Origin: Halobacteria archaeon HArc-gm2
Lineage (GTDB): Archaea > Halobacteriota > Halobacteria > Halobacteriales > Haloarculaceae
Assembly: GCA_025517465.1 (NCBI GenBank)
Contig: JAOPKE010000001.1
Span: forward strand, 62,001 to 126,000
Length of the DNA: 64,000 nt
Direction: 5' to 3'
Shown here: one piece after another, positions 1-64,000 of the stretch
Layout: each line of letters begins with the position of its first letter
How positions within the stretch are numbered: the stretch's first letter is position 1
Position numbers and translations under genes: made by a program
Notes under the pieces: generated by a model
What the model was told of the DNA's origin: nothing
The model's database searches: none
The model's input: only the letters and a program-made list of their open reading frames with translations

Positions 1-409
1 GCAAGGCGTCGTCGTGGACCTCCTCCGGCGGTCGGCGGACGTCCCAGCGGGACCGGACGAACGGGCTCTCCGCCGGGACGTCGTCCGACTCCACCCGTCG
101 CAGCGTTCCCGCGCCCGTCCCGTCGACGGCGTACTGGGGCGCGAGGCTCAGAACGGTGACGTACGGCCCCACGCCGGGCGGGAGCGAATCGAGGTCGAGC
201 CCCTCGTCGTCCACCGATTCGGCGAGGACGTCGAACTGGTCGCGCCGGAGGTCCCGGCTCCCGCCGTCGAGGAACTCGACGGTCACCCGGTCGTCCTCGA
301 TGCGTTCGACGACGAACACGCGCTCGTCGCCGGGCGTGACGAGCACCTCGTCGGGGTCGAGCGATTCACACCGCTCCCGGATCGACTGCCACGCGGCGTC
401 GGTGGTCAT
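1..409 (-). CDS. Hypothetical protein, C-terminus cut off by the window edge
   Basis: Read from the ATG at 407-409 towards the left edge, the frame stays open for all 136 codons and runs out of the window, so the C-terminus is missing. The N-terminus reads MTTDAAWQSIRERCESL and continues as an acidic, V/D/E-rich chain without membrane segments, typical of soluble haloarchaeal proteins. G/C-rich third positions support coding. I do not recognise the family. It is transcribed divergently from the MscS gene, and the 126 bp between them must hold both promoters. Confidence 0.6.
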   Translation of the reverse strand, partial: MTTDAAWQSIRERCESLDPDEVLVTPGDERVFVVERIEDDRVTVEFLDGGSRDLRRDQFDVLAESVDDEGLDLDSLPPGVGPYVTVLSLAPQYAVDGTGAGTLRRVESDDVPAESPFVRSRWDVRRPPEEVHDDAL

Positions 410-535
410 GGCCGTCCGTTGGGGCGCCGTGCGCTAAACGTGTTGTCTCGGCGCCACGACGGTTGAGAACCGCCGGACGGCGTATCCTCGCAAACGAAGG
501 TAACGCCCAAGTTCTCCGAGGCGAGAGTGAGGGGC

Positions 536-1867
536 ATGCAAGCGACGGCGACGTCGAACGAGACGTCCGGTGGATCCGCGACGGAGACGCCGAGCCTGAC
601 GTCCGGTGAGTCCACGGCGGGGGACGGGCTCGTCGAGGTCGCCACGGGATTCCAGCGGTTCCTGGAGGGGCTCGTCGCGTCCGAGGGCCGCTTCGTCGCC
701 AGCCTCGTGCTCGCGGGCGCGCTCGTCGTCGGCATCTTCGTTCTCCCCGCCGTCGCGGGTCGCGTTCGCTCGCTGCTCGCCGAGACGGGCCAGACCGACC
801 GGGCCGTACGTGGGGTCGAACGAGCCAGTCGGTACGTCCCAACCAGTTTCGCCGAATTGCTCCTCCGGACCGCCCAGCTGACGGTGCTGGTCGCCGTCGT
901 CACGGCGTTTCTCGTCGTCTGGGGGCTGGTCGACCTCTCGACGACGGCCGACGACCTGCGGACTGCTGTCGGACCCAACCTGTACGACGCCGTGAAGACG
1001 GTCCTGATCGTCGCCGTCGCCTTCGTCGCCTCTGACCAGTTGCAGCGGTTCATCGCGGAGGTCGCACGGCAGGTCGACGGGATGACCGAGCACCAGGAGG
1101 AGATACTCCTCCGCGTCGGCCAGGTGACGATTTTCGTCACGCTGGGGGCCACCATCCTCGCTGTGTGGGAGGTCAACGTCGGCGGTCTACTGGTCGGGGC
1201 GGGGTTCCTCGGCATCGTCGTCGGTTTCGCCGCGCGCCAGACGCTCGGCTCCCTCATCGCCGGTTTCGTCCTGATGTTCTCCCGGCCGTTCACCATCGGC
1301 GACTGGGTCGAGATCGGCGACAACCAGGGCGTCGTCACCGACATCACCATCTTCAACACGCGCCTCGAGAACTTCGACGGCGAGTTCGTCGTCATCCCCA
1401 ACGACCAGGTGAGCGACCGCTCCATCACGAACCGGAGCCGGAAGGGACTGCTCCGACTGCGCACCGACGTGGGCGTCGACTACGAGGCGGACGTCGAGAC
1501 GGCCAGAGCGGTCGCCCTCGACGCGATGGAGGACGTGGACGCCGTCGTGACCTCGCCCCAGCCCCAGGTCGTCCCGAAGGCGTTCGGTGATTCGGCCATC
1601 CTCCTCGAACTCCGCTACTGGATCGACCACCCCTCGCCGCCCCGGAAGTGGCGCGCCGTCTCGGCCGTCGTCACCGCTGTGAAGGCAGCCTTCGACGAAG
1701 AGGGGATCACGATTCCGTACCCCCAGCGGACCGTCTCGGGTCGGGACGCGACGGCCGCCGCCGAGGACGCGAACGGATCGCTCGCGGACGGCGAGGCCGA
1801 CGGCGACGGTATCGACGCCAGCGTCGGGAGCGTCGACGACCACCCAGTCAGGGAACCAGACGACTAG
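536..1867 (+). CDS. MscS-family mechanosensitive ion channel
   Basis: About 443 residues. This is a membrane channel expected to release osmolytes when membrane tension rises. After an S/T/E-rich N-terminus, hydrophobic segments lie near residues 53-75, 108-130, 145-165 and 195-250. The last runs into the Gly/Ala-rich pore helix and the MscS signature around RPFTIGDWVEIG, followed by the beta domain (GVVTDITIFNTRL, VVIPND) and the C-terminal alpha/beta domain. The final 50 residues form an acidic, Ala/Gly/Asp-rich tail of the haloarchaeal kind. I chose ATG 536 over an in-frame GTG at 527. Its TAG stop overlaps the stop of the convergent gene inside the tetranucleotide CTAG at 1864-1867. Family call is secure; the physiological trigger is inferred. 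Confidence 0.9.
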   Translation: MQATATSNETSGGSATETPSLTSGESTAGDGLVEVATGFQRFLEGLVASEGRFVASLVLAGALVVGIFVLPAVAGRVRSLLAETGQTDRAVRGVERASRYVPTSFAELLLRTAQLTVLVAVVTAFLVVWGLVDLSTTADDLRTAVGPNLYDAVKTVLIVAVAFVASDQLQRFIAEVARQVDGMTEHQEEILLRVGQVTIFVTLGATILAVWEVNVGGLLVGAGFLGIVVGFAARQTLGSLIAGFVLMFSRPFTIGDWVEIGDNQGVVTDITIFNTRLENFDGEFVVIPNDQVSDRSITNRSRKGLLRLRTDVGVDYEADVETARAVALDAMEDVDAVVTSPQPQVVPKAFGDSAILLELRYWIDHPSPPRKWRAVSAVVTAVKAAFDEEGITIPYPQRTVSGRDATAAAEDANGSLADGEADGDGIDASVGSVDDHPVREPDD

Positions 1868-2181
1868 TCCGCCAGGCCGGAGACGACCAGTCCGGCGCCG
1901 ACTAGCCACGCCCCGGCGAGCACTCCGAGCACCGCGACGTGGAGGAGCCAGCCGAGGCCGCCACCCATTGCGAGGGGGCCGGTGGTCGCCGCGACGGCGG
2001 AATCGAGTCCGGCGTTCATCGTCGGCGCGTCATCGAGGACGAGAAGAAACGTGACGAGTGCGAGCGGCGCCGCCGTCAGGGCGACGACTGTGCCCGCCCG
2101 CGTCAGGAACCGACCGGCTGTCGCGAGGCTCGTCGGCCGCCCCCGAGCCCCCGCGTCGAACTCCGGCCGGATCCGTGGCAT
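1864..2181 (-). CDS. Small membrane protein of unknown function
   Basis: About 105 residues from ATG 2181 (MPRIRPEFDAGARGRPTS). A longer in-frame start at 2217 is possible but would add a stretch without coding character. Three hydrophobic segments are visible: a VVALTAAPLALVTFLLVL segment, a Gly/Leu-rich GGGLGWLLHVAVLGVLAG segment and a C-terminal GAWLVGAGLVVSGL segment. I recognise no domain. It is convergent with the MscS gene and the two share stop-codon bases. Its relation to the channel, if any, is unknown. Confidence 0.65.
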   Translation of the reverse strand: MPRIRPEFDAGARGRPTSLATAGRFLTRAGTVVALTAAPLALVTFLLVLDDAPTMNAGLDSAVAATTGPLAMGGGLGWLLHVAVLGVLAGAWLVGAGLVVSGLAD

Positions 2182-2333
2182 GACAGCACGTAACACGCCG
2201 TCGGTGATAAGTGTCACTCACGGAGACGATGTGGTGGGGGAAGTGGAGTGCGAAGCGACGGAGAGTGCTTTCCGGCGAGTGTGAGCGGAGAGTGGTCCAG
2301 ACCTGGAGAATCGATCGTCCGGGCGCAGTGGGC

Positions 2334-3218
2334 CTACGCCTCGTCGTAGATGGACGCGCCGTTGCCGATGCGCGTCTGGTACACCGTCGCGTCGGCGCCG
2401 GTGTCGTCGAAGGCGTCGAGCATCGCCGTGCCGATGGCGCGCTGGTCGCGCTCGTAACAGGCGGCGATGACCGCGGGGCCGGCACCGCTGATGGTCACGC
2501 CCGTCGCGCCGGCGTCGAAAGCGGCCTCGCGGACGGATTCGTAGCCGTCGATGAGTTTCGCGCGGGCGGGCGTGACGACGCTGTCCTCCATCCCCCGGCC
2601 CACGAGTTCGGGGTCGTCGCGGTGCATCCCGGTGGTCAGCGTCGCCGCGTTGCCGACGTTCTCGACCAGCTGGGAGACGCGGGCGCCGTCGGGGACGACT
2701 TCTCGGGCGTCCCGCGTCGAGACGACGATGTCGGGGAGACAGGCCACCAGCGGGATGTCCGCGGACACCTTCGTGACGCCGTCGGGCGTGGCGATGGTGA
2801 ACCCGCCCATGATGGAGGGGGCGACGTTGTCGTCGTGGGCGTCACCGGAGACGACGGCCTCCCCCTTGGCGGCGATGGGGACCAGTTCCTCCCGTGAGTG
2901 GCCCCGGTCGTACAGCTGGTTCAGCGCGACGGCGGCCGCGGCCGCGCTGGCGGCCGAGGAGCCGAGGCCCGACGCCGGCCGGATGCCCTTGTCTATCTGG
3001 ATGTGCGCGGGGGCGTCCAGGGCCTCGGCGACGGCGCCGACGGTGTTCTTCTCGGGGTCCTCCGGGATGAACTGGCTCCCCGCACCCGTGACGTCGATGG
3101 TGGTCCGGTCGGCCTTCTCCACGCGAACGACGTCTGCCGGGCGCTCGAGGGCGACGCCGAACACGTCGAAGCCGCTCCCGAGATTGGCACTCGTCGCCGG
3201 CGCCCGGACGGTCAGCAT
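2334..3218 (-). CDS. thrB: Homoserine kinase (GHMP kinase family)
   Basis: About 294 residues. The enzyme phosphorylates L-homoserine with ATP in threonine synthesis. The N-terminus MLTVRAPATSANLGSGFD is the usual ThrB opening, and the glycine-rich GHMP ATP loop is visible as GLGSSAASAAAAA near residue 90. The C-terminal GHMP motif region contains GATGVTISGAGPAVIA. I chose ATG 3218 rather than 3245 because this conserved opening starts there. A T-rich element (CTACCTTTTTG on the coding strand) lies about 30 nt upstream, consistent with a leaderless transcript. It stands alone, with no other threonine gene beside it. Confidence 0.93.
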   Translation of the reverse strand: MLTVRAPATSANLGSGFDVFGVALERPADVVRVEKADRTTIDVTGAGSQFIPEDPEKNTVGAVAEALDAPAHIQIDKGIRPASGLGSSAASAAAAAVALNQLYDRGHSREELVPIAAKGEAVVSGDAHDDNVAPSIMGGFTIATPDGVTKVSADIPLVACLPDIVVSTRDAREVVPDGARVSQLVENVGNAATLTTGMHRDDPELVGRGMEDSVVTPARAKLIDGYESVREAAFDAGATGVTISGAGPAVIAACYERDQRAIGTAMLDAFDDTGADATVYQTRIGNGASIYDEA

Positions 3219-3402
3219 ACCTCGCAGTTTTCCCAGTGCCGGCAAAAAGGTAGCGGACCGTGGTGGTCCGCCGACGGCTCGGACTGTCGCGACGACAGGC
3301 TGGCCCGTTCGCCACCAGTGGTATCCTCGCCAGTCTCACACGTGAAAATTCGCCCGGAAGCACTAAGCCAGCGTCTGGCAATCAGGTGGTATACCGACTG
3401 CT

Positions 3403-5574
3403 ATGGGTGCCCACACGCTGACACTCGTCGCCGCCGGGAGCCTCGCAGGCGCGTTCGTCGGCCTGGTGGTGGCCGCGATCGCCTGGAACAACCGCGAGCG
3501 CCCCGCAGCGACGCAGTTCGCCCTGCTCATGGTTGCCGTGGCCAGCTGGTGCGTCTTCGCCGCCGCCCAGATGGTCGCCCCGACGACGGCGGAGGCGTAC
3601 CTGTTCGACCGGCTCGTCCGGGTCTCGTCGACGCACGTCCCCCCGCTCGCGCTCACGTTCGTCCTGGCCTACGGAGGCCTCGACGAGTGGCTCACGCCGA
3701 AGTGGCTCGCGCTCCTCTGGGCGTACCCTGTGATCTACACCCTCCTCTCGGTGACCGCCCCGTTCCACGGGCTCGCGACCGGTCCGGCCGCCGTGACGTT
3801 CCAGACGGTCGCCGGCGTGACGGCGCCCGTCGTGCCGGTGGGTCCCGCCAAGGCCGTCCACCTCGCGTTCGCCTACGTCGTCATGGTGCTGGTCTACGTC
3901 GTCCTCTTTCGACTCCTCCACCGGACGCGGACGTCCCACCGGGGCCAGGCAGCGGCCGTCGTCGTCGGCTCGGTCGCCCCGTTCTTCGCGAACGTCGCGT
4001 TCTACACCGGCTTCCTGTCTCATCCGGGACTCGATCCCACGCCGATGACGTTCGTTCTCAGCGGCGGTATCATCGGCTGGGGGCTGTTCAGGCACAACTT
4101 CCTGTCCGTGACGCCGCTCGCCAGCGACGTGCTGATCGCCGGGCTGCCCGACCCGGTTCTCGTCCTCGACAGGGACGACCGGGTCGTCGACAGCAATCCC
4201 GCGGCGGCCGCGGCGCTCGTCGGTGACGACGTCGAGGGCGAGTACGTCTCCGACGTCGCTCCCGGACTGATCCGCTCGCTCTCCGAGGAGGGCATCTACT
4301 CGGTCCCGACCGAGCACGCGACCGACGGGGGCCTCACGCGGTTCTACGACCCCCAGGTCGAGACCATCGACGACCAGCACGACACCGAGCGAGGCCGGCT
4401 CGTCGTCCTCCGGGACGTGACCGGCCAGCAGCGTCGGCAGGACCGCCTCGAGGCCCTCCAGGCGGCGACCCAGCGGTTCATCGCCGCGTCCACCGACGAA
4501 GAAATCGCGTCGCTGGCCGTCGACTTCCTCGAACAGGCCCTCGACCACCACGGCGCCGGGGTCTTCCTCGTCGACGACGCGGACTCGACGCTCCGACCGG
4601 CCGCGCTCACTGATACGACTGCCGGCTACTACGACGACGAGGACCTGACACTCGGCCCCGAGAGCGTCCCTTTCGAGGCCTACGAGACGGGGGAGCAGCG
4701 GGCCATCGTCGCCGACGACGACTCGCCCTTCACCGTCTTCACCTTCTTCCCGCTCGGTGACCACGGCGTCGTGGCCATCGCGTCGCGCGAGGAGTCCGGC
4801 TTCGCCAGCGACGACGAACAGTTCGCCGCCATCCTCGCGCGGACGACCCAGGTGGCCCTCTCGCAGGTCGAGCGCGAGGGGGCGCTCAGACAGAGCAGGG
4901 CCTCCGTCGAGCGCCGGAGCGAGCAGATAGAGTTCTTCAACGGCGTCCTCCGCCACACCATGCGAAACGCCCTGCTCGTGATCCAGGGCCGGGCCGACCA
5001 CCTGCGCGACCACGTCGACGCCTCGGAGGAGTCCCACCTCGACGTCATCGAGCACTGGTGTGAGGACCTGTCGACGCTCAGCGACGAGATCAAAGCGCTC
5101 AACGACACCGTCACCGCGACGGAGAGCGAGCGCTTCGAGGCGGTCGACCTGACGGCGCTGCTGCGGTCGCGGGCCGAGCGGGTCGCACTGGAGTTCGAGT
5201 CCGTGGACGTCACACGCGACGTCGGCGACGACCTGGAGGTGCGGGCCAACGAACTCGCCGGCCGGGTCCTGGACACTGTGATCCGCAACGCCGTCGACCA
5301 CAACGACGCGGCCGAACCGCGCGTAGAGATTTCGACGCAGCTGGCAGCCGACCGGATCCAGGTCCGCGTCGCCGACAACGGGCCGGGGATGTCCGACGAG
5401 ATGAAGGAGTCGGTCTTCGAGCGGGCCCTCGCGACGAACCAGACGGCGAGTGGCTTCGGGCTCTACTTCGTCTCCGTCGTGATGAACCTCTACGGCGGTA
5501 CCGTCTGGTTCGAGGACAACGACCCTCGGGGGACCGTCGCCGTCCTGGAGTTTCAGTCCACCACGGCGGAGTGA
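3403..5574 (+). CDS. Membrane sensor histidine kinase (7TM-PAS-GAF-HisKA-HATPase)
   Basis: 723 residues. The first 225 residues hold about seven hydrophobic segments of the histidine-kinase N-terminal 7TM type, with short loops. A PAS-like domain (about 235-345, LPDPVLVLDRDDRVVDSNPAA) and a GAF-like domain (about 360-500) follow. The phosphoacceptor region carries the candidate histidine in LRHTMRNALLVIQG near residue 524. The ATPase domain shows the N box VIRNAVDHND, the G1 box VADNGPGMSDE and the G2 region SGFGLYFV. A weak ribosome site (GGTGG) precedes ATG 3403. No response regulator gene is adjacent, so it is an orphan kinase; ligand and output cannot be told. Confidence 0.9.
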   Translation: MGAHTLTLVAAGSLAGAFVGLVVAAIAWNNRERPAATQFALLMVAVASWCVFAAAQMVAPTTAEAYLFDRLVRVSSTHVPPLALTFVLAYGGLDEWLTPKWLALLWAYPVIYTLLSVTAPFHGLATGPAAVTFQTVAGVTAPVVPVGPAKAVHLAFAYVVMVLVYVVLFRLLHRTRTSHRGQAAAVVVGSVAPFFANVAFYTGFLSHPGLDPTPMTFVLSGGIIGWGLFRHNFLSVTPLASDVLIAGLPDPVLVLDRDDRVVDSNPAAAAALVGDDVEGEYVSDVAPGLIRSLSEEGIYSVPTEHATDGGLTRFYDPQVETIDDQHDTERGRLVVLRDVTGQQRRQDRLEALQAATQRFIAASTDEEIASLAVDFLEQALDHHGAGVFLVDDADSTLRPAALTDTTAGYYDDEDLTLGPESVPFEAYETGEQRAIVADDDSPFTVFTFFPLGDHGVVAIASREESGFASDDEQFAAILARTTQVALSQVEREGALRQSRASVERRSEQIEFFNGVLRHTMRNALLVIQGRADHLRDHVDASEESHLDVIEHWCEDLSTLSDEIKALNDTVTATESERFEAVDLTALLRSRAERVALEFESVDVTRDVGDDLEVRANELAGRVLDTVIRNAVDHNDAAEPRVEISTQLAADRIQVRVADNGPGMSDEMKESVFERALATNQTASGFGLYFVSVVMNLYGGTVWFEDNDPRGTVAVLEFQSTTAE

Positions 5575-5643
5575 GAGCGACGGCTGCGACCTCGTCTCGT
5601 CACGAGAACAACTGTTTTCTCACCCCCGGACCAAGCGCCTCAC

Positions 5644-6495
5644 ATGTCCCGTCTCGCCCTCCAGGTCGCGGACCCGACACCGGCCAGGCGATCGGACCCC
5701 GTGTTCGGCATCGCCGCGGGCCTCTACCTCGCCCTGCTACTCTCGCCAGCCGTCCTCCTCGCGGTGTCGGTCGCCGGCTGGAGCGACCCGGCGCTGCTGT
5801 ACGGTACGTTCCTCGCGACGGGCGTCGGCGCGCTCGCACTGGCCGGCGTGGTTTTCAGCCGTCGCCCCGGGCTGGTTCCCTGGCTCGGGTCCTCGCGAGT
5901 GGCCTGGCTTCCCGCTGTCCTGGGCGTGGTGGTTGCCGTCGGCTCGTTGGCCGCCTTCAACGCCCATCTACTCGGCGGCGGTCTCTCGGTCATCGGCGCC
6001 TTCCTCGGGCTGTTCGCGGCGCTCGGTGGACTCGCGCTCGGTGGGCTCGCCCGTTCGCGGTACGCGACCGCCGTCCTGGAGGACGTCGACGAGGAGACCA
6101 CCGTCGAAGGGGGCTGGCCGACGACCGCTCGAAACCGGCTGTACGCGGTCGCAGGCGTCCTGGCCGGCCTCTCCGCCATCGGGTGGATCGCCGGCGTCGT
6201 TGCGGGGTTCGACTGGCTGGCGACCCTCGGGCAGATGGGCTTTTCCCTCGGGCTCGTCACGTCGGTCCTCGGCCGCTCACGCACCTACCGCGTGACGTCC
6301 GCCGGGCTGGCCGTCGACGAGCCGCTCCGGACGCGACTGGTTCCGTGGTCTGCGTTCGAGGGCTGGGACCGGACCGACGACGCCATCGAAGTCCGTCGTC
6401 CCTGGCGGGTGGACGTTCGGCTGGCGACCGACGACCTGGCGGACCCCGACGCCGTCGCGGACGCGCTCGCTCGCCACCTCCCGGCACGGGCCTGA
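5644..6495 (+). CDS. Membrane protein with PH-like C-terminal domain, function unknown
   Basis: 283 residues. Two blocks of hydrophobic helices are seen: four in residues 20-140 and two near 180-215, separated by an acidic loop. The last 70 residues (RTYRVTSAGLAVDEPL, LVPWSAFEGWDRTDDAIEVRR) look like the bacterial PH-like fold often placed after membrane helices. That reading rests on the pattern of strands and is tentative. The gene starts at ATG 5644, 70 bp after the kinase, and could be co-transcribed with it. No enzymatic motif is visible. Confidence 0.65.
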   Translation: MSRLALQVADPTPARRSDPVFGIAAGLYLALLLSPAVLLAVSVAGWSDPALLYGTFLATGVGALALAGVVFSRRPGLVPWLGSSRVAWLPAVLGVVVAVGSLAAFNAHLLGGGLSVIGAFLGLFAALGGLALGGLARSRYATAVLEDVDEETTVEGGWPTTARNRLYAVAGVLAGLSAIGWIAGVVAGFDWLATLGQMGFSLGLVTSVLGRSRTYRVTSAGLAVDEPLRTRLVPWSAFEGWDRTDDAIEVRRPWRVDVRLATDDLADPDAVADALARHLPARA

Positions 6496-6585
6496 TACTG
6501 CCGGCTGTCCGTTCGCAACGATACTCGGTCCCGCGTGGTGGCGAGTCCTTTCGAGCTGTTACAGCCGGCAGGATGAGCTTCGCCA

Positions 6586-6620
6586 GCGTTTAATCACCCG
6601 TTCCCTTACCCACTCCCGTG
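6586..6620 (+). promoter_or_regulatory. radB promoter, probably leaderless
   Basis: A TATA-like element CGTTTAATCA at about 6587-6596 lies some 25 nt upstream of the GTG start of radB. In haloarchaea this spacing usually places the transcription start at the start codon itself. No Shine-Dalgarno sequence is seen, which agrees with this. Confidence 0.45.
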
Positions 6621-7325
6621 AGTACACACGTCCCGACCGGCTGTGAGGCCATCGACGAGCTGTTCGGCGGTGGCTTCGAACGGGGTGCGGTGACCCAGAT
6701 ATACGGGCCGCCCGCCTCGGGGAAGACCAACCTCGCGCTGAGCGCCGCCATCGAGGTGGCCGCGAGCGGCCGGTCGTCGCTGTACATCGACACCGAGGGG
6801 CTCTCCGCCGACCGGATGCAGCAGGTCGCCGGCGCCCGCGCCGAGCGGACCGACGACAGCATCGAGGACCTGGCCGGTCGCATCATCATCTCCGACGCGC
6901 TGGACTACGAACAGCAGGAACAGGCCGTCCAGGACGCCGCAGACCTGGCCGCCGAACTGGACCTGATCGTCCTCGACAGCGCGACGGGGTTCTACCGGCT
7001 GGAACGCACCGCCCAGGAGGAGGGCGAGGCGCTGCGCGACGTGGCCCGCCAGATCACCCACCTGCTCTCGCTGGCCCGCAAACACGACCTGGCGGTCTGT
7101 TTCACGAACCAGGTGTTCTCTGACCCCGACGGCGACCGGAGCCGGGCCCTCGGTGGCCACACGCTGAATCACTGGTCGGGTGCGATCGTCCGGCTCGAAC
7201 GGTTCCGCGGCGGGAACCGCCGGGCGACGCTGGAGAAACACCGTGCACAGCCGGCCGGCGAGAGTGCCCGCTTCCGCGTCATCGACGCGGGGCTCGAGGG
7301 CGTCGAGGACGGTCCTCGCCAGTGA
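6618..7325 (+). CDS. radB: DNA repair and recombination protein RadB
   Basis: 235 residues. RadB is an archaeal RecA/Rad51 paralogue consisting of the ATPase core without the N-terminal HhH domain of RadA. It assists RadA in homologous recombination. Walker A is GPPASGKT near residue 30; Walker B is LIVLDSA near residue 117. The opening VPTGCEAIDELFGGGFERG is typical. The start is GTG at 6618, supported by the promoter spacing. The C-terminal stretch RRATLEKHRAQPAGESARF, which carries the LEKHR motif, also fits RadB. Length agrees with the family, and the gene stands alone. Confidence 0.95.
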   Translation: MSTHVPTGCEAIDELFGGGFERGAVTQIYGPPASGKTNLALSAAIEVAASGRSSLYIDTEGLSADRMQQVAGARAERTDDSIEDLAGRIIISDALDYEQQEQAVQDAADLAAELDLIVLDSATGFYRLERTAQEEGEALRDVARQITHLLSLARKHDLAVCFTNQVFSDPDGDRSRALGGHTLNHWSGAIVRLERFRGGNRRATLEKHRAQPAGESARFRVIDAGLEGVEDGPRQ

Positions 7326-7461
7326 CCGACCGCCGCCGCTGACCGGACCGTTCCCGTCTCCACGCGAGGGTTTCGCGGGCTCGGATTATCCCCATCGATA
7401 ATGGCCGAGGTAGGTTTATCCCGGAGTATCATGATCGATGTGCCAATAGGTGTCACTACTG

Positions 7462-9417
7462 ATGGCAGACCCACGCTTCACACGCGTACGCAGGTGGCTG
7501 GCGCGACGATGGGGGACCGGGGAGGCCCGATCACTCGCACCGGACGGCGGTGCCGTGGTCGACGCTCCCACCGCAGCCCACCTCGATACGATAGCGAGGG
7601 GCTACGACCCGTCGCTCGACGCGCTCGCGGCGCTCTACGGGTCGGCCGACGGGGCGGCCGTCGGCGATGCCCATCTGACCGATCTCTTCGAACTGGAGGA
7701 TGCCGACGTCGCCGCGCTCGTCGACGACTACCGGGAGGCCGGCATCGACGCGTCGTCGTTCGTCGCCTCCCAGCGCGTCGCCAACGAGGCTATCGTCGGC
7801 GCCGTCTTCGACGAGCTACGGGAGCAACTCGACCCCGAAGCGCGGGCGGCGCTCGACGAGAGCGAGGCGACGCTGGTCGACGGCCTCGGCGCGTCGACGG
7901 ACGTGTTCGCGGCCGGCGTCGGGGCCTACGACGTGGCGGGCGGCGGTGGTGACGAGGACGCGGCGACGGTCGGTGACTCGTCAGACGGCGACGGACTCGA
8001 TTACCACCGGGTACTCCACCACGTCGGGACGCCGCTGTTCGTCCTCGACCCGGACGGCGAGATTCTGAACTGGAACTCGCAGCTGGAAGACCTCACCGGT
8101 GTCTCCGAGGCAGCGGCCCAGTCCATGGAGATGGCGAGCATGGCCTTCTATCCCGACGGGCGGCGCGGACAGACGCTCGCGGACAAGGTGCTCGACGCGC
8201 CCGAGGCGACCGACACCGAGTACGACGTCCCGAGAGTCGAGGACGCCGACTTCACGCTGTACCGGGACACGAGCGTCATGGTCGACCCCGACGGCGAGGA
8301 GGTCCACATCTCCTTCTCGGCGGCGCCCATCTACGACGACGACGGCGCGTTGCTCGGCGTCGTGGAGATGGTCCAGGACCGGACCGACGACGCGCTCCGC
8401 CACGAGCAGACCGCCGCCCTCGTCACCGAACTCGAGGAGACGATGCACGACATCCAGAACGGGGACCTGTCGGCGCGGGCCTCCTTCGACAACGAAGGCG
8501 GCCACGTCGACGAGTCGCTGCTCGCCGTCGTCACCGAACTCAACGAGATGGCGAGTGCGCTCGAAGGTCTCATCGAGGGCGTCGACCGGAGCGCGAACTC
8601 GCTGGCCTCGGCGACCGACCAGTCGGCCGACGCCGCCCACGACGTCGAGGCGTACGTCACCGCCCAGAACGAGATCCTCTCGGAGGCCGCAAACGACGTC
8701 CAGGACGTCAGCGCGAGCATGGAGGAGATCGCGGCGACGTCGAGCGAGGTCGCCTCCGCGGCGACCCGGGCGCTGGACGCGGTCGACGACGGCGCCACCG
8801 CGAGCGAGGAAGCCCAGGCGGTGACCGACGAGCTGACTGCGACGAGCGACGACCTGGTCGACAGCGTCGGCGAACTGGCCGACCGGATGGACCAGGTCAA
8901 CGAGATCATCGACATCATCGCGGACGTCGCCGAGCAGACCAACATGCTCGCGCTCAACGCCAACATCGAGGCCGCCCGCGCCGGCGAGAGCGGCAGCGGC
9001 TTCGCCGTCGTCGCCGAGGAGGTCAAGACGCTCGCCAACGAGACCAGCGAGTACACCGAGGAGATCTCCGGGAACATCGAAGCGATCCAGCAGCAGGCGA
9101 CCGACACCGTCGACACGGTCGAGGAGTCCAACGAGCAGATCCTCCGCGCCGAGACGAAGATAACCGACGCGCTGGACGCCCTGGACGACATCTCCGCGGC
9201 GGTCGAGGAGGCCGCCTCCGGCATCAACGAGGTCGCCGACGCGAACGACAGCCAGGCCAGCGCCGTGGAGGGTATCACGACCACGATCGAGGAGGCCCGG
9301 AGCCACGCCGAGGACGCGGAGGCCGCCGCCGCCCAGATCGTCGACGCGACCGGCTCCCAGTCCCAGTCCGTCAGGGAACTCGTCGACAGCGTCGAGGAAC
9401 TGTCGACCGACGACTGA
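7462..9417 (+). CDS. Soluble chemotaxis transducer (PAS plus MCP signalling domain)
   Basis: About 651 residues from ATG 7462 (an in-frame GTG at 7450 would add four). No membrane segment is seen, so this is a cytoplasmic Htr-type receptor that should signal to CheA/CheW. Residues 1-165 form a helical region of unknown type. A PAS domain at about 180-300 begins [26 protein letters not shown]-like linker ([18 protein letters not shown]) leads into the methyl-accepting coiled coil, with the hairpin tip [20 protein letters not shown] near 490-510 and Glu/Gln/Ala-rich methylation segments on both sides. No che genes are nearby. An inverted repeat and a TATA-like GTTTATCC lie upstream. Confidence 0.9.
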
Positions 9418-9418
9418 G

Positions 9419-9470
9419 TCTCCGTCCTTCCGTTCTTCCGTCCTTCCGCCCTTCTCTTCTTCCTCGACTC
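9419..9470 (+). terminator. Polypyrimidine tract after the transducer gene
   Basis: Right after the stop codon comes about 50 nt of almost pure C/T with an imperfect direct repeat (CGTCCTTCCGTTCTTC then CGTCCTTCCGCCCTTC). Archaeal transcription commonly ends in U-rich runs, so this is a plausible terminator. It also reads as a purine tract towards the convergent gene. Confidence 0.35.
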
Positions 9471-9603
9471 GGTAGGCGCTCTCGCGTCGCGCTTCGCGTA
9501 CGTACTCACTCACACACAGACAATTCTCAGCTGCGGTGACTCGCCGTCTGTCCAGAAATCGAACCGCGTGGCCGGTCGGTCGGGAGACGAACCCAGTACC
9601 GGC

Positions 9604-10284
9604 TCACTCGATGTCGTAGACGTCCGCGGCCCACTCCGCGAGCGTCTCGGGCTCCGTCCGCCCGGTCCGCACGTCGAGCATCTCACAGTCCTCGAACAGC
9701 ACGACCGCGGGGGCTGCGTTGACCTCGTACTCCTTGCAGAACCCCGGGCACTGTTCGCCGTCGAGCCCGGCCACCCGGGCGTCGCCGGGGAACGCGGCCA
9801 GGACGTCGTCGAGTTCCTCCTTCATCGCGTCGCAGGGGGCACAGCCCCGCTTCCACACCGTCACGACGGCCCGGTTGTGCGTGGTGAGGAAGTCGCCGTA
9901 ATACTCGTCGTCGAGTTCGACGAGGGCCTCGGGCACCGGCGACTGGGGACCGACCTCGGTGACGATGCTCGCCATCTCGGCGAGTTCCGCGACCGAGCAG
10001 TCCTCGAGCGTCGCGTAGAGCGTGAGGTACGTCGCGTACTCCTCGCGCGTTACCTCGTGTCGTTCGACGTGTTCGGCGGCGGCCTCGGCCGAGTCGAAGC
10101 CGAACGTGTCCGCGACCGCCTGGTGGAACTCCGCCTCGGTGACGTCGAGGTAGGTGTCGTAGTAGACGTGGCGGTCCTGCTCGAAGTCGTCCGTGGTCGC
10201 CAGCTCCCCCGTCGCTTCGTCCTCGACGAGGACGTCTTTCGTGACGAGCACGTCGACGTAGCTGTCTACCTGGGCTTCGTTCAC
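9604..10284 (-). CDS. Thioredoxin-fold protein with N-terminal extension, last gene of the liv operon
   Basis: About 226 residues from GTG 10284, 4 nt after the livF stop. The C-terminal half is a thioredoxin fold with the redox motif CAPC at about residues 148-151 in VVTVWKRGCAPCDAM. It is followed by the cis-proline region NAAPAVVLFEDCE, and a second cysteine pair (CPGFC) lies between. The first 125 residues are acidic and helical and I do not recognise them. No signal peptide is seen, so it should act in the cytoplasm. Tight spacing puts it in the transporter operon. The binding protein of that transporter carries six non-lipid cysteines, but a redox link is only inference. Confidence 0.75.
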   Translation of the reverse strand: MNEAQVDSYVDVLVTKDVLVEDEATGELATTDDFEQDRHVYYDTYLDVTEAEFHQAVADTFGFDSAEAAAEHVERHEVTREEYATYLTLYATLEDCSVAELAEMASIVTEVGPQSPVPEALVELDDEYYGDFLTTHNRAVVTVWKRGCAPCDAMKEELDDVLAAFPGDARVAGLDGEQCPGFCKEYEVNAAPAVVLFEDCEMLDVRTGRTEPETLAEWAADVYDIE

Positions 10285-10288
10285 TGTG

Positions 10289-11032
10289 TTAGACCCCCAG
10301 GTACCGCTGGCGCGTCTCGTCGTCGTTTCGTAGCTCCTCGGCGGACCCGCTGAACACGACCGCACCCTGGTCGACGACGTAACACCGGTCGGCGATCTGC
10401 ATCGCCGCCGCGGCGTTCTGCTCGACGAGCAACACCGTCGTCCCGTCGTCGCGGATGCGTTCGATGGCGTCCTCGACGGTCTGGATGATCTGCGGCGCGA
10501 GCCCCTCGTAGGGTTCGTCCAGCATCAGCAGGTCGGTGCTCTGCTTGAGCGCCCGGGCGATAGCGAGCATCTGCTGTTCGCCGCCCGAGAGCGTGCCGGC
10601 CTGCTGACTGGCGCGCTCGCCGAGTCGCGGGAAGTCCTCGTACACCTCCCCGGTCGTCATGCCGGTGTGTTCGAAGTCGAGGTCCCGGCCCCAGGTGTTC
10701 GAGGGGTTCGAGACGACCTCGGCGAGGTGGAGGTTCTCCTCGACGGTGAGGTTGGCGAACACGCGCCGCTCCTCGGGGACGTGCGAGATGCCCAGCGCCG
10801 AGATGTCCTCGGTCGGCAGGTCGGTGATGTCCCGGCCCTTGTAGGTGACCGTACCGTCGCGGACCGTCGGCGGGCGGGCGCCCGCGATGCTCCTGAGCGT
10901 CGTCGTCTTGCCCGCGCCGTTACGACCCAGCAACGCGCATATCTCGCCCTCCTCGACGTGCATCGACACGTCGCGGAGGATGTGACTCTCGCCGTAGTAG
11001 CTGTCGACGGCGTCGAGTTCGAGCAGGCTCAC
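10289..11032 (-). CDS. livF: Branched-chain amino acid-type ABC transporter, ATPase LivF
   Basis: 247 residues. One of two ATPases that power the LivHM permease. Walker A is GRNGAGKTTT, the ABC signature is LSGGEQQMLAIARAL and Walker B is LLMLDEPYEGLAP, where the EGL stretch is typical of LivF. The start is GTG 11032, and the ATG/GTG-stop overlap of 4 nt with livG indicates translational coupling. The transported substrate could equally be urea or a short amide, because HAAT-family systems of this layout also carry those. Confidence 0.93.
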   Translation of the reverse strand: MSLLELDAVDSYYGESHILRDVSMHVEEGEICALLGRNGAGKTTTLRSIAGARPPTVRDGTVTYKGRDITDLPTEDISALGISHVPEERRVFANLTVEENLHLAEVVSNPSNTWGRDLDFEHTGMTTGEVYEDFPRLGERASQQAGTLSGGEQQMLAIARALKQSTDLLMLDEPYEGLAPQIIQTVEDAIERIRDDGTTVLLVEQNAAAAMQIADRCYVVDQGAVVFSGSAEELRNDDETRQRYLGV

Positions 11033-11790
11033 AGTTCGACACCTCCGAGGTACGCCTCCTGGACGTCGGGGTCGCCCTGGACCTCCTCTGGCGTCCCTCT
11101 GGCGATGATGTCACCCTGGTGTAACACGGCGATGCGGTCGGAGATGCTGAAGACGATCTCCATGTCGTGTTCGACCAGCAGGATGGTCAGCCCCATCTCC
11201 TCCTGGACTCGTTCGATCAGTTCGACCGTCTCCTGGGTCTCCTCCGGCGACATGCCGGCGGTCGGTTCGTCCATCAGGAGGAGCGACGGTTCGCTCGCGA
11301 GGGCGATACCGATCTCCAGGCGACGCTTGTCACCGTAGGGGAGGTCGGCCGCGGTGACGTCCTTCTGCGGGAGCAACTCCACCGCGTCGAGGACGTCGCG
11401 GGTCCGCTCGGCGACCTCCGGGTAGCTGTCCCGGTGCCGGAGGAAGTTGAACCGGAAGGCGCCGTGCTCGGCGCCCAGCGACGCGATGTTGGCGTTCTCC
11501 TCCACGGTGAGTTCCGGGAAGATAGAGGCCGTCTGGAACGACTTGCCGACGCCGCGCTGGACGACCTCGTGGGGTTCGAGGTCCGTTATCGACTCGCCCT
11601 CGAACAAGATGTCGCCGCTGGTCTCTTCGAGCATCCGGGTGATGAGGTTGATCAGCGTCGACTTGCCCGCGCCGTTGGGGCCGATCAGCGACAGCAACTC
11701 GCCCTCCTGTATCTGGAGGTTCACGTCGTCGGTGGCCGTGAGGCCGCCGAACTCCTTGACCAGGTCGCGCGTCTCGAGGATGGTGCTCAT
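11029..11790 (-). CDS. livG: Branched-chain amino acid-type ABC transporter, ATPase LivG
   Basis: 253 residues. Second ATPase of the importer. Walker A GPNGAGKSTLIN, a Q-loop region around GVGKSFQTASIF and Walker B LLLMDEPTAGMSPEE are all intact. The D-loop wording GMSPEE and the longer insert between Walker A and the signature distinguish LivG from LivF. The signature is degenerate in the usual LivG way (LPYGDKRRLEIGIALA). It starts at ATG 11790, overlapping the livM stop by 4 nt. Confidence 0.93.
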   Translation of the reverse strand: MSTILETRDLVKEFGGLTATDDVNLQIQEGELLSLIGPNGAGKSTLINLITRMLEETSGDILFEGESITDLEPHEVVQRGVGKSFQTASIFPELTVEENANIASLGAEHGAFRFNFLRHRDSYPEVAERTRDVLDAVELLPQKDVTAADLPYGDKRRLEIGIALASEPSLLLMDEPTAGMSPEETQETVELIERVQEEMGLTILLVEHDMEIVFSISDRIAVLHQGDIIARGTPEEVQGDPDVQEAYLGGVEL

Positions 11791-12914
11791 TCGTCGTCAC
11801 CTCCGAGTTCGTCTGCCACCTTCTCTCGCACCCACGAAATCCCACCCCAGATGCCGTCGGGCATCGTGACGACGACGACGATGAAGACGACGCCGAGGAT
11901 GAGGTGCCAGAAGTCGCCGATACCGGCCATGCCGCTGACGATGTTCGCGACGTACATGTACAGCCCGGCGCCGAATATCGCGCCGAACAGGGAGCCGGCG
12001 CCGCCGAGGACGGTGATGACGACGATGTCGCCGCTGACCGTCCACTGCAGCGTGTTCTCGATCGGCACGTACGAGCGCTGGATCGTGTAGAGGCTCCCCG
12101 CCACGCCGGCGAAGGCCCCCGAGATGATAAAGGACATGAGCTTGTATCGCCAGACGTTGAGACCGACGAACTCCGCGCGCTGTTCGTTCTCCCGGATCGC
12201 CCGGAGGACGACGCCGTACGGCGAGTTGAGGATGCGGTAGCCGACGACGACCGCGAGGACGAGCGCGGTGCCGGCGAAGACGTACATCCAGTTGCTGACG
12301 AACGCCGTCGGGACGAACGGCACCTGACTGCCCAGGTCGATGACGCCGAGCAGGTTCCCGACCTCGACGCCGGTGAATCCGTTCTCGCCGCCGGTGACGG
12401 TGGACAGCGGCGAGAGGAAGATGTAGTAGATCATCTGTCCGAACGCCAGCGTGAGGATGGCGAAGTAGATGCCGCCGCGGCGCAGCGAGATCCACCCGAT
12501 GACCCAGGCGAGCACCACCGCGACGGTGGTCCCGGCGATGATCATCGCGATGGGGCTCCCGAACACTTCGGCGCTGAAGATGCCGGAGGCGTACGCCGCA
12601 GTGCCCCAGAACATCGCGTGGCCGAACGAGAGCAGCCCGGTGTACCCGAGTAGCAGGTCGTAGCCGATGGCGAAGATGGCCCAGATCAGCGTGAGCGTGA
12701 TGAGGCTGTTGTACCACGTCAGGTCGCTCGGGAGACCGATCGCGTCCGGGACCGTCACCAGGACGAACGGCGCCAGGAGGACGCCGAGGATCGTCAACAC
12801 GGCGACGGTGGACTCCTGTTCGCGGATCGCTGTCCAGCGCTCGTACAGCGACGGCGACTGTTCGCCGTGCTCGGCGCTCTCCGGTTCGGTCTGTGTCTGA
12901 ACCTCGTCGCTCAT
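11787..12914 (-). CDS. livM: Branched-chain amino acid-type ABC transporter, permease LivM
   Basis: 375 residues. After an acidic cytoplasmic N-terminus of about 35 residues there are some nine or ten hydrophobic segments. The LivM hallmark GYTGLLSFGHAMFWG lies near residue 90, and the conserved cytoplasmic loop RAIRENEQRAEFVGLNVWRY, which contacts the ATPases, near residue 245. A third conserved stretch, GGAGSLFGAIFGAGL, follows. It overlaps livH by 4 nt upstream and livG by 4 nt downstream, so all are one transcription unit. Confidence 0.93.
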   Translation of the reverse strand: MSDEVQTQTEPESAEHGEQSPSLYERWTAIREQESTVAVLTILGVLLAPFVLVTVPDAIGLPSDLTWYNSLITLTLIWAIFAIGYDLLLGYTGLLSFGHAMFWGTAAYASGIFSAEVFGSPIAMIIAGTTVAVVLAWVIGWISLRRGGIYFAILTLAFGQMIYYIFLSPLSTVTGGENGFTGVEVGNLLGVIDLGSQVPFVPTAFVSNWMYVFAGTALVLAVVVGYRILNSPYGVVLRAIRENEQRAEFVGLNVWRYKLMSFIISGAFAGVAGSLYTIQRSYVPIENTLQWTVSGDIVVITVLGGAGSLFGAIFGAGLYMYVANIVSGMAGIGDFWHLILGVVFIVVVVTMPDGIWGGISWVREKVADELGGDDE

Positions 12915-13900
12915 GCGGCCACCTCCTCCTCACCGAGGAGGCCCTGTGGCCTGGTGAGCAACACGACGACCGCGAGCACGTAGATGCCGACCTGTGCCCA
13001 CGGCGTCCAGTTGACGGTGATACCGAGCAGCGAGACGCTGCCAAGCGAGATGAGCGCCACCTGAACCATCCCGATGAGCGTCCCGCCGAGGACGGCGCCT
13101 CGAATCGACCCGACGCCGCCGATGACGACGGTCAGGAACGCCGGCACGAGGATCGACATCCCGATCTCGGGGTTGATGTTCGAGAGCGGCGCGCCGACGA
13201 CGCCGGCCACTCCGGCGAGCGCGGCACCGATGCCGAACATGACGATGTAGGGCCGGGTGATCTTGATGCCCAGCAGGCGCACCATCTCCGGGTCGCGCGT
13301 GCCGGCTTTGACGACCAGTCCGAAGTCGGTGTACTCGACGATGGCGTACACCGCCAGGACGAGGATGGCCGTGATCACGATGACCCAGAGTCGCCAGAGA
13401 CCGAGGCTCACGGCGGTGAACGGGATGTCGGTGGGTCCCGAGAGCGGGATCACACCCAGGGCCTCCGGGGGGATCACCAGTTTGTAACTGCGACCGCCCA
13501 CGAGGGCGTGGAGCGCCTCCTGGACGACGATGGCGAGCCCGAACGTCACCAGAATCTGGTCCGTGTCGGGCCGGTCGTAGAACGGGCGCGCGACGTACCG
13601 CTCCATGGCGAGCCCGACGACGAAGACGAAGACGGGGACGAACACCAGGGCGGGCAGGAATCCCAGGTCGAGGCCGATGGTCTGGTATCCCCAGTCGGCC
13701 AGTTTCCCGTTCGAGACCGAGATCTCCTGGGCGATCAACAGTCCGGCGTACGCCCCGATGACGTACAGCGCGCCGTGGGCGAAGTTGACGAACCGCAACG
13801 TCCCGAGAATGATCGACAGGCCGATGGCCAGCAGGACGTAGATAGCACCCTGCTGGAGTCCGTTGACCAGCAATACGATGATATCCCCGAGGATGTTCAC
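12911..13900 (-). CDS. livH: Branched-chain amino acid-type ABC transporter, permease LivH
   Basis: About 329 residues. It forms the membrane channel with LivM. The family opening LLVNGLQQGAIYVLLAIGLS is followed by LGTLRFVNFAHGALYVIGAY. The C-terminus holds FLTVVIGGVGSIRGAVLGG. Around eight hydrophobic segments are visible. I chose the GTG at 13900 because a good ribosome site (GAGGTGATC) sits 6-7 nt before it; an upstream in-frame start at 13936 would lie inside this leader. The 134-nt gap to the binding-protein gene may allow separate levels of expression. Confidence 0.92.
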   Translation of the reverse strand: MNILGDIIVLLVNGLQQGAIYVLLAIGLSIILGTLRFVNFAHGALYVIGAYAGLLIAQEISVSNGKLADWGYQTIGLDLGFLPALVFVPVFVFVVGLAMERYVARPFYDRPDTDQILVTFGLAIVVQEALHALVGGRSYKLVIPPEALGVIPLSGPTDIPFTAVSLGLWRLWVIVITAILVLAVYAIVEYTDFGLVVKAGTRDPEMVRLLGIKITRPYIVMFGIGAALAGVAGVVGAPLSNINPEIGMSILVPAFLTVVIGGVGSIRGAVLGGTLIGMVQVALISLGSVSLLGITVNWTPWAQVGIYVLAVVVLLTRPQGLLGEEEVAA

Positions 13901-14034
13901 GAGTCGATCACCTCGGAGGGAGCGAGACAGCCGCACCGTCTCCGTCGAATTCGATTGTCAGTAACAGGCATGGTAATGTGAGCCTCCGTCGATGAGGTAT
14001 GTCAATGTAGGTAGTTCAGCAGACCGCCGACAGT

Positions 14035-15387
14035 TCACTCGTCTCCGTACTCTCCGAGTTCGCACTGCGACGCGGGACCTTCGTCACAGCCGTAGCCGAC
14101 GTCGTCGCGCGAGGTGATGTCGACGATCTCGAAGAACTGCCCGTCGCCCTGCTCGGACTCGGGGAGTCCGCGGACGACCGGGATCGCGCGCTGGGCCTGG
14201 TGGTCGCAGGCACGCATCGTCTCCTCACCCATCCCGATGTTGTCGTACTCGAATCCTTCGAGCTGCCGGATGACCTCCGGCGGGTAGAACGTTCCGGCGC
14301 GTTCGACCGCTGCGGCGTACTGGAGCGTGCCCGAGTACGCGAGCTGGGCCGGCCCGGACGGGACGCGGCCGTCGTACTCCTCGCCGAAGAATTCGGTGAA
14401 GGAGTTCGAGGGCTCGTTGTCGATCTGGGAGTCCCAGGCGATCGTGCCGTAGATACCGTTGATTGCGGAACTCGCGGCCTCCGCCATCGGCCGGTTGTAC
14501 AGCGGCATGACGATCTCCATGTCCTCGTCGATACCGGCGTCGATGGCCTGGTTCAGCGAGTTCGCCCCGTCCAGCCCGTAGTGATTCAGGAACAGGACGT
14601 CGGCGCCCGAACTCTGGGCCTCCGAGAGGTACGAGGAGAAGTCGCTCGTGTCCAGCGGCGTCGCGACGCTGTTGACTTCTTCCCAGCCCGCCTCGCCGAA
14701 GAACTTCCGGATGGACTCCTCGACCGTCTTCCCCCAGGAGTAGTCCGCGTACAGCTGGTAGAACGACAGGTCGTCACCGTACTCCTCGGTGACGACGGGC
14801 GTCAGCGCCTGCCCAGTCATGTACGCGTTGAACATCTCCCGGAAACTGTAACGGACGCAGTCCTGTCCGGTCGTGTCGTTCGAGTGCGTGAGACAGCACG
14901 TGAACATCACGTTCTCGCGCTGGGCCACGCCCTGCTGGGCGATGGCGACCGCGCTCGAGGAACCGCCGGCGAACATGATCACGTCGTCGCGCTGGATCAT
15001 TCGCGAGGCGGACTCGTCCGCGGTCGAGGCGTCCGTGGCGGTGTCACCCTCCACGTAGTCGATCTCGTAGTCGAGGACGCCGTCGCCCGAGAGGTCGTCC
15101 CAGTTGTCGACCCAGCCGCCGCCGTTGTTGAGATGCTTGACGGCCAGTTCGTACGCTCGGAGCTCGTCCTCACCCTCAGAGGAGTACGGCCCCGATAGCG
15201 GGACGTTGAAGCCGAACGTCGCCGTGTCGCCCTCGATCGGGTAGTTCCCGAGCGCGGGGTATTCGTCGTCACCGTTGCCACCACCATCGCCGGAACAACC
15301 AGCTAGCCCAGCCAGTCCGAGTGCACCAGTCGCGCCGGCCTGTTTCAGCACAGAGCGTCGTGAGACGCTCTTGTCATCGCTTGACAT
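14035..15387 (-). CDS. Substrate-binding lipoprotein of the Liv-type ABC transporter
   Basis: About 450 residues. Secreted by the twin-arginine route and lipid-anchored: the signal has SRRSVLKQ near residues 9-16 and the lipobox LAGC near 31. The rest fits the periplasmic-binding fold used for leucine, isoleucine, valine or amides. I counted six cysteines after the lipobox Cys (CC in MFTCCLTHS, then in GQDCVRY, MRACDHQ, YGCDEG, SQCELG), enough for three disulfides, which is many for a haloarchaeal exported protein. ATG 15387 is preferred over 15399. The ligand cannot be read from sequence. Confidence 0.88.
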   Translation of the reverse strand: MSSDDKSVSRRSVLKQAGATGALGLAGLAGCSGDGGGNGDDEYPALGNYPIEGDTATFGFNVPLSGPYSSEGEDELRAYELAVKHLNNGGGWVDNWDDLSGDGVLDYEIDYVEGDTATDASTADESASRMIQRDDVIMFAGGSSSAVAIAQQGVAQRENVMFTCCLTHSNDTTGQDCVRYSFREMFNAYMTGQALTPVVTEEYGDDLSFYQLYADYSWGKTVEESIRKFFGEAGWEEVNSVATPLDTSDFSSYLSEAQSSGADVLFLNHYGLDGANSLNQAIDAGIDEDMEIVMPLYNRPMAEAASSAINGIYGTIAWDSQIDNEPSNSFTEFFGEEYDGRVPSGPAQLAYSGTLQYAAAVERAGTFYPPEVIRQLEGFEYDNIGMGEETMRACDHQAQRAIPVVRGLPESEQGDGQFFEIVDITSRDDVGYGCDEGPASQCELGEYGDE

Positions 15388-15515
15388 ACACAGTACCACC
15401 TGTCGAGTACCCTCATAATAGTTGGGTATAATTATTCCAAACGTACACGAACGGGTCGCGAAAATACGGCGTACGGTGGCCGATCTACCGGAATAAAGGT
15501 CTCGACGGAGGCGGC
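15388..15515 (-). promoter_or_regulatory. Promoter region of the liv operon
   Basis: The 128 bp upstream of the binding-protein gene are AT-rich compared with the rest of the window. They include GGAATAATTATACCC on the coding strand, a likely TATA region about 50 nt before the ATG. The far part, next to the acs stop codon, should hold the acs terminator. No clear operator is seen. Confidence 0.35.
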
Positions 15516-17528
<2,013 letters not shown>

Positions 17529-17639
17529 GGCGGACCGCCTCCGTCCCCGCGTCGGATACGGCCACCCGGTCGGTCGCCCGATGATCACCCTCCACGTCTG
17601 CTGCGGCCCGTGTCGCGTAACCTGTTGGCATAGAACGTG

Positions 17640-17700
17640 CGGAACATGTCGAAGGACGCTCTTAAGATGATCGTCTAAATAGCAAAAAGATCGTTACAGT
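17640..17700 (-). promoter_or_regulatory. acs promoter region and terminator of the upstream regulator gene
   Basis: This AT-rich island separates two minus-strand genes. On the coding strand, GATCTTTTTGC at about 17682-17692 is a T-run 30-40 nt after the regulator stop, a plausible terminator. ATCATCTTAAGAGC at about 17657-17670 is a plausible TATA element for acs, implying a leader of about 100 nt. GATCGT occurs twice here in direct orientation and could bind a regulator. Confidence 0.35.
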
Positions 17701-17721
17701 AGCGGTCCGGGGGCGCCGGGA

Positions 17722-19878
17722 TCACCGCTCGGCCTCGTCGAAGAACGCCGTCAGTAGCTTCTGCTGGGCCTTCCGGAGGTGGTTGTGGAGCGTCGGCGAG
17801 GAGACGCCGATGGAGTCGGCCAGTTCCTCGGCCGTACTCCCCCGGGGCCACTCGAAGTAGGCGGCGTGGTAGGCCGCGGTGAGCACCGACTGCTGTTTGT
17901 CCGTCAGGTCGTCCTCCAGCGAGCGACGGAACCCGTCGGCCGTCTGGACGGAGCGTTCGACCTCCTGTTTCGACAGCAACTCGGCCGTGCGGTAGGACGA
18001 TTCCAGTCCGCTGAGGACGGCCCTGACGTCGGTCTTGGCCGTGAACTCCGCCTCGATGCGCTGGACGCCGTCTTCGATGACGAACTCGTTGACGTGGCCG
18101 CCCAGTTCGATGAGCGTCGTCGCCGGCTCCTCGCCGCCGATACTGAACTCCAGGAGGTACCCCTCTCCGTAGTCACGGATCAGGCGGGCGTTCTCGACGT
18201 CCGCGACGTCGGCGGCGTAAGTGAGCGCCTCGTCGGGCGAGGCGCCCGTCATCGTCACGAAGTACAGCAGCGACTGGCCCTCGCCCGGGACGAGCCCCTC
18301 GAGTTCGAAGGTGGCGTCGAACCGCCGGGAGGCGTCGATCAGGACGGCGTCCTCGTCGCGGACCCGGAACTCCAGTTCGAGCACGCTGTCGGCCAGCAGG
18401 AGCTTCTTGCGCTCGATGTCAGTCACCGCCTGCCCGACCTGCCAGCCGAGGCCGGCCAGCACCTCTCGCTCGTCGCTCCCGAAGGCGTCGGACGCCTCGC
18501 TACCGAGCACCAGCAGACCGTGAGTCGTCTCGCCGTACGTGAGCGGGACGAACGCGACGCTGGCGACAGTGTCCCTGAGCCCGTCGAGCCGGCCGTTCCC
18601 GTCCTCGGGCACGTCGGTGCGTACCACGACTTCGTCCGTGGCGATGGCGGTCTGTCCTGGCGGGTCATCGAGGCGCGCGGTCGCGGAGACGAGCGCCCTC
18701 GCCACGTCGTCGTCCACGCCGGCCCAGGTGCGCGGCTCGACGTGGCGGTCCCCGCTCGCGCCGGTGACGAGTGCGAAGCGGTAGGCGTCGTTGGCGGCCA
18801 GGCGCTCGCAGACGCGGCGTTCGGCCTCGCCCCTGTCCGCGGCCGAGGGGAGCACCTCGTTGACCGACCGGAGGCTGGCGATGGCGTCCGCCAGTCGGCC
18901 GTTCGTCCGCTCGGTGGACGCTTCGACGGCGCCAGCGGCGCTTCCATCGGGACGGACGAACACGGTGACCGTGCCGACCGGCGCGCCGCGGTCGTCCACG
19001 ACCGCGGCCGAGGACCGGAAGGCGCGAACCTCCCCGCCGTCGGCGCGGCCGAGGCTGACCCAGGAATCGTCGTCGCTCACGTGCGCGTGCGTCCGCGCTT
19101 CGTCCTCGGAGGCGTACGCGACGGCCGCGTCTCGCCCGACAAGGTCGTCGAGCGTGCGTCCGGTGAGCGCCGCGAAGCCGTCGTTGACGTACTGTATCCT
19201 GCCGTCGGGGTCCGTGACCAGTACACCGAACCCGGCCTGGTCGACGGCGCGTTCGACGTCGCATCCCGCCCAGCCGCCGGCGCCGTTCGCGAGGTCGGTC
19301 CCCTCCAGCGCGCCGAGGACGTCGCTCGCGTCGACGGAGCCGGTGTCCTGCAGGAGGCCGTCCAGGTGGTCCCAGCCGCCGACCGCCATGACTACGCACG
19401 GGTCGACGCCCTCCCCGTGGAGGAGGCGGCGGCCGTAGTACCGCCGGAGTTCGCGCGAAGAAACCGCTCCCAGTCGGGGGTCGTCAGCGGCTTCGGCGGC
19501 CCGGTCGGACACCTCGGAGACGATCATCTGGACGCGCCGCGCCGTCAGGTCGAAGACGGGCTCGTCCTCGCCAATGCCGTGTTCGTTGACGTACCGCTCC
19601 ACCGCCGAGCGGACGTCAGCTGGCACGTACGCGGTCCGCTCGTCGCCCTCCTCGTCCGACAGCGCGAGGAGGTGGTGGCGCGCGTTCCGTGTCGACCGCC
19701 GTGAGAACGACGCCGGCGTGACGCGACAGATTTCGGCCGGGCGAAGTCCGACCTCCCCGCAGAGGCGGACGAACAGGGACTCGCGATACGTCTCCGCACA
19801 CCGCCGGATAGCGCGGTAGTCCTCCTCGCCCACCGTAACGCCGTCCCCGCCGGCGACGTCAGTTCTGGCCGTCCCCAT
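17722..19878 (-). CDS. Bat-type regulator: recombinase-like N-terminus, PAS, GAF, BAT domain, HTH-10
   Basis: About 718 residues from ATG 19878. Residues 10-165 resemble the catalytic half of a tyrosine recombinase (GEVGLRPAEICRVT, then SSRELRRYYGRRLL and VMAVGGWDHLDGLL). The second histidine box and the nucleophile tyrosine are not in place, so it should be inactive. A PAS domain (about 195-310, GVLVTDPDGRIQYVNDGF), a GAF-like domain (about 330-480), the GAF/HTH-associated BAT domain (about 485-640) and an HTH-10 (ADSIGVSSPTLHNHLRKAQQKLL) follow. It sits between two acetyl-CoA synthetase genes on the same strand, so control of acetate use is a reasonable guess. Confidence 0.85.
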   Translation of the reverse strand: MGTARTDVAGGDGVTVGEEDYRAIRRCAETYRESLFVRLCGEVGLRPAEICRVTPASFSRRSTRNARHHLLALSDEEGDERTAYVPADVRSAVERYVNEHGIGEDEPVFDLTARRVQMIVSEVSDRAAEAADDPRLGAVSSRELRRYYGRRLLHGEGVDPCVVMAVGGWDHLDGLLQDTGSVDASDVLGALEGTDLANGAGGWAGCDVERAVDQAGFGVLVTDPDGRIQYVNDGFAALTGRTLDDLVGRDAAVAYASEDEARTHAHVSDDDSWVSLGRADGGEVRAFRSSAAVVDDRGAPVGTVTVFVRPDGSAAGAVEASTERTNGRLADAIASLRSVNEVLPSAADRGEAERRVCERLAANDAYRFALVTGASGDRHVEPRTWAGVDDDVARALVSATARLDDPPGQTAIATDEVVVRTDVPEDGNGRLDGLRDTVASVAFVPLTYGETTHGLLVLGSEASDAFGSDEREVLAGLGWQVGQAVTDIERKKLLLADSVLELEFRVRDEDAVLIDASRRFDATFELEGLVPGEGQSLLYFVTMTGASPDEALTYAADVADVENARLIRDYGEGYLLEFSIGGEEPATTLIELGGHVNEFVIEDGVQRIEAEFTAKTDVRAVLSGLESSYRTAELLSKQEVERSVQTADGFRRSLEDDLTDKQQSVLTAAYHAAYFEWPRGSTAEELADSIGVSSPTLHNHLRKAQQKLLTAFFDEAER

Positions 19879-20084
19879 GAGTCTGTTTCGCACAAACACG
19901 GTACTGCGAAATAAGTCATTCGGCGCAGTGTGTCTGTAGAGGGCAAATATGACTGGAGTACGGACGCTGTGTGACGCTGGGGCGGGACATTAGTTTCGCC
20001 AGAATGCAACTCGGCGAAATGAGTTCGGTCGCCCATTCCCGCGGCCGACGCGGGGGGCAGCGCGCGGTCGACGCCGGTCGGTTG

Positions 20085-22010
20085 TCACTCGCCGTCGAGG
20101 GCAGATTCGATCTCGCCGACGATCTCCGGGTTCCGCAGGGCGCTCGTGTCCCCGAGCTCCTGGCCGCTGGCGATGTCCTTCAGGAGTCGCCGGAGGAGTT
20201 TCCCCGAGCGGGTCTTCGGGAGTTCGGGCGTGAACACGACGACGCCCGGCGTGGCGAAGGAGCCGATAGTCCGCTCGACGTTCGCGGCGATCCGTTCTCG
20301 CAGCCCCTCGACGCCCTGGTGACCCTCGTCGGTGCTGACGAAGGCGTGGACGGTGCTCCCTCCTCCCGGGGTCTGGACGTCGACGATGGCAGCCTCGGCA
20401 ACCCCCTCGACGTCGGCGATGGCGCTCTCGAGTTCCATCGTCCCGAGGCGGTGGCCCTGGACGGTGACCGTGTCGTCGATGCGGCCCAGCACGGTCACGT
20501 AGCCGTCGTCGTCGATGCGCGCCGCGTCCTCGGTGACGTACCGCCAGTCCTCGTCGTCCGGCGCCCCGTCGGCGGCGAGGTCCAGCGGCATCCCGGGCCA
20601 GGGTTTCGTGACCGTCAGGTAGCCGCCGGTCTCCGGCGCGACGGACTCACCGGTCTCGTCGACGACCGTGGCGTCGATGCCCGGCAGCGGCGGACCGGCA
20701 CTGCCGGGTTTCATCTCGTCGACGCCGGGCACCGTCGAGACGAGGATCGACCCCGTCTCGGTCTGCCACCAGGTGTCGACGATGGGACACTCGCCGTTCC
20801 CGACGTGCTCGTAGTACCACCACCAGGCGTCGGCGTTGATCGGTTCGCCGACGGTCCCGAGCAGGCGCAGCGAGGACAGGTCGTGGGAGTCCGGATGGTC
20901 GGCCCCCCACTTGATGAACGCCCGGATGGCCGTCGGCGCGGTGTAGAAGACGTCGACGGCGTTGCGCTCGATCAGTTCCCACACCCGGTCCTTCTCGGGG
21001 TGGTCGGGGACGCCCTCGTACAGCATCGTCGTCGTCCCGAGCGCGAGCGGCCCGTAGACGAGGTAGGTGTGGCCCGTGATCCAGCCGATGTCGGCCGAAC
21101 ACCAGTAGGTGTCGTCGGGCTTCAGGTCGAGGACGGCGTGGCTGGTCCAGGCCGCGTGTGCCAGGTAGCCGCCAGTGGTGTGTCTGATCCCAGCTGGCTG
21201 GCCCGTCGTCCCGGAGGTGTAGATGACGAACAGTTCGTCGTCCGCCTCGCGCGTGACGGGGTCGACTTCCGCGCCGTGGTGGTCGGCGACGAGTTCGTCG
21301 TAGTCGTGGTAGCCGTCGCCGAGGTGGACCTCCTCGTCGCCGAGGCGGTCGACGACGACGATGTCGCTCACCTCCTGGGACGCCATGATGCGGGCGTTGT
21401 CGGCCTTGTTCTTCTGGTGGACGGCGTTCCCCCGCCGATAGTAGCCGTCGCAGGTGACCAGCAGTTCGGAGCCGGCCCGGTCCATCCGCTCGGCCAGCGC
21501 CTGGGCGGAGAAGCCCGCGAACACGACGTTGTGCGGCGCACCGATGCGCGCACAGGCCAGCATCGCGACCGGAAGCTCCGGGATGGCGGGCATGTACAGC
21601 GTGACGACGTCGTCCTCCTCGATGCCGAGCGACCGGAGCGCCGCGGCGAACTCGTTGACCTCGTGGTAGAGGTCGAGATAGGTGTACGTCCGCGTCTCGC
21701 CGCGCTTGCCGACCCACTTGATCGCTGCCTGGTTCTTGCGCTCCGCGAGGTGCCGGTCGACGCAGTTGTACGCGGCGTTGATCCGTCCGTCGGGGAACCA
21801 GCTGACGCGCTCTCCCGTCCGGCCGAGGACCGCTTCGGCGGGCATCTCCCAGTCGAGCAGGTCCGCGGCGCGTCGCCAGCACTCGGGCCAGGAAGCGTCG
21901 AACGCGGCGACGTCCGACTCGTCCACGTTGGCCTGCTCGACGAATGACTGTGGCGGTTCCACCGGCGTCCGGCTGGTGAATCCCGTCTCCACGACCGGGT
22001 CGTCGTCCAT
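20085..22010 (-). CDS. acs: Second acetyl-CoA synthetase-type acyl-CoA ligase
   Basis: 641 residues, shorter than its neighbour mainly in the region after PWPGMPL. The AMP loop is YTSGTTGQPAGIRH, in which the usual Lys after QP is Ala. The pocket reads VDTWWQTETGS, and the lid motif LPKTRSGKLLRRLLK is intact. The two synthetases share long stretches (NAAYNCVDRHLAERKNQAA, FAGFSAQAL) but differ throughout, so this is an old pair. It may prefer acetate or propionate; the sequence does not settle this. Starts at ATG 22010 with a short AT-rich upstream segment (CTAATAAAATGGG on the plus strand). Confidence 0.9.
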   Translation of the reverse strand: MDDDPVVETGFTSRTPVEPPQSFVEQANVDESDVAAFDASWPECWRRAADLLDWEMPAEAVLGRTGERVSWFPDGRINAAYNCVDRHLAERKNQAAIKWVGKRGETRTYTYLDLYHEVNEFAAALRSLGIEEDDVVTLYMPAIPELPVAMLACARIGAPHNVVFAGFSAQALAERMDRAGSELLVTCDGYYRRGNAVHQKNKADNARIMASQEVSDIVVVDRLGDEEVHLGDGYHDYDELVADHHGAEVDPVTREADDELFVIYTSGTTGQPAGIRHTTGGYLAHAAWTSHAVLDLKPDDTYWCSADIGWITGHTYLVYGPLALGTTTMLYEGVPDHPEKDRVWELIERNAVDVFYTAPTAIRAFIKWGADHPDSHDLSSLRLLGTVGEPINADAWWWYYEHVGNGECPIVDTWWQTETGSILVSTVPGVDEMKPGSAGPPLPGIDATVVDETGESVAPETGGYLTVTKPWPGMPLDLAADGAPDDEDWRYVTEDAARIDDDGYVTVLGRIDDTVTVQGHRLGTMELESAIADVEGVAEAAIVDVQTPGGGSTVHAFVSTDEGHQGVEGLRERIAANVERTIGSFATPGVVVFTPELPKTRSGKLLRRLLKDIASGQELGDTSALRNPEIVGEIESALDGE

Positions 22011-22148
22011 CTATTACCACGTACTCGCGCCGCGCCCTAATAAAATGGGCCCCGGACGCGCGCGTGACCTGGAGCGGGGCGGCACGTCGGCGAGGTGTTT
22101 GGCAGAAACGGTGGCCGTCGAGCGCGGCGGTAGCCGAATCGGCGCCGG

Positions 22149-22829
22149 TCAGTAGATGAGGTCCGCGTCGTTCTCGACCATGTAGAGGGTCCGGGCGGCG
22201 ATGTTGACGGCGTGGTCGCCGACCCGTTCGAGGTCGCGGATCGTCAGGAGCAACCTGGAGACGTCGCCCATCAGTCGCTCGACCTCCTCCTCGGTGGCCT
22301 CGTCGGTGACCTCCCGCTCGATGAGGTCCCGGACGACGGCCTCGGAGGCCCTCTCGCAGAGCGCGTCGACCTCGTCGTCGGTCTCGGAGATCTGGTAACA
22401 GGTTTCGGCGTCCTGGTTCGCGTACCCGTCCATCGCGGCCTCGACCATCTCGATGGTGACGTCGGCGACGGTCTGGATGTCGACCTCCGGGAAGACGTCC
22501 TCCTCGGCCTCCAGCGAGTAGTCGCCGAGGTTGGTCGCCAGGTCGGCGATGCGTTCGAGGTCGGTGATGATCTTGAACGACGCCGCGATGAAGCGCAGGT
22601 CGCTCGCGACGGGTTGCTGGAGGGCCAGCAGGTCGATGCAGTCCTGTTCGAGTTCGAGGTACATCTGGTTGACCTCGTGGTCGCCCTCGATGACTTCCTG
22701 GGCGAGGGCCTCGTCTTTCTGTTCGAGGGCGTCCAGCCCCAGGCGGAGCCGTTCGAGGACGACTTCGGACATGTAGAGGACGTCCTCTCTGAGGTCGTCT
22801 AGCTTGTCCTGGTACGATTCGCGTGGCAT
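22149..22829 (-). CDS. phoU: Phosphate signalling protein PhoU
   Basis: About 226 residues, the normal length. Two three-helix PhoU repeats are visible, each with the E/D-x-x-x-D metal-site pattern: FKIITDLERIADLATNLGDY near residue 80 and IRDLERVGDHAVNIAARTLY near residue 200. PhoU restrains the Pst transporter when phosphate is plentiful. ATG 22829 (MPRESYQDKLDD) is preferred over 22904. It lies at the end of the pst gene series but is separated from pstB by two other genes. Confidence 0.95.
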   Translation of the reverse strand: MPRESYQDKLDDLREDVLYMSEVVLERLRLGLDALEQKDEALAQEVIEGDHEVNQMYLELEQDCIDLLALQQPVASDLRFIAASFKIITDLERIADLATNLGDYSLEAEEDVFPEVDIQTVADVTIEMVEAAMDGYANQDAETCYQISETDDEVDALCERASEAVVRDLIEREVTDEATEEEVERLMGDVSRLLLTIRDLERVGDHAVNIAARTLYMVENDADLIY

Positions 22830-22887
22830 ACCTGAAGTGCGGCTGACGGGCGTATCAGCCTTTCCCTGGCCCCAAGTTTCCCCTCTA

Positions 22888-23568
22888 TTACTCCCCGGCC
22901 GCACGGGCGCTCGCCACCGCGTCGACGAGCCCCCGGAGGTCGGCGAACTCGTGCGTCGGCTCGACGGAGAGGGTCAGGTCGCGGCGGTGCTCGCGCCGGA
23001 GGAACGCCGAGTCGATCCCGGCGCGCTCAGCGGCGACGAGGTCCTTTTCGCTGTCGCCGACGTACAGCGCGTCGGTCGTTGCCAGTTCCGCCAGCGCTCG
23101 GTCGATGTAGTGCGGGTCCGGCTTCTTCCGTTTCGCGCCCTCGACCGTCGGGTCTCGTCCGTAGTACGTCTCGAACTGTGCGTCGAGTCCGTGGTGGTCG
23201 ACGATGAACTCGATCGTCTCGTGCTGGTTGTTGCTGACGATGGCCAGCGTGTGGTCCAGTTCGCCGAGTGCCGCGACGTCGTCGTAGAGGGCCTTCGACC
23301 CCGCCCGGATCTCCTCGCGCTGGATCGCGACGGCGGCCGCCTCGCGCCGACGCCACCACTTGTCCGGATCAAGCCCGTGCGTCTCCCGCACGTCGTCGAA
23401 GGGCAGGTCGTCCTCCTCCACGGCCCGCCGGACGAGTGCCTCCTCGGCGACGACGTCGAAGTGCTCGAAGCTCCGGTGGACGGCCTCGTACAGCCGCTCG
23501 CGGTCGGTCGGCTCGATCAGTACCCCGTCGTTGTCGAAGACGATTGCGTCGTAGTCAGTCGAAATCAT
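22888..23568 (-). CDS. HAD-superfamily hydrolase
   Basis: 226 residues. Motif I is FDNDGVLIEP, in which the usual second Asp position is kept (D-x-D). Motif II is IVSNNQ, and the motif III/IV region is KRKKPDPHY followed by LYVGDSEKDLVAAERAG. The cap between motifs I and II suggests a small phosphate-ester phosphatase of the phosphoglycolate/phosphonate group. It lies between the pst genes and phoU on the same strand, 59 nt before phoU, so a role in releasing phosphate is possible but only inferred from position. Confidence 0.85.
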   Translation of the reverse strand: MISTDYDAIVFDNDGVLIEPTDRERLYEAVHRSFEHFDVVAEEALVRRAVEEDDLPFDDVRETHGLDPDKWWRRREAAAVAIQREEIRAGSKALYDDVAALGELDHTLAIVSNNQHETIEFIVDHHGLDAQFETYYGRDPTVEGAKRKKPDPHYIDRALAELATTDALYVGDSEKDLVAAERAGIDSAFLRREHRRDLTLSVEPTHEFADLRGLVDAVASARAAGE

Positions 23569-23730
23569 GAACTTCGCCTCGAACGTGACTCCCGTTACCG
23601 TCGAACCGATCGTTCTCGACGGTCATACCTTCTCCGGAGTTACGAACTGGTTCCTCCCCCGTCGTGAAACCGCTTCGAAAACGGTACTGCAACCGCGTCC
23701 GTGCCATTCGGGCCGATACCGCAGGGACGG

Positions 23731-24138
23731 CTACTGCTCGGCCAGCCACTCGACTGCCTTCGATTGCGAGCCGAACGTGCGGTACTCGTAGGCTGGATCG
23801 ATCGAGTTCAGCTTCTCTTCGATCCGTTCCATATCGCCCTTGGAGATGACCGAATCCGCGTAGACGCCGGCTCCCGCCCGGACTCCCTGGTCGATCAGGT
23901 TCGGAACCCACGTCTTTCCGAGCCACTGCTTGTCATCGTCGTTGTGTGCGGCGATCTCTTCGGTGTTGACGAGATACCGTTCGGCGTTCTCTTCCTCGAT
24001 GATTTCGGCCCATCTTCGGGCGACCGCTCGAAGGTCCTCTCCCGACACGTACTTGTTGTACGTGAAGAGGGGAATCCCGTGCTTGCCGTCGATCTCTGCC
24101 GTGTACTCGTCAGTTTGCTCGATTGTTTCGGTCGGCAT
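23731..24138 (-). CDS. Small protein of unknown function, possibly STAS-like
   Basis: 135 residues. No signal or membrane segment. The pattern of alternating strands and helices, with a conserved-looking end YRTFGSQSKAVEWLAEQ, recalls small SpoIIAA/STAS-like proteins, but I cannot confirm this. Its codons are less G/C-rich at the third position than those of its neighbours, and both flanks are AT-rich, so it may be a later insertion between pstB and phoU. It has its own promoter with a palindrome at 24196-24213. Confidence 0.6.
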   Translation of the reverse strand: MPTETIEQTDEYTAEIDGKHGIPLFTYNKYVSGEDLRAVARRWAEIIEEENAERYLVNTEEIAAHNDDDKQWLGKTWVPNLIDQGVRAGAGVYADSVISKGDMERIEEKLNSIDPAYEYRTFGSQSKAVEWLAEQ

Positions 24139-24180
24139 ACGTCTGGCTATCTCTACACCGCTCCATTATGCGTTCCGGGC

Positions 24181-24213
24181 CATTTATCAAATTCGATACG
24201 ACGATCGTCGTAT
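24181..24213 (-). promoter_or_regulatory. Promoter with an 18-bp perfect palindrome (candidate operator)
   Basis: ATACGACGATCGTCGTAT at 24196-24213 is a perfect palindrome. On the coding strand it is followed at once by a TATA-like TTTGATAAATG (24182-24192), about 45 nt before the ATG at 24138. A dyad directly upstream of TATA is where a regulator could control access of TFB/TBP. Confidence 0.5.
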
Positions 24214-24335
24214 TATTCGTGACGAACGTGCCGATTCGCGGCAACGATCTGATCGGTGGTCGACTGGTCACAAAACCTGAGCTATCGGAAACACGGGTCA
24301 GCCGTCGCAGAAACCTGTCCCGTCGCCGGGCGTCG

Positions 24336-25193
24336 CTAGCCGAACTTGCCGGTGATGTAGTCCTCGACGCGCTCGCTCTCGGGGTTCTCGAAGATCTCGT
24401 TCGTGTTCCCGAACTCGACGAGTTCGCCACCGGTGAGGAACACCGCCGTCTTGTCCGAGATGCGGGCGGCCTGCTGCATGTTGTGGGTGACGATGACGAC
24501 GGTGAACTCCTCGGCGAGCTCCTCGATGAGGTCCTCGATCTGTGAGGTGGCGATGGGGTCGAGCGCGGACGCGGGTTCGTCCATCAGGATGACCTCCGGG
24601 TCGACGGCGATGGCGCGGGCGATGCAGAGTCGCTGCTGTTGCCCGCCGGAGAGGTCGAGGGCGGACTCGTCGAGCCGGTCTTTCACCTCGTCCCACAGCG
24701 CTGCCCGCTTGAGTGCCTGTTCGACCTTCTGGTCGAGGTTCTCGGTCTTGTCCTGGATCTTCAGCCCGTAGGCGACGTTGTCGTAGATGGACTTGGGGAA
24801 GGGGTTGGGGTGCTGGAACACCATGCCGATGCGCCGGCGGAGCGCGACCGGGTCGACGTCGTCGTCGTAGACGTTCTTCCCCTCGAACAGCAACTCCCCC
24901 TCGACGCGGGCGATGTCGATGAGGTCGTTCATGCGGTTGATACAGCGCAGGAACGTCGACTTGCCACAGCCGGAGGGACCGATCATCGCGGTGACCTGCC
25001 GGGCCGGAATTTCGAGGTCGATCGACTGGAGGGCCTGCGTGTCGCCGTAGAAGACGTCCAGATCCTGCGATTCGATGACGGTGCGGACCTGGCTCTCGTC
25101 CGGGACGTCGCCATCGGCGTCGTCGGTGGACACGTCGGTCGAAATCAGTTTCTCGCTGTCCGTCTCGGGGTCTTGGGTCACGTCCTTGGACAT
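24336..25193 (-). CDS. pstB: Phosphate ABC transporter ATPase PstB
   Basis: 285 residues, with a 40-residue acidic N-terminal extension before the core. Walker A is [19 protein letters not shown], the classic PstB form. The signature is [17 protein letters not shown], Walker B is [15 protein letters not shown] and the H-loop is [15 protein letters not shown]. It energises high-affinity phosphate import. It starts at ATG 25193, 4 nt after the pstA stop, in the pst operon. Confidence 0.97.
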
Positions 25194-25197
25194 GGGT

Positions 25198-26868
25198 TTA
25201 TGTACTCCGTTCGTAGCGGTTGCGCACGAAAATCGCGACCGAGTTCATGGCGAGCAACACCGCCAGCAGCGTGATGACGCCGGCCGGGACGACGCCGTGC
25301 CGGAAGCCGGGGTCCGGGTAGAACGCCCAGCCGTAGATCTGCATGGGCATCGCCGTCACCCGGCTGAAGACGCCGTCGGGCGCCCAGGTGACGAAACTCG
25401 CGATGCCGATCAGGATCAGCGGCGCGGTCTCGCCGATGGCCCGGCCGAGCGCAAGTATCGTCCCCGTCAGGATGCCCGGCAGGGCCTCCGGCAGGACGAC
25501 CGTCTTGATGACCTGCCACCGCGTCGCCCCCATGCCGTAGCCCGCCTGGCGCATGTCGTCCGGTACCGACCGGATCGCCTCCTGGGCAGAGATGATGACG
25601 ATCGGGAGGATGAGCAGCGATAGCGTCAGCGCGGCGACGATGACCGTCCCGGCCCCCATCCCCAGCAGCCGCAGGAACAGGGCGAGGCCGAGCAGTCCGT
25701 AGACGACCGACGGAACGCCGGCGAGGTTCGAGATGTTCACCTGGATGAAGCGGGTCACCTTGCCGACCGGTCCGCTCGAAGAGGCGTACTCCTCGAGGAA
25801 GACCGCGGCGCCGACCCCGAAGACCACGGTGAACACGGCCACGAGCACGATGATGAACACCGACCCGATAATGGCGGGGTAGAGGCCAGCGTCGGCCGGC
25901 GTCGCCGAGGCAGAACTCGTCAGGAGCTGCCAGTCGAACCAGGGCTCGGGCCGGGCCACCCCGAGGACGTCGACGACGAGCCGGCCGGCGAACAGGCCGG
26001 CGAGGACGACGAGCGGGAATGCGAGCCCGAGTCGGCTGTCCGAGTCGGCAGCGTTGAGGGCGACGTAGACGCCGAGGGGGGTGAGAAATCCGACGACGAC
26101 CAGGAGCCAGGACCCTCGCGAGACGGCCGGAACGGTGTCGACGAGGGGGACCGCGGCGAACGTGACCAGGACGAGGGCGACGGCCAGCGAGTGGCCCCGG
26201 CGGTCGTTCGATCGCGACGCGACGTACCGGTCCGCGAGGACGACGGCGGGGACGAGGACCGTGAGGAAGTAGACGCCCGGCGTCCCCAGCAGGATCGCGG
26301 CCTGGAGGAGGAGTTCTTCGGGCATCGTGACGAGGTCGAACGGACTCGCCAGTTGTTGGCCGAACACGAGCAGCAGGTCGTCGATCGCCGTCAGGACGGC
26401 ACCGACGAACAGCCACACGCCGGCGGCCGTCCCGGCCCAGACCGCGGAGTCGTCGACGTATCGGGCGTAGCCCAGTAGCGCGAGCGTCGGGCCGAGAATG
26501 AACAGCGAGTGGGCGAACCACACGTCCGGGCCGACGATGATCGAGAGGACGACGACCAGCCCCAGCGCGACGAGCGTCCCACCGAGTATCACCGACAGGA
26601 CGCCGCTGATCGACGAACGCACCGTCGACCGGTCGCGGACGTACCAGAGGAATCCGGCCGAGGGGGCGACCAGCGTGAGCAGGAAGACGACGTACCAGGC
26701 GGGGGCGGCCGCGTCGAGGCCGAACGCGTCGTAGCTGACGTAGGAGAGCAGGATGGCCAGCGAGACGATGCCGAGCAGCGACGCGGCCAGCGTGAGGTAC
26801 TCGAAGACGACGCCCTTGACCCGGCTGACCTGTCCGAACCCGTCGTCCGTCGTGGTGTCGGTAGCCAT
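25198..26868 (-). CDS. pstA: Phosphate ABC transporter permease PstA with a long membrane extension
   Basis: 556 residues, nearly twice the length of typical PstA. The C-terminal 270 residues are the permease proper, with [17 protein letters not shown] and the ATPase-contact loop [19 protein letters not shown] near residue 440, followed by [11 protein letters not shown]. The N-terminal 280 residues add roughly eight further hydrophobic segments with no motif I recognise. I recall extended PstA in other haloarchaea, so this is probably lineage-typical, but what the extra segments do is unknown. It starts directly after pstC, with the two genes about 2 nt apart. Confidence 0.92.
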
Positions 26869-26869
26869 C

Positions 26870-27841
26870 TCAGTACTCCTCCCTGTAGCGCTGTGCGACG
26901 AGGTCGCTGATGAGGTTCATGATCAGGGTGATGGCGAACAGCGTCAGTCCGATGGCGAAGAGGCTCTGGTAGGCCAGCGACTGGGTCGCGATGTCGCCCA
27001 CCGCGAGGTTGACGATGGCGACGGTCATCGTCATCCCCGGTTCGAGGAACTGGTCGAACAGGGACGTCGGTGAGACGAATGGAAGCCCGCCGATTGAACT
27101 GGCCTCCGGCAGGTTCGCCTGTGCTCCGACGATGATGACGACGGCCATCGTCTCGCCGATGGCCCGCGAGATGGCGAGGATGAACGAGGAGACGATGCCC
27201 GAGACGGCGGAGGGAACCACGACGGTCGTGGAGACCTCGAACTTCGTGGCCCCGAGCCCGTAACTCGCGTTGCGAAGCGAGTCGGGCACGGAACTCATCG
27301 CGTCCTCGCTGATGGAGGAGACCATGGGGATGATCATGATGCCGACGATGATCGACCCGGAGAGAATGTTGAACGTCGAGATGGAGGGGAAGATAACGGA
27401 GAGGGCGGGGGTCAGATAGACGAGACCGAGAAAACCGTAGACGACGGTGGGGATGCCGGCCAGCACTTCGAGCGCGGGTTTGAGTATCGACCGCACGCGC
27501 GGGCTGGCGTACTCGGAGAGGTAGATGGCCGTCAGGAGGCCGACTGGGAGTGCGAGCGCCGCGGCCCCGAGCGTGACCATCACCGTCCCGAACACGAGCG
27601 GGAGCACGCCGTACTCGACCGGTCGGATGGTCGGACTCCAGCGCGTTCCCGTGAGGAAGTCGAGAACCGGCACCTCGGCGAAGAAGCCCAGTGCTTCGGT
27701 CAGGAGTGCGATGACGATCGCGAGCGTGGTCAGGACGGAGAGGAGCGCGCAGACGAAAAAGAGCGCGTGATAGAGGCGTTCGCGGACGGTCTGGAATCCC
27801 CGGCCGCCCGACAGGTCCGGCGTTTGCGCCTCGTCACTCAT
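26870..27841 (-). CDS. pstC: Phosphate ABC transporter permease PstC
   Basis: About 323 residues from ATG 27841 (MSDEAQTPDLSGG). Six hydrophobic segments, with the family stretches GTRWSPTIRPVEYGVLPLVFG near residue 60, LAGIPTVVYGFLGLVYLTP near 125 and the loop SVPDSLRNASYGLGATKFE near 185, then AISRAIGETMAVVI. It forms the phosphate channel with PstA. It is 90 nt downstream of pstS. Confidence 0.95.
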   Translation of the reverse strand: MSDEAQTPDLSGGRGFQTVRERLYHALFFVCALLSVLTTLAIVIALLTEALGFFAEVPVLDFLTGTRWSPTIRPVEYGVLPLVFGTVMVTLGAAALALPVGLLTAIYLSEYASPRVRSILKPALEVLAGIPTVVYGFLGLVYLTPALSVIFPSISTFNILSGSIIVGIMIIPMVSSISEDAMSSVPDSLRNASYGLGATKFEVSTTVVVPSAVSGIVSSFILAISRAIGETMAVVIIVGAQANLPEASSIGGLPFVSPTSLFDQFLEPGMTMTVAIVNLAVGDIATQSLAYQSLFAIGLTLFAITLIMNLISDLVAQRYREEY

Positions 27842-27931
27842 CTTGATGGGTCTTTCACGCACTGTTTGAAAAATGGCTCGGGTTCGTTACGTAGCGGGTA
27901 CATAGTGTGAGCTGAACCGCGCGGCGTCGGG

Positions 27932-28963
27932 CTATTCGCTCGAACCGATGAACTCGTTGAGCTGGTCGAGTTGCGTCTGCATCTCCTCCTGGCTGTTCGG
28001 GACGTACCCGACAGTTTCGGCGACGAGTTCCTCGTCGGCGCTCCGTTCGACGAAGTACCGGGCGAACTCCGCGACGTGTTCCTCCTGGAGGGCCGACTTC
28101 GCGGGATAGGTGAACAGCGGCCGCGATAGCGGCGCGTACTCCCCGCTCTTCGCCGTCTCCAGCGACGGTTCGACGCAGCCGTCGCCGTTGTCGATGGCCA
28201 GGGCCGTGACCTGGTCGGGGTTGTTGTAGTAGAACGAGAAGCCGAAGTAGCCGATGGCGTACTTGCTTCCGGTGACGCCCTGGACGATGATGTTGTCCTT
28301 CTCCGTCGGCTGGTAGTCGCTCGTGTGAGCGCCGGCTTCCCCCATAATCTCCTCGCTGAAGTAGTCGAAGGTACCGGAGGTGTCGGCGGGACCGTAGCGC
28401 TCGATGTTCTCGTCCGGCCAGTCGGAGTTGACGTCGCTCCACTTGGTCGCGGCGTCCGGGCCCCAGATCTGTTCGAGCTGTTCCGGCGTCGCGCAATCGA
28501 TCCAGTCGTTCTCGTTGTTGACGATGACGGTGAGTGCGTCCGTGGCGACTTTCACTTCGTGCCACTCGACGCCGTTTTCCTCACAGAGTCCCTCTTCGGA
28601 CTCCTTGATCGGCCGCGATGCGTTGTTGAACTGGGTGTCGCCGGTACAGAAGAAGTTGCTGAACCCGCCACCCGAACCCGTGGACTGGACGCTGATCTGG
28701 ACGTCGCCGTGTTGCTCCATGAAGTCTTCCGCCACCGCTTCCGCCAGCGGATAGACGGTACTGGATCCCGAGATGGAGATGTTCCCGGAGAGCTGTCCGT
28801 TCCCCGACCCGCTGCCCGTCGAGCCGCCGTTACCGTCACCGTTGGCGTTCTCTCCGCCGGTGTCGGCTTGCTCCGTACAGCCGGCGATTGCCACGGCGCC
28901 AGCGGCCCCGGCACCGGCGATAAACGAACGGCGCGACAGCGCGTCGGTCTCGTCCTGTGTCAT
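27932..28963 (-). CDS. pstS: Phosphate-binding lipoprotein PstS
   Basis: 343 residues. It starts with a twin-arginine signal (LSRRSFIAGAGAAGAVAIAGC, shown here only by its key parts: RR at about 10-11 and lipobox IAGC). A Gly/Asn/Ser-rich flexible linker of about 30 residues follows. The binding domain opens with ISGSSTVYPLAEAVAEDF and has QSTGSGGGFSNF, where Ser/Gly residues hold phosphate. The region GPADTSGTFDYF is the second conserved phosphate loop. It is the first gene of the pst operon and has a strong AT-rich promoter. Confidence 0.96.
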   Translation of the reverse strand: MTQDETDALSRRSFIAGAGAAGAVAIAGCTEQADTGGENANGDGNGGSTGSGSGNGQLSGNISISGSSTVYPLAEAVAEDFMEQHGDVQISVQSTGSGGGFSNFFCTGDTQFNNASRPIKESEEGLCEENGVEWHEVKVATDALTVIVNNENDWIDCATPEQLEQIWGPDAATKWSDVNSDWPDENIERYGPADTSGTFDYFSEEIMGEAGAHTSDYQPTEKDNIIVQGVTGSKYAIGYFGFSFYYNNPDQVTALAIDNGDGCVEPSLETAKSGEYAPLSRPLFTYPAKSALQEEHVAEFARYFVERSADEELVAETVGYVPNSQEEMQTQLDQLNEFIGSSE

Positions 28964-29289
28964 CGTCCGATCGGTACTTTCGGGTAAGTAAATACTCTAC
29001 TATGAATTCTATGGATAGATACAAAGTCTATATAGACAAACGTTTGTGACAGATGAGCACCCTCCGGTATTGCTCCGTCCGTACTGGCTGCTGCCACTGG
29101 AATGAGTAGATACGAGGTCTGCGAACACCTTGGGCGTACGGATCACTTTTTCCGCAGGGAAGACCGGCTGTGCCCAATTTCCGTACCGGTTCTCGTCTAT
29201 GCGTGGCCGGCTACCCGGTCGATACCGAGAGTGGAGTAATGTATATAGATTTAGAATGATTTATGGTGTTTTGAGCGTCACACTTCGAC
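28964..29289. promoter_or_regulatory. Divergent promoter region between pstS and the AbrB-PhoU regulator
   Basis: This 326-bp region has no gene. For pstS (minus strand), TATTTACTTAC at about 28984-28994 lies some 27 nt from the ATG, which fits a leaderless mRNA. Upstream lie two overlapping perfect 12-bp palindromes, GTCTATATAGAC (29026-29037) and ACAAACGTTTGT (29036-29047). For the rightward gene, GATTTATGG at about 29258-29266 lies some 27 nt from ATG 29290, again leaderless. A second AT-rich TATA-like string, GTATATAGATTTAG, sits just before it. Phosphate-dependent control through the palindromes is inferred. Confidence 0.6.
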
Positions 29290-30288
29290 ATGGAGACCCG
29301 CAAGGTCCAGGTGACGGGTGGTTCGACGTACACCGTCTCCCTGCCGAAGGAGTGGGCGACGGAGAACGACGTCAGCGCCGGGAGCATCGTCGAGTTCCAC
29401 GACGAGGCGGACCTGCTGTTGCTCTCGCCTCGCAGTGACGACGACCACGTCGAGGGGACCCTCGACATCGCGGGCCTGGAGGAGGAACACGAACTTACCC
29501 GCGCCGTGATGACGATGTACGTCAGCGGCTTCGACGTCATCAGGCTCGAAACCACGCGGATCACGCCGACGCAACGCCGCGTTATCAGGGACGCGACCCA
29601 GGGACTCGTCGGCCTGGAGGTCATCGAGGAGACCGCCGACCACGTCGTCCTCCAGGACCTGCTCGACTCCTCGGAGCTGTCGGTCCACAACGCCATCACG
29701 CGCATGCGCCTGGTCGCGCTCACGATGCTCGACGACGCCGTCGAGGCGCTCATCGAGGACGACGACGAACTCGCCAACGACGTCATCCAGCGCGACGACG
29801 ACGTCGACCGCCTCTGGTACATGGTCTCGCGCGTGTTCCGGACGGTTCTCCGGAACCCGACGGCCGCCAACGAGATCGGCTTCCCCAGAGAGACCGTCTT
29901 CGACTACCAGTCCAGCGCCCGCCAGCTCGAACGCATCGCCGACCACGCGACGAAGGTAGCGAACCTCGCCCTCGAACTCGACGAGATCACCGGCGAGACG
30001 GCCAGCCTCCTCCGGGAACTCCGCGAGGAGGCGGTGTACGTCCCCGAGACCGCGATGGACGCGCTCCTGGCCGAGGACTCCGACGAGGCCGTCGAACTCG
30101 CCAACGAGGCCCGCCGGAGCATCCGCGACCTCGACGACACCGCCCGTGAGGTGGACAAGGAGGTCCGCGAGTCGGACCCCCAGAGCGCGCAGGTGCTCGG
30201 CCTCGTCGTCGACTCGCTCTCCCGGACCGCCGACTACGGCGGCAACATCGCCGAGAGCGCCCTCCAGCAGGCCGCGCCCAGTCCCTGA
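29290..30288 (+). CDS. Phosphate-uptake regulator: AbrB-like DNA-binding domain plus PhoU-like helices
   Basis: 332 residues. Residues 1-50 form a SpoVT/AbrB swapped-hairpin domain (TRKVQVTGGSTYTVSLPKEWA). Residues 100-330 form PhoU-type helical repeats with the D/E-rich metal-site pattern (SARQLERIADHATKVANLAL near residue 210 and LVVDSLSRTADYGGNIAES near 305). Proteins of this build usually sit beside pst genes in haloarchaea and are thought to be phosphate regulators, since they combine DNA binding with a PhoU sensor. It is divergent from pstS and could act on the shared promoter region. Confidence 0.88.
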   Translation: METRKVQVTGGSTYTVSLPKEWATENDVSAGSIVEFHDEADLLLLSPRSDDDHVEGTLDIAGLEEEHELTRAVMTMYVSGFDVIRLETTRITPTQRRVIRDATQGLVGLEVIEETADHVVLQDLLDSSELSVHNAITRMRLVALTMLDDAVEALIEDDDELANDVIQRDDDVDRLWYMVSRVFRTVLRNPTAANEIGFPRETVFDYQSSARQLERIADHATKVANLALELDEITGETASLLRELREEAVYVPETAMDALLAEDSDEAVELANEARRSIRDLDDTAREVDKEVRESDPQSAQVLGLVVDSLSRTADYGGNIAESALQQAAPSP

Positions 30289-30319
30289 GCGGCCGCCGGA
30301 TCGTCCACGCGACGGACCG

Positions 30320-30985
30320 TTATCGTTCCGCACCCGCGCCGATTTCGCGCTCGAACCGGGCGAAGAAGTCGTCCATAAACTGGCGTCGGTCCTTCCCGAG
30401 CCGTCGTCCCGGTTCCGTGTACAGTGCTTCCAGCCGTTCGGTGGTCCACTCGCGGAGGATCGAGACGTCCGGCCGGTCCGTCGTCTCCACGCCGTGAACC
30501 GACGCGTCGTCGATCGCGGCGTACGCCTCTCCCGCTCTGCCCGACCGCTCGCCGACGATACAGGCAAGTCGAACGATACCAGTCGCCCCGCTGGCGTCCA
30601 GCTTGTCCGCGTCGAACAGCAATTCGGCCTCTGGCGTCGTCGGCTCCGGCGAACTGGCGCGGATGCTGTGCGAGCGGAGGCAGTGCTGGACCGCCTCGAT
30701 CTGGTCGGTCGCCACTCCCTCGGTTTCGAGCAGGTCCGCCGCTTCGACGGCAGCCCACTCGCCGTGGTCGTCGACCTCGTCGGTTCGCTCGCGCGGCCGA
30801 CCGATATCGTGGAGCCAGGCCGCCGCCGAGAGCACGTCCGTTTCCACGGTCTGTTCGTACTCCTCGGCCAGGCGCAACGCCAGGTCACGCACTCGCTTCG
30901 CGTGGAACCGGTCGTGTGCAGGGAGGGCGTCTTCGTAGTACGGTAGCGAGAGCGTCCGGGCCAGGGGACCAAGCGATTCGGTCAT
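30320..30985 (-). CDS. HD-domain phosphohydrolase
   Basis: 221 residues. The HD metal site is visible in order: His in HDRFHAKRV near residue 27, HD in AAWLHDIGRPRE near residue 59, later histidines in CLRSHSI and the Asp in LLFDADKLDASG near 130. Such proteins hydrolyse nucleotides or other phosphate esters; the substrate is not evident. The gene is convergent with the AbrB-PhoU gene, 31 nt apart. A minus-strand promoter should lie in the 138 bp between this gene and eS8. Confidence 0.85.
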   Translation of the reverse strand: MTESLGPLARTLSLPYYEDALPAHDRFHAKRVRDLALRLAEEYEQTVETDVLSAAAWLHDIGRPRERTDEVDDHGEWAAVEAADLLETEGVATDQIEAVQHCLRSHSIRASSPEPTTPEAELLFDADKLDASGATGIVRLACIVGERSGRAGEAYAAIDDASVHGVETTDRPDVSILREWTTERLEALYTEPGRRLGKDRRQFMDDFFARFEREIGAGAER

Positions 30986-31122
30986 GAGAGCCCGGAACTG
31001 CCAGTCCGTGGGCCAAAGTGGTTGTGGAAATGTCGATCGGTCGACGGAACGCTGGACCGAATCTCGACCGCGCCGGCGCTATCGCTCGCCAATCTCGAAA
31101 ACCGCAGAGAAAGCGTCTCGCT

Positions 31123-31494
31123 CTATTCGACCGCGACGGCGTTGACCTGCCCGTCCTGGCCCGGTCGCGAGGTCACGCGGGCACGGCCTTCGCTCGTCTC
31201 CAGCACGGCGCCCTTGGTGATGATGTTTCGTCGCGCGTAGTTGGGGTTCGAGGGGTTCTCCGCGACGTTGTCGATGGTGGCCTCGACGACCTCGCCGCCG
31301 TCGGCGACGCTCGCGACGTCGGTTGTGACGGCGCGGAACTTGGTCGTGTTCCCCTGCGTGTCGACGACCTTCAGCTTCTGTTCGCCGACCTGGGTCTCGG
31401 TGGACTCGTTGCCGAGTTCGTACTTCTTCTTCTTTCGGAACGGTCGCAGTCGCCCACCTGTTCGCTTCCGCGTCGAGCGTCCGTGGTCTTTCAT
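31123..31494 (-). CDS. rps8e: Ribosomal protein eS8
   Basis: 123 residues. Small-subunit protein found in archaea and eukaryotes. The basic N-terminus MKDHGRSTRKRTGGRLRPFR and the end region PNYARRNIITKGAVLETSEG are typical. Start at ATG 31494; the same frame stays open far upstream but that part is the repeat element, not protein. A TATA-like TTCAAGTATC about 30 nt upstream suggests a leaderless mRNA. It stands alone, away from the main ribosomal cluster. Confidence 0.95.
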   Translation of the reverse strand: MKDHGRSTRKRTGGRLRPFRKKKKYELGNESTETQVGEQKLKVVDTQGNTTKFRAVTTDVASVADGGEVVEATIDNVAENPSNPNYARRNIITKGAVLETSEGRARVTSRPGQDGQVNAVAVE

Positions 31495-31585
31495 ATGCGT
31501 GTGAATTGGCCAGCCGATACTTGAACCGTTCGATGCGAGTTCGATCACGTGGAATCTGTACGGTAATCGAGAACGATGCTCACGA

Positions 31586-31898
31586 TACCGCAAACAGCCA
31601 GAAAGCCCCCGGTCGCTCGTGGGCTGCGACCGGACCTGCGCGCGCCTTCGGCGTGCTTGGTGGGTCTCGCTCCACGAGCGCCCGGCCCCTTTCAGTCCCG
31701 CCCGGTTGATCATCCGAGCGGACGGGACTGAAAGGGGCGGCCGTCTGCGCGAACCCCGGCGAAGTAAGCACGCGAACGGAGTGAGCGCGCGTGGTTCGAG
31801 AGAGCGGAGCTCTCTCGTCATCACGAAAATCTTCGATTTTCGGACGACAACGAGCCGCGGGAGCGCAGACGGTCGGGGCTTTCTGGCTGTTTGCGGTA
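31586..31898 (+). repeat. Structured dispersed element, copy 1
   Basis: 313 bp in a 529-bp gene-free interval. A perfect 24-bp inverted repeat bounds it (31586-31609 with 31875-31898, around CAGCCAGAAAGCCCC). Inside, 31614-31706 matches the reverse complement of 44285-44377 in 92 of 93 bases. A 16-bp stem pairs 31685-31700 with 31723-31738 (CCCCTTTCAGTCCCG). Further hairpins: GAGAGAGC-GGA-GCTCTCTC and CGAAAATC-TTC-GATTTTCG. No target-site duplication flanks it. Short ORFs across it share peptide strings with copy 2 only because the DNA repeats. Identity unknown: MITE-like element or structured RNA. Confidence 0.8.
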
Positions 31899-32023
31899 GT
31901 AGATGCATCATCGATTGCGGTCGGAACTCCGAAGTCATTCACGACCCACCGAATTCACACTGTAGAGACACGAACGTATCCTAGTCGAAATCCTCATGCC
32001 GGGCCCGGAACCACCCACAGTCG

Positions 32024-32464
32024 ATGAGTTTGCGCACCGCTGTCGCCGCGCCGTTCCGGACGCGGGGCAGCGACCGCATGGGGGAAAGCGAGTTCGTGGT
32101 GGCGCTGTCGCTGGACCGGGACTGGTTTTCGCCCGACCAGGCCAAGCGCCTCGTCGACGTCGCGGCGAGCGAGGGGCTGCTGGAACGCGACGGCGACGAA
32201 CTCGTGGTCGAGTTCGCGGCCGACGAGGTGCAGATTCCGGAGGGCTTCGTCCCCAAGGAGGACGTCCTGCGGGAGCGCTCGACGTTCGAGCGCGTGCTCG
32301 ACGCCGTCGTCGAGACGGGAATCAAGAAACAGGAGGCGGTGGCGGAGATCAACCGCCTCCAGAGTACGCTCGGCGTGACGCTGGAGGCCGCGGCGGTCGT
32401 CTACGCCCGGCGACGCGGCGTCGACGTGGCGGAGTTCGCCGAGCGCGCGCGAGGTGACCTCTGA
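32024..32464 (+). CDS. DUF2240-family protein
   Basis: 146 residues. The sequence has a winged-helix-like first half (MGESEFVVALSLDRDWFSPD, then AKRLVDVAASEGLLERDGDE) and a helical second half (VLDAVVETGIKKQEAVAEIN). This matches my memory of the archaeal DUF2240 family, whose function is unknown. The N-terminal half reads like a small DNA- or RNA-binding module, but no binding partner is evident. Its stop overlaps the next start (TGATG), so the two are translated together. Confidence 0.75.
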   Translation: MSLRTAVAAPFRTRGSDRMGESEFVVALSLDRDWFSPDQAKRLVDVAASEGLLERDGDELVVEFAADEVQIPEGFVPKEDVLRERSTFERVLDAVVETGIKKQEAVAEINRLQSTLGVTLEAAAVVYARRRGVDVAEFAERARGDL

Positions 32465-32853
32465 TGGTCGAGGACCGGATCACCGACGGCAAGCGGATCG
32501 CCCAGTTGCTCGCGTCGGAACTGTCCGGGCTCTCGACGGGCCACGTCGCGCGCCTCGGCGTCGACGACGCAGACCCGGACGCCGAACCGTCCCCCGAGGG
32601 GACCTTCGCCTACGATATCGTTCTGGACGGCCAGCGCGTCGGGTCGGTGTTCGTCCACGAGGAGACCGCACGCGTGGACCTCTCGGTCGGCGATGGGGCG
32701 GCAGATGAATCCGAACTCGGGGGGACGACCACCGACGGACTCTCCCTTTCGACGACCAGCGAGGACCACCTCCGCATTCACGTCGAGTACGGGGCGGCCG
32801 TCAAACGGACCGTCGACCTGCTGGTCGACGTGCTGGACGAGCAGTCCGGATAA
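32464..32853 (+). CDS. Conserved-looking hypothetical protein coupled to the DUF2240 gene
   Basis: 129 residues, acidic, soluble, no signal. It begins MVEDRITDGKRIAQLLASEL and has alternating strand-like and helix-like segments (FAYDIVLDGQRVGSVFVHEE, RIHVEYGAAVKRTVDLLVDV). I do not recognise a family. The one-base overlap with the previous stop strongly suggests an operon. Convergent with the membrane protein gene that follows. Confidence 0.7.
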   Translation: MVEDRITDGKRIAQLLASELSGLSTGHVARLGVDDADPDAEPSPEGTFAYDIVLDGQRVGSVFVHEETARVDLSVGDGAADESELGGTTTDGLSLSTTSEDHLRIHVEYGAAVKRTVDLLVDVLDEQSG

Positions 32854-32874
32854 AACCTCGACCGGATCCCGATG

Positions 32875-33357
32875 CTACCGCGACGGCGCCGATTCCCCGA
32901 TTCGGCGGGACGTCCACGCGAGGAACCCCGTGAGGATGAGCACCGAACCGGTCAGCGCCAGGAGCGCCGCCGTGAGCCAGACGCCGGCCGCGAAGTCGAA
33001 CAGTGGACCGAGCGTCGCCACGGTGATGGGTGAGACGAGGACGAGCAGCGACCCAGTGGCGACGGCGCGTCGCTGGTCCGGCGTGAGCTCGATACCGAGG
33101 GTAAACAGACCGTCGGGTTTCTCCGGTTCCGGCGCTGCCAGGCCGACGCAGAACAGCGGGACCCCGACGAAGACGAGGACGCCGGCGACGACGGACGACC
33201 AGAAAGTGTTCCACGGGGAAATCTGTAGCAGTGCGCCGACGACGACGAGCGAGGACCCGCCGACCAGTCCGATGGGTCGGAGCCGCGGGTCGGCGAGGAA
33301 GGTGTTCAGGTCGGGCAGCGTCTCCGCGACGTGTCCGACGTCGAGCGAACGGGCCAT
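32875..33357 (-). CDS. Small integral membrane protein, function unknown
   Basis: About 160 residues from ATG 33357 (MARSLDVGHVAETLPD). Four hydrophobic segments lie in two pairs: IGLVGGSSLVVVGALLQIS and VVAGVLVFVGVPLFCVGLAA, then TGSLLVLVSPITVATLGPL and VWLTAALLALTGSVLILTGF. The pairs are separated by a short hydrophilic loop (EPEKPDGLFTLGIELTPDQ). Upstream in-frame starts at 33384 and 33498 exist, but the earlier region reads as promoter (AACATATACTCTCC on the plus strand). No family recognised. Confidence 0.65.
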   Translation of the reverse strand: MARSLDVGHVAETLPDLNTFLADPRLRPIGLVGGSSLVVVGALLQISPWNTFWSSVVAGVLVFVGVPLFCVGLAAPEPEKPDGLFTLGIELTPDQRRAVATGSLLVLVSPITVATLGPLFDFAAGVWLTAALLALTGSVLILTGFLAWTSRRIGESAPSR

Positions 33358-33580
33358 ACTATCGCCGTTGATACCCAGAAACATATACTCTCCGGGCCAG
33401 TTATTATCGTTCGATCTCGGGGGAGGCGGAACGACTCTCGAAGAACTGGTGCCGTTCCAGTGACTGGGCACGGTATTCATATCAGGATTGATTCTCAAGT
33501 GAGCCGGTCAGGACGGACCTGTGTCGCCTCGGCCGCGTCGATGAGAAAGGCTTGTGTCGGTCGGCGACCCGACCAACGCT

Positions 33581-34399
33581 ATGCACTTCTTCGAGCGACT
33601 GGACGAACGGATCGAGGCGGTCGACAGCGTCGTCTCGGTCGGCCTCGACCCCGATCCGGACCGACTCCCGCCGAGCGTCGCCGACGCGGACCTCCCGCGC
33701 TGGTCGTTCAACCGCCGTATCATCGACGCGACGCACGAGCACGCGGCCTGTTACAAACCCAACGCGGCGTTCTACGAGGACGCGGACGGCTGGCGAGCCC
33801 TGGAGGAGACTATCGCGTACGCGCACGGGAAGGACGTCCCCGTGCTGCTCGACGCCAAGCGCGGCGACATCGGCAACACCGCCCGCCAGTACGCGGAGAT
33901 TCTCGATATGGCCGACGCCATCACCGCGAACCCCTACATGGGCCAGGACTCGCTCGCACCCTTCCTCCAGCGCACGGGCAAGGGCGTGTTCGTGCTCTGT
34001 CGCACCTCGAACCCTGGCGGTGCGGACCTGCAGGACCTCGAACTCGACGACGGCGGGACGCTGTACGAGCGCGTCGCGGGGCTGGCCGCCGGCTGGAACG
34101 AGTACGGTAACGTCGGCCTCGTCGTCGGCGCGACGAACCCCGACGAACTCGAAGAGATACGGGAAATCGTGCCGGATATCCCGTTCCTCGTCCCCGGCGT
34201 CGGTGCCCAGGGCGGCGACGCGGAGGCCGCCGTCGAGTTCGGCCTCGCCGACGGCGTCGGCCTGGTCAACTCCTCTCGTGGGATCATCTTCGCCGGTGAG
34301 AACGGCGCTCGCGGCGGCGAGCCGCCGGAGGAGGAGTACTTCGGTGCTGCGGGTCGCGCGGCGAAGCGACTCAAGCGGCGGCTCAACGAGTTCCGGTAG
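33581..34399 (+). CDS. pyrF: Orotidine 5'-phosphate decarboxylase
   Basis: About 272 residues. It catalyses the last step of UMP synthesis. The catalytic Asp-Lys-Asp cluster reads LLDAKRGDIGNTARQY near residue 90, a form typical of the longer type-2 enzymes common in bacteria rather than the short archaeal form. The phosphate-binding end reads VPGVGAQGGD and NSSRGIIFAG. I chose ATG 33581 (MHFFERLDERI), because the upstream in-frame start at 33554 adds residues not seen in the family. It stands alone. Confidence 0.95.
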   Translation: MHFFERLDERIEAVDSVVSVGLDPDPDRLPPSVADADLPRWSFNRRIIDATHEHAACYKPNAAFYEDADGWRALEETIAYAHGKDVPVLLDAKRGDIGNTARQYAEILDMADAITANPYMGQDSLAPFLQRTGKGVFVLCRTSNPGGADLQDLELDDGGTLYERVAGLAAGWNEYGNVGLVVGATNPDELEEIREIVPDIPFLVPGVGAQGGDAEAAVEFGLADGVGLVNSSRGIIFAGENGARGGEPPEEEYFGAAGRAAKRLKRRLNEFR

Positions 34400-34432
34400 T
34401 CGAACGCGTTCCCCGGCCCGGTCCGTCCGCTG

Positions 34433-34636
34433 CTAGAACTCGTAGGTGTCGACGCCGTCCGGCAGGTCGTCGGGGTCTAGCGTGTCGGGGTCGCGCTCGC
34501 CCATCTGGACGGCACACTCGACGCAGACGCCGTGGCTCTCGTCCCAGTGGCGCTCGCAGACGAGTTTGCCACAGCGGTCGCAGGTGTGGACGACGTCCCG
34601 TTGCTCACAGATCTCACACAGGCCCGAGACACTCAT
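34433..34636 (-). CDS. Small zinc-finger protein
   Basis: 67 residues. Two cysteine pairs and a CxxC/HxxxH arrangement are seen in order: CEIC, then CDRCGKLVCERHW, then HGVCVEC. This is a B-box or HIT-like double zinc knuckle. The acidic tail DPDTLDPDDLPDGVDTYEF is typical of haloarchaeal micro-zinc-finger proteins, many of which regulate other genes, but the partner here is unknown. ATG 34636 is preferred over 34651. Convergent with pyrF. Confidence 0.8.
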   Translation of the reverse strand: MSVSGLCEICEQRDVVHTCDRCGKLVCERHWDESHGVCVECAVQMGERDPDTLDPDDLPDGVDTYEF

Positions 34637-34742
34637 GTCACTACGTAGCACGTCAAGCGGTTTGAACCTGCTGTCGCCCCGGTCGCTTCACCCGCGCGGT
34701 GTCTTGCGAGAGGCTTACAGTCCTCCCGTGCGAAGCGCCCCT

Positions 34743-35381
34743 GTGCAGTACGACCGTCTCGTCACGGGGCTCGCGGGGGTGCTGGGTGGTATCACCGTCG
34801 TGATGACGGTGCTGGGGCTCCTCTTCGAGCCCCCCATCCTGTTCGTCGCGCTCACCTTTGCCGCCGCGACGTACCTCGTCTACTTCCACTCGAGCGGCCG
34901 GCTGGCGGCGCGTGTCTACCGGACCGTCGAGCGACAGGCGGCCGTGAACGCCGAGCGCGGTGGCCGCCGGCGCCGGCGGACCGACCGCCGGGGCCAGGGC
35001 GACGCCGGGGCCGGTCCGCGCGAGGAGTGGACGCCGCCCAGAGACGGCGCCACGGCCCGGGAAGCGGCGGCCGCTGGGGGCCAGGCTCGCCAGGGAGCGA
35101 CTCACTCGGGCCGGTCTGGCCAGCGACAGGCGGGCCCTCGCGGCCAGCGTCAGCGCCAGCAGCGACGTGGAAGCCGACAGCGCCAACGGGTGCCGAATGC
35201 GAACAGCGGCCCGACCGCGGCAGAGGCCTACCAGACGCTCGGGCTGGACCCCGGTGCCGACGAGTCCTCGGTCAAGCGGGCCTACCGCGAGAAGGTCAAA
35301 CAGGTCCACCCGGACGCCGACGGCGGCGACGAGGAGGCGTTCAAGGAGGTCACCGCGGCCTACGAGCGGTTGACAGACTGA
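34743..35381 (+). CDS. Membrane-anchored J-domain protein with a basic R/Q/G-rich linker
   Basis: About 212 residues from GTG 34743. Two hydrophobic segments (LAGVLGGITVVMTVLGLLF and ILFVALTFAAATYLVYF) open the protein. Next comes about 90 residues rich in Arg, Gln, Gly and Ala, strongly basic and likely disordered. The last 60 residues are a J domain with the HPD motif kept (YREKVKQVHPDADGGDEEAF). It should recruit DnaK to the membrane. A longer in-frame start upstream runs over the zinc-finger gene and is rejected. Confidence 0.85.
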   Translation: MQYDRLVTGLAGVLGGITVVMTVLGLLFEPPILFVALTFAAATYLVYFHSSGRLAARVYRTVERQAAVNAERGGRRRRRTDRRGQGDAGAGPREEWTPPRDGATAREAAAAGGQARQGATHSGRSGQRQAGPRGQRQRQQRRGSRQRQRVPNANSGPTAAEAYQTLGLDPGADESSVKRAYREKVKQVHPDADGGDEEAFKEVTAAYERLTD

Positions 35382-35457
35382 TTCTCCTGCGCGGGGCGAC
35401 ACAATGACCAGAGCCGGCGACCGCAACGCCGATAGTGACACGCGCGCGAGCGAGTCC

Positions 35458-36150
35458 ATGAACGACGTACCGCCGCTGGTCGTCGACGTCGACGGGACAC
35501 TCACCGGCCCGGACCGCGCCGTCGACCCGCGTGTGTTCCCAGTGTTGCGCGAGTGGACAGCACCGGTCGTCGTCGCGACGGGCAAGGCGTTCCCGTTCCC
35601 AATCGCCCTCTGTGATTTCCTCGGCATCGAACTGTGCGTTATCGCCGAGAACGGCGGCGTCGTGTTCGTCGGCCAGACTGGCGCGCTGACCATGGCAGGG
35701 GAGCCAGAGGCAGCGGCGGCTGTCGCCGACGCGTACCGCGAACGGGGCCACGACCTGGGCTGGGGCCCGCTGGACTTCGCCAATCGCTGGCGCGAGACGG
35801 AACTCGCGGTCAGTCGCGACCAGCCGCTGGAACCCCTGCAGGAACTCGCGGTGGACCACGGGCTGGTCGTCGTCGACACCGGCTTCGCCTACCACGTGAA
35901 GGCGCCCGACGTCGACAAGGGAACAGGCCTCGAAATCGTCGCCGACGAACTCGACCTGTCGCCCGAGGCGTTCCTCGCCGTCGGCGATTCGGAGAACGAC
36001 GCGCCGACGTTCGAACTCGCCGGCGAGTCGGTCGCAGTGGTCAACGCCGACGACACGGCGAAAGCGGCCGCAGACCGGGTGACCGACGAAGCGTACGCCG
36101 ACGGCTTTCTGGAAGCTATCGAACCCTACGTCGACTGGGACGGGAACTGA
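35458..36150 (+). CDS. Phosphoglycolate phosphatase (archaeal HAD type)
   Basis: About 230 residues from ATG 35458, the usual length. Motif I is VVDVDGTLTG, and motif II lies in VVVATGKAFPF. The C2-type cap follows, motif III lysine is in VKAPDVDKG and motif IV is AVGDSENDAPTF. It removes phosphate from 2-phosphoglycolate, formed during DNA repair or photorespiration-like reactions. An upstream in-frame ATG at 35404 is possible but adds 18 unconserved residues. It ends 3 nt before the convergent permease gene. Confidence 0.9.
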   Translation: MNDVPPLVVDVDGTLTGPDRAVDPRVFPVLREWTAPVVVATGKAFPFPIALCDFLGIELCVIAENGGVVFVGQTGALTMAGEPEAAAAVADAYRERGHDLGWGPLDFANRWRETELAVSRDQPLEPLQELAVDHGLVVVDTGFAYHVKAPDVDKGTGLEIVADELDLSPEAFLAVGDSENDAPTFELAGESVAVVNADDTAKAAADRVTDEAYADGFLEAIEPYVDWDGN

Positions 36151-36153
36151 CCG

Positions 36154-37231
36154 TCAGTCGGCGCTACCGCCGTCCGTCTCGGCCGCGCCGATGCTGTCGA
36201 CCTCGGCGTGGCGCTCCTCGCCTAGCGCGGTCTGGAGTTTCCCGGCGACCACGGCGATGACGTAGATGGCGACCGCGACGAGGACGATGACGCCGCCGGC
36301 GGTCGCGCCGCCGTAGTAGGAGACCCCGATTCCCAGTGTAACGGCCAGTTCCGCCAGGACGACCGAGACGAGTAGCGACTCCGAGAAACTCCGGGATATC
36401 TGGGTCGCCGCCGCCACTGGAACCACGAGCATCGCGGCGACGAGGATGACGCCCATGATCTGCATCGCGCCGACGACGACCAAGCATCGCGGCGACGAGG
36501 ATGACGCCCATGATCTGCATCGCGCCGACGACGACCAGCGCGGTCAACATCACGAGGACGCGGTTGTACCAGTCCACCGGGATGCCCGAGACCTCCGCCG
36601 CGGTCTCGTCGAAGGTGACGTACAGGAGCTGATTCCGGGTTACCGCGACCGTCGCGACGATGACGAGGAAGAGGACGAGCAGTATCGCCGCGTTCTCCGC
36701 CGAGACGGTCGAGAGGTTGCCGAACAGGTACTGGTTGATGCCGACTGCCAGCCCGCCGGCGTTGACGCTGATGAGCGTCGTCCCCAGGGCGAACCCCGTA
36801 GAGAGGACGATAGCCATCGAGACGTCGTTGTAGGCATCAGTCACCTCGGAGATCAGCTCGATGGCCAGCGCGGCGAGCACCGAGACGACGACGGCGGTCA
36901 GGTACGGCGAGACGCCGAGTTCCAGTACCGCGTTAAGGAACAGCCCGACGGCGACGCCGGCGAAGGCGGTGTGGGCCAGCGCGTCGCCGATGAGAGCGAG
37001 CTGTCGGTGTACCAGGAAGGTTCCCACCAGGGGCGCCATCACGCCGATGCAGAGGCCCACCAGTATCGCCCGGTGCATGAACTGGTACTGGAGCAGTTCC
37101 AGCCCGGTCCACCTCGCGAGCCAGAACATGCCATCCGACCAGAGCGAGAGGAACCAGTAGATCGGCGTGAGCAGGAGGTCCAGCGGCCCGGTCTGCAGGG
37201 CGGTGACCCCAGCGACGGCGGCGCCCGTCAT
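36154..37231 (-). pseudogene. znuB: Zn/Mn ABC transporter permease, frameshifted by a 55-bp tandem duplication
   Basis: ABC-3 family permease. From ATG 37231 the frame codes normally for about 249 residues (LIGDALAHTAFAGVAVG and the family helices), up to GAMQIMGVILVAAML. Bases 36428-36482 and 36483-36537 are identical 55-bp copies. As 55 is not a multiple of three, the second copy throws the frame into Arg-rich text that stops at 36164. The true C-terminus (VVPVAAATQISRSFSES) continues in the other frame to the stop at 36154. Deleting one copy gives an intact reading frame of 340 residues. A TTG at 36483 could in principle restart the tail. Confidence 0.88.
36428..36537. repeat. Perfect 55-bp tandem duplication inside the permease gene
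   Basis: Copy 1 is 36428-36482 and copy 2 is 36483-36537, both starting AGCATCGCGGCGACGAGGAT and ending GACGACGACCA. There is no mismatch between them, so the event is recent, reversible or an assembly artefact. Confidence 0.97.
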
Positions 37232-38037
37232 CGGGCATCACCGGCCAGCGCGGCCGCCGTCCCGAAGGCCTGGCGGATGGCGTCGCTCTCGACGAACTCG
37301 GCCGTCGGGCCGTCGAACCGAACAGTCCGATTGAGACAGACGACGCGGTCCGCGTGGTCGGTGACCGTGCCGATGTCGTGTTCGATGAGGACGACGGTTA
37401 TCCCTTCCTCGTTGAGCGATTCGAGCAGGTCGTAGAACGCCGCGACGGATTCGGCGTCGACGCCGACGGTGGGCTCGTCGAGGACGAGTAGTTCCGCCTC
37501 TCCCGCGAGCGCACGCGCGATGAAAGCCCGCTGGCGCTGGCCGCCGGAGAGGTTCGCGATCCGCCGGTCGGACAGGTCGCCCATCCCGACGGTCTCGAGC
37601 GCGTCAGTCACGATACGCTGGTCGCGGCCGCCGAGCAGGCCGAACCCGACGTGGGAGAATCGTCCCATCTCGACCACTTCGCGGACGGTGATGGGCATGT
37701 CTGTCGCGGCGCTGGCCTGCTGGGCGACGAATCCGATCCGGTCACCGTCGTCGAACGCGTGGGCCGGTTCGCCGAACAGCCGGGCGGCACCCTCGTCGGG
37801 GCGGCGCAGGCCCAGTGCGAGTTTCAACAGGGTCGACTTCCCAGAGCCGTTTGGTCCCACGACCGCGACGTACTCGCCGGGGTCGATGCGGAGCGAGATG
37901 TCGTCGACGACCGGCGTCGCTGTGTAGCCGAAGGACACGTCCTCCAGGTCGATAACCGGGTCGTCCGGGGCGGCGTCAGTGGGTCCGTCTTCGGCAGTCG
38001 CGTCGCTGGCGGCCTCTTCTCCCGTGATTCTGCTCAT
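37228..38037 (-). CDS. znuC: Zn/Mn ABC transporter ATPase
   Basis: About 269 residues from ATG 38037, which overlaps the binding-protein stop (ATGA). An acidic N-terminal extension of about 35 residues precedes the core. Walker A is GPNGSGKSTLLKLALG, the signature is LSGGQRQRAFIARALAG and Walker B is LLVLDEPTVGVDAES. The family stretch LEDVSFGYTATPVVDDISL is present. It overlaps the permease start by 4 nt, so all three genes form one operon in the order binding protein, ATPase, permease. Zinc versus manganese cannot be decided. Confidence 0.93.
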   Translation of the reverse strand: MSRITGEEAASDATAEDGPTDAAPDDPVIDLEDVSFGYTATPVVDDISLRIDPGEYVAVVGPNGSGKSTLLKLALGLRRPDEGAARLFGEPAHAFDDGDRIGFVAQQASAATDMPITVREVVEMGRFSHVGFGLLGGRDQRIVTDALETVGMGDLSDRRIANLSGGQRQRAFIARALAGEAELLVLDEPTVGVDAESVAAFYDLLESLNEEGITVVLIEHDIGTVTDHADRVVCLNRTVRFDGPTAEFVESDAIRQAFGTAAALAGDAR

Positions 38038-39113
38038 TCGAAGTTCCTCCACTGCTCGGCCCAGCCGTCGGGGCCGACGTCTTTGGGCGATTCGTTGCCG
38101 AGGACGACCTCGAACGTCGGCATGTTGACGTTGTACGCGATCTCCTCGTATCCCCACTCTTCTTCGACCCACTCCTCGCGGACGCCGGCGTAGGGCGTCA
38201 CCGGAAAGTACGACTCGACGGCAGTCTCCGCGATCAGCTGTTTGGCCGGTTTCCGCGTCTCGAAGACGCCGGCGCCGACGTACCTGATGTCGTTGTCCGC
38301 GATGACCTGCTTGGCCTCGGTGATGTCGGAGGGCTTGACGTCGCCGCTGGCCGCGAGGTTGACGACGAGCGGGCGCATCCGGACGCCGTACCGGACGCCG
38401 ATGTACTGGAACGCGTTGTGGGCGGCGAGCTGGACGACGTCGCGCTCCGCGCGGTCGAAGATCGACTGGTAGTCCGCGTCGATCCGGTCGAGGACGTCGG
38501 TCTTGTACGTCTCGGCGTTCTCGCGAAGGGACTCCTCGTGGTCGGGAGCGAGGTCGACCAGCCCCTCGGTGACGTTGTCGACGGACTGCTTCGCCCGCCG
38601 TGGGTCGAGCCAGAAGTGCGGATCTTTGCCACGGTTCGCCCCGACGCCCTCCTCGTCGCGGTCCAGGCTGGCCGCCAGGTCGACCAGTTCGACCCCCTCG
38701 CGGACGTTGATCAACTGCGTGTCGACGTCGTCGTCCTCTATGGTCCTGATGGCCCGGTCGGCCCAGGGCTGGAAGTCCTCCCCGACGTGGATGAACGCGT
38801 CGGCGTCGATGATGTCACGCGTGACACTCGCGTCGGGTTCCCAGCCGTGGCCGTGCAGCCCCGTCGGGACGAGATTCTTCACCGTGACGGGCGTCTCGCG
38901 GGCGATCTTCCGTGCGAAGTCGTAGAAGCTGAAGAAGGAGGCCACTGCCACCGGGCCGTCGTCCTCGCCGCCGGTCCCGCTGCCGGCCCCACCGACCCCG
39001 CCGGCCCCACCACAACCCGCGAGTCCGACGGTGGCCCCGATGCCGACGGCGGACCCGAGGAACGCGCGGCGGGTCGACGACTGGCCCGAAAAACCGCTCC
39101 CGTTTCGTGTCAT
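38034..39113 (-). CDS. znuA: Zn/Mn-binding lipoprotein of a metal ABC transporter
   Basis: About 359 residues from ATG 39113. Twin-arginine signal (STRRAFLGSAVG) and lipobox LAGC are followed by a Gly-rich linker. Likely metal ligands are His in GLHGHGWEPD, His in KDPHFWLDPRRA and His in QLAAHNAFQYIGV, plus an acidic residue near the C-terminus, as in cluster-9 binding proteins. No long His-rich loop is present, which slightly favours manganese or a loop-less zinc protein. The frame is open up to ATG 39230, which lies about where a leaderless transcript would begin; the signal peptide nevertheless favours 39113. Confidence 0.9.
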   Translation of the reverse strand: MTRNGSGFSGQSSTRRAFLGSAVGIGATVGLAGCGGAGGVGGAGSGTGGEDDGPVAVASFFSFYDFARKIARETPVTVKNLVPTGLHGHGWEPDASVTRDIIDADAFIHVGEDFQPWADRAIRTIEDDDVDTQLINVREGVELVDLAASLDRDEEGVGANRGKDPHFWLDPRRAKQSVDNVTEGLVDLAPDHEESLRENAETYKTDVLDRIDADYQSIFDRAERDVVQLAAHNAFQYIGVRYGVRMRPLVVNLAASGDVKPSDITEAKQVIADNDIRYVGAGVFETRKPAKQLIAETAVESYFPVTPYAGVREEWVEEEWGYEEIAYNVNMPTFEVVLGNESPKDVGPDGWAEQWRNFE

Positions 39114-39233
39114 GGAATCCCTCCGGCCGGTATCCATCCGCGTCTGTCTCGCTTCCGCTGATCCGGTCTGCAGTCCGCCGGTTCGACTACCGACCGAACG
39201 CGAACTGCGGTCGACGTAAGAGTCATACACAGA

Positions 39234-39260
39234 ATTAGACGCGTCTAATCCTTATATCTA
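39234..39260 (-). promoter_or_regulatory. Metal-transporter promoter with a palindromic operator candidate
   Basis: ATTAGACGCGTCTAAT at 39234-39249 is a perfect 16-bp palindrome with TTAG/CTAA half-sites, as seen for DtxR-family metal repressors. On the coding strand it follows the TATA-like GATATAAGG (39251-39259), so it lies between TATA and the expected start site. A repressor bound there would block transcription. Assignment to a DtxR-type regulator is inference. Confidence 0.6.
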
Positions 39261-39353
39261 TCGGGCCCTAAAACACCGTACGGGAGCTTAGACGACCGTA
39301 CGCTCGGTGGCGATACCGACGCTGTCCCTGTGTTCCAGTCACGTGCCCGGGGA

Positions 39354-39389
39354 AGGTTTTTATTGCGCGCCACGGTACCCACCCCCATG
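39354..39389 (+). promoter_or_regulatory. Promoter of the GTPase gene, probably leaderless
   Basis: The element GGTTTTTATTGCG at about 39355-39367 stands some 25 nt before ATG 39387. There is no Shine-Dalgarno sequence. This is a textbook haloarchaeal BRE/TATA arrangement for a leaderless mRNA. Confidence 0.55.
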
Positions 39390-41039
39390 AGCCCTGACCG
39401 GGCCGTCCTCGACCGCGCCCTGGAGCGCGGCGAGCAGGAGGGCGGGAGCGTCGAGTTCAAGGAGCGGCTCACCGAAGACCTCCACCTCGCAGACGGTCGC
39501 CTGGAGAGCCTCGCCGCACAGCTTCGCCACCGCGTCCTCTCCGGCGAGGGCGAGGCGACCTACGTCGTCGGCGTCACCGACGCCGGCGGCCTGGCGGGCA
39601 TCCCACCCGAGGAGTTCTCGGAGTCGATGGACGTCCTCTCGCTGATCGCCGACGAGGCCGGTGCGCACATCGAGGAGGTCCAGACCTGGGGCATCAACGA
39701 CGTGCGCGACGCCGACCACCCCGTGGCCGCCGACTCGACGGCGGACGCCGACCGCGGCATCGTCGGCGTCGCCACGATCAGGGAGGGCGCCGTCCTCGAG
39801 GACGACGACCACATCGTCGTCGGCACCGCCGGCCACGTCGACCACGGGAAGAGCACGCTGGTCGGCACGCTCGTCACCGGCACCGCCGACGACGGCGAGG
39901 GCGGCACCCGCTCCTTCCTCGACGTCCAGCCCCACGAGGTCGAACGCGGTCTCTCGGCGGACCTGTCCTACGGCGTCTACGGCTTCGACGAGGACGGCCC
40001 CGTCAGGATGGACAACCCCGACCGGAAGACCGACCGCGCGGCGGTCGTCGAGGAGGCCGACCGCCTCGTGAGCTTCGTCGACACCGTGGGCCACGAGCCC
40101 TGGCTCCGGACCACAATCCGGGGCCTCGTCGGCCAGAAGCTCGACTACGGGCTGCTCACCGTCGCGGCCGACGACGGGCCGACCCAGACCACGCGCGAGC
40201 ACCTCGGCATCCTGCTGGCGACAGACCTCCCGACCATCGTCGCCATCACCAAGACCGACCTGGTGAGCGACCAGCGGGTCGCCGAGGTCGAACGCGAAGT
40301 CGAGGCGGCGCTCCGGGAGGCCGAAAAGACGCCCTTGCGGGTCGACCGTCACGGCGTCGACGTCGCCGTCGAGGAGATATCCGAGACGGTGGTGCCCGTC
40401 GTCACCACCAGCGCCGTCACGATGGACGGGATGGACCAGCTCGACGAGCTGTTCGAACGCCTCCCCAAGGTCGCCGGCGAGGACGGCGAGTTCCGGATGT
40501 ACGTCGACCGGAGCTACAACGTCCAGGGCGTCGGCGCCGTCGCCTCCGGCACCATCAAGTCCGGCACCGTCGAGGCCGGCGACGAACTCCTGCTGGGCCC
40601 GATGCAGGACGGCGCCTTCCGCGAGGTGACCGTCAGGTCCATCGAGATGCACTACCACCGCGTCGACGAGGCCCGCTCGGGTCGCATCGTCGGCATCGCG
40701 CTGAAGGGCGTTCAGGAGGCCGACGTCGAACGGGGGATGGTGCTCCTGCCGAGAGACGCCGACCCGAAGCCCGTCCGGGAGTTCGAGGCGGAGGTAATGG
40801 TGCTCAACCACCCGACCCGCATCGGCGACGGGTACGAGCCCGTGGTTCACCTCGAGACTGTCAGCGAGGCCGCCCAGTTCTATCCCGACGGCGGTCAGCT
40901 CCTCCCCGGCGACTCGGGCTACACCCGCGTCCGGTTCAAGTTCCGACCCTACCTCGTCGAGGAGGGCCAGCGGTTCGTCTTCCGGGAAGGGCGGTCGAAA
41001 GGCGTCGGGACGGTGACTGACGTGACCGGCGTTCAGTGA
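39387..41039 (+). CDS. GTPBP1-type translational GTPase
   Basis: About 550 residues. The first 155 residues form an acidic domain unique to the group. The GTPase domain has G1 GTAGHVDHGKST near residue 160, G3 as DTVGHEP near 230 and G4 as TKTD near 290. Two beta-barrel domains follow (EFRMYVDRSYNVQGVGAVAS, then the C-terminal barrel with RVRFKFRPYLVEEGQRFVFR), as in EF-Tu-like factors. Its cellular role in archaea is not well settled; ribosome or RNA quality control is plausible. ATG 39387 is fixed by the promoter spacing. Convergent with the next gene, 9 nt apart. Confidence 0.9.
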   Translation: MSPDRAVLDRALERGEQEGGSVEFKERLTEDLHLADGRLESLAAQLRHRVLSGEGEATYVVGVTDAGGLAGIPPEEFSESMDVLSLIADEAGAHIEEVQTWGINDVRDADHPVAADSTADADRGIVGVATIREGAVLEDDDHIVVGTAGHVDHGKSTLVGTLVTGTADDGEGGTRSFLDVQPHEVERGLSADLSYGVYGFDEDGPVRMDNPDRKTDRAAVVEEADRLVSFVDTVGHEPWLRTTIRGLVGQKLDYGLLTVAADDGPTQTTREHLGILLATDLPTIVAITKTDLVSDQRVAEVEREVEAALREAEKTPLRVDRHGVDVAVEEISETVVPVVTTSAVTMDGMDQLDELFERLPKVAGEDGEFRMYVDRSYNVQGVGAVASGTIKSGTVEAGDELLLGPMQDGAFREVTVRSIEMHYHRVDEARSGRIVGIALKGVQEADVERGMVLLPRDADPKPVREFEAEVMVLNHPTRIGDGYEPVVHLETVSEAAQFYPDGGQLLPGDSGYTRVRFKFRPYLVEEGQRFVFREGRSKGVGTVTDVTGVQ

Positions 41040-41048
41040 TCGGCCGAT

Positions 41049-41321
41049 TCAGGACTCCATCTTCTCGATGATCTGGTCGGCTTTGTCCCTGGCCTCGTCT
41101 TCGTCGGCGACGCCGTCTATCGGGATCAGCACGCTCTGGGCCGTCCAGTCCTCGTTGCCGTGCTCGTCGCCGGTGCGGACCTCGCCGCCCTCGACGACCG
41201 ATCCGGCGACGTTCGCCGCCCAGTCGGGCGTCCGTATCTCGTCGAAGCCGTCGGGGTCGCGGTAGGTGACGTGGTAGTACTCGTCGCCCGCTTCGACGTC
41301 TTGCGCGGATATCTGGGGCAT
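41049..41321 (-). CDS. Small acidic hypothetical protein
   Basis: 90 residues from ATG 41321 (MPQISAQDVEAGDEYYHVTY). Strongly acidic, no signal, with a WAANVAGSVVEGGEVRTGDE segment that looks like a small beta barrel. I do not recognise a named family. The upstream frame is open to 41483 but runs into the downstream end of the HTH-10 gene on the same strand, so the shorter start is chosen. Confidence 0.65.
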   Translation of the reverse strand: MPQISAQDVEAGDEYYHVTYRDPDGFDEIRTPDWAANVAGSVVEGGEVRTGDEHGNEDWTAQSVLIPIDGVADEDEARDKADQIIEKMES

Positions 41322-41412
41322 ACCCGTTCGTTGGGCCTTCAGTTGCAAGAACGGCGTCCCAGCAGTAGCAAGGGCGCGGTTCCAGAGCGGCCGAGTCGTC
41401 ACGCCATCTCTA

Positions 41413-42081
41413 TCACTCGAACAGCGACCGCAGCACCTTCGACTCGGCCTTCCGGAGGTGTTCGGCGGCCGTCGAGGGGGCACAGTCCAGTCGCTCGGCC
41501 ACGTCGTCCTGACTCCCGGTTCGCGGGACGTCGTAGTAGCCGACCTCGATGGCCGCTTCGACCGCCGCGCGCTGGCGGTCGGTCACTTCGTCGTCCGGTG
41601 CCGTTCCGTCGTATCCGCCGACGCGTTCCACGGTGGTTCCGATACCGTGGGGGACCTCCTCGAGCGCCGCCTGGAGGTCCGCGTCGGCACCGACGAGTTC
41701 CAGGGTGATTCCGCGCTCGTCGTAGCGGATGGGCGGGATGACGATCAGACCCTCGACAGTGAACGCCTCGAACAACTGCCAGGCGACCGGGGTTCCCTCG
41801 TCGACGAAGTAGACGTAGAACCGGTCTTCGTCGACGGGGACCACGTCGTACTCGGCGACGACGGCCGTCGTCTCGGCGGCGGCCACCACCGCCTCGCGGT
41901 CTCCCTCGACGAGTCCCATCACGGTCACCGCGTCGTTCGTCAGGTTCCAGTGCAGGCCCAGGGCTCGATCAACGGCGTCGCCGCCGGTCCACAGGGAGAC
42001 GAGCGGGTGAACGTCGACGCCGGCCACGTCGAGGTGCAGGCGGAGGTGACGCACGCGCGTAGGCTCGACCAGGGCGCTCAT
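41413..42081 (-). CDS. HTH-10 (bacterio-opsin activator-type) transcription regulator
   Basis: 222 residues. The last 55 residues are the HTH-10 domain: VTDRQRAAVEAAIEVGYYDV, then SQDDVAERLDCAPSTAAEHL with the recognition helix, and RKAESKVLRSLFE. The first 150 residues match the variable sensor region of such regulators (RHLRLHLDVAGVDVHPLVSL). The signal it senses is unknown. It is divergent from the epimerase gene, and the 61 bp between them could be its own target. Confidence 0.85.
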   Translation of the reverse strand: MSALVEPTRVRHLRLHLDVAGVDVHPLVSLWTGGDAVDRALGLHWNLTNDAVTVMGLVEGDREAVVAAAETTAVVAEYDVVPVDEDRFYVYFVDEGTPVAWQLFEAFTVEGLIVIPPIRYDERGITLELVGADADLQAALEEVPHGIGTTVERVGGYDGTAPDDEVTDRQRAAVEAAIEVGYYDVPRTGSQDDVAERLDCAPSTAAEHLRKAESKVLRSLFE

Positions 42082-42142
42082 AAACCCACCGAGCAGGCTC
42101 GGCGATACGCATTCCCGGGGTGGACGCTTCGATAGACACACG

Positions 42143-43129
42143 ATGCGAGTCTTCGTCGCCGGCGCGACTGGCGTCCTCGGCCACCGACTGGTCGCGCGAC
42201 TGACCGACCGCGGACACGACATCGTCGGCCTCACGCGCGACGAGGCCGGCGACGTGACGGTTCGGGAGAACGGCGGAACACCGGTCCGTGGCGACCTCCT
42301 CGACGCGACGTCAGTCAGCGAGGCAATGCCCGACTCGGTGGACGGCGTCGTCCACGCGGCGACAGCCATCCCGACGAAGCGCAAGCCTGATCGCACCGAC
42401 TGGGAGGCGACGGACCGTCTCCGTCGCGAAGGGACCGAGCACCTCACCGCCGCCGCGGCGCGTGCGGATGTCGACCGGTACGTCCAGCAGAGCGTCGTCT
42501 GGGTCGCTCGGCAACCCGACGGGTCGCAGTTCGACGAGGCCTCGACGCCCCATCCGGTGCGGACGACTGCTGCCGCACTCGACGGTGAGGAGATCGCTGC
42601 CGACGCCGCCGACGAACACGGCTTCGACGTCCTCACGCTCCGTGGCGGCTGGTTCTACGGTCCAGACGCTGCACACACCAGACAGATGGGTGAGGCGTTG
42701 CTCGCCCGTCGCATGCCGATACCGGGCGCCGGCCTCCTGGGTCGCCGGGACGCGGTGCTCTCGCCGATCCACGTCGCCGACGCCGCGCGAGCGTTCGCGG
42801 CCGCCGTCGAGGGCGACGCGACGGGCCTGTATCACGTCGTCGACGACGAACCCGTGACCTTCGCGCAGTTCCTCCGGACCTTCGCCAGATACCTGGAGGC
42901 GCCGACGCCGAGACGGATCCCGGGCTGGCTGGCACGCTACCTCGCCGGTCCGGACACGGTGGAGCTGGTGACGAACTCGATGCCGACGACCAACGACCGG
43001 TTCCGGGCGGCGTTCGACTGGGAGCCCGAGCACGCCACGTACGAGTCCGGGCTCGCACGGGTGGTCGACCGGTGGCGAGCGGACGGTGTCGTTCGCGAGA
43101 GGGACGGGGGTGTCGAATGGACCGGTTGA
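42143..43129 (+). CDS. NAD-dependent epimerase/dehydratase (extended SDR)
   Basis: 328 residues. The nucleotide-binding loop is VAGATGVLGHRLVARL at residues 4-19. The catalytic Tyr/Lys pair of classical SDRs is not obvious (VDRYVQQSVVWVARQPDG holds the usual position), so this may be an atypical, NmrA-like or sugar-nucleotide member. The C-terminal region with YHVVDDEPVTFAQFLRTFA is the typical substrate-side segment. Its neighbour on the other side of the divergent promoter is an HTH-10 regulator. It overlaps the next gene by 13 nt. Confidence 0.8.
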   Translation: MRVFVAGATGVLGHRLVARLTDRGHDIVGLTRDEAGDVTVRENGGTPVRGDLLDATSVSEAMPDSVDGVVHAATAIPTKRKPDRTDWEATDRLRREGTEHLTAAAARADVDRYVQQSVVWVARQPDGSQFDEASTPHPVRTTAAALDGEEIAADAADEHGFDVLTLRGGWFYGPDAAHTRQMGEALLARRMPIPGAGLLGRRDAVLSPIHVADAARAFAAAVEGDATGLYHVVDDEPVTFAQFLRTFARYLEAPTPRRIPGWLARYLAGPDTVELVTNSMPTTNDRFRAAFDWEPEHATYESGLARVVDRWRADGVVRERDGGVEWTG

Positions 43130-43545
43130 GGGGTATCTTGGCCGGCGTACTCACACTCCACTACGTCGCGAACTTCGCTCACGGTGTTGCCCACGGCGGC
43201 GTCCCCGTCCCGCTGACGCCCGGTCAAACGGCGTTCGTCGTTCTCGTCGTCACCGTCGGTCCGGTCGCTGGCGCGGCGCTGTTCTGGCGGGGCCGACCCG
43301 TCGCTGGCGGCCTCGCTCTCGCAGCGGTCTTGCTCGCGTCGTTTCTCTTCGGCGTCGCGTTCCACTACGTGCTGTCGACCCCCGACCACGTCGGCGCGGT
43401 CCCGGCCGGCTGGTGGCGTACCCCGTTCCGGTGGACGGCTGCCTGGGTCGCGCTGGCGGACGGTATCGGCGCGTTCGTCGCGCTCGCACTGGCACGTCAC
43501 GCCCAGGGCTCCTCCAGCAACTCGTCCATCCCCTCGATGCGGTAG
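43117..43545 (+). CDS. Four-helix membrane protein, function unknown
   Basis: About 142 residues from ATG 43117, overlapping the epimerase stop by 13 nt. Four hydrophobic segments: LAGVLTLHYVANFAHG, TAFVVLVVTVGPVAGAALFW, GGLALAAVLLASFLFGVAFH and WVALADGIGAFVALALA. Histidines are placed near membrane ends (LHYVANFAHGVAHGG; VAFHYVL), which might bind a metal or heme, but this is speculation. Its last 49 nt overlap the 3' end of the convergent HAD gene. Confidence 0.65.
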   Translation: MDRLRGILAGVLTLHYVANFAHGVAHGGVPVPLTPGQTAFVVLVVTVGPVAGAALFWRGRPVAGGLALAAVLLASFLFGVAFHYVLSTPDHVGAVPAGWWRTPFRWTAAWVALADGIGAFVALALARHAQGSSSNSSIPSMR

Positions 43546-44174
43546 TGGGGTTCGGGGTCCGGATTCGTTACTCCTTCCCGGTCGATCCAGACCGACCGCA
43601 GGCCGGCGTTGTGGGCACCTCTGACGTCGTTTTTCAGCGAGTTCCCGATCTTGATCGCTCGCTCGGGGCCGACCCCGACGGCGTCGAGTGCGACCTCGAA
43701 CGGCTCCGGATGGGGCTTCGCGGCCACACCGTACCCGGCGTATACGGCGGTCTCGAAGTGGTCGTGGATGCCCAGCCCCTCCATCTTCGCTCGTTGCATC
43801 TCCGGCCCGCCGTTGGTCACCGCCGCGACGGTGTATCGCACCCGGAGCGTTTCGAGCGCCTCGCGCGCACCGGGGAGGAACCGAACGTTCGTCTGGTCGC
43901 GTTCCGCTGCGTAGGCCTCGGCCACGGCCCGACCCATTTCGGGGTCGTACCCCGCCTCCTCTGCCAGGACGGCGAAACAGCGCTCCCGGTTCTCGACGAC
44001 GTCCTCGCTGTCCTCGACGTAATCGTCGAAGACGGCATAGTAATCCTCCGCCGTGAAGATGGGGTCGACGCCGACGTCCTCGAACGCGAGCGCGAGTACC
44101 TCCGAGCCCGGCCGGCAGTACTCGCAAATCGTGTCGTCGAGGTCGAAGATGAGCGCCTCGACTGGTTCGCTCAT
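43497..44174 (-). CDS. HAD-superfamily hydrolase
   Basis: About 225 residues from ATG 44174 (MSEPVEALIFDLDDTICEY). Motif I is DLDDTI, motif II is VTNGGPEMQ, motif III Lys lies in GVAAKPHPEPFEVAL and motif IV is KIGNSLKNDVRGA. The helical cap lies between motifs I and II. This arrangement fits a small phosphatase of the YjjG/phosphoglycolate group; the substrate is not evident. Overlaps the preceding plus-strand gene by 49 nt at the 3' ends, unusual in this otherwise tidy region. Confidence 0.85.
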   Translation of the reverse strand: MSEPVEALIFDLDDTICEYCRPGSEVLALAFEDVGVDPIFTAEDYYAVFDDYVEDSEDVVENRERCFAVLAEEAGYDPEMGRAVAEAYAAERDQTNVRFLPGAREALETLRVRYTVAAVTNGGPEMQRAKMEGLGIHDHFETAVYAGYGVAAKPHPEPFEVALDAVGVGPERAIKIGNSLKNDVRGAHNAGLRSVWIDREGVTNPDPEPHYRIEGMDELLEEPWA

Positions 44175-44256
44175 GTGTGAGAGTGTTGTCTGATTGAGCT
44201 TCAATGATCTGGAGGAGTTTCGAGTTGCGTGAGAACCGCAAAGACTGGTTCCGGGA

Positions 44257-44446
44257 ACAGCAAGAAAGCCCCGCCTGAACTATCACCGGGCGGGACTGAA
44301 AGGGGCCGGGCGCTCGTGGAGCGAGACCCACCAAGCACGCCGAAGGCGCGCGCAGGTGCGGTCGCAGCCCACGAGCGCCGGGAGAACAAAGCTCTCCCGA
44401 GGAAACGGCGCTCCGCGCCGTGACCGCCCGGGGGCTTTCTTGCTGT
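44257..44446 (-). repeat. Structured dispersed element, copy 2 (inverted relative to copy 1)
   Basis: 190 bp in a 285-bp gene-free interval. A perfect 16-bp inverted repeat bounds it: ACAGCAAGAAAGCCCC at 44257-44272 and its complement at 44431-44446. Bases 44285-44377 are the reverse complement of copy 1 core 31614-31706 with one difference. Copy 2 lacks the long GAGAGAGC and CGAAAATC hairpins of copy 1 but has its own: GGGAGA-ACAAAGC-TCTCCC (about 44380-44398) and GGCGC-TCC-GCGCC. The core itself is closed by CGCTCGTGG/CCACGAGCG and contains CGCC-GAA-GGCG. Confidence 0.8.
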
Positions 44447-44458
44447 CATTGGTTTCCG

Positions 44459-44947
44459 TCAGAGCGCCGTGGTTGACTGTCGATACCCGTCCGCAGAACG
44501 CTCCACCAGCCCAAATTCGACGGCCCACTCCAGCAGGCGTTCGGTGCGGTCGAGCCACTCGGCCTCCCAGTCGGTGTGTCGGTCCCGCTCCCACTGGGGA
44601 ACCAGATCACGAATCTCGTCGAAGGCTTCCCGGACCGTCTTCTCGCCGTCGGCAAGCACGTCTACTATCTTCCGAGCGCCGAAGACGTGCTCCAGAAACC
44701 GCTGGGCCAATTCGTCCTCAGGGGGGTCCTCCCGCGTCCGGTGAAATCCGCGGTCACCCTCCGCGGCGAATCCGAGCGCCTGGGCGAAGGTCAGGTACTC
44801 GCGGGCGACGTCGCGCGACGGAAGGCCGGTTCGGTCCCGAATACGGCTACAGCAGTCCTCGACGGTGCCGGGGACGAGCGGGAGCGCGGCCTGCACGTCT
44901 CGCAGAAACTCGACGGACCTGGGCTCGGGAACGACCTTGTAACGCAT
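44459..44947 (-). CDS. Hypothetical soluble protein
   Basis: 162 residues, acidic, mostly helical. N-terminus MRYKVVPEPRSVEFLRDVQA; the middle (LPSRDVAREYLTFAQALGF) looks like a small helical bundle, and WLDRTERLLEWAVEFGLVER near the end could be a degenerate winged helix. I cannot name a family. It lies 24 nt after mch and on the same strand, so probably in its operon. Its stop is only 12 bp from the structured element, which could influence 3'-end formation. Confidence 0.7.
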   Translation of the reverse strand: MRYKVVPEPRSVEFLRDVQAALPLVPGTVEDCCSRIRDRTGLPSRDVAREYLTFAQALGFAAEGDRGFHRTREDPPEDELAQRFLEHVFGARKIVDVLADGEKTVREAFDEIRDLVPQWERDRHTDWEAEWLDRTERLLEWAVEFGLVERSADGYRQSTTAL

Positions 44948-44971
44948 GGCGGTGACGCTCGGACCTCCGCG

Positions 44972-45904
44972 TTAGAGCCCGAAGCTCTCGGCCAGGACGT
45001 CCTCGTGTGTGTCGCCGAAGACGTACGTCTCGCCGCCGAGGACGTCGACGGTGACCTGGGCGGGTGCGAACACGTCGACGGGGACCTCCGAAAAGTCCCA
45101 GTCGGCGTCGTCGAACGTCTCGCCGAGCGGCGTCCCGTACTCCTCGGCCGCGGTGGAGACCACTTCTTCGAAGCGGTCGAACTCCTCCTCGACCGTGACG
45201 TGGACCTGGGCGCCGTAGGCCAGGGCGTCCGTCGTCCGGGCGATGGCGGTCTCCTCGTCGCCAGCGACGGGGGCGACCGGTGCCTTGCCCGTCACGGAAA
45301 GGATTTCGATGGGGTCGTAGCCCAGTTCAGAGAGGCGGAAGGTGGCCAGTTCGGCGGCGCGGGCGGCGGCGACGACGCTGCCGGTGACGCTGGCGGTCGA
45401 GAAGGTCGGGAGGAAGACCGCCGATTCGGGCACGCCGGTCCGTTCGGCGACGTGGGCGGCGACGTCCTCGTCGGGAAGTTCCTCGCTCTCGACGACGAGG
45501 ACGGCGAAGTCCGAGGCGTCGTGGTAGCCGACGCGGTTGAACTCCTCTTCCTCGGCGACGAGCGCGCGGGCGGGACCGCTCCCGAGTCCCTCGAAGTCGT
45601 CGACGCTGAGCTCCCAGCCACCTTTCTGCGAGCACAGCAGCCCCAGGGCGGGGTGGTCGGTCGATAGTTCGACGTGGGTCAGCGGCGCGCCGGCGACCTC
45701 GTCCATCGCCGTCTGGACGGTCGCGAGGCCGCTGGTCTGGATCTCGGCGAGCAGTAGCCCGGCCTCGACTGCGCCGGGGACCTCGACGCCGAAGTCGAGG
45801 ACGGCGGCGTCCCCCTCCTGCTGGTGGACGCCGATCGTGAGTTCGTCGGCGAAGTCGATCGCCTCGTCGACGAGCTCGGTCGCCATCCGGTTGAGACTCT
45901 CCAT
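44972..45904 (-). CDS. mch: Methenyltetrahydromethanopterin cyclohydrolase homologue
   Basis: 310 residues, full length. In methanogens the enzyme converts methenyl-H4MPT to formyl-H4MPT. Family features are the opening MESLNRMATELVDEAIDFAD, GAPLTHVELSTDHPALGLL near residue 75 and GYDPIEILSVTGKAPVAPVA near 195. Haloarchaea do not make methane; I infer that it acts on folate-bound one-carbon units or a related cofactor. The gene is complete with no sign of decay. No other C1 gene is adjacent. Confidence 0.93.
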   Translation of the reverse strand: MESLNRMATELVDEAIDFADELTIGVHQQEGDAAVLDFGVEVPGAVEAGLLLAEIQTSGLATVQTAMDEVAGAPLTHVELSTDHPALGLLCSQKGGWELSVDDFEGLGSGPARALVAEEEEFNRVGYHDASDFAVLVVESEELPDEDVAAHVAERTGVPESAVFLPTFSTASVTGSVVAAARAAELATFRLSELGYDPIEILSVTGKAPVAPVAGDEETAIARTTDALAYGAQVHVTVEEEFDRFEEVVSTAAEEYGTPLGETFDDADWDFSEVPVDVFAPAQVTVDVLGGETYVFGDTHEDVLAESFGL

Positions 45905-46017
45905 ACCGGTGATTCGGCCGGCCTCCCTTTTAGGCTGATTGTTGTGGTCGGCGCCCGTCGCTGGGTCGGGATCTCAGGGACCGAGTCGTCCGAGACTCGC
46001 CGTCAGGGAACGGGCCG

Positions 46018-46242
46018 TCAGGGAACGAGACCGAGAACGAGAACTAGACCGAGCAGCGCCAGAGCCACACCGGTTATCCGACCGATCAGGACCTCGGTCG
46101 TCGATTGCTCGTCGTTCGTCTCGGCCATCCCAAAGTAGAGGTACTTCGCCTGCAGGTCCCGCATCCGCGTCGGCCAGACGGCCCACGCCACGCCCACGAC
46201 GATGCCGAGGATTCCGGCGACGAGTTCGACCGTAGTTGGCAT
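46018..46242 (-). CDS. Small two-helix membrane protein
   Basis: 74 residues from ATG 46242. Two hydrophobic helices: VELVAGILGIVVGVAWAVWP and ITGVALALLGLVLVLGLVP, separated by a loop with WPTRMRDLQAKYLYFGMAE. No motif recognised. The short length and the hydrophobic ends are typical of haloarchaeal small membrane proteins of unknown role. Another in-frame start at 46266 would add eight residues. Confidence 0.6.
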   Translation of the reverse strand: MPTTVELVAGILGIVVGVAWAVWPTRMRDLQAKYLYFGMAETNDEQSTTEVLIGRITGVALALLGLVLVLGLVP

Positions 46243-46317
46243 GACGACCGTTCGTCGACCCTGCAATACGTCACTTTCGGTCGGGCCGGATCGGGTCGTA
46301 GGCCGCCTCGTTTCCAG

Positions 46318-46644
46318 TTACTCGCCCGGACCCGCCCGCCCGGACCGCGCCGCACGGCCGAGCACGTCCTCTACGGCGTCGACCTTCTCCGCGGCCGACT
46401 GGTCGACCGTCCGCTTGTCGTCGATTTTCAGGAACGTCTCGACCCGGTCGGCGTCGACCGCCTCGTGGGCGGCGTGAGCCGCGTCGAACAGCTCCCGGCT
46501 GTCGTCGGCTTCGACGATGGTGCCCATCGGCGTCGTCTCGTAGGAGACGTCGAAGTCTTCCAGGGCGTCGACGGCGTCGGCGACGTACTCGGCCATGCTC
46601 CCTTCGACGACCGGTGCGACGGAGAGGAATCCGATACAGGTCAT
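46318..46644 (-). CDS. Thiamine-binding protein of the MTH1187/DUF77 family
   Basis: 108 residues. A ferredoxin-like fold is suggested by FLSVAPVVEGSMAEYVADAV, ETTPMGTIVEADDSRELFD and VETFLKIDDKRTVDQ. MTMGT-like TPMGT is a recognisable family motif. Members are small thiamine-binding or stress proteins; no thiamine gene is next to it here. The length (usually 95-100) is slightly extended at the C-terminus. The gene is a neighbour of, but not clearly in an operon with, the binding-protein gene. Confidence 0.85.
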   Translation of the reverse strand: MTCIGFLSVAPVVEGSMAEYVADAVDALEDFDVSYETTPMGTIVEADDSRELFDAAHAAHEAVDADRVETFLKIDDKRTVDQSAAEKVDAVEDVLGRAARSGRAGPGE

Positions 46645-46706
46645 AGCTGACGCTACGGGCCCGAGACCATAATCGTCGGGGGACTGTGCTTTCTTCAGCC
46701 CGCTGT

Positions 46707-47993
46707 TCAGACGACGTTCAGAAAACCGGCCGTCGCCGCCTCGACGTCGTAGGGTCCCATGAACGTGTTGGCGACGATGCGGTTGAGCGCCGTCACCTTC
46801 TCAGGGGCCAGCGCGAGGCCATGTTGCAGCGTCGGCGGGCGATACTCGGCGTTCTCGAAGTCCTCGGCGACCGCCTGGAGATACGGGTCGAACTCGCTCA
46901 CGTCGACGTCGGTCCGGGTCGGAATCGAGCCCTTGTGCTGGTTGAACGCCACCTGTGCGGTCTCGCTGCCGACGAACGCCAGCCAGCGTTTCGCACGCTC
47001 CGGCGTCGGGTTGGTTCCCGGATAGAGGAACGAGTCGAAGTGGAGCGTGTACATGTTCTCCGTCCCCGGGAAGGCGTTGGCACCCCAGTCGTCCCCGTAC
47101 TCGAAGTCAGTGGCGTTGGCGAAGGCGCCGGCGGTCCAGTTCCCCTGGTGGATGAACGCGGCGTCGCCGTCGACGACGTTCTGGTTCGAGGCGGGCAAGC
47201 CCAGCGACTCCGCGTCGTACGTGACGTACGCTTCCAGAATCCTGGCGGTCGTCTCGAAGCTCGCTCGGACCGCCGCCTCGGGCCGTCTTCCCTCGACGAA
47301 GTCCACGTAGGGCTCGTAGCCCTCCTGTCCGAGGAAGACGGCGACCCAGAGCTGCGTCGTCGGCCACGGGGCCGCCATCGCGTGGGTCATCGGCACCGCG
47401 TCGGTTTCGGCGGCGACGGCGTCCATCGCGTCGAAGAGCGCATCCAGACTGGCGATCCCTTCGGGTTTTACCCCGGCTTCCTCCAGGACCTCGACGTTGT
47501 AGAACAGGTTGTTGAGCCGGTGCGAGCCCACCGGCACCGCGCGGAACGACCCGTCCTGGCGGTGCAGGTCGACGGCCTCCTCGACGTGGACGGACGCGAA
47601 GTCGTTCTCGGCCCAGACGTCGTCGATCGACCCCAGCGCTCCCTCGTACCGCTGGAGGTTCTTCCCGGGCCAGTTCGCGAACGCGCTCGGGGGATCGTCG
47701 TCGTAGAGGCGGTAGTCGACGACGGTGTTGAGGTTCTCGTTCCCGCCTCCTTCGATGGCCGTGAACTCCGTCTCGACGTTCGGGGCCGTCTCCTCGAAGG
47801 CGTCGACGAGTGCGCGGACTGCGACCGCACCGTCGCCTTCGGCCCACCCGTGGAGCACTTCGAGCGGCCGGGTCGAGCCGGCGACCAGTTCGTTCACCTC
47901 GTCGACGCATCCAGCGAGCGCAGCCGTCGCTCCCAGGCCCGCTATCTGAACGAATCGCCGCCGGGTCACCCGACGTCCTGGCGGGGATTCCAT
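46707..47993 (-). CDS. Sugar-type ABC transporter substrate-binding lipoprotein, orphan
   Basis: About 428 residues from ATG 47993. Twin-arginine signal VTRRRFVQIAG and lipobox LAGC. The mature part fits the family-1 (maltose-type) binding fold: LEVLHGWAEGDGAVAVRALV, VETEFTAIEGGGNENLNTVV, then IHQGNWTAGAFANATDFEYG and the helix WLAFVGSETAQVAFNQHKGS, all typical of sugar-binding proteins. No permease or ATPase gene lies near it, so it must work with components coded elsewhere. The ligand is unknown. Confidence 0.85.
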   Translation of the reverse strand: MESPPGRRVTRRRFVQIAGLGATAALAGCVDEVNELVAGSTRPLEVLHGWAEGDGAVAVRALVDAFEETAPNVETEFTAIEGGGNENLNTVVDYRLYDDDPPSAFANWPGKNLQRYEGALGSIDDVWAENDFASVHVEEAVDLHRQDGSFRAVPVGSHRLNNLFYNVEVLEEAGVKPEGIASLDALFDAMDAVAAETDAVPMTHAMAAPWPTTQLWVAVFLGQEGYEPYVDFVEGRRPEAAVRASFETTARILEAYVTYDAESLGLPASNQNVVDGDAAFIHQGNWTAGAFANATDFEYGDDWGANAFPGTENMYTLHFDSFLYPGTNPTPERAKRWLAFVGSETAQVAFNQHKGSIPTRTDVDVSEFDPYLQAVAEDFENAEYRPPTLQHGLALAPEKVTALNRIVANTFMGPYDVEAATAGFLNVV

Positions 47994-48123
47994 TCTCTCA
48001 CCCGTCCGTAGGCCGTCCACGCAAATCAGTCATCTCTTTCTGGGACGTACCTCGCAGCTTCGTGTACACGCGGAGTGAGCGACACAGCAAGCTGGTCGCT
48101 CACGAAGTAGCGTTCGGAAGAAG

Positions 48124-48194
48124 TGCGACGGAGGGGATTTGAACCCCTGTTGTGACCATGGCAAGGTCACGTGATACCACTACACTACCGTCGC
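48124..48194 (-). tRNA. tRNA-Gly (anticodon GCC)
   Basis: 71 nt on the minus strand. Acceptor stem GCGACGG pairs with CCGTCGC, discriminator A. The D arm contains TAGTGGTA. The anticodon stem TGACC/GGTCA holds the loop TTGCCAT, giving GCC. The T arm is CAGGGGTTCAAATCCCCT. CCA is not encoded. No intron. A TATA-like CTTTTATCCC about 35-45 nt upstream of the 5' end (48226-48240) fits its promoter. Confidence 0.95.
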
Positions 48195-48411
48195 CCTGTC
48201 TGCATTCAATTGTGGCGGGGGAGAGGGATAAAAGGGTTGCGAATTGAGGCCTAAACCGTGGCAAGGCTCCCCGGGACACTGGCTCACAGGTTCTCCATCG
48301 CCGACAGCTTCTTGTCCAGACTGTCCCGCTCTGGACGCGAACCGAACGGAGAATTTCCCGAATACTGGCCATCTAGAGCCGTGTGAACGGTTCTCAACGC
48401 GTGCGCGAAGC

Positions 48412-48481
48412 GGGCTCTTTTTAAGGTAGGCAAGATGTGTTATCGCTACAGTCTAGTGGCGTGACGTGGAAGCGTCACGGC
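48412..48481 (+). promoter_or_regulatory. Promoter and leader hairpin of the ribosomal superoperon
   Basis: CTTTTTAAGG at about 48416-48425 is a TATA element some 55-60 nt before ATG 48482, placing the transcript start near 48446-48450. The short leader then contains a hairpin, CGTGACG (48460-48466) pairing with CGTCACG (48473-48479) around TGGAAG, ending 2 nt before the ATG. No Shine-Dalgarno is seen. It could control translation of the first gene. Confidence 0.5.
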
Positions 48482-49324
48482 ATGACGACCAGCGTACTCG
48501 TGCCGTCTTCCCTCGTACGGGAAGCCGAGGACAGACGCGAGGCGACTCGCAAAATCGGATACGTGGCCCGCGCGGCCACGATATTCGACGTCGATCGGCT
48601 AACGGTCTTCCCGGACCCTGACGGGGCCGGGAAGTGGGAAGACGGGTTCGTTCGTACCGTCCTGCGGTACGCCGCGACGCCCCCCTACCTCCGAAAGGAG
48701 GCCTGGGGCAAGCGGGACGAACTGGAGTACGTTGGCGTCCTGCCGCCGCTCCGCGTCCGTTCACAGACCGGCTCCGGATCTGAGGGTTCGGGGTCGTTAA
48801 GACAGGGAATCGTGACCGAGGTCGGAGCTGATGGGCGCGTTCGGGTCAATTGCGGACTGCAACACCCAGCCTCCCTCCCCGTTCCAGACGGTATGGACGT
48901 GGGCGAGGGGGAGCGCGTCACCGTCAGGGTCTCTTCGCGACGGCCAGTCCGGGCGAAACTCGTCGACGTAGCCCCACCGGGGTACGTCGTCGACGCTTCG
49001 GACCTCTCTACGGCGCTCGCGCGTGACGACGCAGGGCTCACTATCGCCGCTTCGCGGTACGGTGAGCGCCTGACCGTCACACGGCTCGGCGATCTGGTCG
49101 AGCAGCGTGAAGCCGACGGCGGCATGACAGTCGCCTTCGGGGCACCCGAACGCGGGTTGCCCCCCATACTCGGATTGGACCCGGACGACGTCTGCGGAGA
49201 CCACGCGGACGACGACACAGGGTTCGACCTCTGGCTGAATACGGTTCCAAACCAGGGGAGCGAGGTCGTGCGAACCGAAGAAGCGATGTTCGCCTCCCTC
49301 GCCCCGCTGACCCTCACGGAGTGA
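48482..49324 (+). CDS. Putative SPOUT-type RNA uridine N3-methyltransferase (DUF171)
   Basis: About 280 residues. The opening MTTSVLVPSSLVREAEDRRE, IGYVARAATIFDVDRLTVFP and the later TLAARYG-like region ITIAASRYGERLTVTRLG fit the SPOUT family with an inserted OB-like domain, thought to methylate rRNA. The gene is usually found just before uL3 in haloarchaea, as here. I chose ATG 48482 (an in-frame ATG at 48437 lies near the expected start of transcription and looks like leader). Its stop is followed by uL3 after 7 nt. Confidence 0.85.
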   Translation: MTTSVLVPSSLVREAEDRREATRKIGYVARAATIFDVDRLTVFPDPDGAGKWEDGFVRTVLRYAATPPYLRKEAWGKRDELEYVGVLPPLRVRSQTGSGSEGSGSLRQGIVTEVGADGRVRVNCGLQHPASLPVPDGMDVGEGERVTVRVSSRRPVRAKLVDVAPPGYVVDASDLSTALARDDAGLTIAASRYGERLTVTRLGDLVEQREADGGMTVAFGAPERGLPPILGLDPDDVCGDHADDDTGFDLWLNTVPNQGSEVVRTEEAMFASLAPLTLTE

Positions 49325-49331
49325 GAATCCG

Positions 49332-50348
49332 ATGCCACAACCAAGCAGACCACGAAAAGGCTCGCTGGGCTTCGGCCCACGCAAGCGCGCGGAAAGCGAA
49401 ACGCCGCGCTTCAACAGCTGGCCCGACGACGACGGCCAGCCAGGCGTCCAGGGGTTCGCCGGTTACAAGGCGGGCATGACACACGTCACGCTCGTCAACG
49501 ACGAACCCAACTCCGCCCGCGAAGGGATGGAGGAGACCGTCCCGGTGACGGTCGTCGAGACGCCGCCTGTGCGTGCAGTCGCAGTCCGAGCCTACGAAGA
49601 CACGCCGTACGGCCAGCGTCCGCTCACGGAAGTCTGGGCCGACGAGTTCCACTCGGAACTCGATCGCGCTCTGGACGTTCCCGAGAACAACGACGCTGAC
49701 GCCGCAGAGGAACAGATCAGAGACGCACTGGAAGCCGGTAACCTCGGAGACGTGCGCGTCATCACGCACACTGTCCCCGACGAACTGGTCAACGTGCCCA
49801 AGAAGAAGCCCGACGTGATGGAGACTCGCGTCGGCGGTGGATCGGTCGAGGACCGCCTCGACCACGCCCTCGACCTGCTCGCCGACGGCGGCGACCACTC
49901 GATGAACGACGTGTTCCGCGCCGGCGAGTACGCCGACATCGCGGCCGTCACCAAGGGCAAAGGGACCCAGGGCCCCGTCAAGCGATGGGGCGTCCAGAAG
50001 CGGAAGGGCAAGCACGCCCGCCAGGGCTGGCGCCGACGTATCGGCAACCTCGGCCCGTGGAACCCCTCGCGGGTCCGCTCGACGGTCCCCCAGCAGGGCC
50101 AGACCGGCTACCACCAGCGCACCGAACTCAACAAGCGCATCATCGACATCGGCGAGGGCGACGACGCCTCCGTCGACGGCGGCTTCGTCAACTACGGCGA
50201 GGTCGACGGGCCGTACACGCTCGTCAAGGGCTCGGTGCCCGGGCCGGACCAGCGCGTCGTGCGCTTCCGACCGGCGGTGCGTCCGAACGACCAGCCGCGC
50301 CTCGACCCCGAGGTGCGCTTCGTCTCCACCGCATCGAACCAGGGATAA
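49332..50348 (+). CDS. rpl3: Ribosomal protein uL3
   Basis: 338 residues, archaeal length. Large-subunit protein reaching into the peptidyl-transferase centre. The N-terminus MPQPSRPRKGSLGFGPRKRA and the long basic loop around KRWGVQKRKGKHARQGWRR, which enters the subunit core, are intact. Second gene of the superoperon, 3 nt before uL4. Confidence 0.98.
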   Translation: MPQPSRPRKGSLGFGPRKRAESETPRFNSWPDDDGQPGVQGFAGYKAGMTHVTLVNDEPNSAREGMEETVPVTVVETPPVRAVAVRAYEDTPYGQRPLTEVWADEFHSELDRALDVPENNDADAAEEQIRDALEAGNLGDVRVITHTVPDELVNVPKKKPDVMETRVGGGSVEDRLDHALDLLADGGDHSMNDVFRAGEYADIAAVTKGKGTQGPVKRWGVQKRKGKHARQGWRRRIGNLGPWNPSRVRSTVPQQGQTGYHQRTELNKRIIDIGEGDDASVDGGFVNYGEVDGPYTLVKGSVPGPDQRVVRFRPAVRPNDQPRLDPEVRFVSTASNQG

Positions 50349-50351
50349 TCT

Positions 50352-51095
50352 ATGCAGGCAACTATCTACGACCTGGACGGCGACGACGTGGACGATGTGG
50401 ACGTACCCGAGGTCTTCGAGACCACGGTACGACCGGACCTCATCGGCCGCGCCGTTCGCGCAGCCCAGGCAAACCGGAAACAGGACTACGGGAGCGACGA
50501 GTACGCGGGTCTCCGGACCCCGGCCGAGTCCCACGGCAGCGGCCGTGGTATGGCCCACGTCCCTCGCGAGAACGGGCAGGCGCGACGCGTCCCCCAGGCA
50601 GTGTCGGGTCGCCGCGCACACCCGCCGAAAGCCGAGAAGGACCAGTCGCTCGACCTCAACACGAAGGAGCGCCAGCTCGCGACCCGCTCGGCCGTCGCGG
50701 CGACGGCCGACGCCGAACTCGTGGCCGACCGCGGTCACCAGTTCGACGACGGTCTCGACCTGCCGCTCGTCGTCTCCGACGACTTCGAGGACCTCGAGAA
50801 GACCCAGGAGGTCGTCGACGTGCTCGAATCTCTCGGCGTCGATTCCGACATCGAGCGCGCGGACGAGACGAAGATCAAGGCCGGACAGGGCAAGTCGCGC
50901 GGACGTAAGTACCGCCGACCCAGCTCCATCCTGTTCGTCACCAGCGAGGAGCCGTCGAAGGCGGCGCGCAACCTCGCCGGTGCGGACGTGACGACCGCCC
51001 GCGAGGTCAACACGGAAGACCTCGCACCGGGCGCACTCCCGGGCCGACTCACCGTCTGGACCCAGAGCGCGCTCTCGGAGGTGGCAGAGCGATGA
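50352..51095 (+). CDS. rpl4: Ribosomal protein uL4
   Basis: 247 residues. The extended loop that lines the exit tunnel is recognisable in RTPAESHGSGRGMAHVPREN and SGRRAHPPKAEKDQSLDLN. The globular part is typical of archaeal uL4. Its bacterial counterpart shuts off its own operon; whether this occurs here is unknown. It overlaps the uL23 start by 4 nt (ATGA). Confidence 0.97.
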   Translation: MQATIYDLDGDDVDDVDVPEVFETTVRPDLIGRAVRAAQANRKQDYGSDEYAGLRTPAESHGSGRGMAHVPRENGQARRVPQAVSGRRAHPPKAEKDQSLDLNTKERQLATRSAVAATADAELVADRGHQFDDGLDLPLVVSDDFEDLEKTQEVVDVLESLGVDSDIERADETKIKAGQGKSRGRKYRRPSSILFVTSEEPSKAARNLAGADVTTAREVNTEDLAPGALPGRLTVWTQSALSEVAER

Positions 51096-51349
51096 CGTGG
51101 GATATCCTCAAGCACCCCCACGTCACGGAGAAGGCGATGAACGACATGGACTTCCAGAACAAGCTCCAGTTCATCGTCGACTCGGGCGCGGCCAAGCCCG
51201 AGATCTCCGAGGCCATTGAGGACCAGTACGACGTCTCGGTCGAGGGAATCACCACGCAGAACACGATGGACGGCGAGAAGAAGGCGGTCGTCCGACTCTC
51301 CGACGACGACGACGCCCAGGAAGTCGCCTCCAGGATCGGGGTGTTCTAA
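51092..51349 (+). CDS. rpl23: Ribosomal protein uL23
   Basis: 85 residues. Sits at the tunnel exit where SRP and SecYE dock. MTWDILKHPHVTEKAMNDMD and the C-terminal KKAVVRLSDDDDAQEVASRI are family-typical. It is the short archaeal form. 4-nt overlap with uL4; uL2 follows 2 nt later. Confidence 0.97.
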   Translation: MTWDILKHPHVTEKAMNDMDFQNKLQFIVDSGAAKPEISEAIEDQYDVSVEGITTQNTMDGEKKAVVRLSDDDDAQEVASRIGVF

Positions 51350-51351
51350 CC

Positions 51352-52074
51352 ATGGGACGACGCATTCAGGGACAACGCCGCGGTCGCGGGACGCCCACGT
51401 TCCGGGCCCCCTCGCACCGCTACAAGGCGGACCTGTCGCACCGTAACGTCGAAGACGGCGACGTCGTCAACGGGACGGTCGTCGACATCGAACACGACCC
51501 GGCACGCTCGGCGCCGCTCGCGGCCGTCGAGTTCGAGGACGGCGACCAGCGCCTCGTCCTCGCACCCGAGGGCGTGGGCGTGGGCGACAACCTCCAGGTT
51601 GGCGTCTCCGCCGAAATCGAGCCGGGTAACACGCTGCCGCTGGCCGAGATCCCGGAAGGGGTCCCGGTGTGCAACGTCGAGGCCAACCAGGGCGACGGCG
51701 GTCGGTTCGCCCGGGCCTCCGGCGTCAGCGCGCAGCTGATGACCCACGACCGCAACGTCGCGGTCGTCAAGCTCCCCTCCGGGGAGGTCAAGCGGCTCGA
51801 CCCGCAGTGTCGAGCCACTATCGGTGTCGTCGCCGGCGGTGGACGGACAGAGAAGCCGTTCGTCAAGGCCGGCAACAAGCACCACAAGATGAAGGCGCGA
51901 GGGACGAAGTGGCCCAACGTCCGCGGTGTCGCGATGAACGCCGTCGACCACCCCTTCGGTGGCGGCGGCCGCCAGCACCCCGGCAAGCCCAAGTCCATCT
52001 CGCGAAACGCACCGCCGGGCCGCAAGGTCGGGGACATCTCCTCGAAGCGGACCGGACGAGGTGGTGACGAATGA
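51352..52074 (+). CDS. rpl2: Ribosomal protein uL2
   Basis: 240 residues. A core protein close to the peptidyl-transferase centre. The conserved basic opening [20 protein letters not shown] and the [16 protein letters not shown] loop, with its conserved histidine, are intact. The stop overlaps the uS19 start by 4 nt. Confidence 0.98.
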
Positions 52075-52493
52075 GTTCAGAGTATCAAATCGGCCACGAG
52101 GGGGAGTTCTCCTACCGTGGTCACACGCTCGAGGAGTTGCAGGACCTGTCGCTCGACGAGGTCGCGGAACTGCTCCCCGCACGACAGCGGCGAAGTATCA
52201 CGCGCGGCCTGAGCGAGGAGAAGCACAAGCTCCTCGAGAAGGCACGCGACGCAGAGCCCGAGGAGACGGCGAACAACCCGATCCGGACCCACCTGCGCGA
52301 CATGCCGGTGGTCCCGGAGTTCGTGGACCTCACGTTCGCCGTCCACAACGGGCAGAGCTTCGAGCGCGTCAGCGTCGAACCGGAGATGATCGGCCACTAC
52401 CTCGGTGAGTTCCAGCTCACCCGCACGTCCGTCGAACACGGACAGGCCGGTATCGGGGCGACGCGGTCCTCGAAGTTCGTACCGCTCAAGTAA
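52071..52493 (+). CDS. rps19: Ribosomal protein uS19
   Basis: 140 residues. Small-subunit head protein. It has an N-terminal acidic extension ([20 protein letters not shown]), usual for archaea and eukaryotes. The C-terminal core reads [20 protein letters not shown], then [20 protein letters not shown]. It overlaps uL2 by 4 nt, and uL22 follows 3 nt after its stop. Confidence 0.97.
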
Positions 52494-52496
52494 ATC

Positions 52497-52964
52497 ATGG
52501 GAATCAGCTACTCAGTCGACGCGGACCCGGACACGACGGCGAAAGCGATGCTCCGGGAGCGTCAGATGAGCCACAAGCACAGCAAGGCCATCGCCCGCGA
52601 GATCAAGGGCATGAAGGCCGACGACGCCGTCTCGTACCTCGACGCGGTCATCGAGGGCGAGCGGTCCGTCCCCTTCAAGTCCCACAACTCGGGCGTCGGC
52701 CACCGGAAGGATATCGAGGGCTGGGACGCCGGCCGCTTCCCCGAGAAGGCCAGCAAGGCCTTCCAGGACCTCCTCGAGAACGCCATCGGCAACGCCGACC
52801 ACCAGGGTCTCGACGGCTCCACGATGGAGATCATGCACGTCGCCGCCCACAAGGTCGGCGAGTCCCCGGGCCGCAAGCCCCGTGCGATGGGACGAGCCTC
52901 GGCCTGGAACACGATGCAGGTCGACGTCGAACTCATCCTGGAAGAACCGGAGGGTGAGGAATAA
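52497..52964 (+). CDS. rpl22: Ribosomal protein uL22
   Basis: 155 residues. Its beta-hairpin narrows the exit tunnel; here the hairpin region reads GESPGRKPRAMGRASAWNTM. The N-terminal SVDADPDTTAKAMLRERQMS is the usual archaeal form. The stop TAA overlaps the uS3 ATG by one base (TAATG). Confidence 0.97.
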   Translation: MGISYSVDADPDTTAKAMLRERQMSHKHSKAIAREIKGMKADDAVSYLDAVIEGERSVPFKSHNSGVGHRKDIEGWDAGRFPEKASKAFQDLLENAIGNADHQGLDGSTMEIMHVAAHKVGESPGRKPRAMGRASAWNTMQVDVELILEEPEGEE

Positions 52965-53887
52965 TGGCGGACGAACAGCAGTTCATCGAGGACGGGCTCC
53001 AGCGGACGCAGATCGACGAGTTCTTCCAGGACGAACTGGGTCGCGCCGGCTACGGCGGCATGGACGTCGCCAAGACGCCGATGGGTACCCAGATCGTGCT
53101 CAAGGCCGAGAAGCCAGGGATGGTCATCGGCAAGGGCGGGAAGAACATCCGGAAGATCACGACCACGCTCGAAGAGCGATTCAACCTGGACGACCCGCAG
53201 ATCGACGTTCAGGAGGTCGACGAGCCGGACCTCAACGCCGCCATCGTCGCGGACCGCCTGGCCAACGCCCTCGAACGGGGCTGGTACTTCCGCAAGGCCG
53301 GTCACACGACGATCGACCGGATCATGGAGTCCGGCGCACTCGGCGCCGAGATCGTCCTCTCCGGGAAGGTCACAGGCGCGCGCTCACGCGTGGAGAAGTT
53401 CAACCGTGGCTACATCAAGCACAACGGTGAACCCGCCGAGACCATCGTCGACGCCGCCGTCGGTACCGCGGTGATGAAGCTGGGCACCATCGGTGTCCAG
53501 GTGAAGATCATCCCGCCGGACGCCGAACTGCCCGACGACTTCGAGGTCTACGAGGACGCCGAAGTCGAGGACTACGTCGCCGACACGGACGGCGAGTCCG
53601 TCGAGGAACTCCTCGAGGGCGAACCCGAGGAGGCCGACGAGGCGGAAGCCGAGGCCGACGAGGCCGACGCGGACGACGCCGAGGCAGACGAAGAGTTCGA
53701 GGAGGTCGAGGAAGTCGTCGACGAGCCCGAGGCGGACGAGGAGGCCACCGAGGCCGAATCCGCGGACGCCGAGGACGCGGTCGAAGACGACCTCGACGAG
53801 GAGACCGCCGAAGAGGCGGCCGAGCTCATGGAAGAGATGGAAGCCGAGGACGACGCGGACGCCGACGACGAGGGTGACGACGAATGA
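52964..53887 (+). CDS. rps3: Ribosomal protein uS3 with a long acidic tail
   Basis: 307 residues. The type-2 KH domain has GMVIGKGGKNIRKITTTLEE near residue 50, and the C-terminal core reads VGTAVMKLGTIGVQVKIIPP. The last 110 residues are almost only Glu, Asp and Ala with a few Val, an extension common in haloarchaea and absent from most other archaea. It probably keeps the protein soluble in high salt. Overlaps uL29 by 4 nt. Confidence 0.97.
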   Translation: MADEQQFIEDGLQRTQIDEFFQDELGRAGYGGMDVAKTPMGTQIVLKAEKPGMVIGKGGKNIRKITTTLEERFNLDDPQIDVQEVDEPDLNAAIVADRLANALERGWYFRKAGHTTIDRIMESGALGAEIVLSGKVTGARSRVEKFNRGYIKHNGEPAETIVDAAVGTAVMKLGTIGVQVKIIPPDAELPDDFEVYEDAEVEDYVADTDGESVEELLEGEPEEADEAEAEADEADADDAEADEEFEEVEEVVDEPEADEEATEAESADAEDAVEDDLDEETAEEAAELMEEMEAEDDADADDEGDDE

Positions 53888-54114
53888 CGGTCATCCACGT
53901 CGAGGAGGTCCGCGACATGACGCCCGCCGAACGAGAGGCGGAGCTCGACGACCTCGAGACGGAACTGCTCAACACCCGCGCCGTGAAGGCGGCGGGCGGT
54001 GCGCCGGAGAACCCCGGCCGCATCAAGGAGCTGAAGAAAGCGATCGCGCGGATCAAGACGATCCAGAACGAGGAAGGCGACTTCGAAGACGAAGCCGCTG
54101 AGGAGGCAGCCTGA
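53884..54114 (+). CDS. rpl29: Ribosomal protein uL29
   Basis: 76 residues. A two-helix protein near the tunnel exit. The N-terminal MTVIHVEEVRDMTPAEREAE and the middle RIKELKKAIARIKTIQNEE are typical. It ends in an acidic Glu/Ala tail. The start overlaps uS3 by 4 nt; its stop overlaps the rnp1 start by one base (TGATG). Confidence 0.95.
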   Translation: MTVIHVEEVRDMTPAEREAELDDLETELLNTRAVKAAGGAPENPGRIKELKKAIARIKTIQNEEGDFEDEAAEEAA

Positions 54115-54401
54115 TGCCCCTCACGCCCGAGACGCTCCCGCGTCACGAACTCGTCGGCCTCGACGTCGAGGTCGTCGCCGCGTCCAACCCGGACGCAATC
54201 GGCATCGAGGGCCGGGTCGTCACCGAGACGACGCGGACTCTCGGCATCGAGGGAGCAGACCGGGTGTGGCACGTGCCGAAGGACGGCGCGACGTTTACCT
54301 TCGACCTCCCCTCGGGTGACCGCACCCGGGTGGAGGGGTCGAAGCTCGTCGCCCGACCCGCTCGACGCACGGAAACGACAGGTGATTCACAATGGCGATA
54401 G
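54114..54401 (+). CDS. rnp1: Ribonuclease P protein component 1 (Rpp29/POP4)
   Basis: 95 residues. Protein subunit of RNase P, which cuts the 5' leader of pre-tRNA. The Sm-like barrel is visible in [20 protein letters not shown], then [15 protein letters not shown] and [20 protein letters not shown]. Its position between uL29 and uS17 is conserved across archaea. The 3' end overlaps uS17 by 10 nt. Confidence 0.95.
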
Positions 54402-54730
54402 GACTGAACGTAGCAGAACCGGACGAGACCTGCTCCGATGCGGACTGTCCCTTCCACGGAGATCTCTCCGTGCGAGGACAGACCATCGAGGCGGACGTCG
54501 CGTCCACAGACATGGAGAAGACCGTCGTCGTCGAGCGCGAGTACGACGTCAAGGTGCCGAAATACGACCGCCAGATGAAGCGGCGGAGCCGCATCCCGGC
54601 ACACGCACCCGACTGTCTCGACCTCGCGGTCGGCGACGCGGTCACGATTGCAGAGTGTCGACCACTCTCGAAGACGAAGAGCCACGTGGTAGTCAGCGTG
54701 GCTTCTGCCGACTCGGGAGGTGAAGAGTGA
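54392..54730 (+). CDS. rps17: Ribosomal protein uS17
   Basis: 112 residues. An OB-fold protein of the small subunit. The N-terminal part has a [16 protein letters not shown] segment, found in archaeal and eukaryotic forms, followed by [20 protein letters not shown] and [20 protein letters not shown]. Overlaps rnp1 by 10 nt and touches uL14. Confidence 0.96.
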
Positions 54731-55128
54731 TGGAGGCGCTGAAAGCCGACGTCACGCAGGGCCTGGAGAAGGGCTCGCTGATCACGTGCGCCGACAACAC
54801 GGGCGCGCGAGAGCTCAAGGTCATCAGCGTCTCGGGCTACTCCGGGACGAAGAACCGCCACCCGAAGGCGGGCCTTGGCGACAAGATCACGGTCTCGGTG
54901 ACGAAGGGGACGCCGGAAATGCGCCGGCAGGTCCTCGAGGCAGTCATCGTCCGACAGCGAAAGCCCATCCGCCGACCGGACGGGACCCGCGTGAAGTTCG
55001 AGGACAACGCCGCCGTCATCATCAACGAAAACGAGGAACCGCAGGGGACCGAGATCAAGGGCCCGATCGCCCGCGAGGTCGCCGAGCGGTTCGGTAGCGT
55101 CGCGTCCACCGCGACGATGATAGTATGA
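54730..55128 (+). CDS. rpl14: Ribosomal protein uL14
   Basis: 132 residues, the standard archaeal length. Binds near the sarcin-ricin loop. The fold shows [20 protein letters not shown], and [21 protein letters not shown] chose ATG 54730 over the GTG at 54727, because the former gives the usual length and overlaps the uS17 stop by one base. Overlaps uL24 by 4 nt. Confidence 0.97.
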
Positions 55129-55487
55129 CTCGACAACCGAGCAAACAGCGAACGAACCAACGGCGCGCCCCGCTGCACGAGAAGCAAAAGCAGGTGCGGG
55201 CGACGCTGTCCGACGACCTCCGCGAGGAGTACGGACAGCGAAACGTCCGCGTCAACGCGGGCGACACCGTCGAGGTCATGCGCGGCGACTACGCCGGCGA
55301 AGACGGCGAAGTCGCGGCCGTGAACCTGGACGACGCCACCATCCACGTGGAGGGCGTCACGGTCGAGGCCGCGGACGGCGAGGAAGTGCCGCGTCCGGTC
55401 GACGCGAGCAACCTCCGCGTCACCAGCCTCGACCTCGACGACGACCGTCGCGAGGCGCGCCTCGAATCGGAGGAGGATAGCGCATGA
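55125..55487 (+). CDS. rpl24: Ribosomal protein uL24
   Basis: 120 residues. An early 50S assembly protein. It has a KOW motif region ([20 protein letters not shown]) after a basic N-terminus [20 protein letters not shown]. The C-terminus is acidic. 4-nt overlaps at both ends. Confidence 0.96.
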
Positions 55488-56191
55488 CGAAACACCAGAA
55501 ACGACTCTCGGTACCCAAGAGCTGGCCAGTCGAGCGGAAGACGGAGACGTTCACCGTCAAGGCCGACGCCGGCCCCCACGGCGAGGCAGGGGTTCCCCTG
55601 CTCATCGTCCTGCGGGACGTGCTCGGCTACGCCGACAGCCGCAAGGAAGCGCGCTACGCGCTCAACGAGGACAGCGTCGAGATCAACGGGAAGGCCGTCT
55701 CCGACGAGGAACGCCCCGTCGGGATGTTCGACATCCTCGCGTTCACGGAACGCGACGAGTACTACCGCGTCTTCCCCGGCGAGGGCGGTCGCCTGGCCCT
55801 GACGGCCATCGACCCCGACGCCGCGGACTCGAAACTCGGCAAGATCGTCGGCAAGCAGTACGTCTCCGGCGGGGACGTCCAGTTGACGCTCCACGACGGC
55901 GAGACGCTGCTGGTCGAAGACGACGACGAGTACACCCCGAACGACTCGCTGGTCGTCGACAACGAGGACGGCGAGGTCGTCGCCCACTTCACCTACGAGG
56001 AGGGCGCGCTCGTCACCGCCGTCGACGGCGCACACGCCGGCGAGATCGGCACCGTCGACGAGATCCAGGTCACCCCTGGTAGCTCCTCGAACAACGTGAT
56101 CGTCGAGCAAGAGGACGGAGACGGCTTCGAGACGGTCGAAGAGTACGTCGTCGTCATCGACGAGAACTTCACCGGAGGTGACGACGAATGA
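55484..56191 (+). CDS. rps4e: Ribosomal protein eS4
   Basis: 235 residues. Archaeal/eukaryotic small-subunit protein with an S4-like domain and a KOW segment. [20 protein letters not shown] opens it; the RNA-binding part holds [20 protein letters not shown]. The C-terminal strand [20 protein letters not shown] is typical. Overlaps uL5 by 4 nt. Confidence 0.97.
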
Positions 56192-56721
56192 GCTCCGAGA
56201 GCGAGACCGGCGGTGAGTTCCACGAGATGCGGGAACCCAGCGTCGAGAAGGTCGTCGTCCACATGGGCGTCGGCCAGGGCGGTCGCGAGCTCGCGAACGC
56301 CGAGGAGATCCTGGCGGAAGTCGCCGGGCAGGAGCCGGTTCGGACCGTCGCCCGCGGGACCGTCGCGGAGTTCAACATCCGCGAGGGTGACCCGATCGGG
56401 ACGAAGGTCACGCTGCGAGCCGACGACGCACACGAGTTCCTGGACAAGGCGCTCGAGAACGTGAGCCTGTCGGCCACGCAGTTCGACGACACCGGCAACT
56501 TCAGCTTCGGCGTCGAGGAGCACACCGACTTCCCGAGCCAGGAGTACGACCCGAGCATCGGGATCTACGGGATGGACGTGACGGTCAACCTCGTCCGCCC
56601 CGGCTACCGCGTCGCCAAGCGGGACAAGGCGTCGCGTTCGATCCCGTCGAACCACCGACTCGACGCCGAGGACGCAGTGGCGTTCGTCGAGTCGACCTAC
56701 GACGTGGAGGTGAGCGAATGA
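56188..56721 (+). CDS. rpl5: Ribosomal protein uL5
   Basis: 177 residues. Binds 5S rRNA and touches P-site tRNA. Core segments are [20 protein letters not shown], then [20 protein letters not shown] and [20 protein letters not shown]. The C-terminus [20 protein letters not shown] is of archaeal form. 4-nt overlaps at both ends. Confidence 0.97.
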
Positions 56722-56912
56722 GCGAGAGCGAAACAGAACAAGACCAGGCGGCCGACGACGAGGCCACCGAGGAGTCCGTCCCCACGGGACAGCTCGAGGA
56801 GTGCCAGCGCTGTGGCCGCGAGCAGGGGCTCGTCGGCAAGTACAACATCTGGCTATGTCGCCAGTGCTTCCGGGAGATCTCCCGGGGTATGGGCTTCAAG
56901 AAGTACAGCTAA
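56718..56912 (+). CDS. rps14: Ribosomal protein uS14
   Basis: 64 residues. A zinc-binding small-subunit protein. The ligands are the cysteines of [20 protein letters not shown] and RQC. The C-terminus [14 protein letters not shown] is the usual signature. An acidic leader of about 25 residues precedes it, a haloarchaeal feature. uS8 follows after 2 nt. Confidence 0.96.
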
Positions 56913-56914
56913 CC

Positions 56915-57307
56915 ATGACAGGAAACGATCCACTCGCCAGCGCGCTTTCGGCCGTCGACAACGCCGAGAGCGTCGGCCACCTGGACCAGACGCTACAGCC
57001 CGCTTCGAACACGATCGGCAGCGTACTCGAGGTCTTCTACGACCGCGGGTACATCGACGGCTTCCAGTTCGTCGACGACGGCAAAGCCGGCAAGTTCGAG
57101 GTCGAACTGAAAGGTGCCATCAACGAATGCGGCTCGGTCAAGCCCCGCTACAGCGTGGGCGCGGACGGCTACGAGAAGTGGGAGAAGCGATTCCTCCCCG
57201 CCCGTGACTACGGGACGCTCGTCGTCACGACCAGCCACGGCATCATGAGCCACTACGACGCCCGCGAGGAGGGCATCGGTGGCCAGGTCATCGCCTACGT
57301 ATACTGA
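56915..57307 (+). CDS. rps8: Ribosomal protein uS8
   Basis: 130 residues from ATG 56915. Core protein of small-subunit assembly. MTGNDPLASALSAVDNAESV opens it. The C-terminal RNA-binding end SHGIMSHYDAREEGIGGQVI is diagnostic. The same frame is open upstream within the uS14 gene but is not used. uL6 starts 2 nt after its stop. Confidence 0.97.
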   Translation: MTGNDPLASALSAVDNAESVGHLDQTLQPASNTIGSVLEVFYDRGYIDGFQFVDDGKAGKFEVELKGAINECGSVKPRYSVGADGYEKWEKRFLPARDYGTLVVTTSHGIMSHYDAREEGIGGQVIAYVY

Positions 57308-57309
57308 CA

Positions 57310-57846
57310 ATGCCACGAATAGAACTCGAAACCCCGGAGGACGTCGACGCCGAGGTCGACCACCTCGAGCTGACGGTCTCCGGTCCGAACGGTAGCGTAA
57401 CGCGGCGCCTCTGGTACCCCGACATCACGGTCTCCGTCGACGACGGGGCCGTGGTCATCGAGTCCGACGAGGACGACGCGAAGACGATGTCGACGCTCGG
57501 CACGTTCGAGAGTCACGTCGAGAACATGTACCACGGCGTCACCGAGGGCTGGGAGTACGAGATGGAGCTCTTCTACTCTCACTTCCCGATGCAGGTCGAC
57601 GTGGAAGGCGGCGAGGTCGTCATCGAGAACTTCCTCGGCGAGCGGGCGCCGCGGCGCGCCCCCATCCACGGCGACACCGACGTCTCCGTCGACGGCGAGG
57701 AACTGACCCTCTCCGGCCCGGACATCGAGGCCGTGGGCCAGACCGCCGCCGACATCGAACAGCTCACGCGCGTCAACGACAAGGACGTCCGTGTGTTCCA
57801 GGACGGCGTCTACATCACGACGAAACCGAGCCGAGGTGACGCCTGA
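57310..57846 (+). CDS. rpl6: Ribosomal protein uL6
   Basis: 178 residues. Two repeated alpha/beta domains: the first with [20 protein letters not shown], the second with [20 protein letters not shown] and [20 protein letters not shown], which binds rRNA near the factor site. Overlaps eL32 by one base (TGATG). Confidence 0.97.
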
Positions 57847-58601
57847 TGGCAGAAGACGAGGAAGGAAACAACGACGTCGAAGAGGAAGTCCAGAACGACT
57901 CCGACGAACCGCAGGAACTCACCGACATCAGCGGCGTCGGCGGGTCCAAGGCGGACGCGCTGCGCGACGCCGGCTTCGAGACGGTCGAAGACGTTCGCGC
58001 GGCCGACCAGTCCGAACTGGCCGAAGCCGAGGGCGTGGGCAACGCGCTCGCCGCCCGTATCAAGGCCGACGTCGGTGGCCTCGAGGTCGATACGGAGACC
58101 GAGGCCGAAGTCGAAGAGGAAGGCGCCGAGGATGTCGAGGAGGCCGAGGAGGACGTGGAGACGGAACTCCAGCCTCGCGGACTCGTCGACAAGACGCCCG
58201 ACCTCTCCGAGAAGGAGTCCGAACTGCTGACCCAGCGCCGACGCGTCGGCAAGCCGCAGTTCAACCAGCAGGACTACCACAAGAAAAAGCGCGTCCCCAC
58301 TGCCTGGCGACGACCGCGCGGCCAGCTTTCGAAGCAGCGCCGCGGCGTCAAGGGCAAGGGCGACAAAGTCGAGGCGGGCTACCGCACGCCGACGGCCGTC
58401 CGCGGCAAGCACCCCTCCGGCTTCGAGGAAGTCCACGTCCACAACGTGGACGACCTCGACGGCGTCGACGGGGACACCCACGCCGTCCGCATCGCCTCCA
58501 AGGTCGGCGCTCGCAAGCGCGAGCGCATCGAGGAGGTCGCGGAAGACGAGGGCATCCGCGTGCTCAATCCCACCTACGTCGAAGTGGAGGTGAGTGAGTG
58601 A
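57846..58601 (+). CDS. rpl32e: Ribosomal protein eL32 with an N-terminal helix-hairpin-helix extension
   Basis: 251 residues, about twice the length of most eL32. The C-terminal half is the ribosomal protein ([20 protein letters not shown], then [20 protein letters not shown]). The N-terminal 110 residues contain a helix-hairpin-helix pair ([20 protein letters not shown], then [20 protein letters not shown]) in an acidic frame. I recall this fusion in other haloarchaea. The HhH could bind nucleic acid. Overlaps eL19 by 4 nt. Confidence 0.95.
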
Positions 58602-59050
58602 TGACGGATCTCTCCGCACAGAAGCGACTCGCGTCGGAAGTGCTCGACGTCGGGAAGAACCGCGTCTGGTTCGACCCCGAGCGCCAGGAGGACCTGGCCG
58701 ACGCCATCACTCGCGAGGACGTTCGCGAGATGATCGACGAGGGCGCCATCCAGGCGAAGGACGCACAGGGTAACTCGCGCGGTCGCGCGCGAGAACGCAA
58801 GGCGAAGCAGGCGTACGGTCACCAGCAGGGCGCTGGGTCCCGGAAGGGCAAGGCCGGCGCGCGACAGGACCCTAAAGAGGACTGGAGTTCCCGCATCCGC
58901 GCACAGCGCGAGACGCTGCGCGAACTCCGCGACGAGGGCGACCTGTCGAGTTCCCAGTACCGCGAGCTGTACGACAAGGCGGGCGGCGGCGAGTTCGACT
59001 CGGTCGCCGACCTCCAGCGGTACATCGACAACAACTACGGTGAACAATAA
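58598..59050 (+). CDS. rpl19e: Ribosomal protein eL19
   Basis: 150 residues. Archaeal/eukaryotic large-subunit protein; long helix reaching the small subunit. [20 protein letters not shown] with [17 protein letters not shown] is the classic opening, followed by the basic middle [20 protein letters not shown]. Its stop overlaps the uL18 ATG by one base. Confidence 0.97.
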
Positions 59051-59610
59051 TGGCGACAGGACCACGATACAAGGTGCCGATGCGGCGTCGCCGCGAGGCC
59101 CGAACGGACTACCATCAGCGGTTGCGCCTGTTGAAATCAGGCAAGCCACGACTCGTTGCTCGCAAGAGCAACAACCAGGTCAGGGCGCAGCTGGTGACCA
59201 CCGGGCCCGACGGTGACCGAACACACGCGGCAGCAGCGTCGAACGACCTGCGAGAGTACGGCTGGGAGGCCCCGACCGGCAATCTGCCGGCGGCCTACCT
59301 CACCGGTCTGCTCGCCGGCCTCCGGGCCGTCGAGAACGGCGTCGAGGAGGCGGTCCTCGACATCGGTCTCAACAGCCCGACGCCGGGCAGCAAGGTGTTC
59401 GCGGTACAGGAAGGCGCAATCGACGCAGGCGTCGAGATTCCCCACAACGACGACGTGCTCGCCGAGTGGGAACGGACGCGCGGCGACCACATCGCCGAGT
59501 ACGCCGAATCCCTCGACGAACCGCTGTACAGCGGGGACTTCGACGCCACGGACCTCCCGGACCACTTCACGGAGACCCGGGAGACACTACTGGAGGCAGA
59601 TGAACTATGA
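59050..59610 (+). CDS. rpl18: Ribosomal protein uL18
   Basis: 186 residues. Binds 5S r[23 protein letters not shown] is followed by [20 protein letters not shown] and [20 protein letters not shown]. The C-terminal acidic third ([20 protein letters not shown]) is of archaeal type. Overlaps uS5 by 4 nt. Confidence 0.97.
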
Positions 59611-60239
59611 GTAACGGATGGGAACCCCGCACGCGACTGGGCAAGAAGGTCGTCGACGGGGAGATAGAGACGATGCAGGAGGCCCTCAACTCGGGCCTCC
59701 CGCTCAAGGAACCGGAGATCGTCGACCAACTCGTCCCCGACCTCGAGGACGAAGTGCTGGACATCAACATGGTCCAGCGCATGACGGACTCGGGTCGCCG
59801 GGTCAAGTTCCGCTGCGTCGTCGCGGTCGGTAACCGCGACGGCCTCGTCGGCTACGCCGAGGGGCGGGACGACCAGGTCGGCGGTGCGATCCAGAAAGCC
59901 ATCGAGATCGGCAAGCTCAATCTCATCGACGTCTCCCGGGGCTGCGGGTCCTGGGAGTGTGGCTGCGGCCGACCGCACACGGTCGCGCTGCGCACCACCG
60001 GCAAGGCCGGCAGCGTCGAGGTCGAGCTCCAGCCCGCACCGCGCGGACTGGGCCTGGCAGGCGGGGAGACCGTCCGCCACGTGCTCGAACTCGCCGGCAT
60101 CGAGGACATCTGGACGCGCTCCAGCGGCAACACGCGCACGACGGTGAACTTCGCGAAGGCGACGTTCAACGCCCTGCGCAACACGGCCGAGGCGCGCGTG
60201 CCGGAGCGAACCTTCGAGAAGCGCGAGGTGATCGAGTGA
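59607..60239 (+). CDS. rps5: Ribosomal protein uS5
   Basis: 210 residues. Small-subunit protein that guards decoding fidelity. The double-stranded-RNA-like domain reads [20 protein letters not shown] and the C-terminal domain [21 protein letters not shown] Cys-rich turn, [13 protein letters not shown], is characteristic of archaea. Overlaps uL30 by one base (TGATG). Confidence 0.97.
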
Positions 60240-60703
60240 TGCAAGCGCTCGTTCAGCTCCGCGGTGACGTGAACATGGACGGCGACGTCCACGACACGCT
60301 GGGGATGCTCAACATCCACAACGTGAACCACTGCACGTTCGTGCCCGAGGAGGACACCTACCGCGGCATGGTCACGAAGGTCAACGACTACGTCGCGTTC
60401 GGCGAACCGAGCGTCGAGACGGTCGCGCAACTGATCGCCAAGCGCGGCGAGCCCCTCGAGGGTGACGCCGACGTCGACGACGCCTGGATCGACGAGAACA
60501 CCGACTACTCGGATATCGAAGCGCTCGCCGAGGCGCTCGTCGACGAGGAGACCACGCTCCGCGAGCAGGGTCTCTCGCCGACGCTCCGTCTGCACCCGCC
60601 CCGTGGCGGCCACGACGGCGTCAAGCACCCCACCAAGGAAGGTGGCCAGCTCGGCAAGCACGACACCGAGCAGATCGACGCACTCCTGGAGGCGATGCGA
60701 TAA
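60239..60703 (+). CDS. rpl30: Ribosomal protein uL30
   Basis: 154 residues from ATG 60239, the long archaeal form. [20 protein letters not shown], then LNIHNVNHCTFVPEEDTYRG make up the core; the C-terminal extension has LRLHPPRGGHDGVKHPTKEG. The upstream open frame inside uS5 is not used. Overlaps uL15 by one base. Confidence 0.97.
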   Translation: MQALVQLRGDVNMDGDVHDTLGMLNIHNVNHCTFVPEEDTYRGMVTKVNDYVAFGEPSVETVAQLIAKRGEPLEGDADVDDAWIDENTDYSDIEALAEALVDEETTLREQGLSPTLRLHPPRGGHDGVKHPTKEGGQLGKHDTEQIDALLEAMR

Positions 60704-61200
60704 TGACGAGCAAGAAACGACGACAGCGCGGCTCGCGAACCCACAGCGGTGGCACGCACAAGAACCGACGTGGCGCCGGCCACCGCGGTGGTCGCGGAAA
60801 CGCCGGGCGCGACAAGCACGAGTTCCACAACCACGAGCCACTCGGGAAGAGCGGCTTCAAGCGACCCCAGAAGGTCCAGGAAGAGGTCGTCGAAATCGAC
60901 GTCCGTGAACTGGACGAGGACGCCACGCTGCTGGCGGCAGACGGGCTCGCAGAGGTCGAGGGCGGCGCGTTCCACATCGACGCCCGCGACGTCGTCGACG
61001 ACGCCGACACGGCCGACGTCGTGAAGGTGCTCGGCGGCGGCCAGGTCCGCAACGAACTGGTCCTGACCGCCGACGACTTCTCCGAGGCCGCTCGCGAGAA
61101 GGTCGAAGAAGCCGGCGGTGCCGCCGAACTAACCGAGTTCGGCGAGGAGCGCCAGGCCGAACCGGAAGACGCAAACGATTCGGACGAAGACGAAGCATAA
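60703..61200 (+). CDS. rpl15: Ribosomal protein uL15
   Basis: 165 residues. The Gly/Arg-rich N-terminus (RQRGSRTHSGGTHKNRRGAG, then HRGGRGNAGRDKHEFHNHEP) penetrates the subunit. The globular part contains EVVEIDVRELDEDATLLAAD, and the tail is acidic. secY begins 1 nt after its stop. Confidence 0.97.
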   Translation: MTSKKRRQRGSRTHSGGTHKNRRGAGHRGGRGNAGRDKHEFHNHEPLGKSGFKRPQKVQEEVVEIDVRELDEDATLLAADGLAEVEGGAFHIDARDVVDDADTADVVKVLGGGQVRNELVLTADDFSEAAREKVEEAGGAAELTEFGEERQAEPEDANDSDEDEA

Positions 61201-61201
61201 A

Positions 61202-62689
61202 ATGAGCTGGAAGGACACCGCCGAACCGGTCCTCGTCCGCATGCCGGCAGTCCGCCGACCGGAGGGACACGTTCCCTTCAAGCGGAAGCTCATGTGGACG
61301 GGCGGAGTGCTGGTACTGTACTTTTACCTCTCGAACATCCTGCTGTTCGGGCTGAACTTCGACCCCAACCAGGGGTCGATCTACGGTCAGTTCAGTTCGA
61401 TCCTCGGCGCGAACCAGGGGTCGATCATGCAACTCGGGATCGGTCCCATCGTCACGGCGAGCATCGTCCTGCAACTGCTCGGCGGTGCCGACCTGCTCGG
61501 ACTGGACACGCAGAACAACCCACGCGACCAGATCCTCTACCAGGGGCTCCAGAAGCTGCTGGTGCTCGTGATGATCTGCCTGACCGGGTTGCCGATGGTG
61601 TTCGCGGGGAACTTCCTGCCGGCACAGAGCGTCAATCTGTTCGGCGCACAGCTCGGCGTCGGCGTCGTCCAGTGGCTCATCTTCGCCCAGATCTTCGTCG
61701 GCGGCGTCCTCATCCTGTTCATGGACGAGGTCATCTCCAAGTGGGGTGTCGGCAGCGGTATCGGCCTGTTCATCATCGCCGGCGTGAGCCAGCGACTGAT
61801 CGGCGGGCTCTTTACCTTCCCGGCTATCGGCGGTCAGCAACGGGGATTCTTCGCCACCTGGATCGGGATAATCCTCGGCGATATCCCCACCGGGCCGATC
61901 CTGGCCGCTGACGGGCTCCAGTTCGTCTTCAGCAACGAGGGCGGGATGATCCTCCCGCTGATCACGACGGTGCTCATCTTCGTCGTGGTCGTCTACGCGG
62001 AGTCCGTCCGCGTCGAGATCCCGCTGTCGAACGCGCGGGTCAAGGGAGCGCGTGGTCGCTTCCCCGTGAAGCTCATCTACGCGAGCGTCCTGCCGATGAT
62101 CCTCGTCCGGGCGCTTCAGGCCAACATCCAGTTCCTGGGTCGGATCCTGTACTCTCAGCTGGGCGGACTCCCGCCGTGGCTGGGGACGTACGCGACGCGG
62201 GCCGGCAACCCGACCCAGCCGACGGGCGGGCTGTTCTACTACATGGCGCCGATACAGTCGCCCGAACAGTGGATGTGGTGGGCCGGTGCGAGCCAGGAGA
62301 TCTGGCAGATCCTCATCCGCATCGGCATCGACCTCACCTTCATGGTGATCGGCGGTGCCGTCTTCGCCGTCTTCTGGGTCGAGACGACCGACATGGGCCC
62401 GGAGGCGACGGCCCAGCAGATCCACAACTCCGGGATGCAGATCCCCGGCTTCCGCCAGAACGTCGGCGTCATCGAGAAAGTGCTCGAACGCTACATCCCG
62501 CAGGTGACGGTCATCGGCGGTGCGCTCGTCGGCCTGCTCGCCGTCATGGCGAACATGCTCGGCACCATCGGCGGGGTCTCCGGCACGGGCCTGCTGCTGA
62601 CGGTCTCCATCACGTACAAGCTGTACGAGGAGATCGCCGAGGAGCAGCTCATGGAGATGCACCCGGCGATGCGCCGGATGTTCGGGTAA
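61202..62689 (+). CDS. secY: Protein translocase subunit SecY
   Basis: 495 residues. The channel of the Sec translocon. About ten membrane helices; the plug/early region contains GQFSSILGANQGSIMQLGIG, and the cytoplasmic loops VRVEIPLSNARVKGARGRFP and ETTDMGPEATAQQIHNSGMQ contact the ribosome. It is the last gene of the superoperon. In many archaea an adenylate kinase gene follows; here it does not. Confidence 0.98.
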   Translation: MSWKDTAEPVLVRMPAVRRPEGHVPFKRKLMWTGGVLVLYFYLSNILLFGLNFDPNQGSIYGQFSSILGANQGSIMQLGIGPIVTASIVLQLLGGADLLGLDTQNNPRDQILYQGLQKLLVLVMICLTGLPMVFAGNFLPAQSVNLFGAQLGVGVVQWLIFAQIFVGGVLILFMDEVISKWGVGSGIGLFIIAGVSQRLIGGLFTFPAIGGQQRGFFATWIGIILGDIPTGPILAADGLQFVFSNEGGMILPLITTVLIFVVVVYAESVRVEIPLSNARVKGARGRFPVKLIYASVLPMILVRALQANIQFLGRILYSQLGGLPPWLGTYATRAGNPTQPTGGLFYYMAPIQSPEQWMWWAGASQEIWQILIRIGIDLTFMVIGGAVFAVFWVETTDMGPEATAQQIHNSGMQIPGFRQNVGVIEKVLERYIPQVTVIGGALVGLLAVMANMLGTIGGVSGTGLLLTVSITYKLYEEIAEEQLMEMHPAMRRMFG

Positions 62690-62735
62690 CGCCCCCCCTT
62701 CGACTGCCGTTCCGGTAACGACTCATTTTTCGGGC
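62690..62735 (+). terminator. Likely terminator of the ribosomal superoperon
   Basis: After the secY stop come a C-rich run (CCCCCC) and, about 35 nt later, CATTTTTCGG with five T at 62726-62730. A T-run in an otherwise GC-rich stretch is the usual archaeal signal. No strong stem precedes it. Confidence 0.4.
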
Positions 62736-62867
62736 GACGCGCGACGGTGAGCGGTCCGGCTCGGTTCCGATGCCAGCTATCGGTCGGGTCACTGACCGTG
62801 TGAACGCGGCTCGGTACTGACCTTCCATCGGGATGCTCGCTGCGAAGGCGTTTCGCGGTCGTCGCCG

Positions 62868-63440
62868 TCAGTCACCGCGCCGCTCCTCTTCGACGATGAC
62901 GTCGGGTCCGCAGCGCTGGCACCGGCGGCACCGTCGGAACCGGTCGTAGTTGTAGCCGACAGTCAGGAGGACGCACGCGAGCAACAGCCCCTCGACCCAC
63001 GGGGTCCCCGTTGGCGGTGTGAGGAGAACCGTTCCGAGCTGGTCGAGACCGACGAAGACGACGATGGCGACGCTCAGCAGGCTGTAACCGTGGCCCCAGA
63101 CGGACGTTTCGGCGGACGGATAGAGCCTGATTCGGTCCGCTTCATCGGTCGGAGTGACGAGGTTCGCCTCGGTGTCGTGATCGATCAGCCCGGCGGCCTG
63201 GAGTTTCGGGAGGTGTGTCTGTCGCAAGGCGTTGTGGACGGACTTCCGGTGGCTCTGCGTGACGTTGTCGGCGCCCCGCGGGCTCTCCCACGTCGCTATC
63301 TGTTCGACCAGCTCGTCGAGTAGAATCGGTACGTCCACCCGTTTTGCGTAGTACAGGACGTACCGCCGCCGGATGTTGCTCAGTACGGCGTACAGGTCGT
63401 CGTTCGAACGACACTGTTCGGGCGGATCATTCGACGCCAT
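62868..63440 (-). CDS. DUF7344-type winged-helix protein with two membrane helices
   Basis: 190 residues. Residues 10-100 look like a winged helix of the haloarchaeal DUF7344 type (LYAVLSNIRRRYVLYYAKRV, then HNALRQTHLPKLQAAGLIDH). Two hydrophobic helices follow (YSLLSVAIVVFVGLDQLGTV and WVEGLLLACVLLTVGYNYDR). The tail has a CRRCQRC cysteine cluster that could bind metal. A membrane-tethered regulator is a plausible reading; the target is unknown. The gene is convergent with secY. CCTATATACA at about 63513-63522 may be its TATA element. Confidence 0.75.
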   Translation of the reverse strand: MASNDPPEQCRSNDDLYAVLSNIRRRYVLYYAKRVDVPILLDELVEQIATWESPRGADNVTQSHRKSVHNALRQTHLPKLQAAGLIDHDTEANLVTPTDEADRIRLYPSAETSVWGHGYSLLSVAIVVFVGLDQLGTVLLTPPTGTPWVEGLLLACVLLTVGYNYDRFRRCRRCQRCGPDVIVEEERRGD

Positions 63441-64000
63441 GGTTCGTCACTCCACTCTCCACTATCTGGGTACTGACACGTGACACTCCCATGCTTTCTC
63501 TCACATCGCGCGTGGTGTATATAGGTTGCTGACAATTCAACTTAATATCATATATAGTCTGATACGTAATCCTGCAAAGGGCGTGCTACTTCGGGCGACG
63601 GGGTTTCTTCGATCCGGAAACTGCACGACGTGAACCGCATCATACTCTCACTGGGTCGGTCCGAACGCCGGTGGCTCAAAAGATAACGAATTGACACTTA
63701 CTCGGGCGGAAGCATCCATCAAACGTCCGTGCAGTAGTGTATGGGGGCTCTTACGGCCGCTAACAGGCTGTCGTCGGTACTTTCGGCGTCGGGAACTGAC
63801 ACGCCGATCCCTCGACGGACGGAGTTAAGCCGATCATTGCGTGGGTATCTCCGGGACGACGACGTCTCGCGACCGGCTTCGAACGTCGCCGGGGTCGCTG
63901 GCTGCGAGATCCTGTCCGACGACTCGTCGAGAACACTACGCTGGGGACGTCCGGTTCGTACGCCAGCAAAAGAAAACGGACCGCGGAGTGATGGCCGGGA
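63441..64000. other. AT-rich interval with no confident gene
   Basis: Bases 63505-63575 are AT-rich (CAACTTAATATCATATATAG) and may hold promoters in both directions. From ATG 63740 a rightward frame stays open to the window edge (87 codons, MGALTAANRLSSVLSASG), but its third positions are much less G/C-rich than those of genes in this window and no motif is visible. It could be the start of a gene cut by the edge or chance. Nothing else is supported here. Confidence 0.3.

Follow-up and report, generated by a model that had tools for sequence, protein, structure and literature searches.

A haloarchaeal MITE-type repeat with a probable IS6-derived core and exchangeable inverted hairpin cassettes

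Examination of a 64,000-nucleotide stretch of the genome of Halobacteria archaeon HArc-gm2 (hereafter the window) revealed, at positions 31586-31898, an element which probably represents one copy of a mobile repeat of haloarchaea that lacks a transposase (MITE-type) and combines an IS6-derived core with exchangeable inverted hairpin cassettes. We propose that its ancestor was a palindromic core that would have been moved in trans by a transposase of the IS6 family (ISH14/ISH29-like), with 8-bp target duplications as the result. A hairpin cassette of about 105 bp lies on each side of this core in inverted orientation. Cassettes would probably be replaced when copies recombine or undergo gene conversion at the joints GAAAGCCC, CCCTTTCAGTCC and TCGTSATSACGA, which are conserved, or, alternatively, might be transferred as folded hairpins; because each cassette would be inherited or copied whole, the stems remain strictly Watson-Crick complementary, and copies would persist solely between genes. 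The IS6 step is documented for copies in several other lineages, and we infer it for the window copy, whose outer ends are without IS6 repeats. The MITE part is of a known kind, the paired, strictly complementary and freely exchanged cassettes nested at fixed joints being an unusual variant. A search of the open-access literature found no description of this haloarchaeal repeat family.

The structural features listed in an initial annotation of the sequence were recovered. The ends of the element, 31586-31609 (TACCGCAAACAGCCAGAAAGCCCC; family consensus ACCGCAAACARCNNGAAAGCCC) and 31875-31898 (GGGGCTTTCTGGCTGTTTGCGGTA), form the perfect 24-bp terminal inverted repeat described there, 100% complementary over 24 nt, and we estimate the probability that such a repeat arises by chance in about 313 bp at roughly 1e-10. 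The arm A cassette (31606-31695, plus strand) has the layout CCCC-stem...stem'-GCCCCTTTCAG and is the unit missing from one-armed copies (junction GAAAG^TCCC). A central palindrome (31696-31727, TCCCGCCC-loop-CGGACGGGA) separates the two arm units. The inner stem, first given as 16 bp, is actually longer and pairs 31685-31704 (plus strand, GCCCCTTTCAGTCCCGCCCG) with 31719-31738 (minus strand, CGGACGGGACTGAAAGGGGC), 20 nt at 95%, so that the 16 bp first listed form part of it. The arm B cassette (31728-31878, minus strand) is an inverted copy of the arm module into which a double-hairpin module (31791-31847, minus strand) is inserted at CTCGYTG^CGC. This module contains the two 8-bp stems noted earlier, GAGAGAGC/GCTCTCTC at 31798-31805/31809-31816 and CGAAAATC/GATTTTCG at 31824-31831/31835-31842, linked by TCGTCATCACGA.

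Folded as DNA, a 325-nt stretch reaches -125.4 kcal/mol versus -72.2 +/- 3.7 for shuffled sequences (z -14.3), a value equalled by 0 of 100 shuffles; folded as RNA, it has a z of -14.3. The predicted fold is a four-way junction of outer stem, arm A, central stem and arm B, and the element is predicted to be able to extrude as a four-way DNA cruciform. It had been stated that no gene explains the element, and indeed the open reading frames crossing it have no Pfam match, while the divergent flanking genes, rps8e (31123-31494, minus strand) and a DUF2240 gene (32024-32464, plus strand), lie outside. A second family copy is present in the window at 44264-44439; the sequence of its right arm, at 44300-44379, is almost the same as that of arm A in the first. 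Elsewhere in the window, positions 48828-48927 match the Rfam L4-Archaeoglobi ribosomal leader with 68 bits (gathering score 34.5); this match falls inside an open reading frame (48437-49324), not in a leader region, and the next frames, starting at 49332 and 50352, have translations resembling uL3 and uL4.

The element is one of many. BLAST located at least 66 places in its own genome (4.25 Mb, 18 contigs), with 40 of 196 candidates scored, and a motif scan of contig C1:1-360000 found 18 copies, which extrapolates to about 200 per genome. The copies are dispersed and carry no transposase gene, as judged from the absence of Pfam matches in the element's reading frames. Hairpin strings had been said to be common in haloarchaea, and this is borne out by the many copies and by matches in 53 of the 59 relatives tried, some congeners being copy-poor (3-7 versus more than 20 copies). 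When 84,980 prokaryote genomes were scanned with the central palindrome, at least 109 stretches matched, and all 80 named stretches among the matches listed were haloarchaeal. Partial matches occur in 18 haloarchaeal plasmids of a plasmid collection, and a phage collection searched with the element gave no match.

The family consensus order is ACCGCAAACARCNNGAAAGCCC / arm / GCCCCTTTCAKTCCCRCCC-centre-GGGYGGGAMTGAAAGGGGC / inverted arm / GGGCTTTCNNGYTGTTTGCGGT, the outer-repeat consensus being built on 294 element ends, and at motif level the two halves are reverse complements of each other. Arm length modes lie at 101-112 nt, with about 105 nt typical. The double-hairpin module, inserted at CTCGCTG^CGC, is found in 30 of 297 arms, whose median length is 166 with the module versus 109 without, and arm B of the window copy belongs to this long class. 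In a second subfamily the joints are CCCTCG/CGAGGG and the inner region is longer. Several individual copies show further peculiarities. The centre of a copy on contig C16 of the same genome (L029) is split from about position 1735 by an unrelated insertion-sequence-like stretch; its sister-species counterpart (L031) is unbroken and also lacks the extra arm hairpins. In the right flanks of two Halosimplex copies (L190 and L207), short tandem arrays (CGACCGAGACTGTAT units; CAGGAACCG units) abut the outer repeat and extend its sequence, and look as though the element end was amplified. Genome-wide, the roughly 60 bp outside copy ends display a period-3 pattern of G which fades past 60 bp; coding flanks were considered as its source and rejected by an open-frame check.

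The earlier suggestion of a small non-autonomous mobile element is supported by the many dispersed copies, by presence and absence between species and by related copies with IS6-type ends and 8-bp target duplications. The rps8e-DUF2240 intergenic region is empty in five congeners (G001, G002, G003, G004 and G011) and filled in the source genome (G000) and its sister species (G006), which indicates that the element arrived within the genus. Further copies are likewise present in one sister species but missing from the other. An exact empty site was not found in the sister species because the flanks are too diverged, and for the one IS6-bounded copy tried, a congener yielded the right flank only. 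Window positions 31594-36482, which cover the right flank and the DUF2240 gene, have a 98.8% identical duplicate over 4.9 kb in the same genome (C13:465314-470222; L002, L078). This duplicate sits at the end of contig C13 with its junction inside an element copy, and may reflect either a rearrangement mediated by the element or an assembly made from mixed strains.

Haloarchaeal IS6 elements start with GGYRGTGTTCAGATAAG. This sequence was found with at most 2 mismatches at 18 of 293 element ends (chance 0.8%), of which 12 have it exactly 35 nt beyond GAAAG. Copies in Halonotius, Halomicroarcula and several uncultured haloarchaea carry GTGTTYAGNTAAG at this distance outside GAAAG, and this sequence is the terminal repeat of IS6-family elements resident there. 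Sixteen copies from other lineages have IS6 ends on both sides, and ten of these possess a direct repeat matching at 7/8 or 8/8 positions, versus 5% of random pairings. The direct repeats, for example GTACTCAC, GTCCCCCT, AGCGCTCG and TGGCTACT, are located directly outside the GGYR ends. Published haloarchaeal IS6 elements generate 8-bp duplications, and ISfinder includes a haloarchaeal IS6 MITE, MITEHarch3 (PMC6807381, PMC7986276). The presence of IS6-family terminal repeats and 8-bp target duplications in some lineages therefore suggests that the element moves as an IS6-type MITE. A general direct-repeat scan of all copies rose barely above background, the signal being resolved only after restriction to IS6-ended copies. 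A scan for a fixed target duplication beside the 24-bp repeat (offsets 6-69, lengths 2-9) gave nothing clear, and target duplications were absent around the outer repeat AACTACTGTGTTGATCA of four loci (L010, L021, L022 and L024). In the source genome, a search detected no IS6 transposase, and neither the window copy nor any of 62 element ends showed a clear IS6 repeat at up to 2 mismatches, so that the mechanism for the window copy is drawn from relatives only. No 8-bp target duplication was seen at this copy either, and it would have lost its IS6-type ends or never had them.

Haloarchaeal IS6 MITEs (MITEHarch3; parents such as ISH14, ISH29 and ISHarch12) resemble the IS6-bounded copies in their IS6-type terminal repeats (GGYRGTGTTYAG...), 8-bp target duplication and lack of a transposase gene. 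Complete copies here measure about 330-340 bp, and the two MITEs listed for the IS6 family measure 227 and 336 bp (PMC7986276, PMC6807381). In contrast to MITEHarch3, which was compared by description only, the present element has a four-way palindromic body whose hairpin cassettes can be swapped, and recognisable IS6 ends are missing from most copies, that of the window among them.

The behaviour of the arms was most apparent between sister species, whose collinear blocks are mostly 88-95% identical. At the rps8e locus, the sister species shares the outer repeat and, almost unchanged, the centre, but its arm A has another stem and arm B is missing. Ten of 12 same-locus arm pairs are 29-88% identical, with backbones at about 93% and unrelated arms averaging 69%. 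Arm A of the window is 83% identical to its ortholog and 98% identical to an arm on another contig of the sister species (L031). Arms are swapped between copies as units and behave as cassettes. Additionally, nine one-armed copies from several genera, eight obtained by an exact pattern scan of 293 genomes plus one further locus (L050), have one common junction, GAAAG^TCCCRCC; a reversed control pattern gave 0 matches in the 293 genomes versus 8. Sharing of this exact junction implies that the arm is a unit precisely lost or gained. The junction lies inside the palindromic core and shows at most a 2-bp AG repeat and no target duplication. Slippage between CCCC repeats was rejected as its source, the expected product GAAAGCCCCTTTCA occurring 0 times in the loci examined versus 12 exact-junction matches. 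No armless core was found among the 293 genomes, and the arms may thus be integral rather than later insertions.

A more far-reaching reading, which we put forward tentatively and regard as rather doubtful, is that the hairpin arms constitute a separate class of mobile DNA. They would be cassettes of about 100 bp with arbitrary stems, precisely excised and exchanged at fixed joints within cruciform-forming hosts by an enzyme reading the joint and the shape, not the stem sequence, and a second-level double-hairpin cassette would be accepted at one fixed site. Comparison of the sister species also revealed a separate family of small inserts with strong variable inverted ends (ATAGTGGTGGTTGTAA..., ATAGTGTCGGTCGTAC..., CAGACGGACTGTCGTAATT...), each present in one species and missing from the other. 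They are located in the source genome at L062 ~12045-12130 (G000 C1:52045) and C1:216730 (L070), and in the sister species at G006 C1:1374693, 1381112 and 1568637. Relative to window position ~48100, G006 C1:1441898-1442034 (L115) holds an additional hairpin-rich insert of about 136 bp beside a tRNA gene, with its flank duplicated.

The closest known counterpart of the arms is SMR-A from Haloquadratum walsbyi, a repeat of about 110 bp with inverted terminal repeats and no target duplication, which lies inside palindromes and whose mobilisation was called 'enigmatic'; different repeats at one position are known there as 'SwitchRepeats' (PMC3119063). By published description, the arms fit SMR-A (HqIRS42, HqIRS43 and HqIRS55) in every testable feature, including size (modes of 101-112 nt, with 12-bp terminal stems 94% paired, versus about 110 bp). 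The whole element could accordingly be read as an SMR-A/PATE composite, in which small mobile repeats of about 110 bp, the arms, were inserted in the near-terminal palindromes of IS605-type elements. Such a composite would agree with the size, terminal complementarity, location within palindromes and missing target duplication of the arms, with their 'SwitchRepeats' likeness (PMC3119063) and with the exact unit junction of the nine one-armed copies. We nevertheless judge it improbable, since the paired motifs are absent from 12 of 12 tnpB loci and from the single tnpA locus of the source genome and several lineages have outer ends of the IS6 rather than the IS605 type. SMR-A targets IS605-type elements, whereas the arms form an inverted pair in an IS6-type palindromic core, each with its own stem sequence.

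Stem pairing was analysed in 175 standard arms. Their 12-bp basal stems are 94% Watson-Crick paired, versus 45% with shuffled right strands; 167 of the 175 are distinct, and most stem positions show three or four pair types. The variable (NN) positions of the outer repeat likewise covary within each copy (0.81-0.83 versus 0.28-0.38 shuffled). This massive covariation in the arm stems, together with the very stable fold and the conserved internal-loop motifs CTCGCTGCGC and GTGCTTGCGTCG, speaks for a structured non-coding RNA (sRNA, leader or ribozyme-like) made from each copy, its stems held by compensatory mutation, and a folded RNA with a closing stem had been the other possibility raised by the initial annotation. 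It is not supported, and we consider an RNA unlikely. Mismatches in the arm stems (G.T 15, A.C 36; jointly under 3%) show no G.U-type excess, unlike RNA stems, and the fact that G.T pairs are not favoured suggests a DNA rather than an RNA structure. None of the Rfam covariance models matched the element at gathering score, the one match being at chance level (E 0.81). Moreover, no link to gene or transcription direction was seen, copies sharing a locus have wholly different arms, and since the two halves are a single DNA module in opposite orientations, one is always antisense to the other.

Genomic placement was assessed over 360 kb (84% coding), with genes called by a simple method based on codon usage. 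Each of the 18 copies examined is intergenic, 8 between tandem, 5 between divergent and 5 between convergent genes, near the expectation from intergenic space. This unoriented placement argues against a role as terminator, leader or promoter and agrees with insertion combined with selection against gene disruption. A cis-acting chromosomal element selected at gene borders (terminator, insulator, or protein- or gyrase-binding site) would be consistent with strictly intergenic copies and with class-wide conservation of structure, but is very unlikely given that convergent and divergent sites are not favoured, that congeners are without the element at the same loci and that some congeners hold few copies.

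Bacterial REPINs (REP-RAYT) similarly join two inverted hairpin units into one larger palindrome (PMC3116915) and occur in hundreds of intergenic copies, but an element that a RAYT/Y1 transposase moves in the form of single-stranded hairpins is scarcely credible, since the family has no associated Y1 transposase (the one such gene in the genome, L277, has no element motifs within 1.5 kb), its arm stem sequences are unrelated, and related copies have IS6 ends and 8-bp duplications.

As a probable IS6-derived MITE with exchangeable cassettes, the family would account for hairpin-dense intergenic DNA that many haloarchaeal genomes contain and that can readily be mistaken for RNAs, and would supply both its origin, in IS6-type transposition, and its architecture. 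Perfect pairing of stems is usually taken as a sign of RNA selection; here the same pattern points to DNA cassettes copied whole, which calls for caution in RNA discovery based on covariation. Finally, cassette exchange offers a direct way to test, in a culturable haloarchaeon, how 'SMR-A' repeats move.
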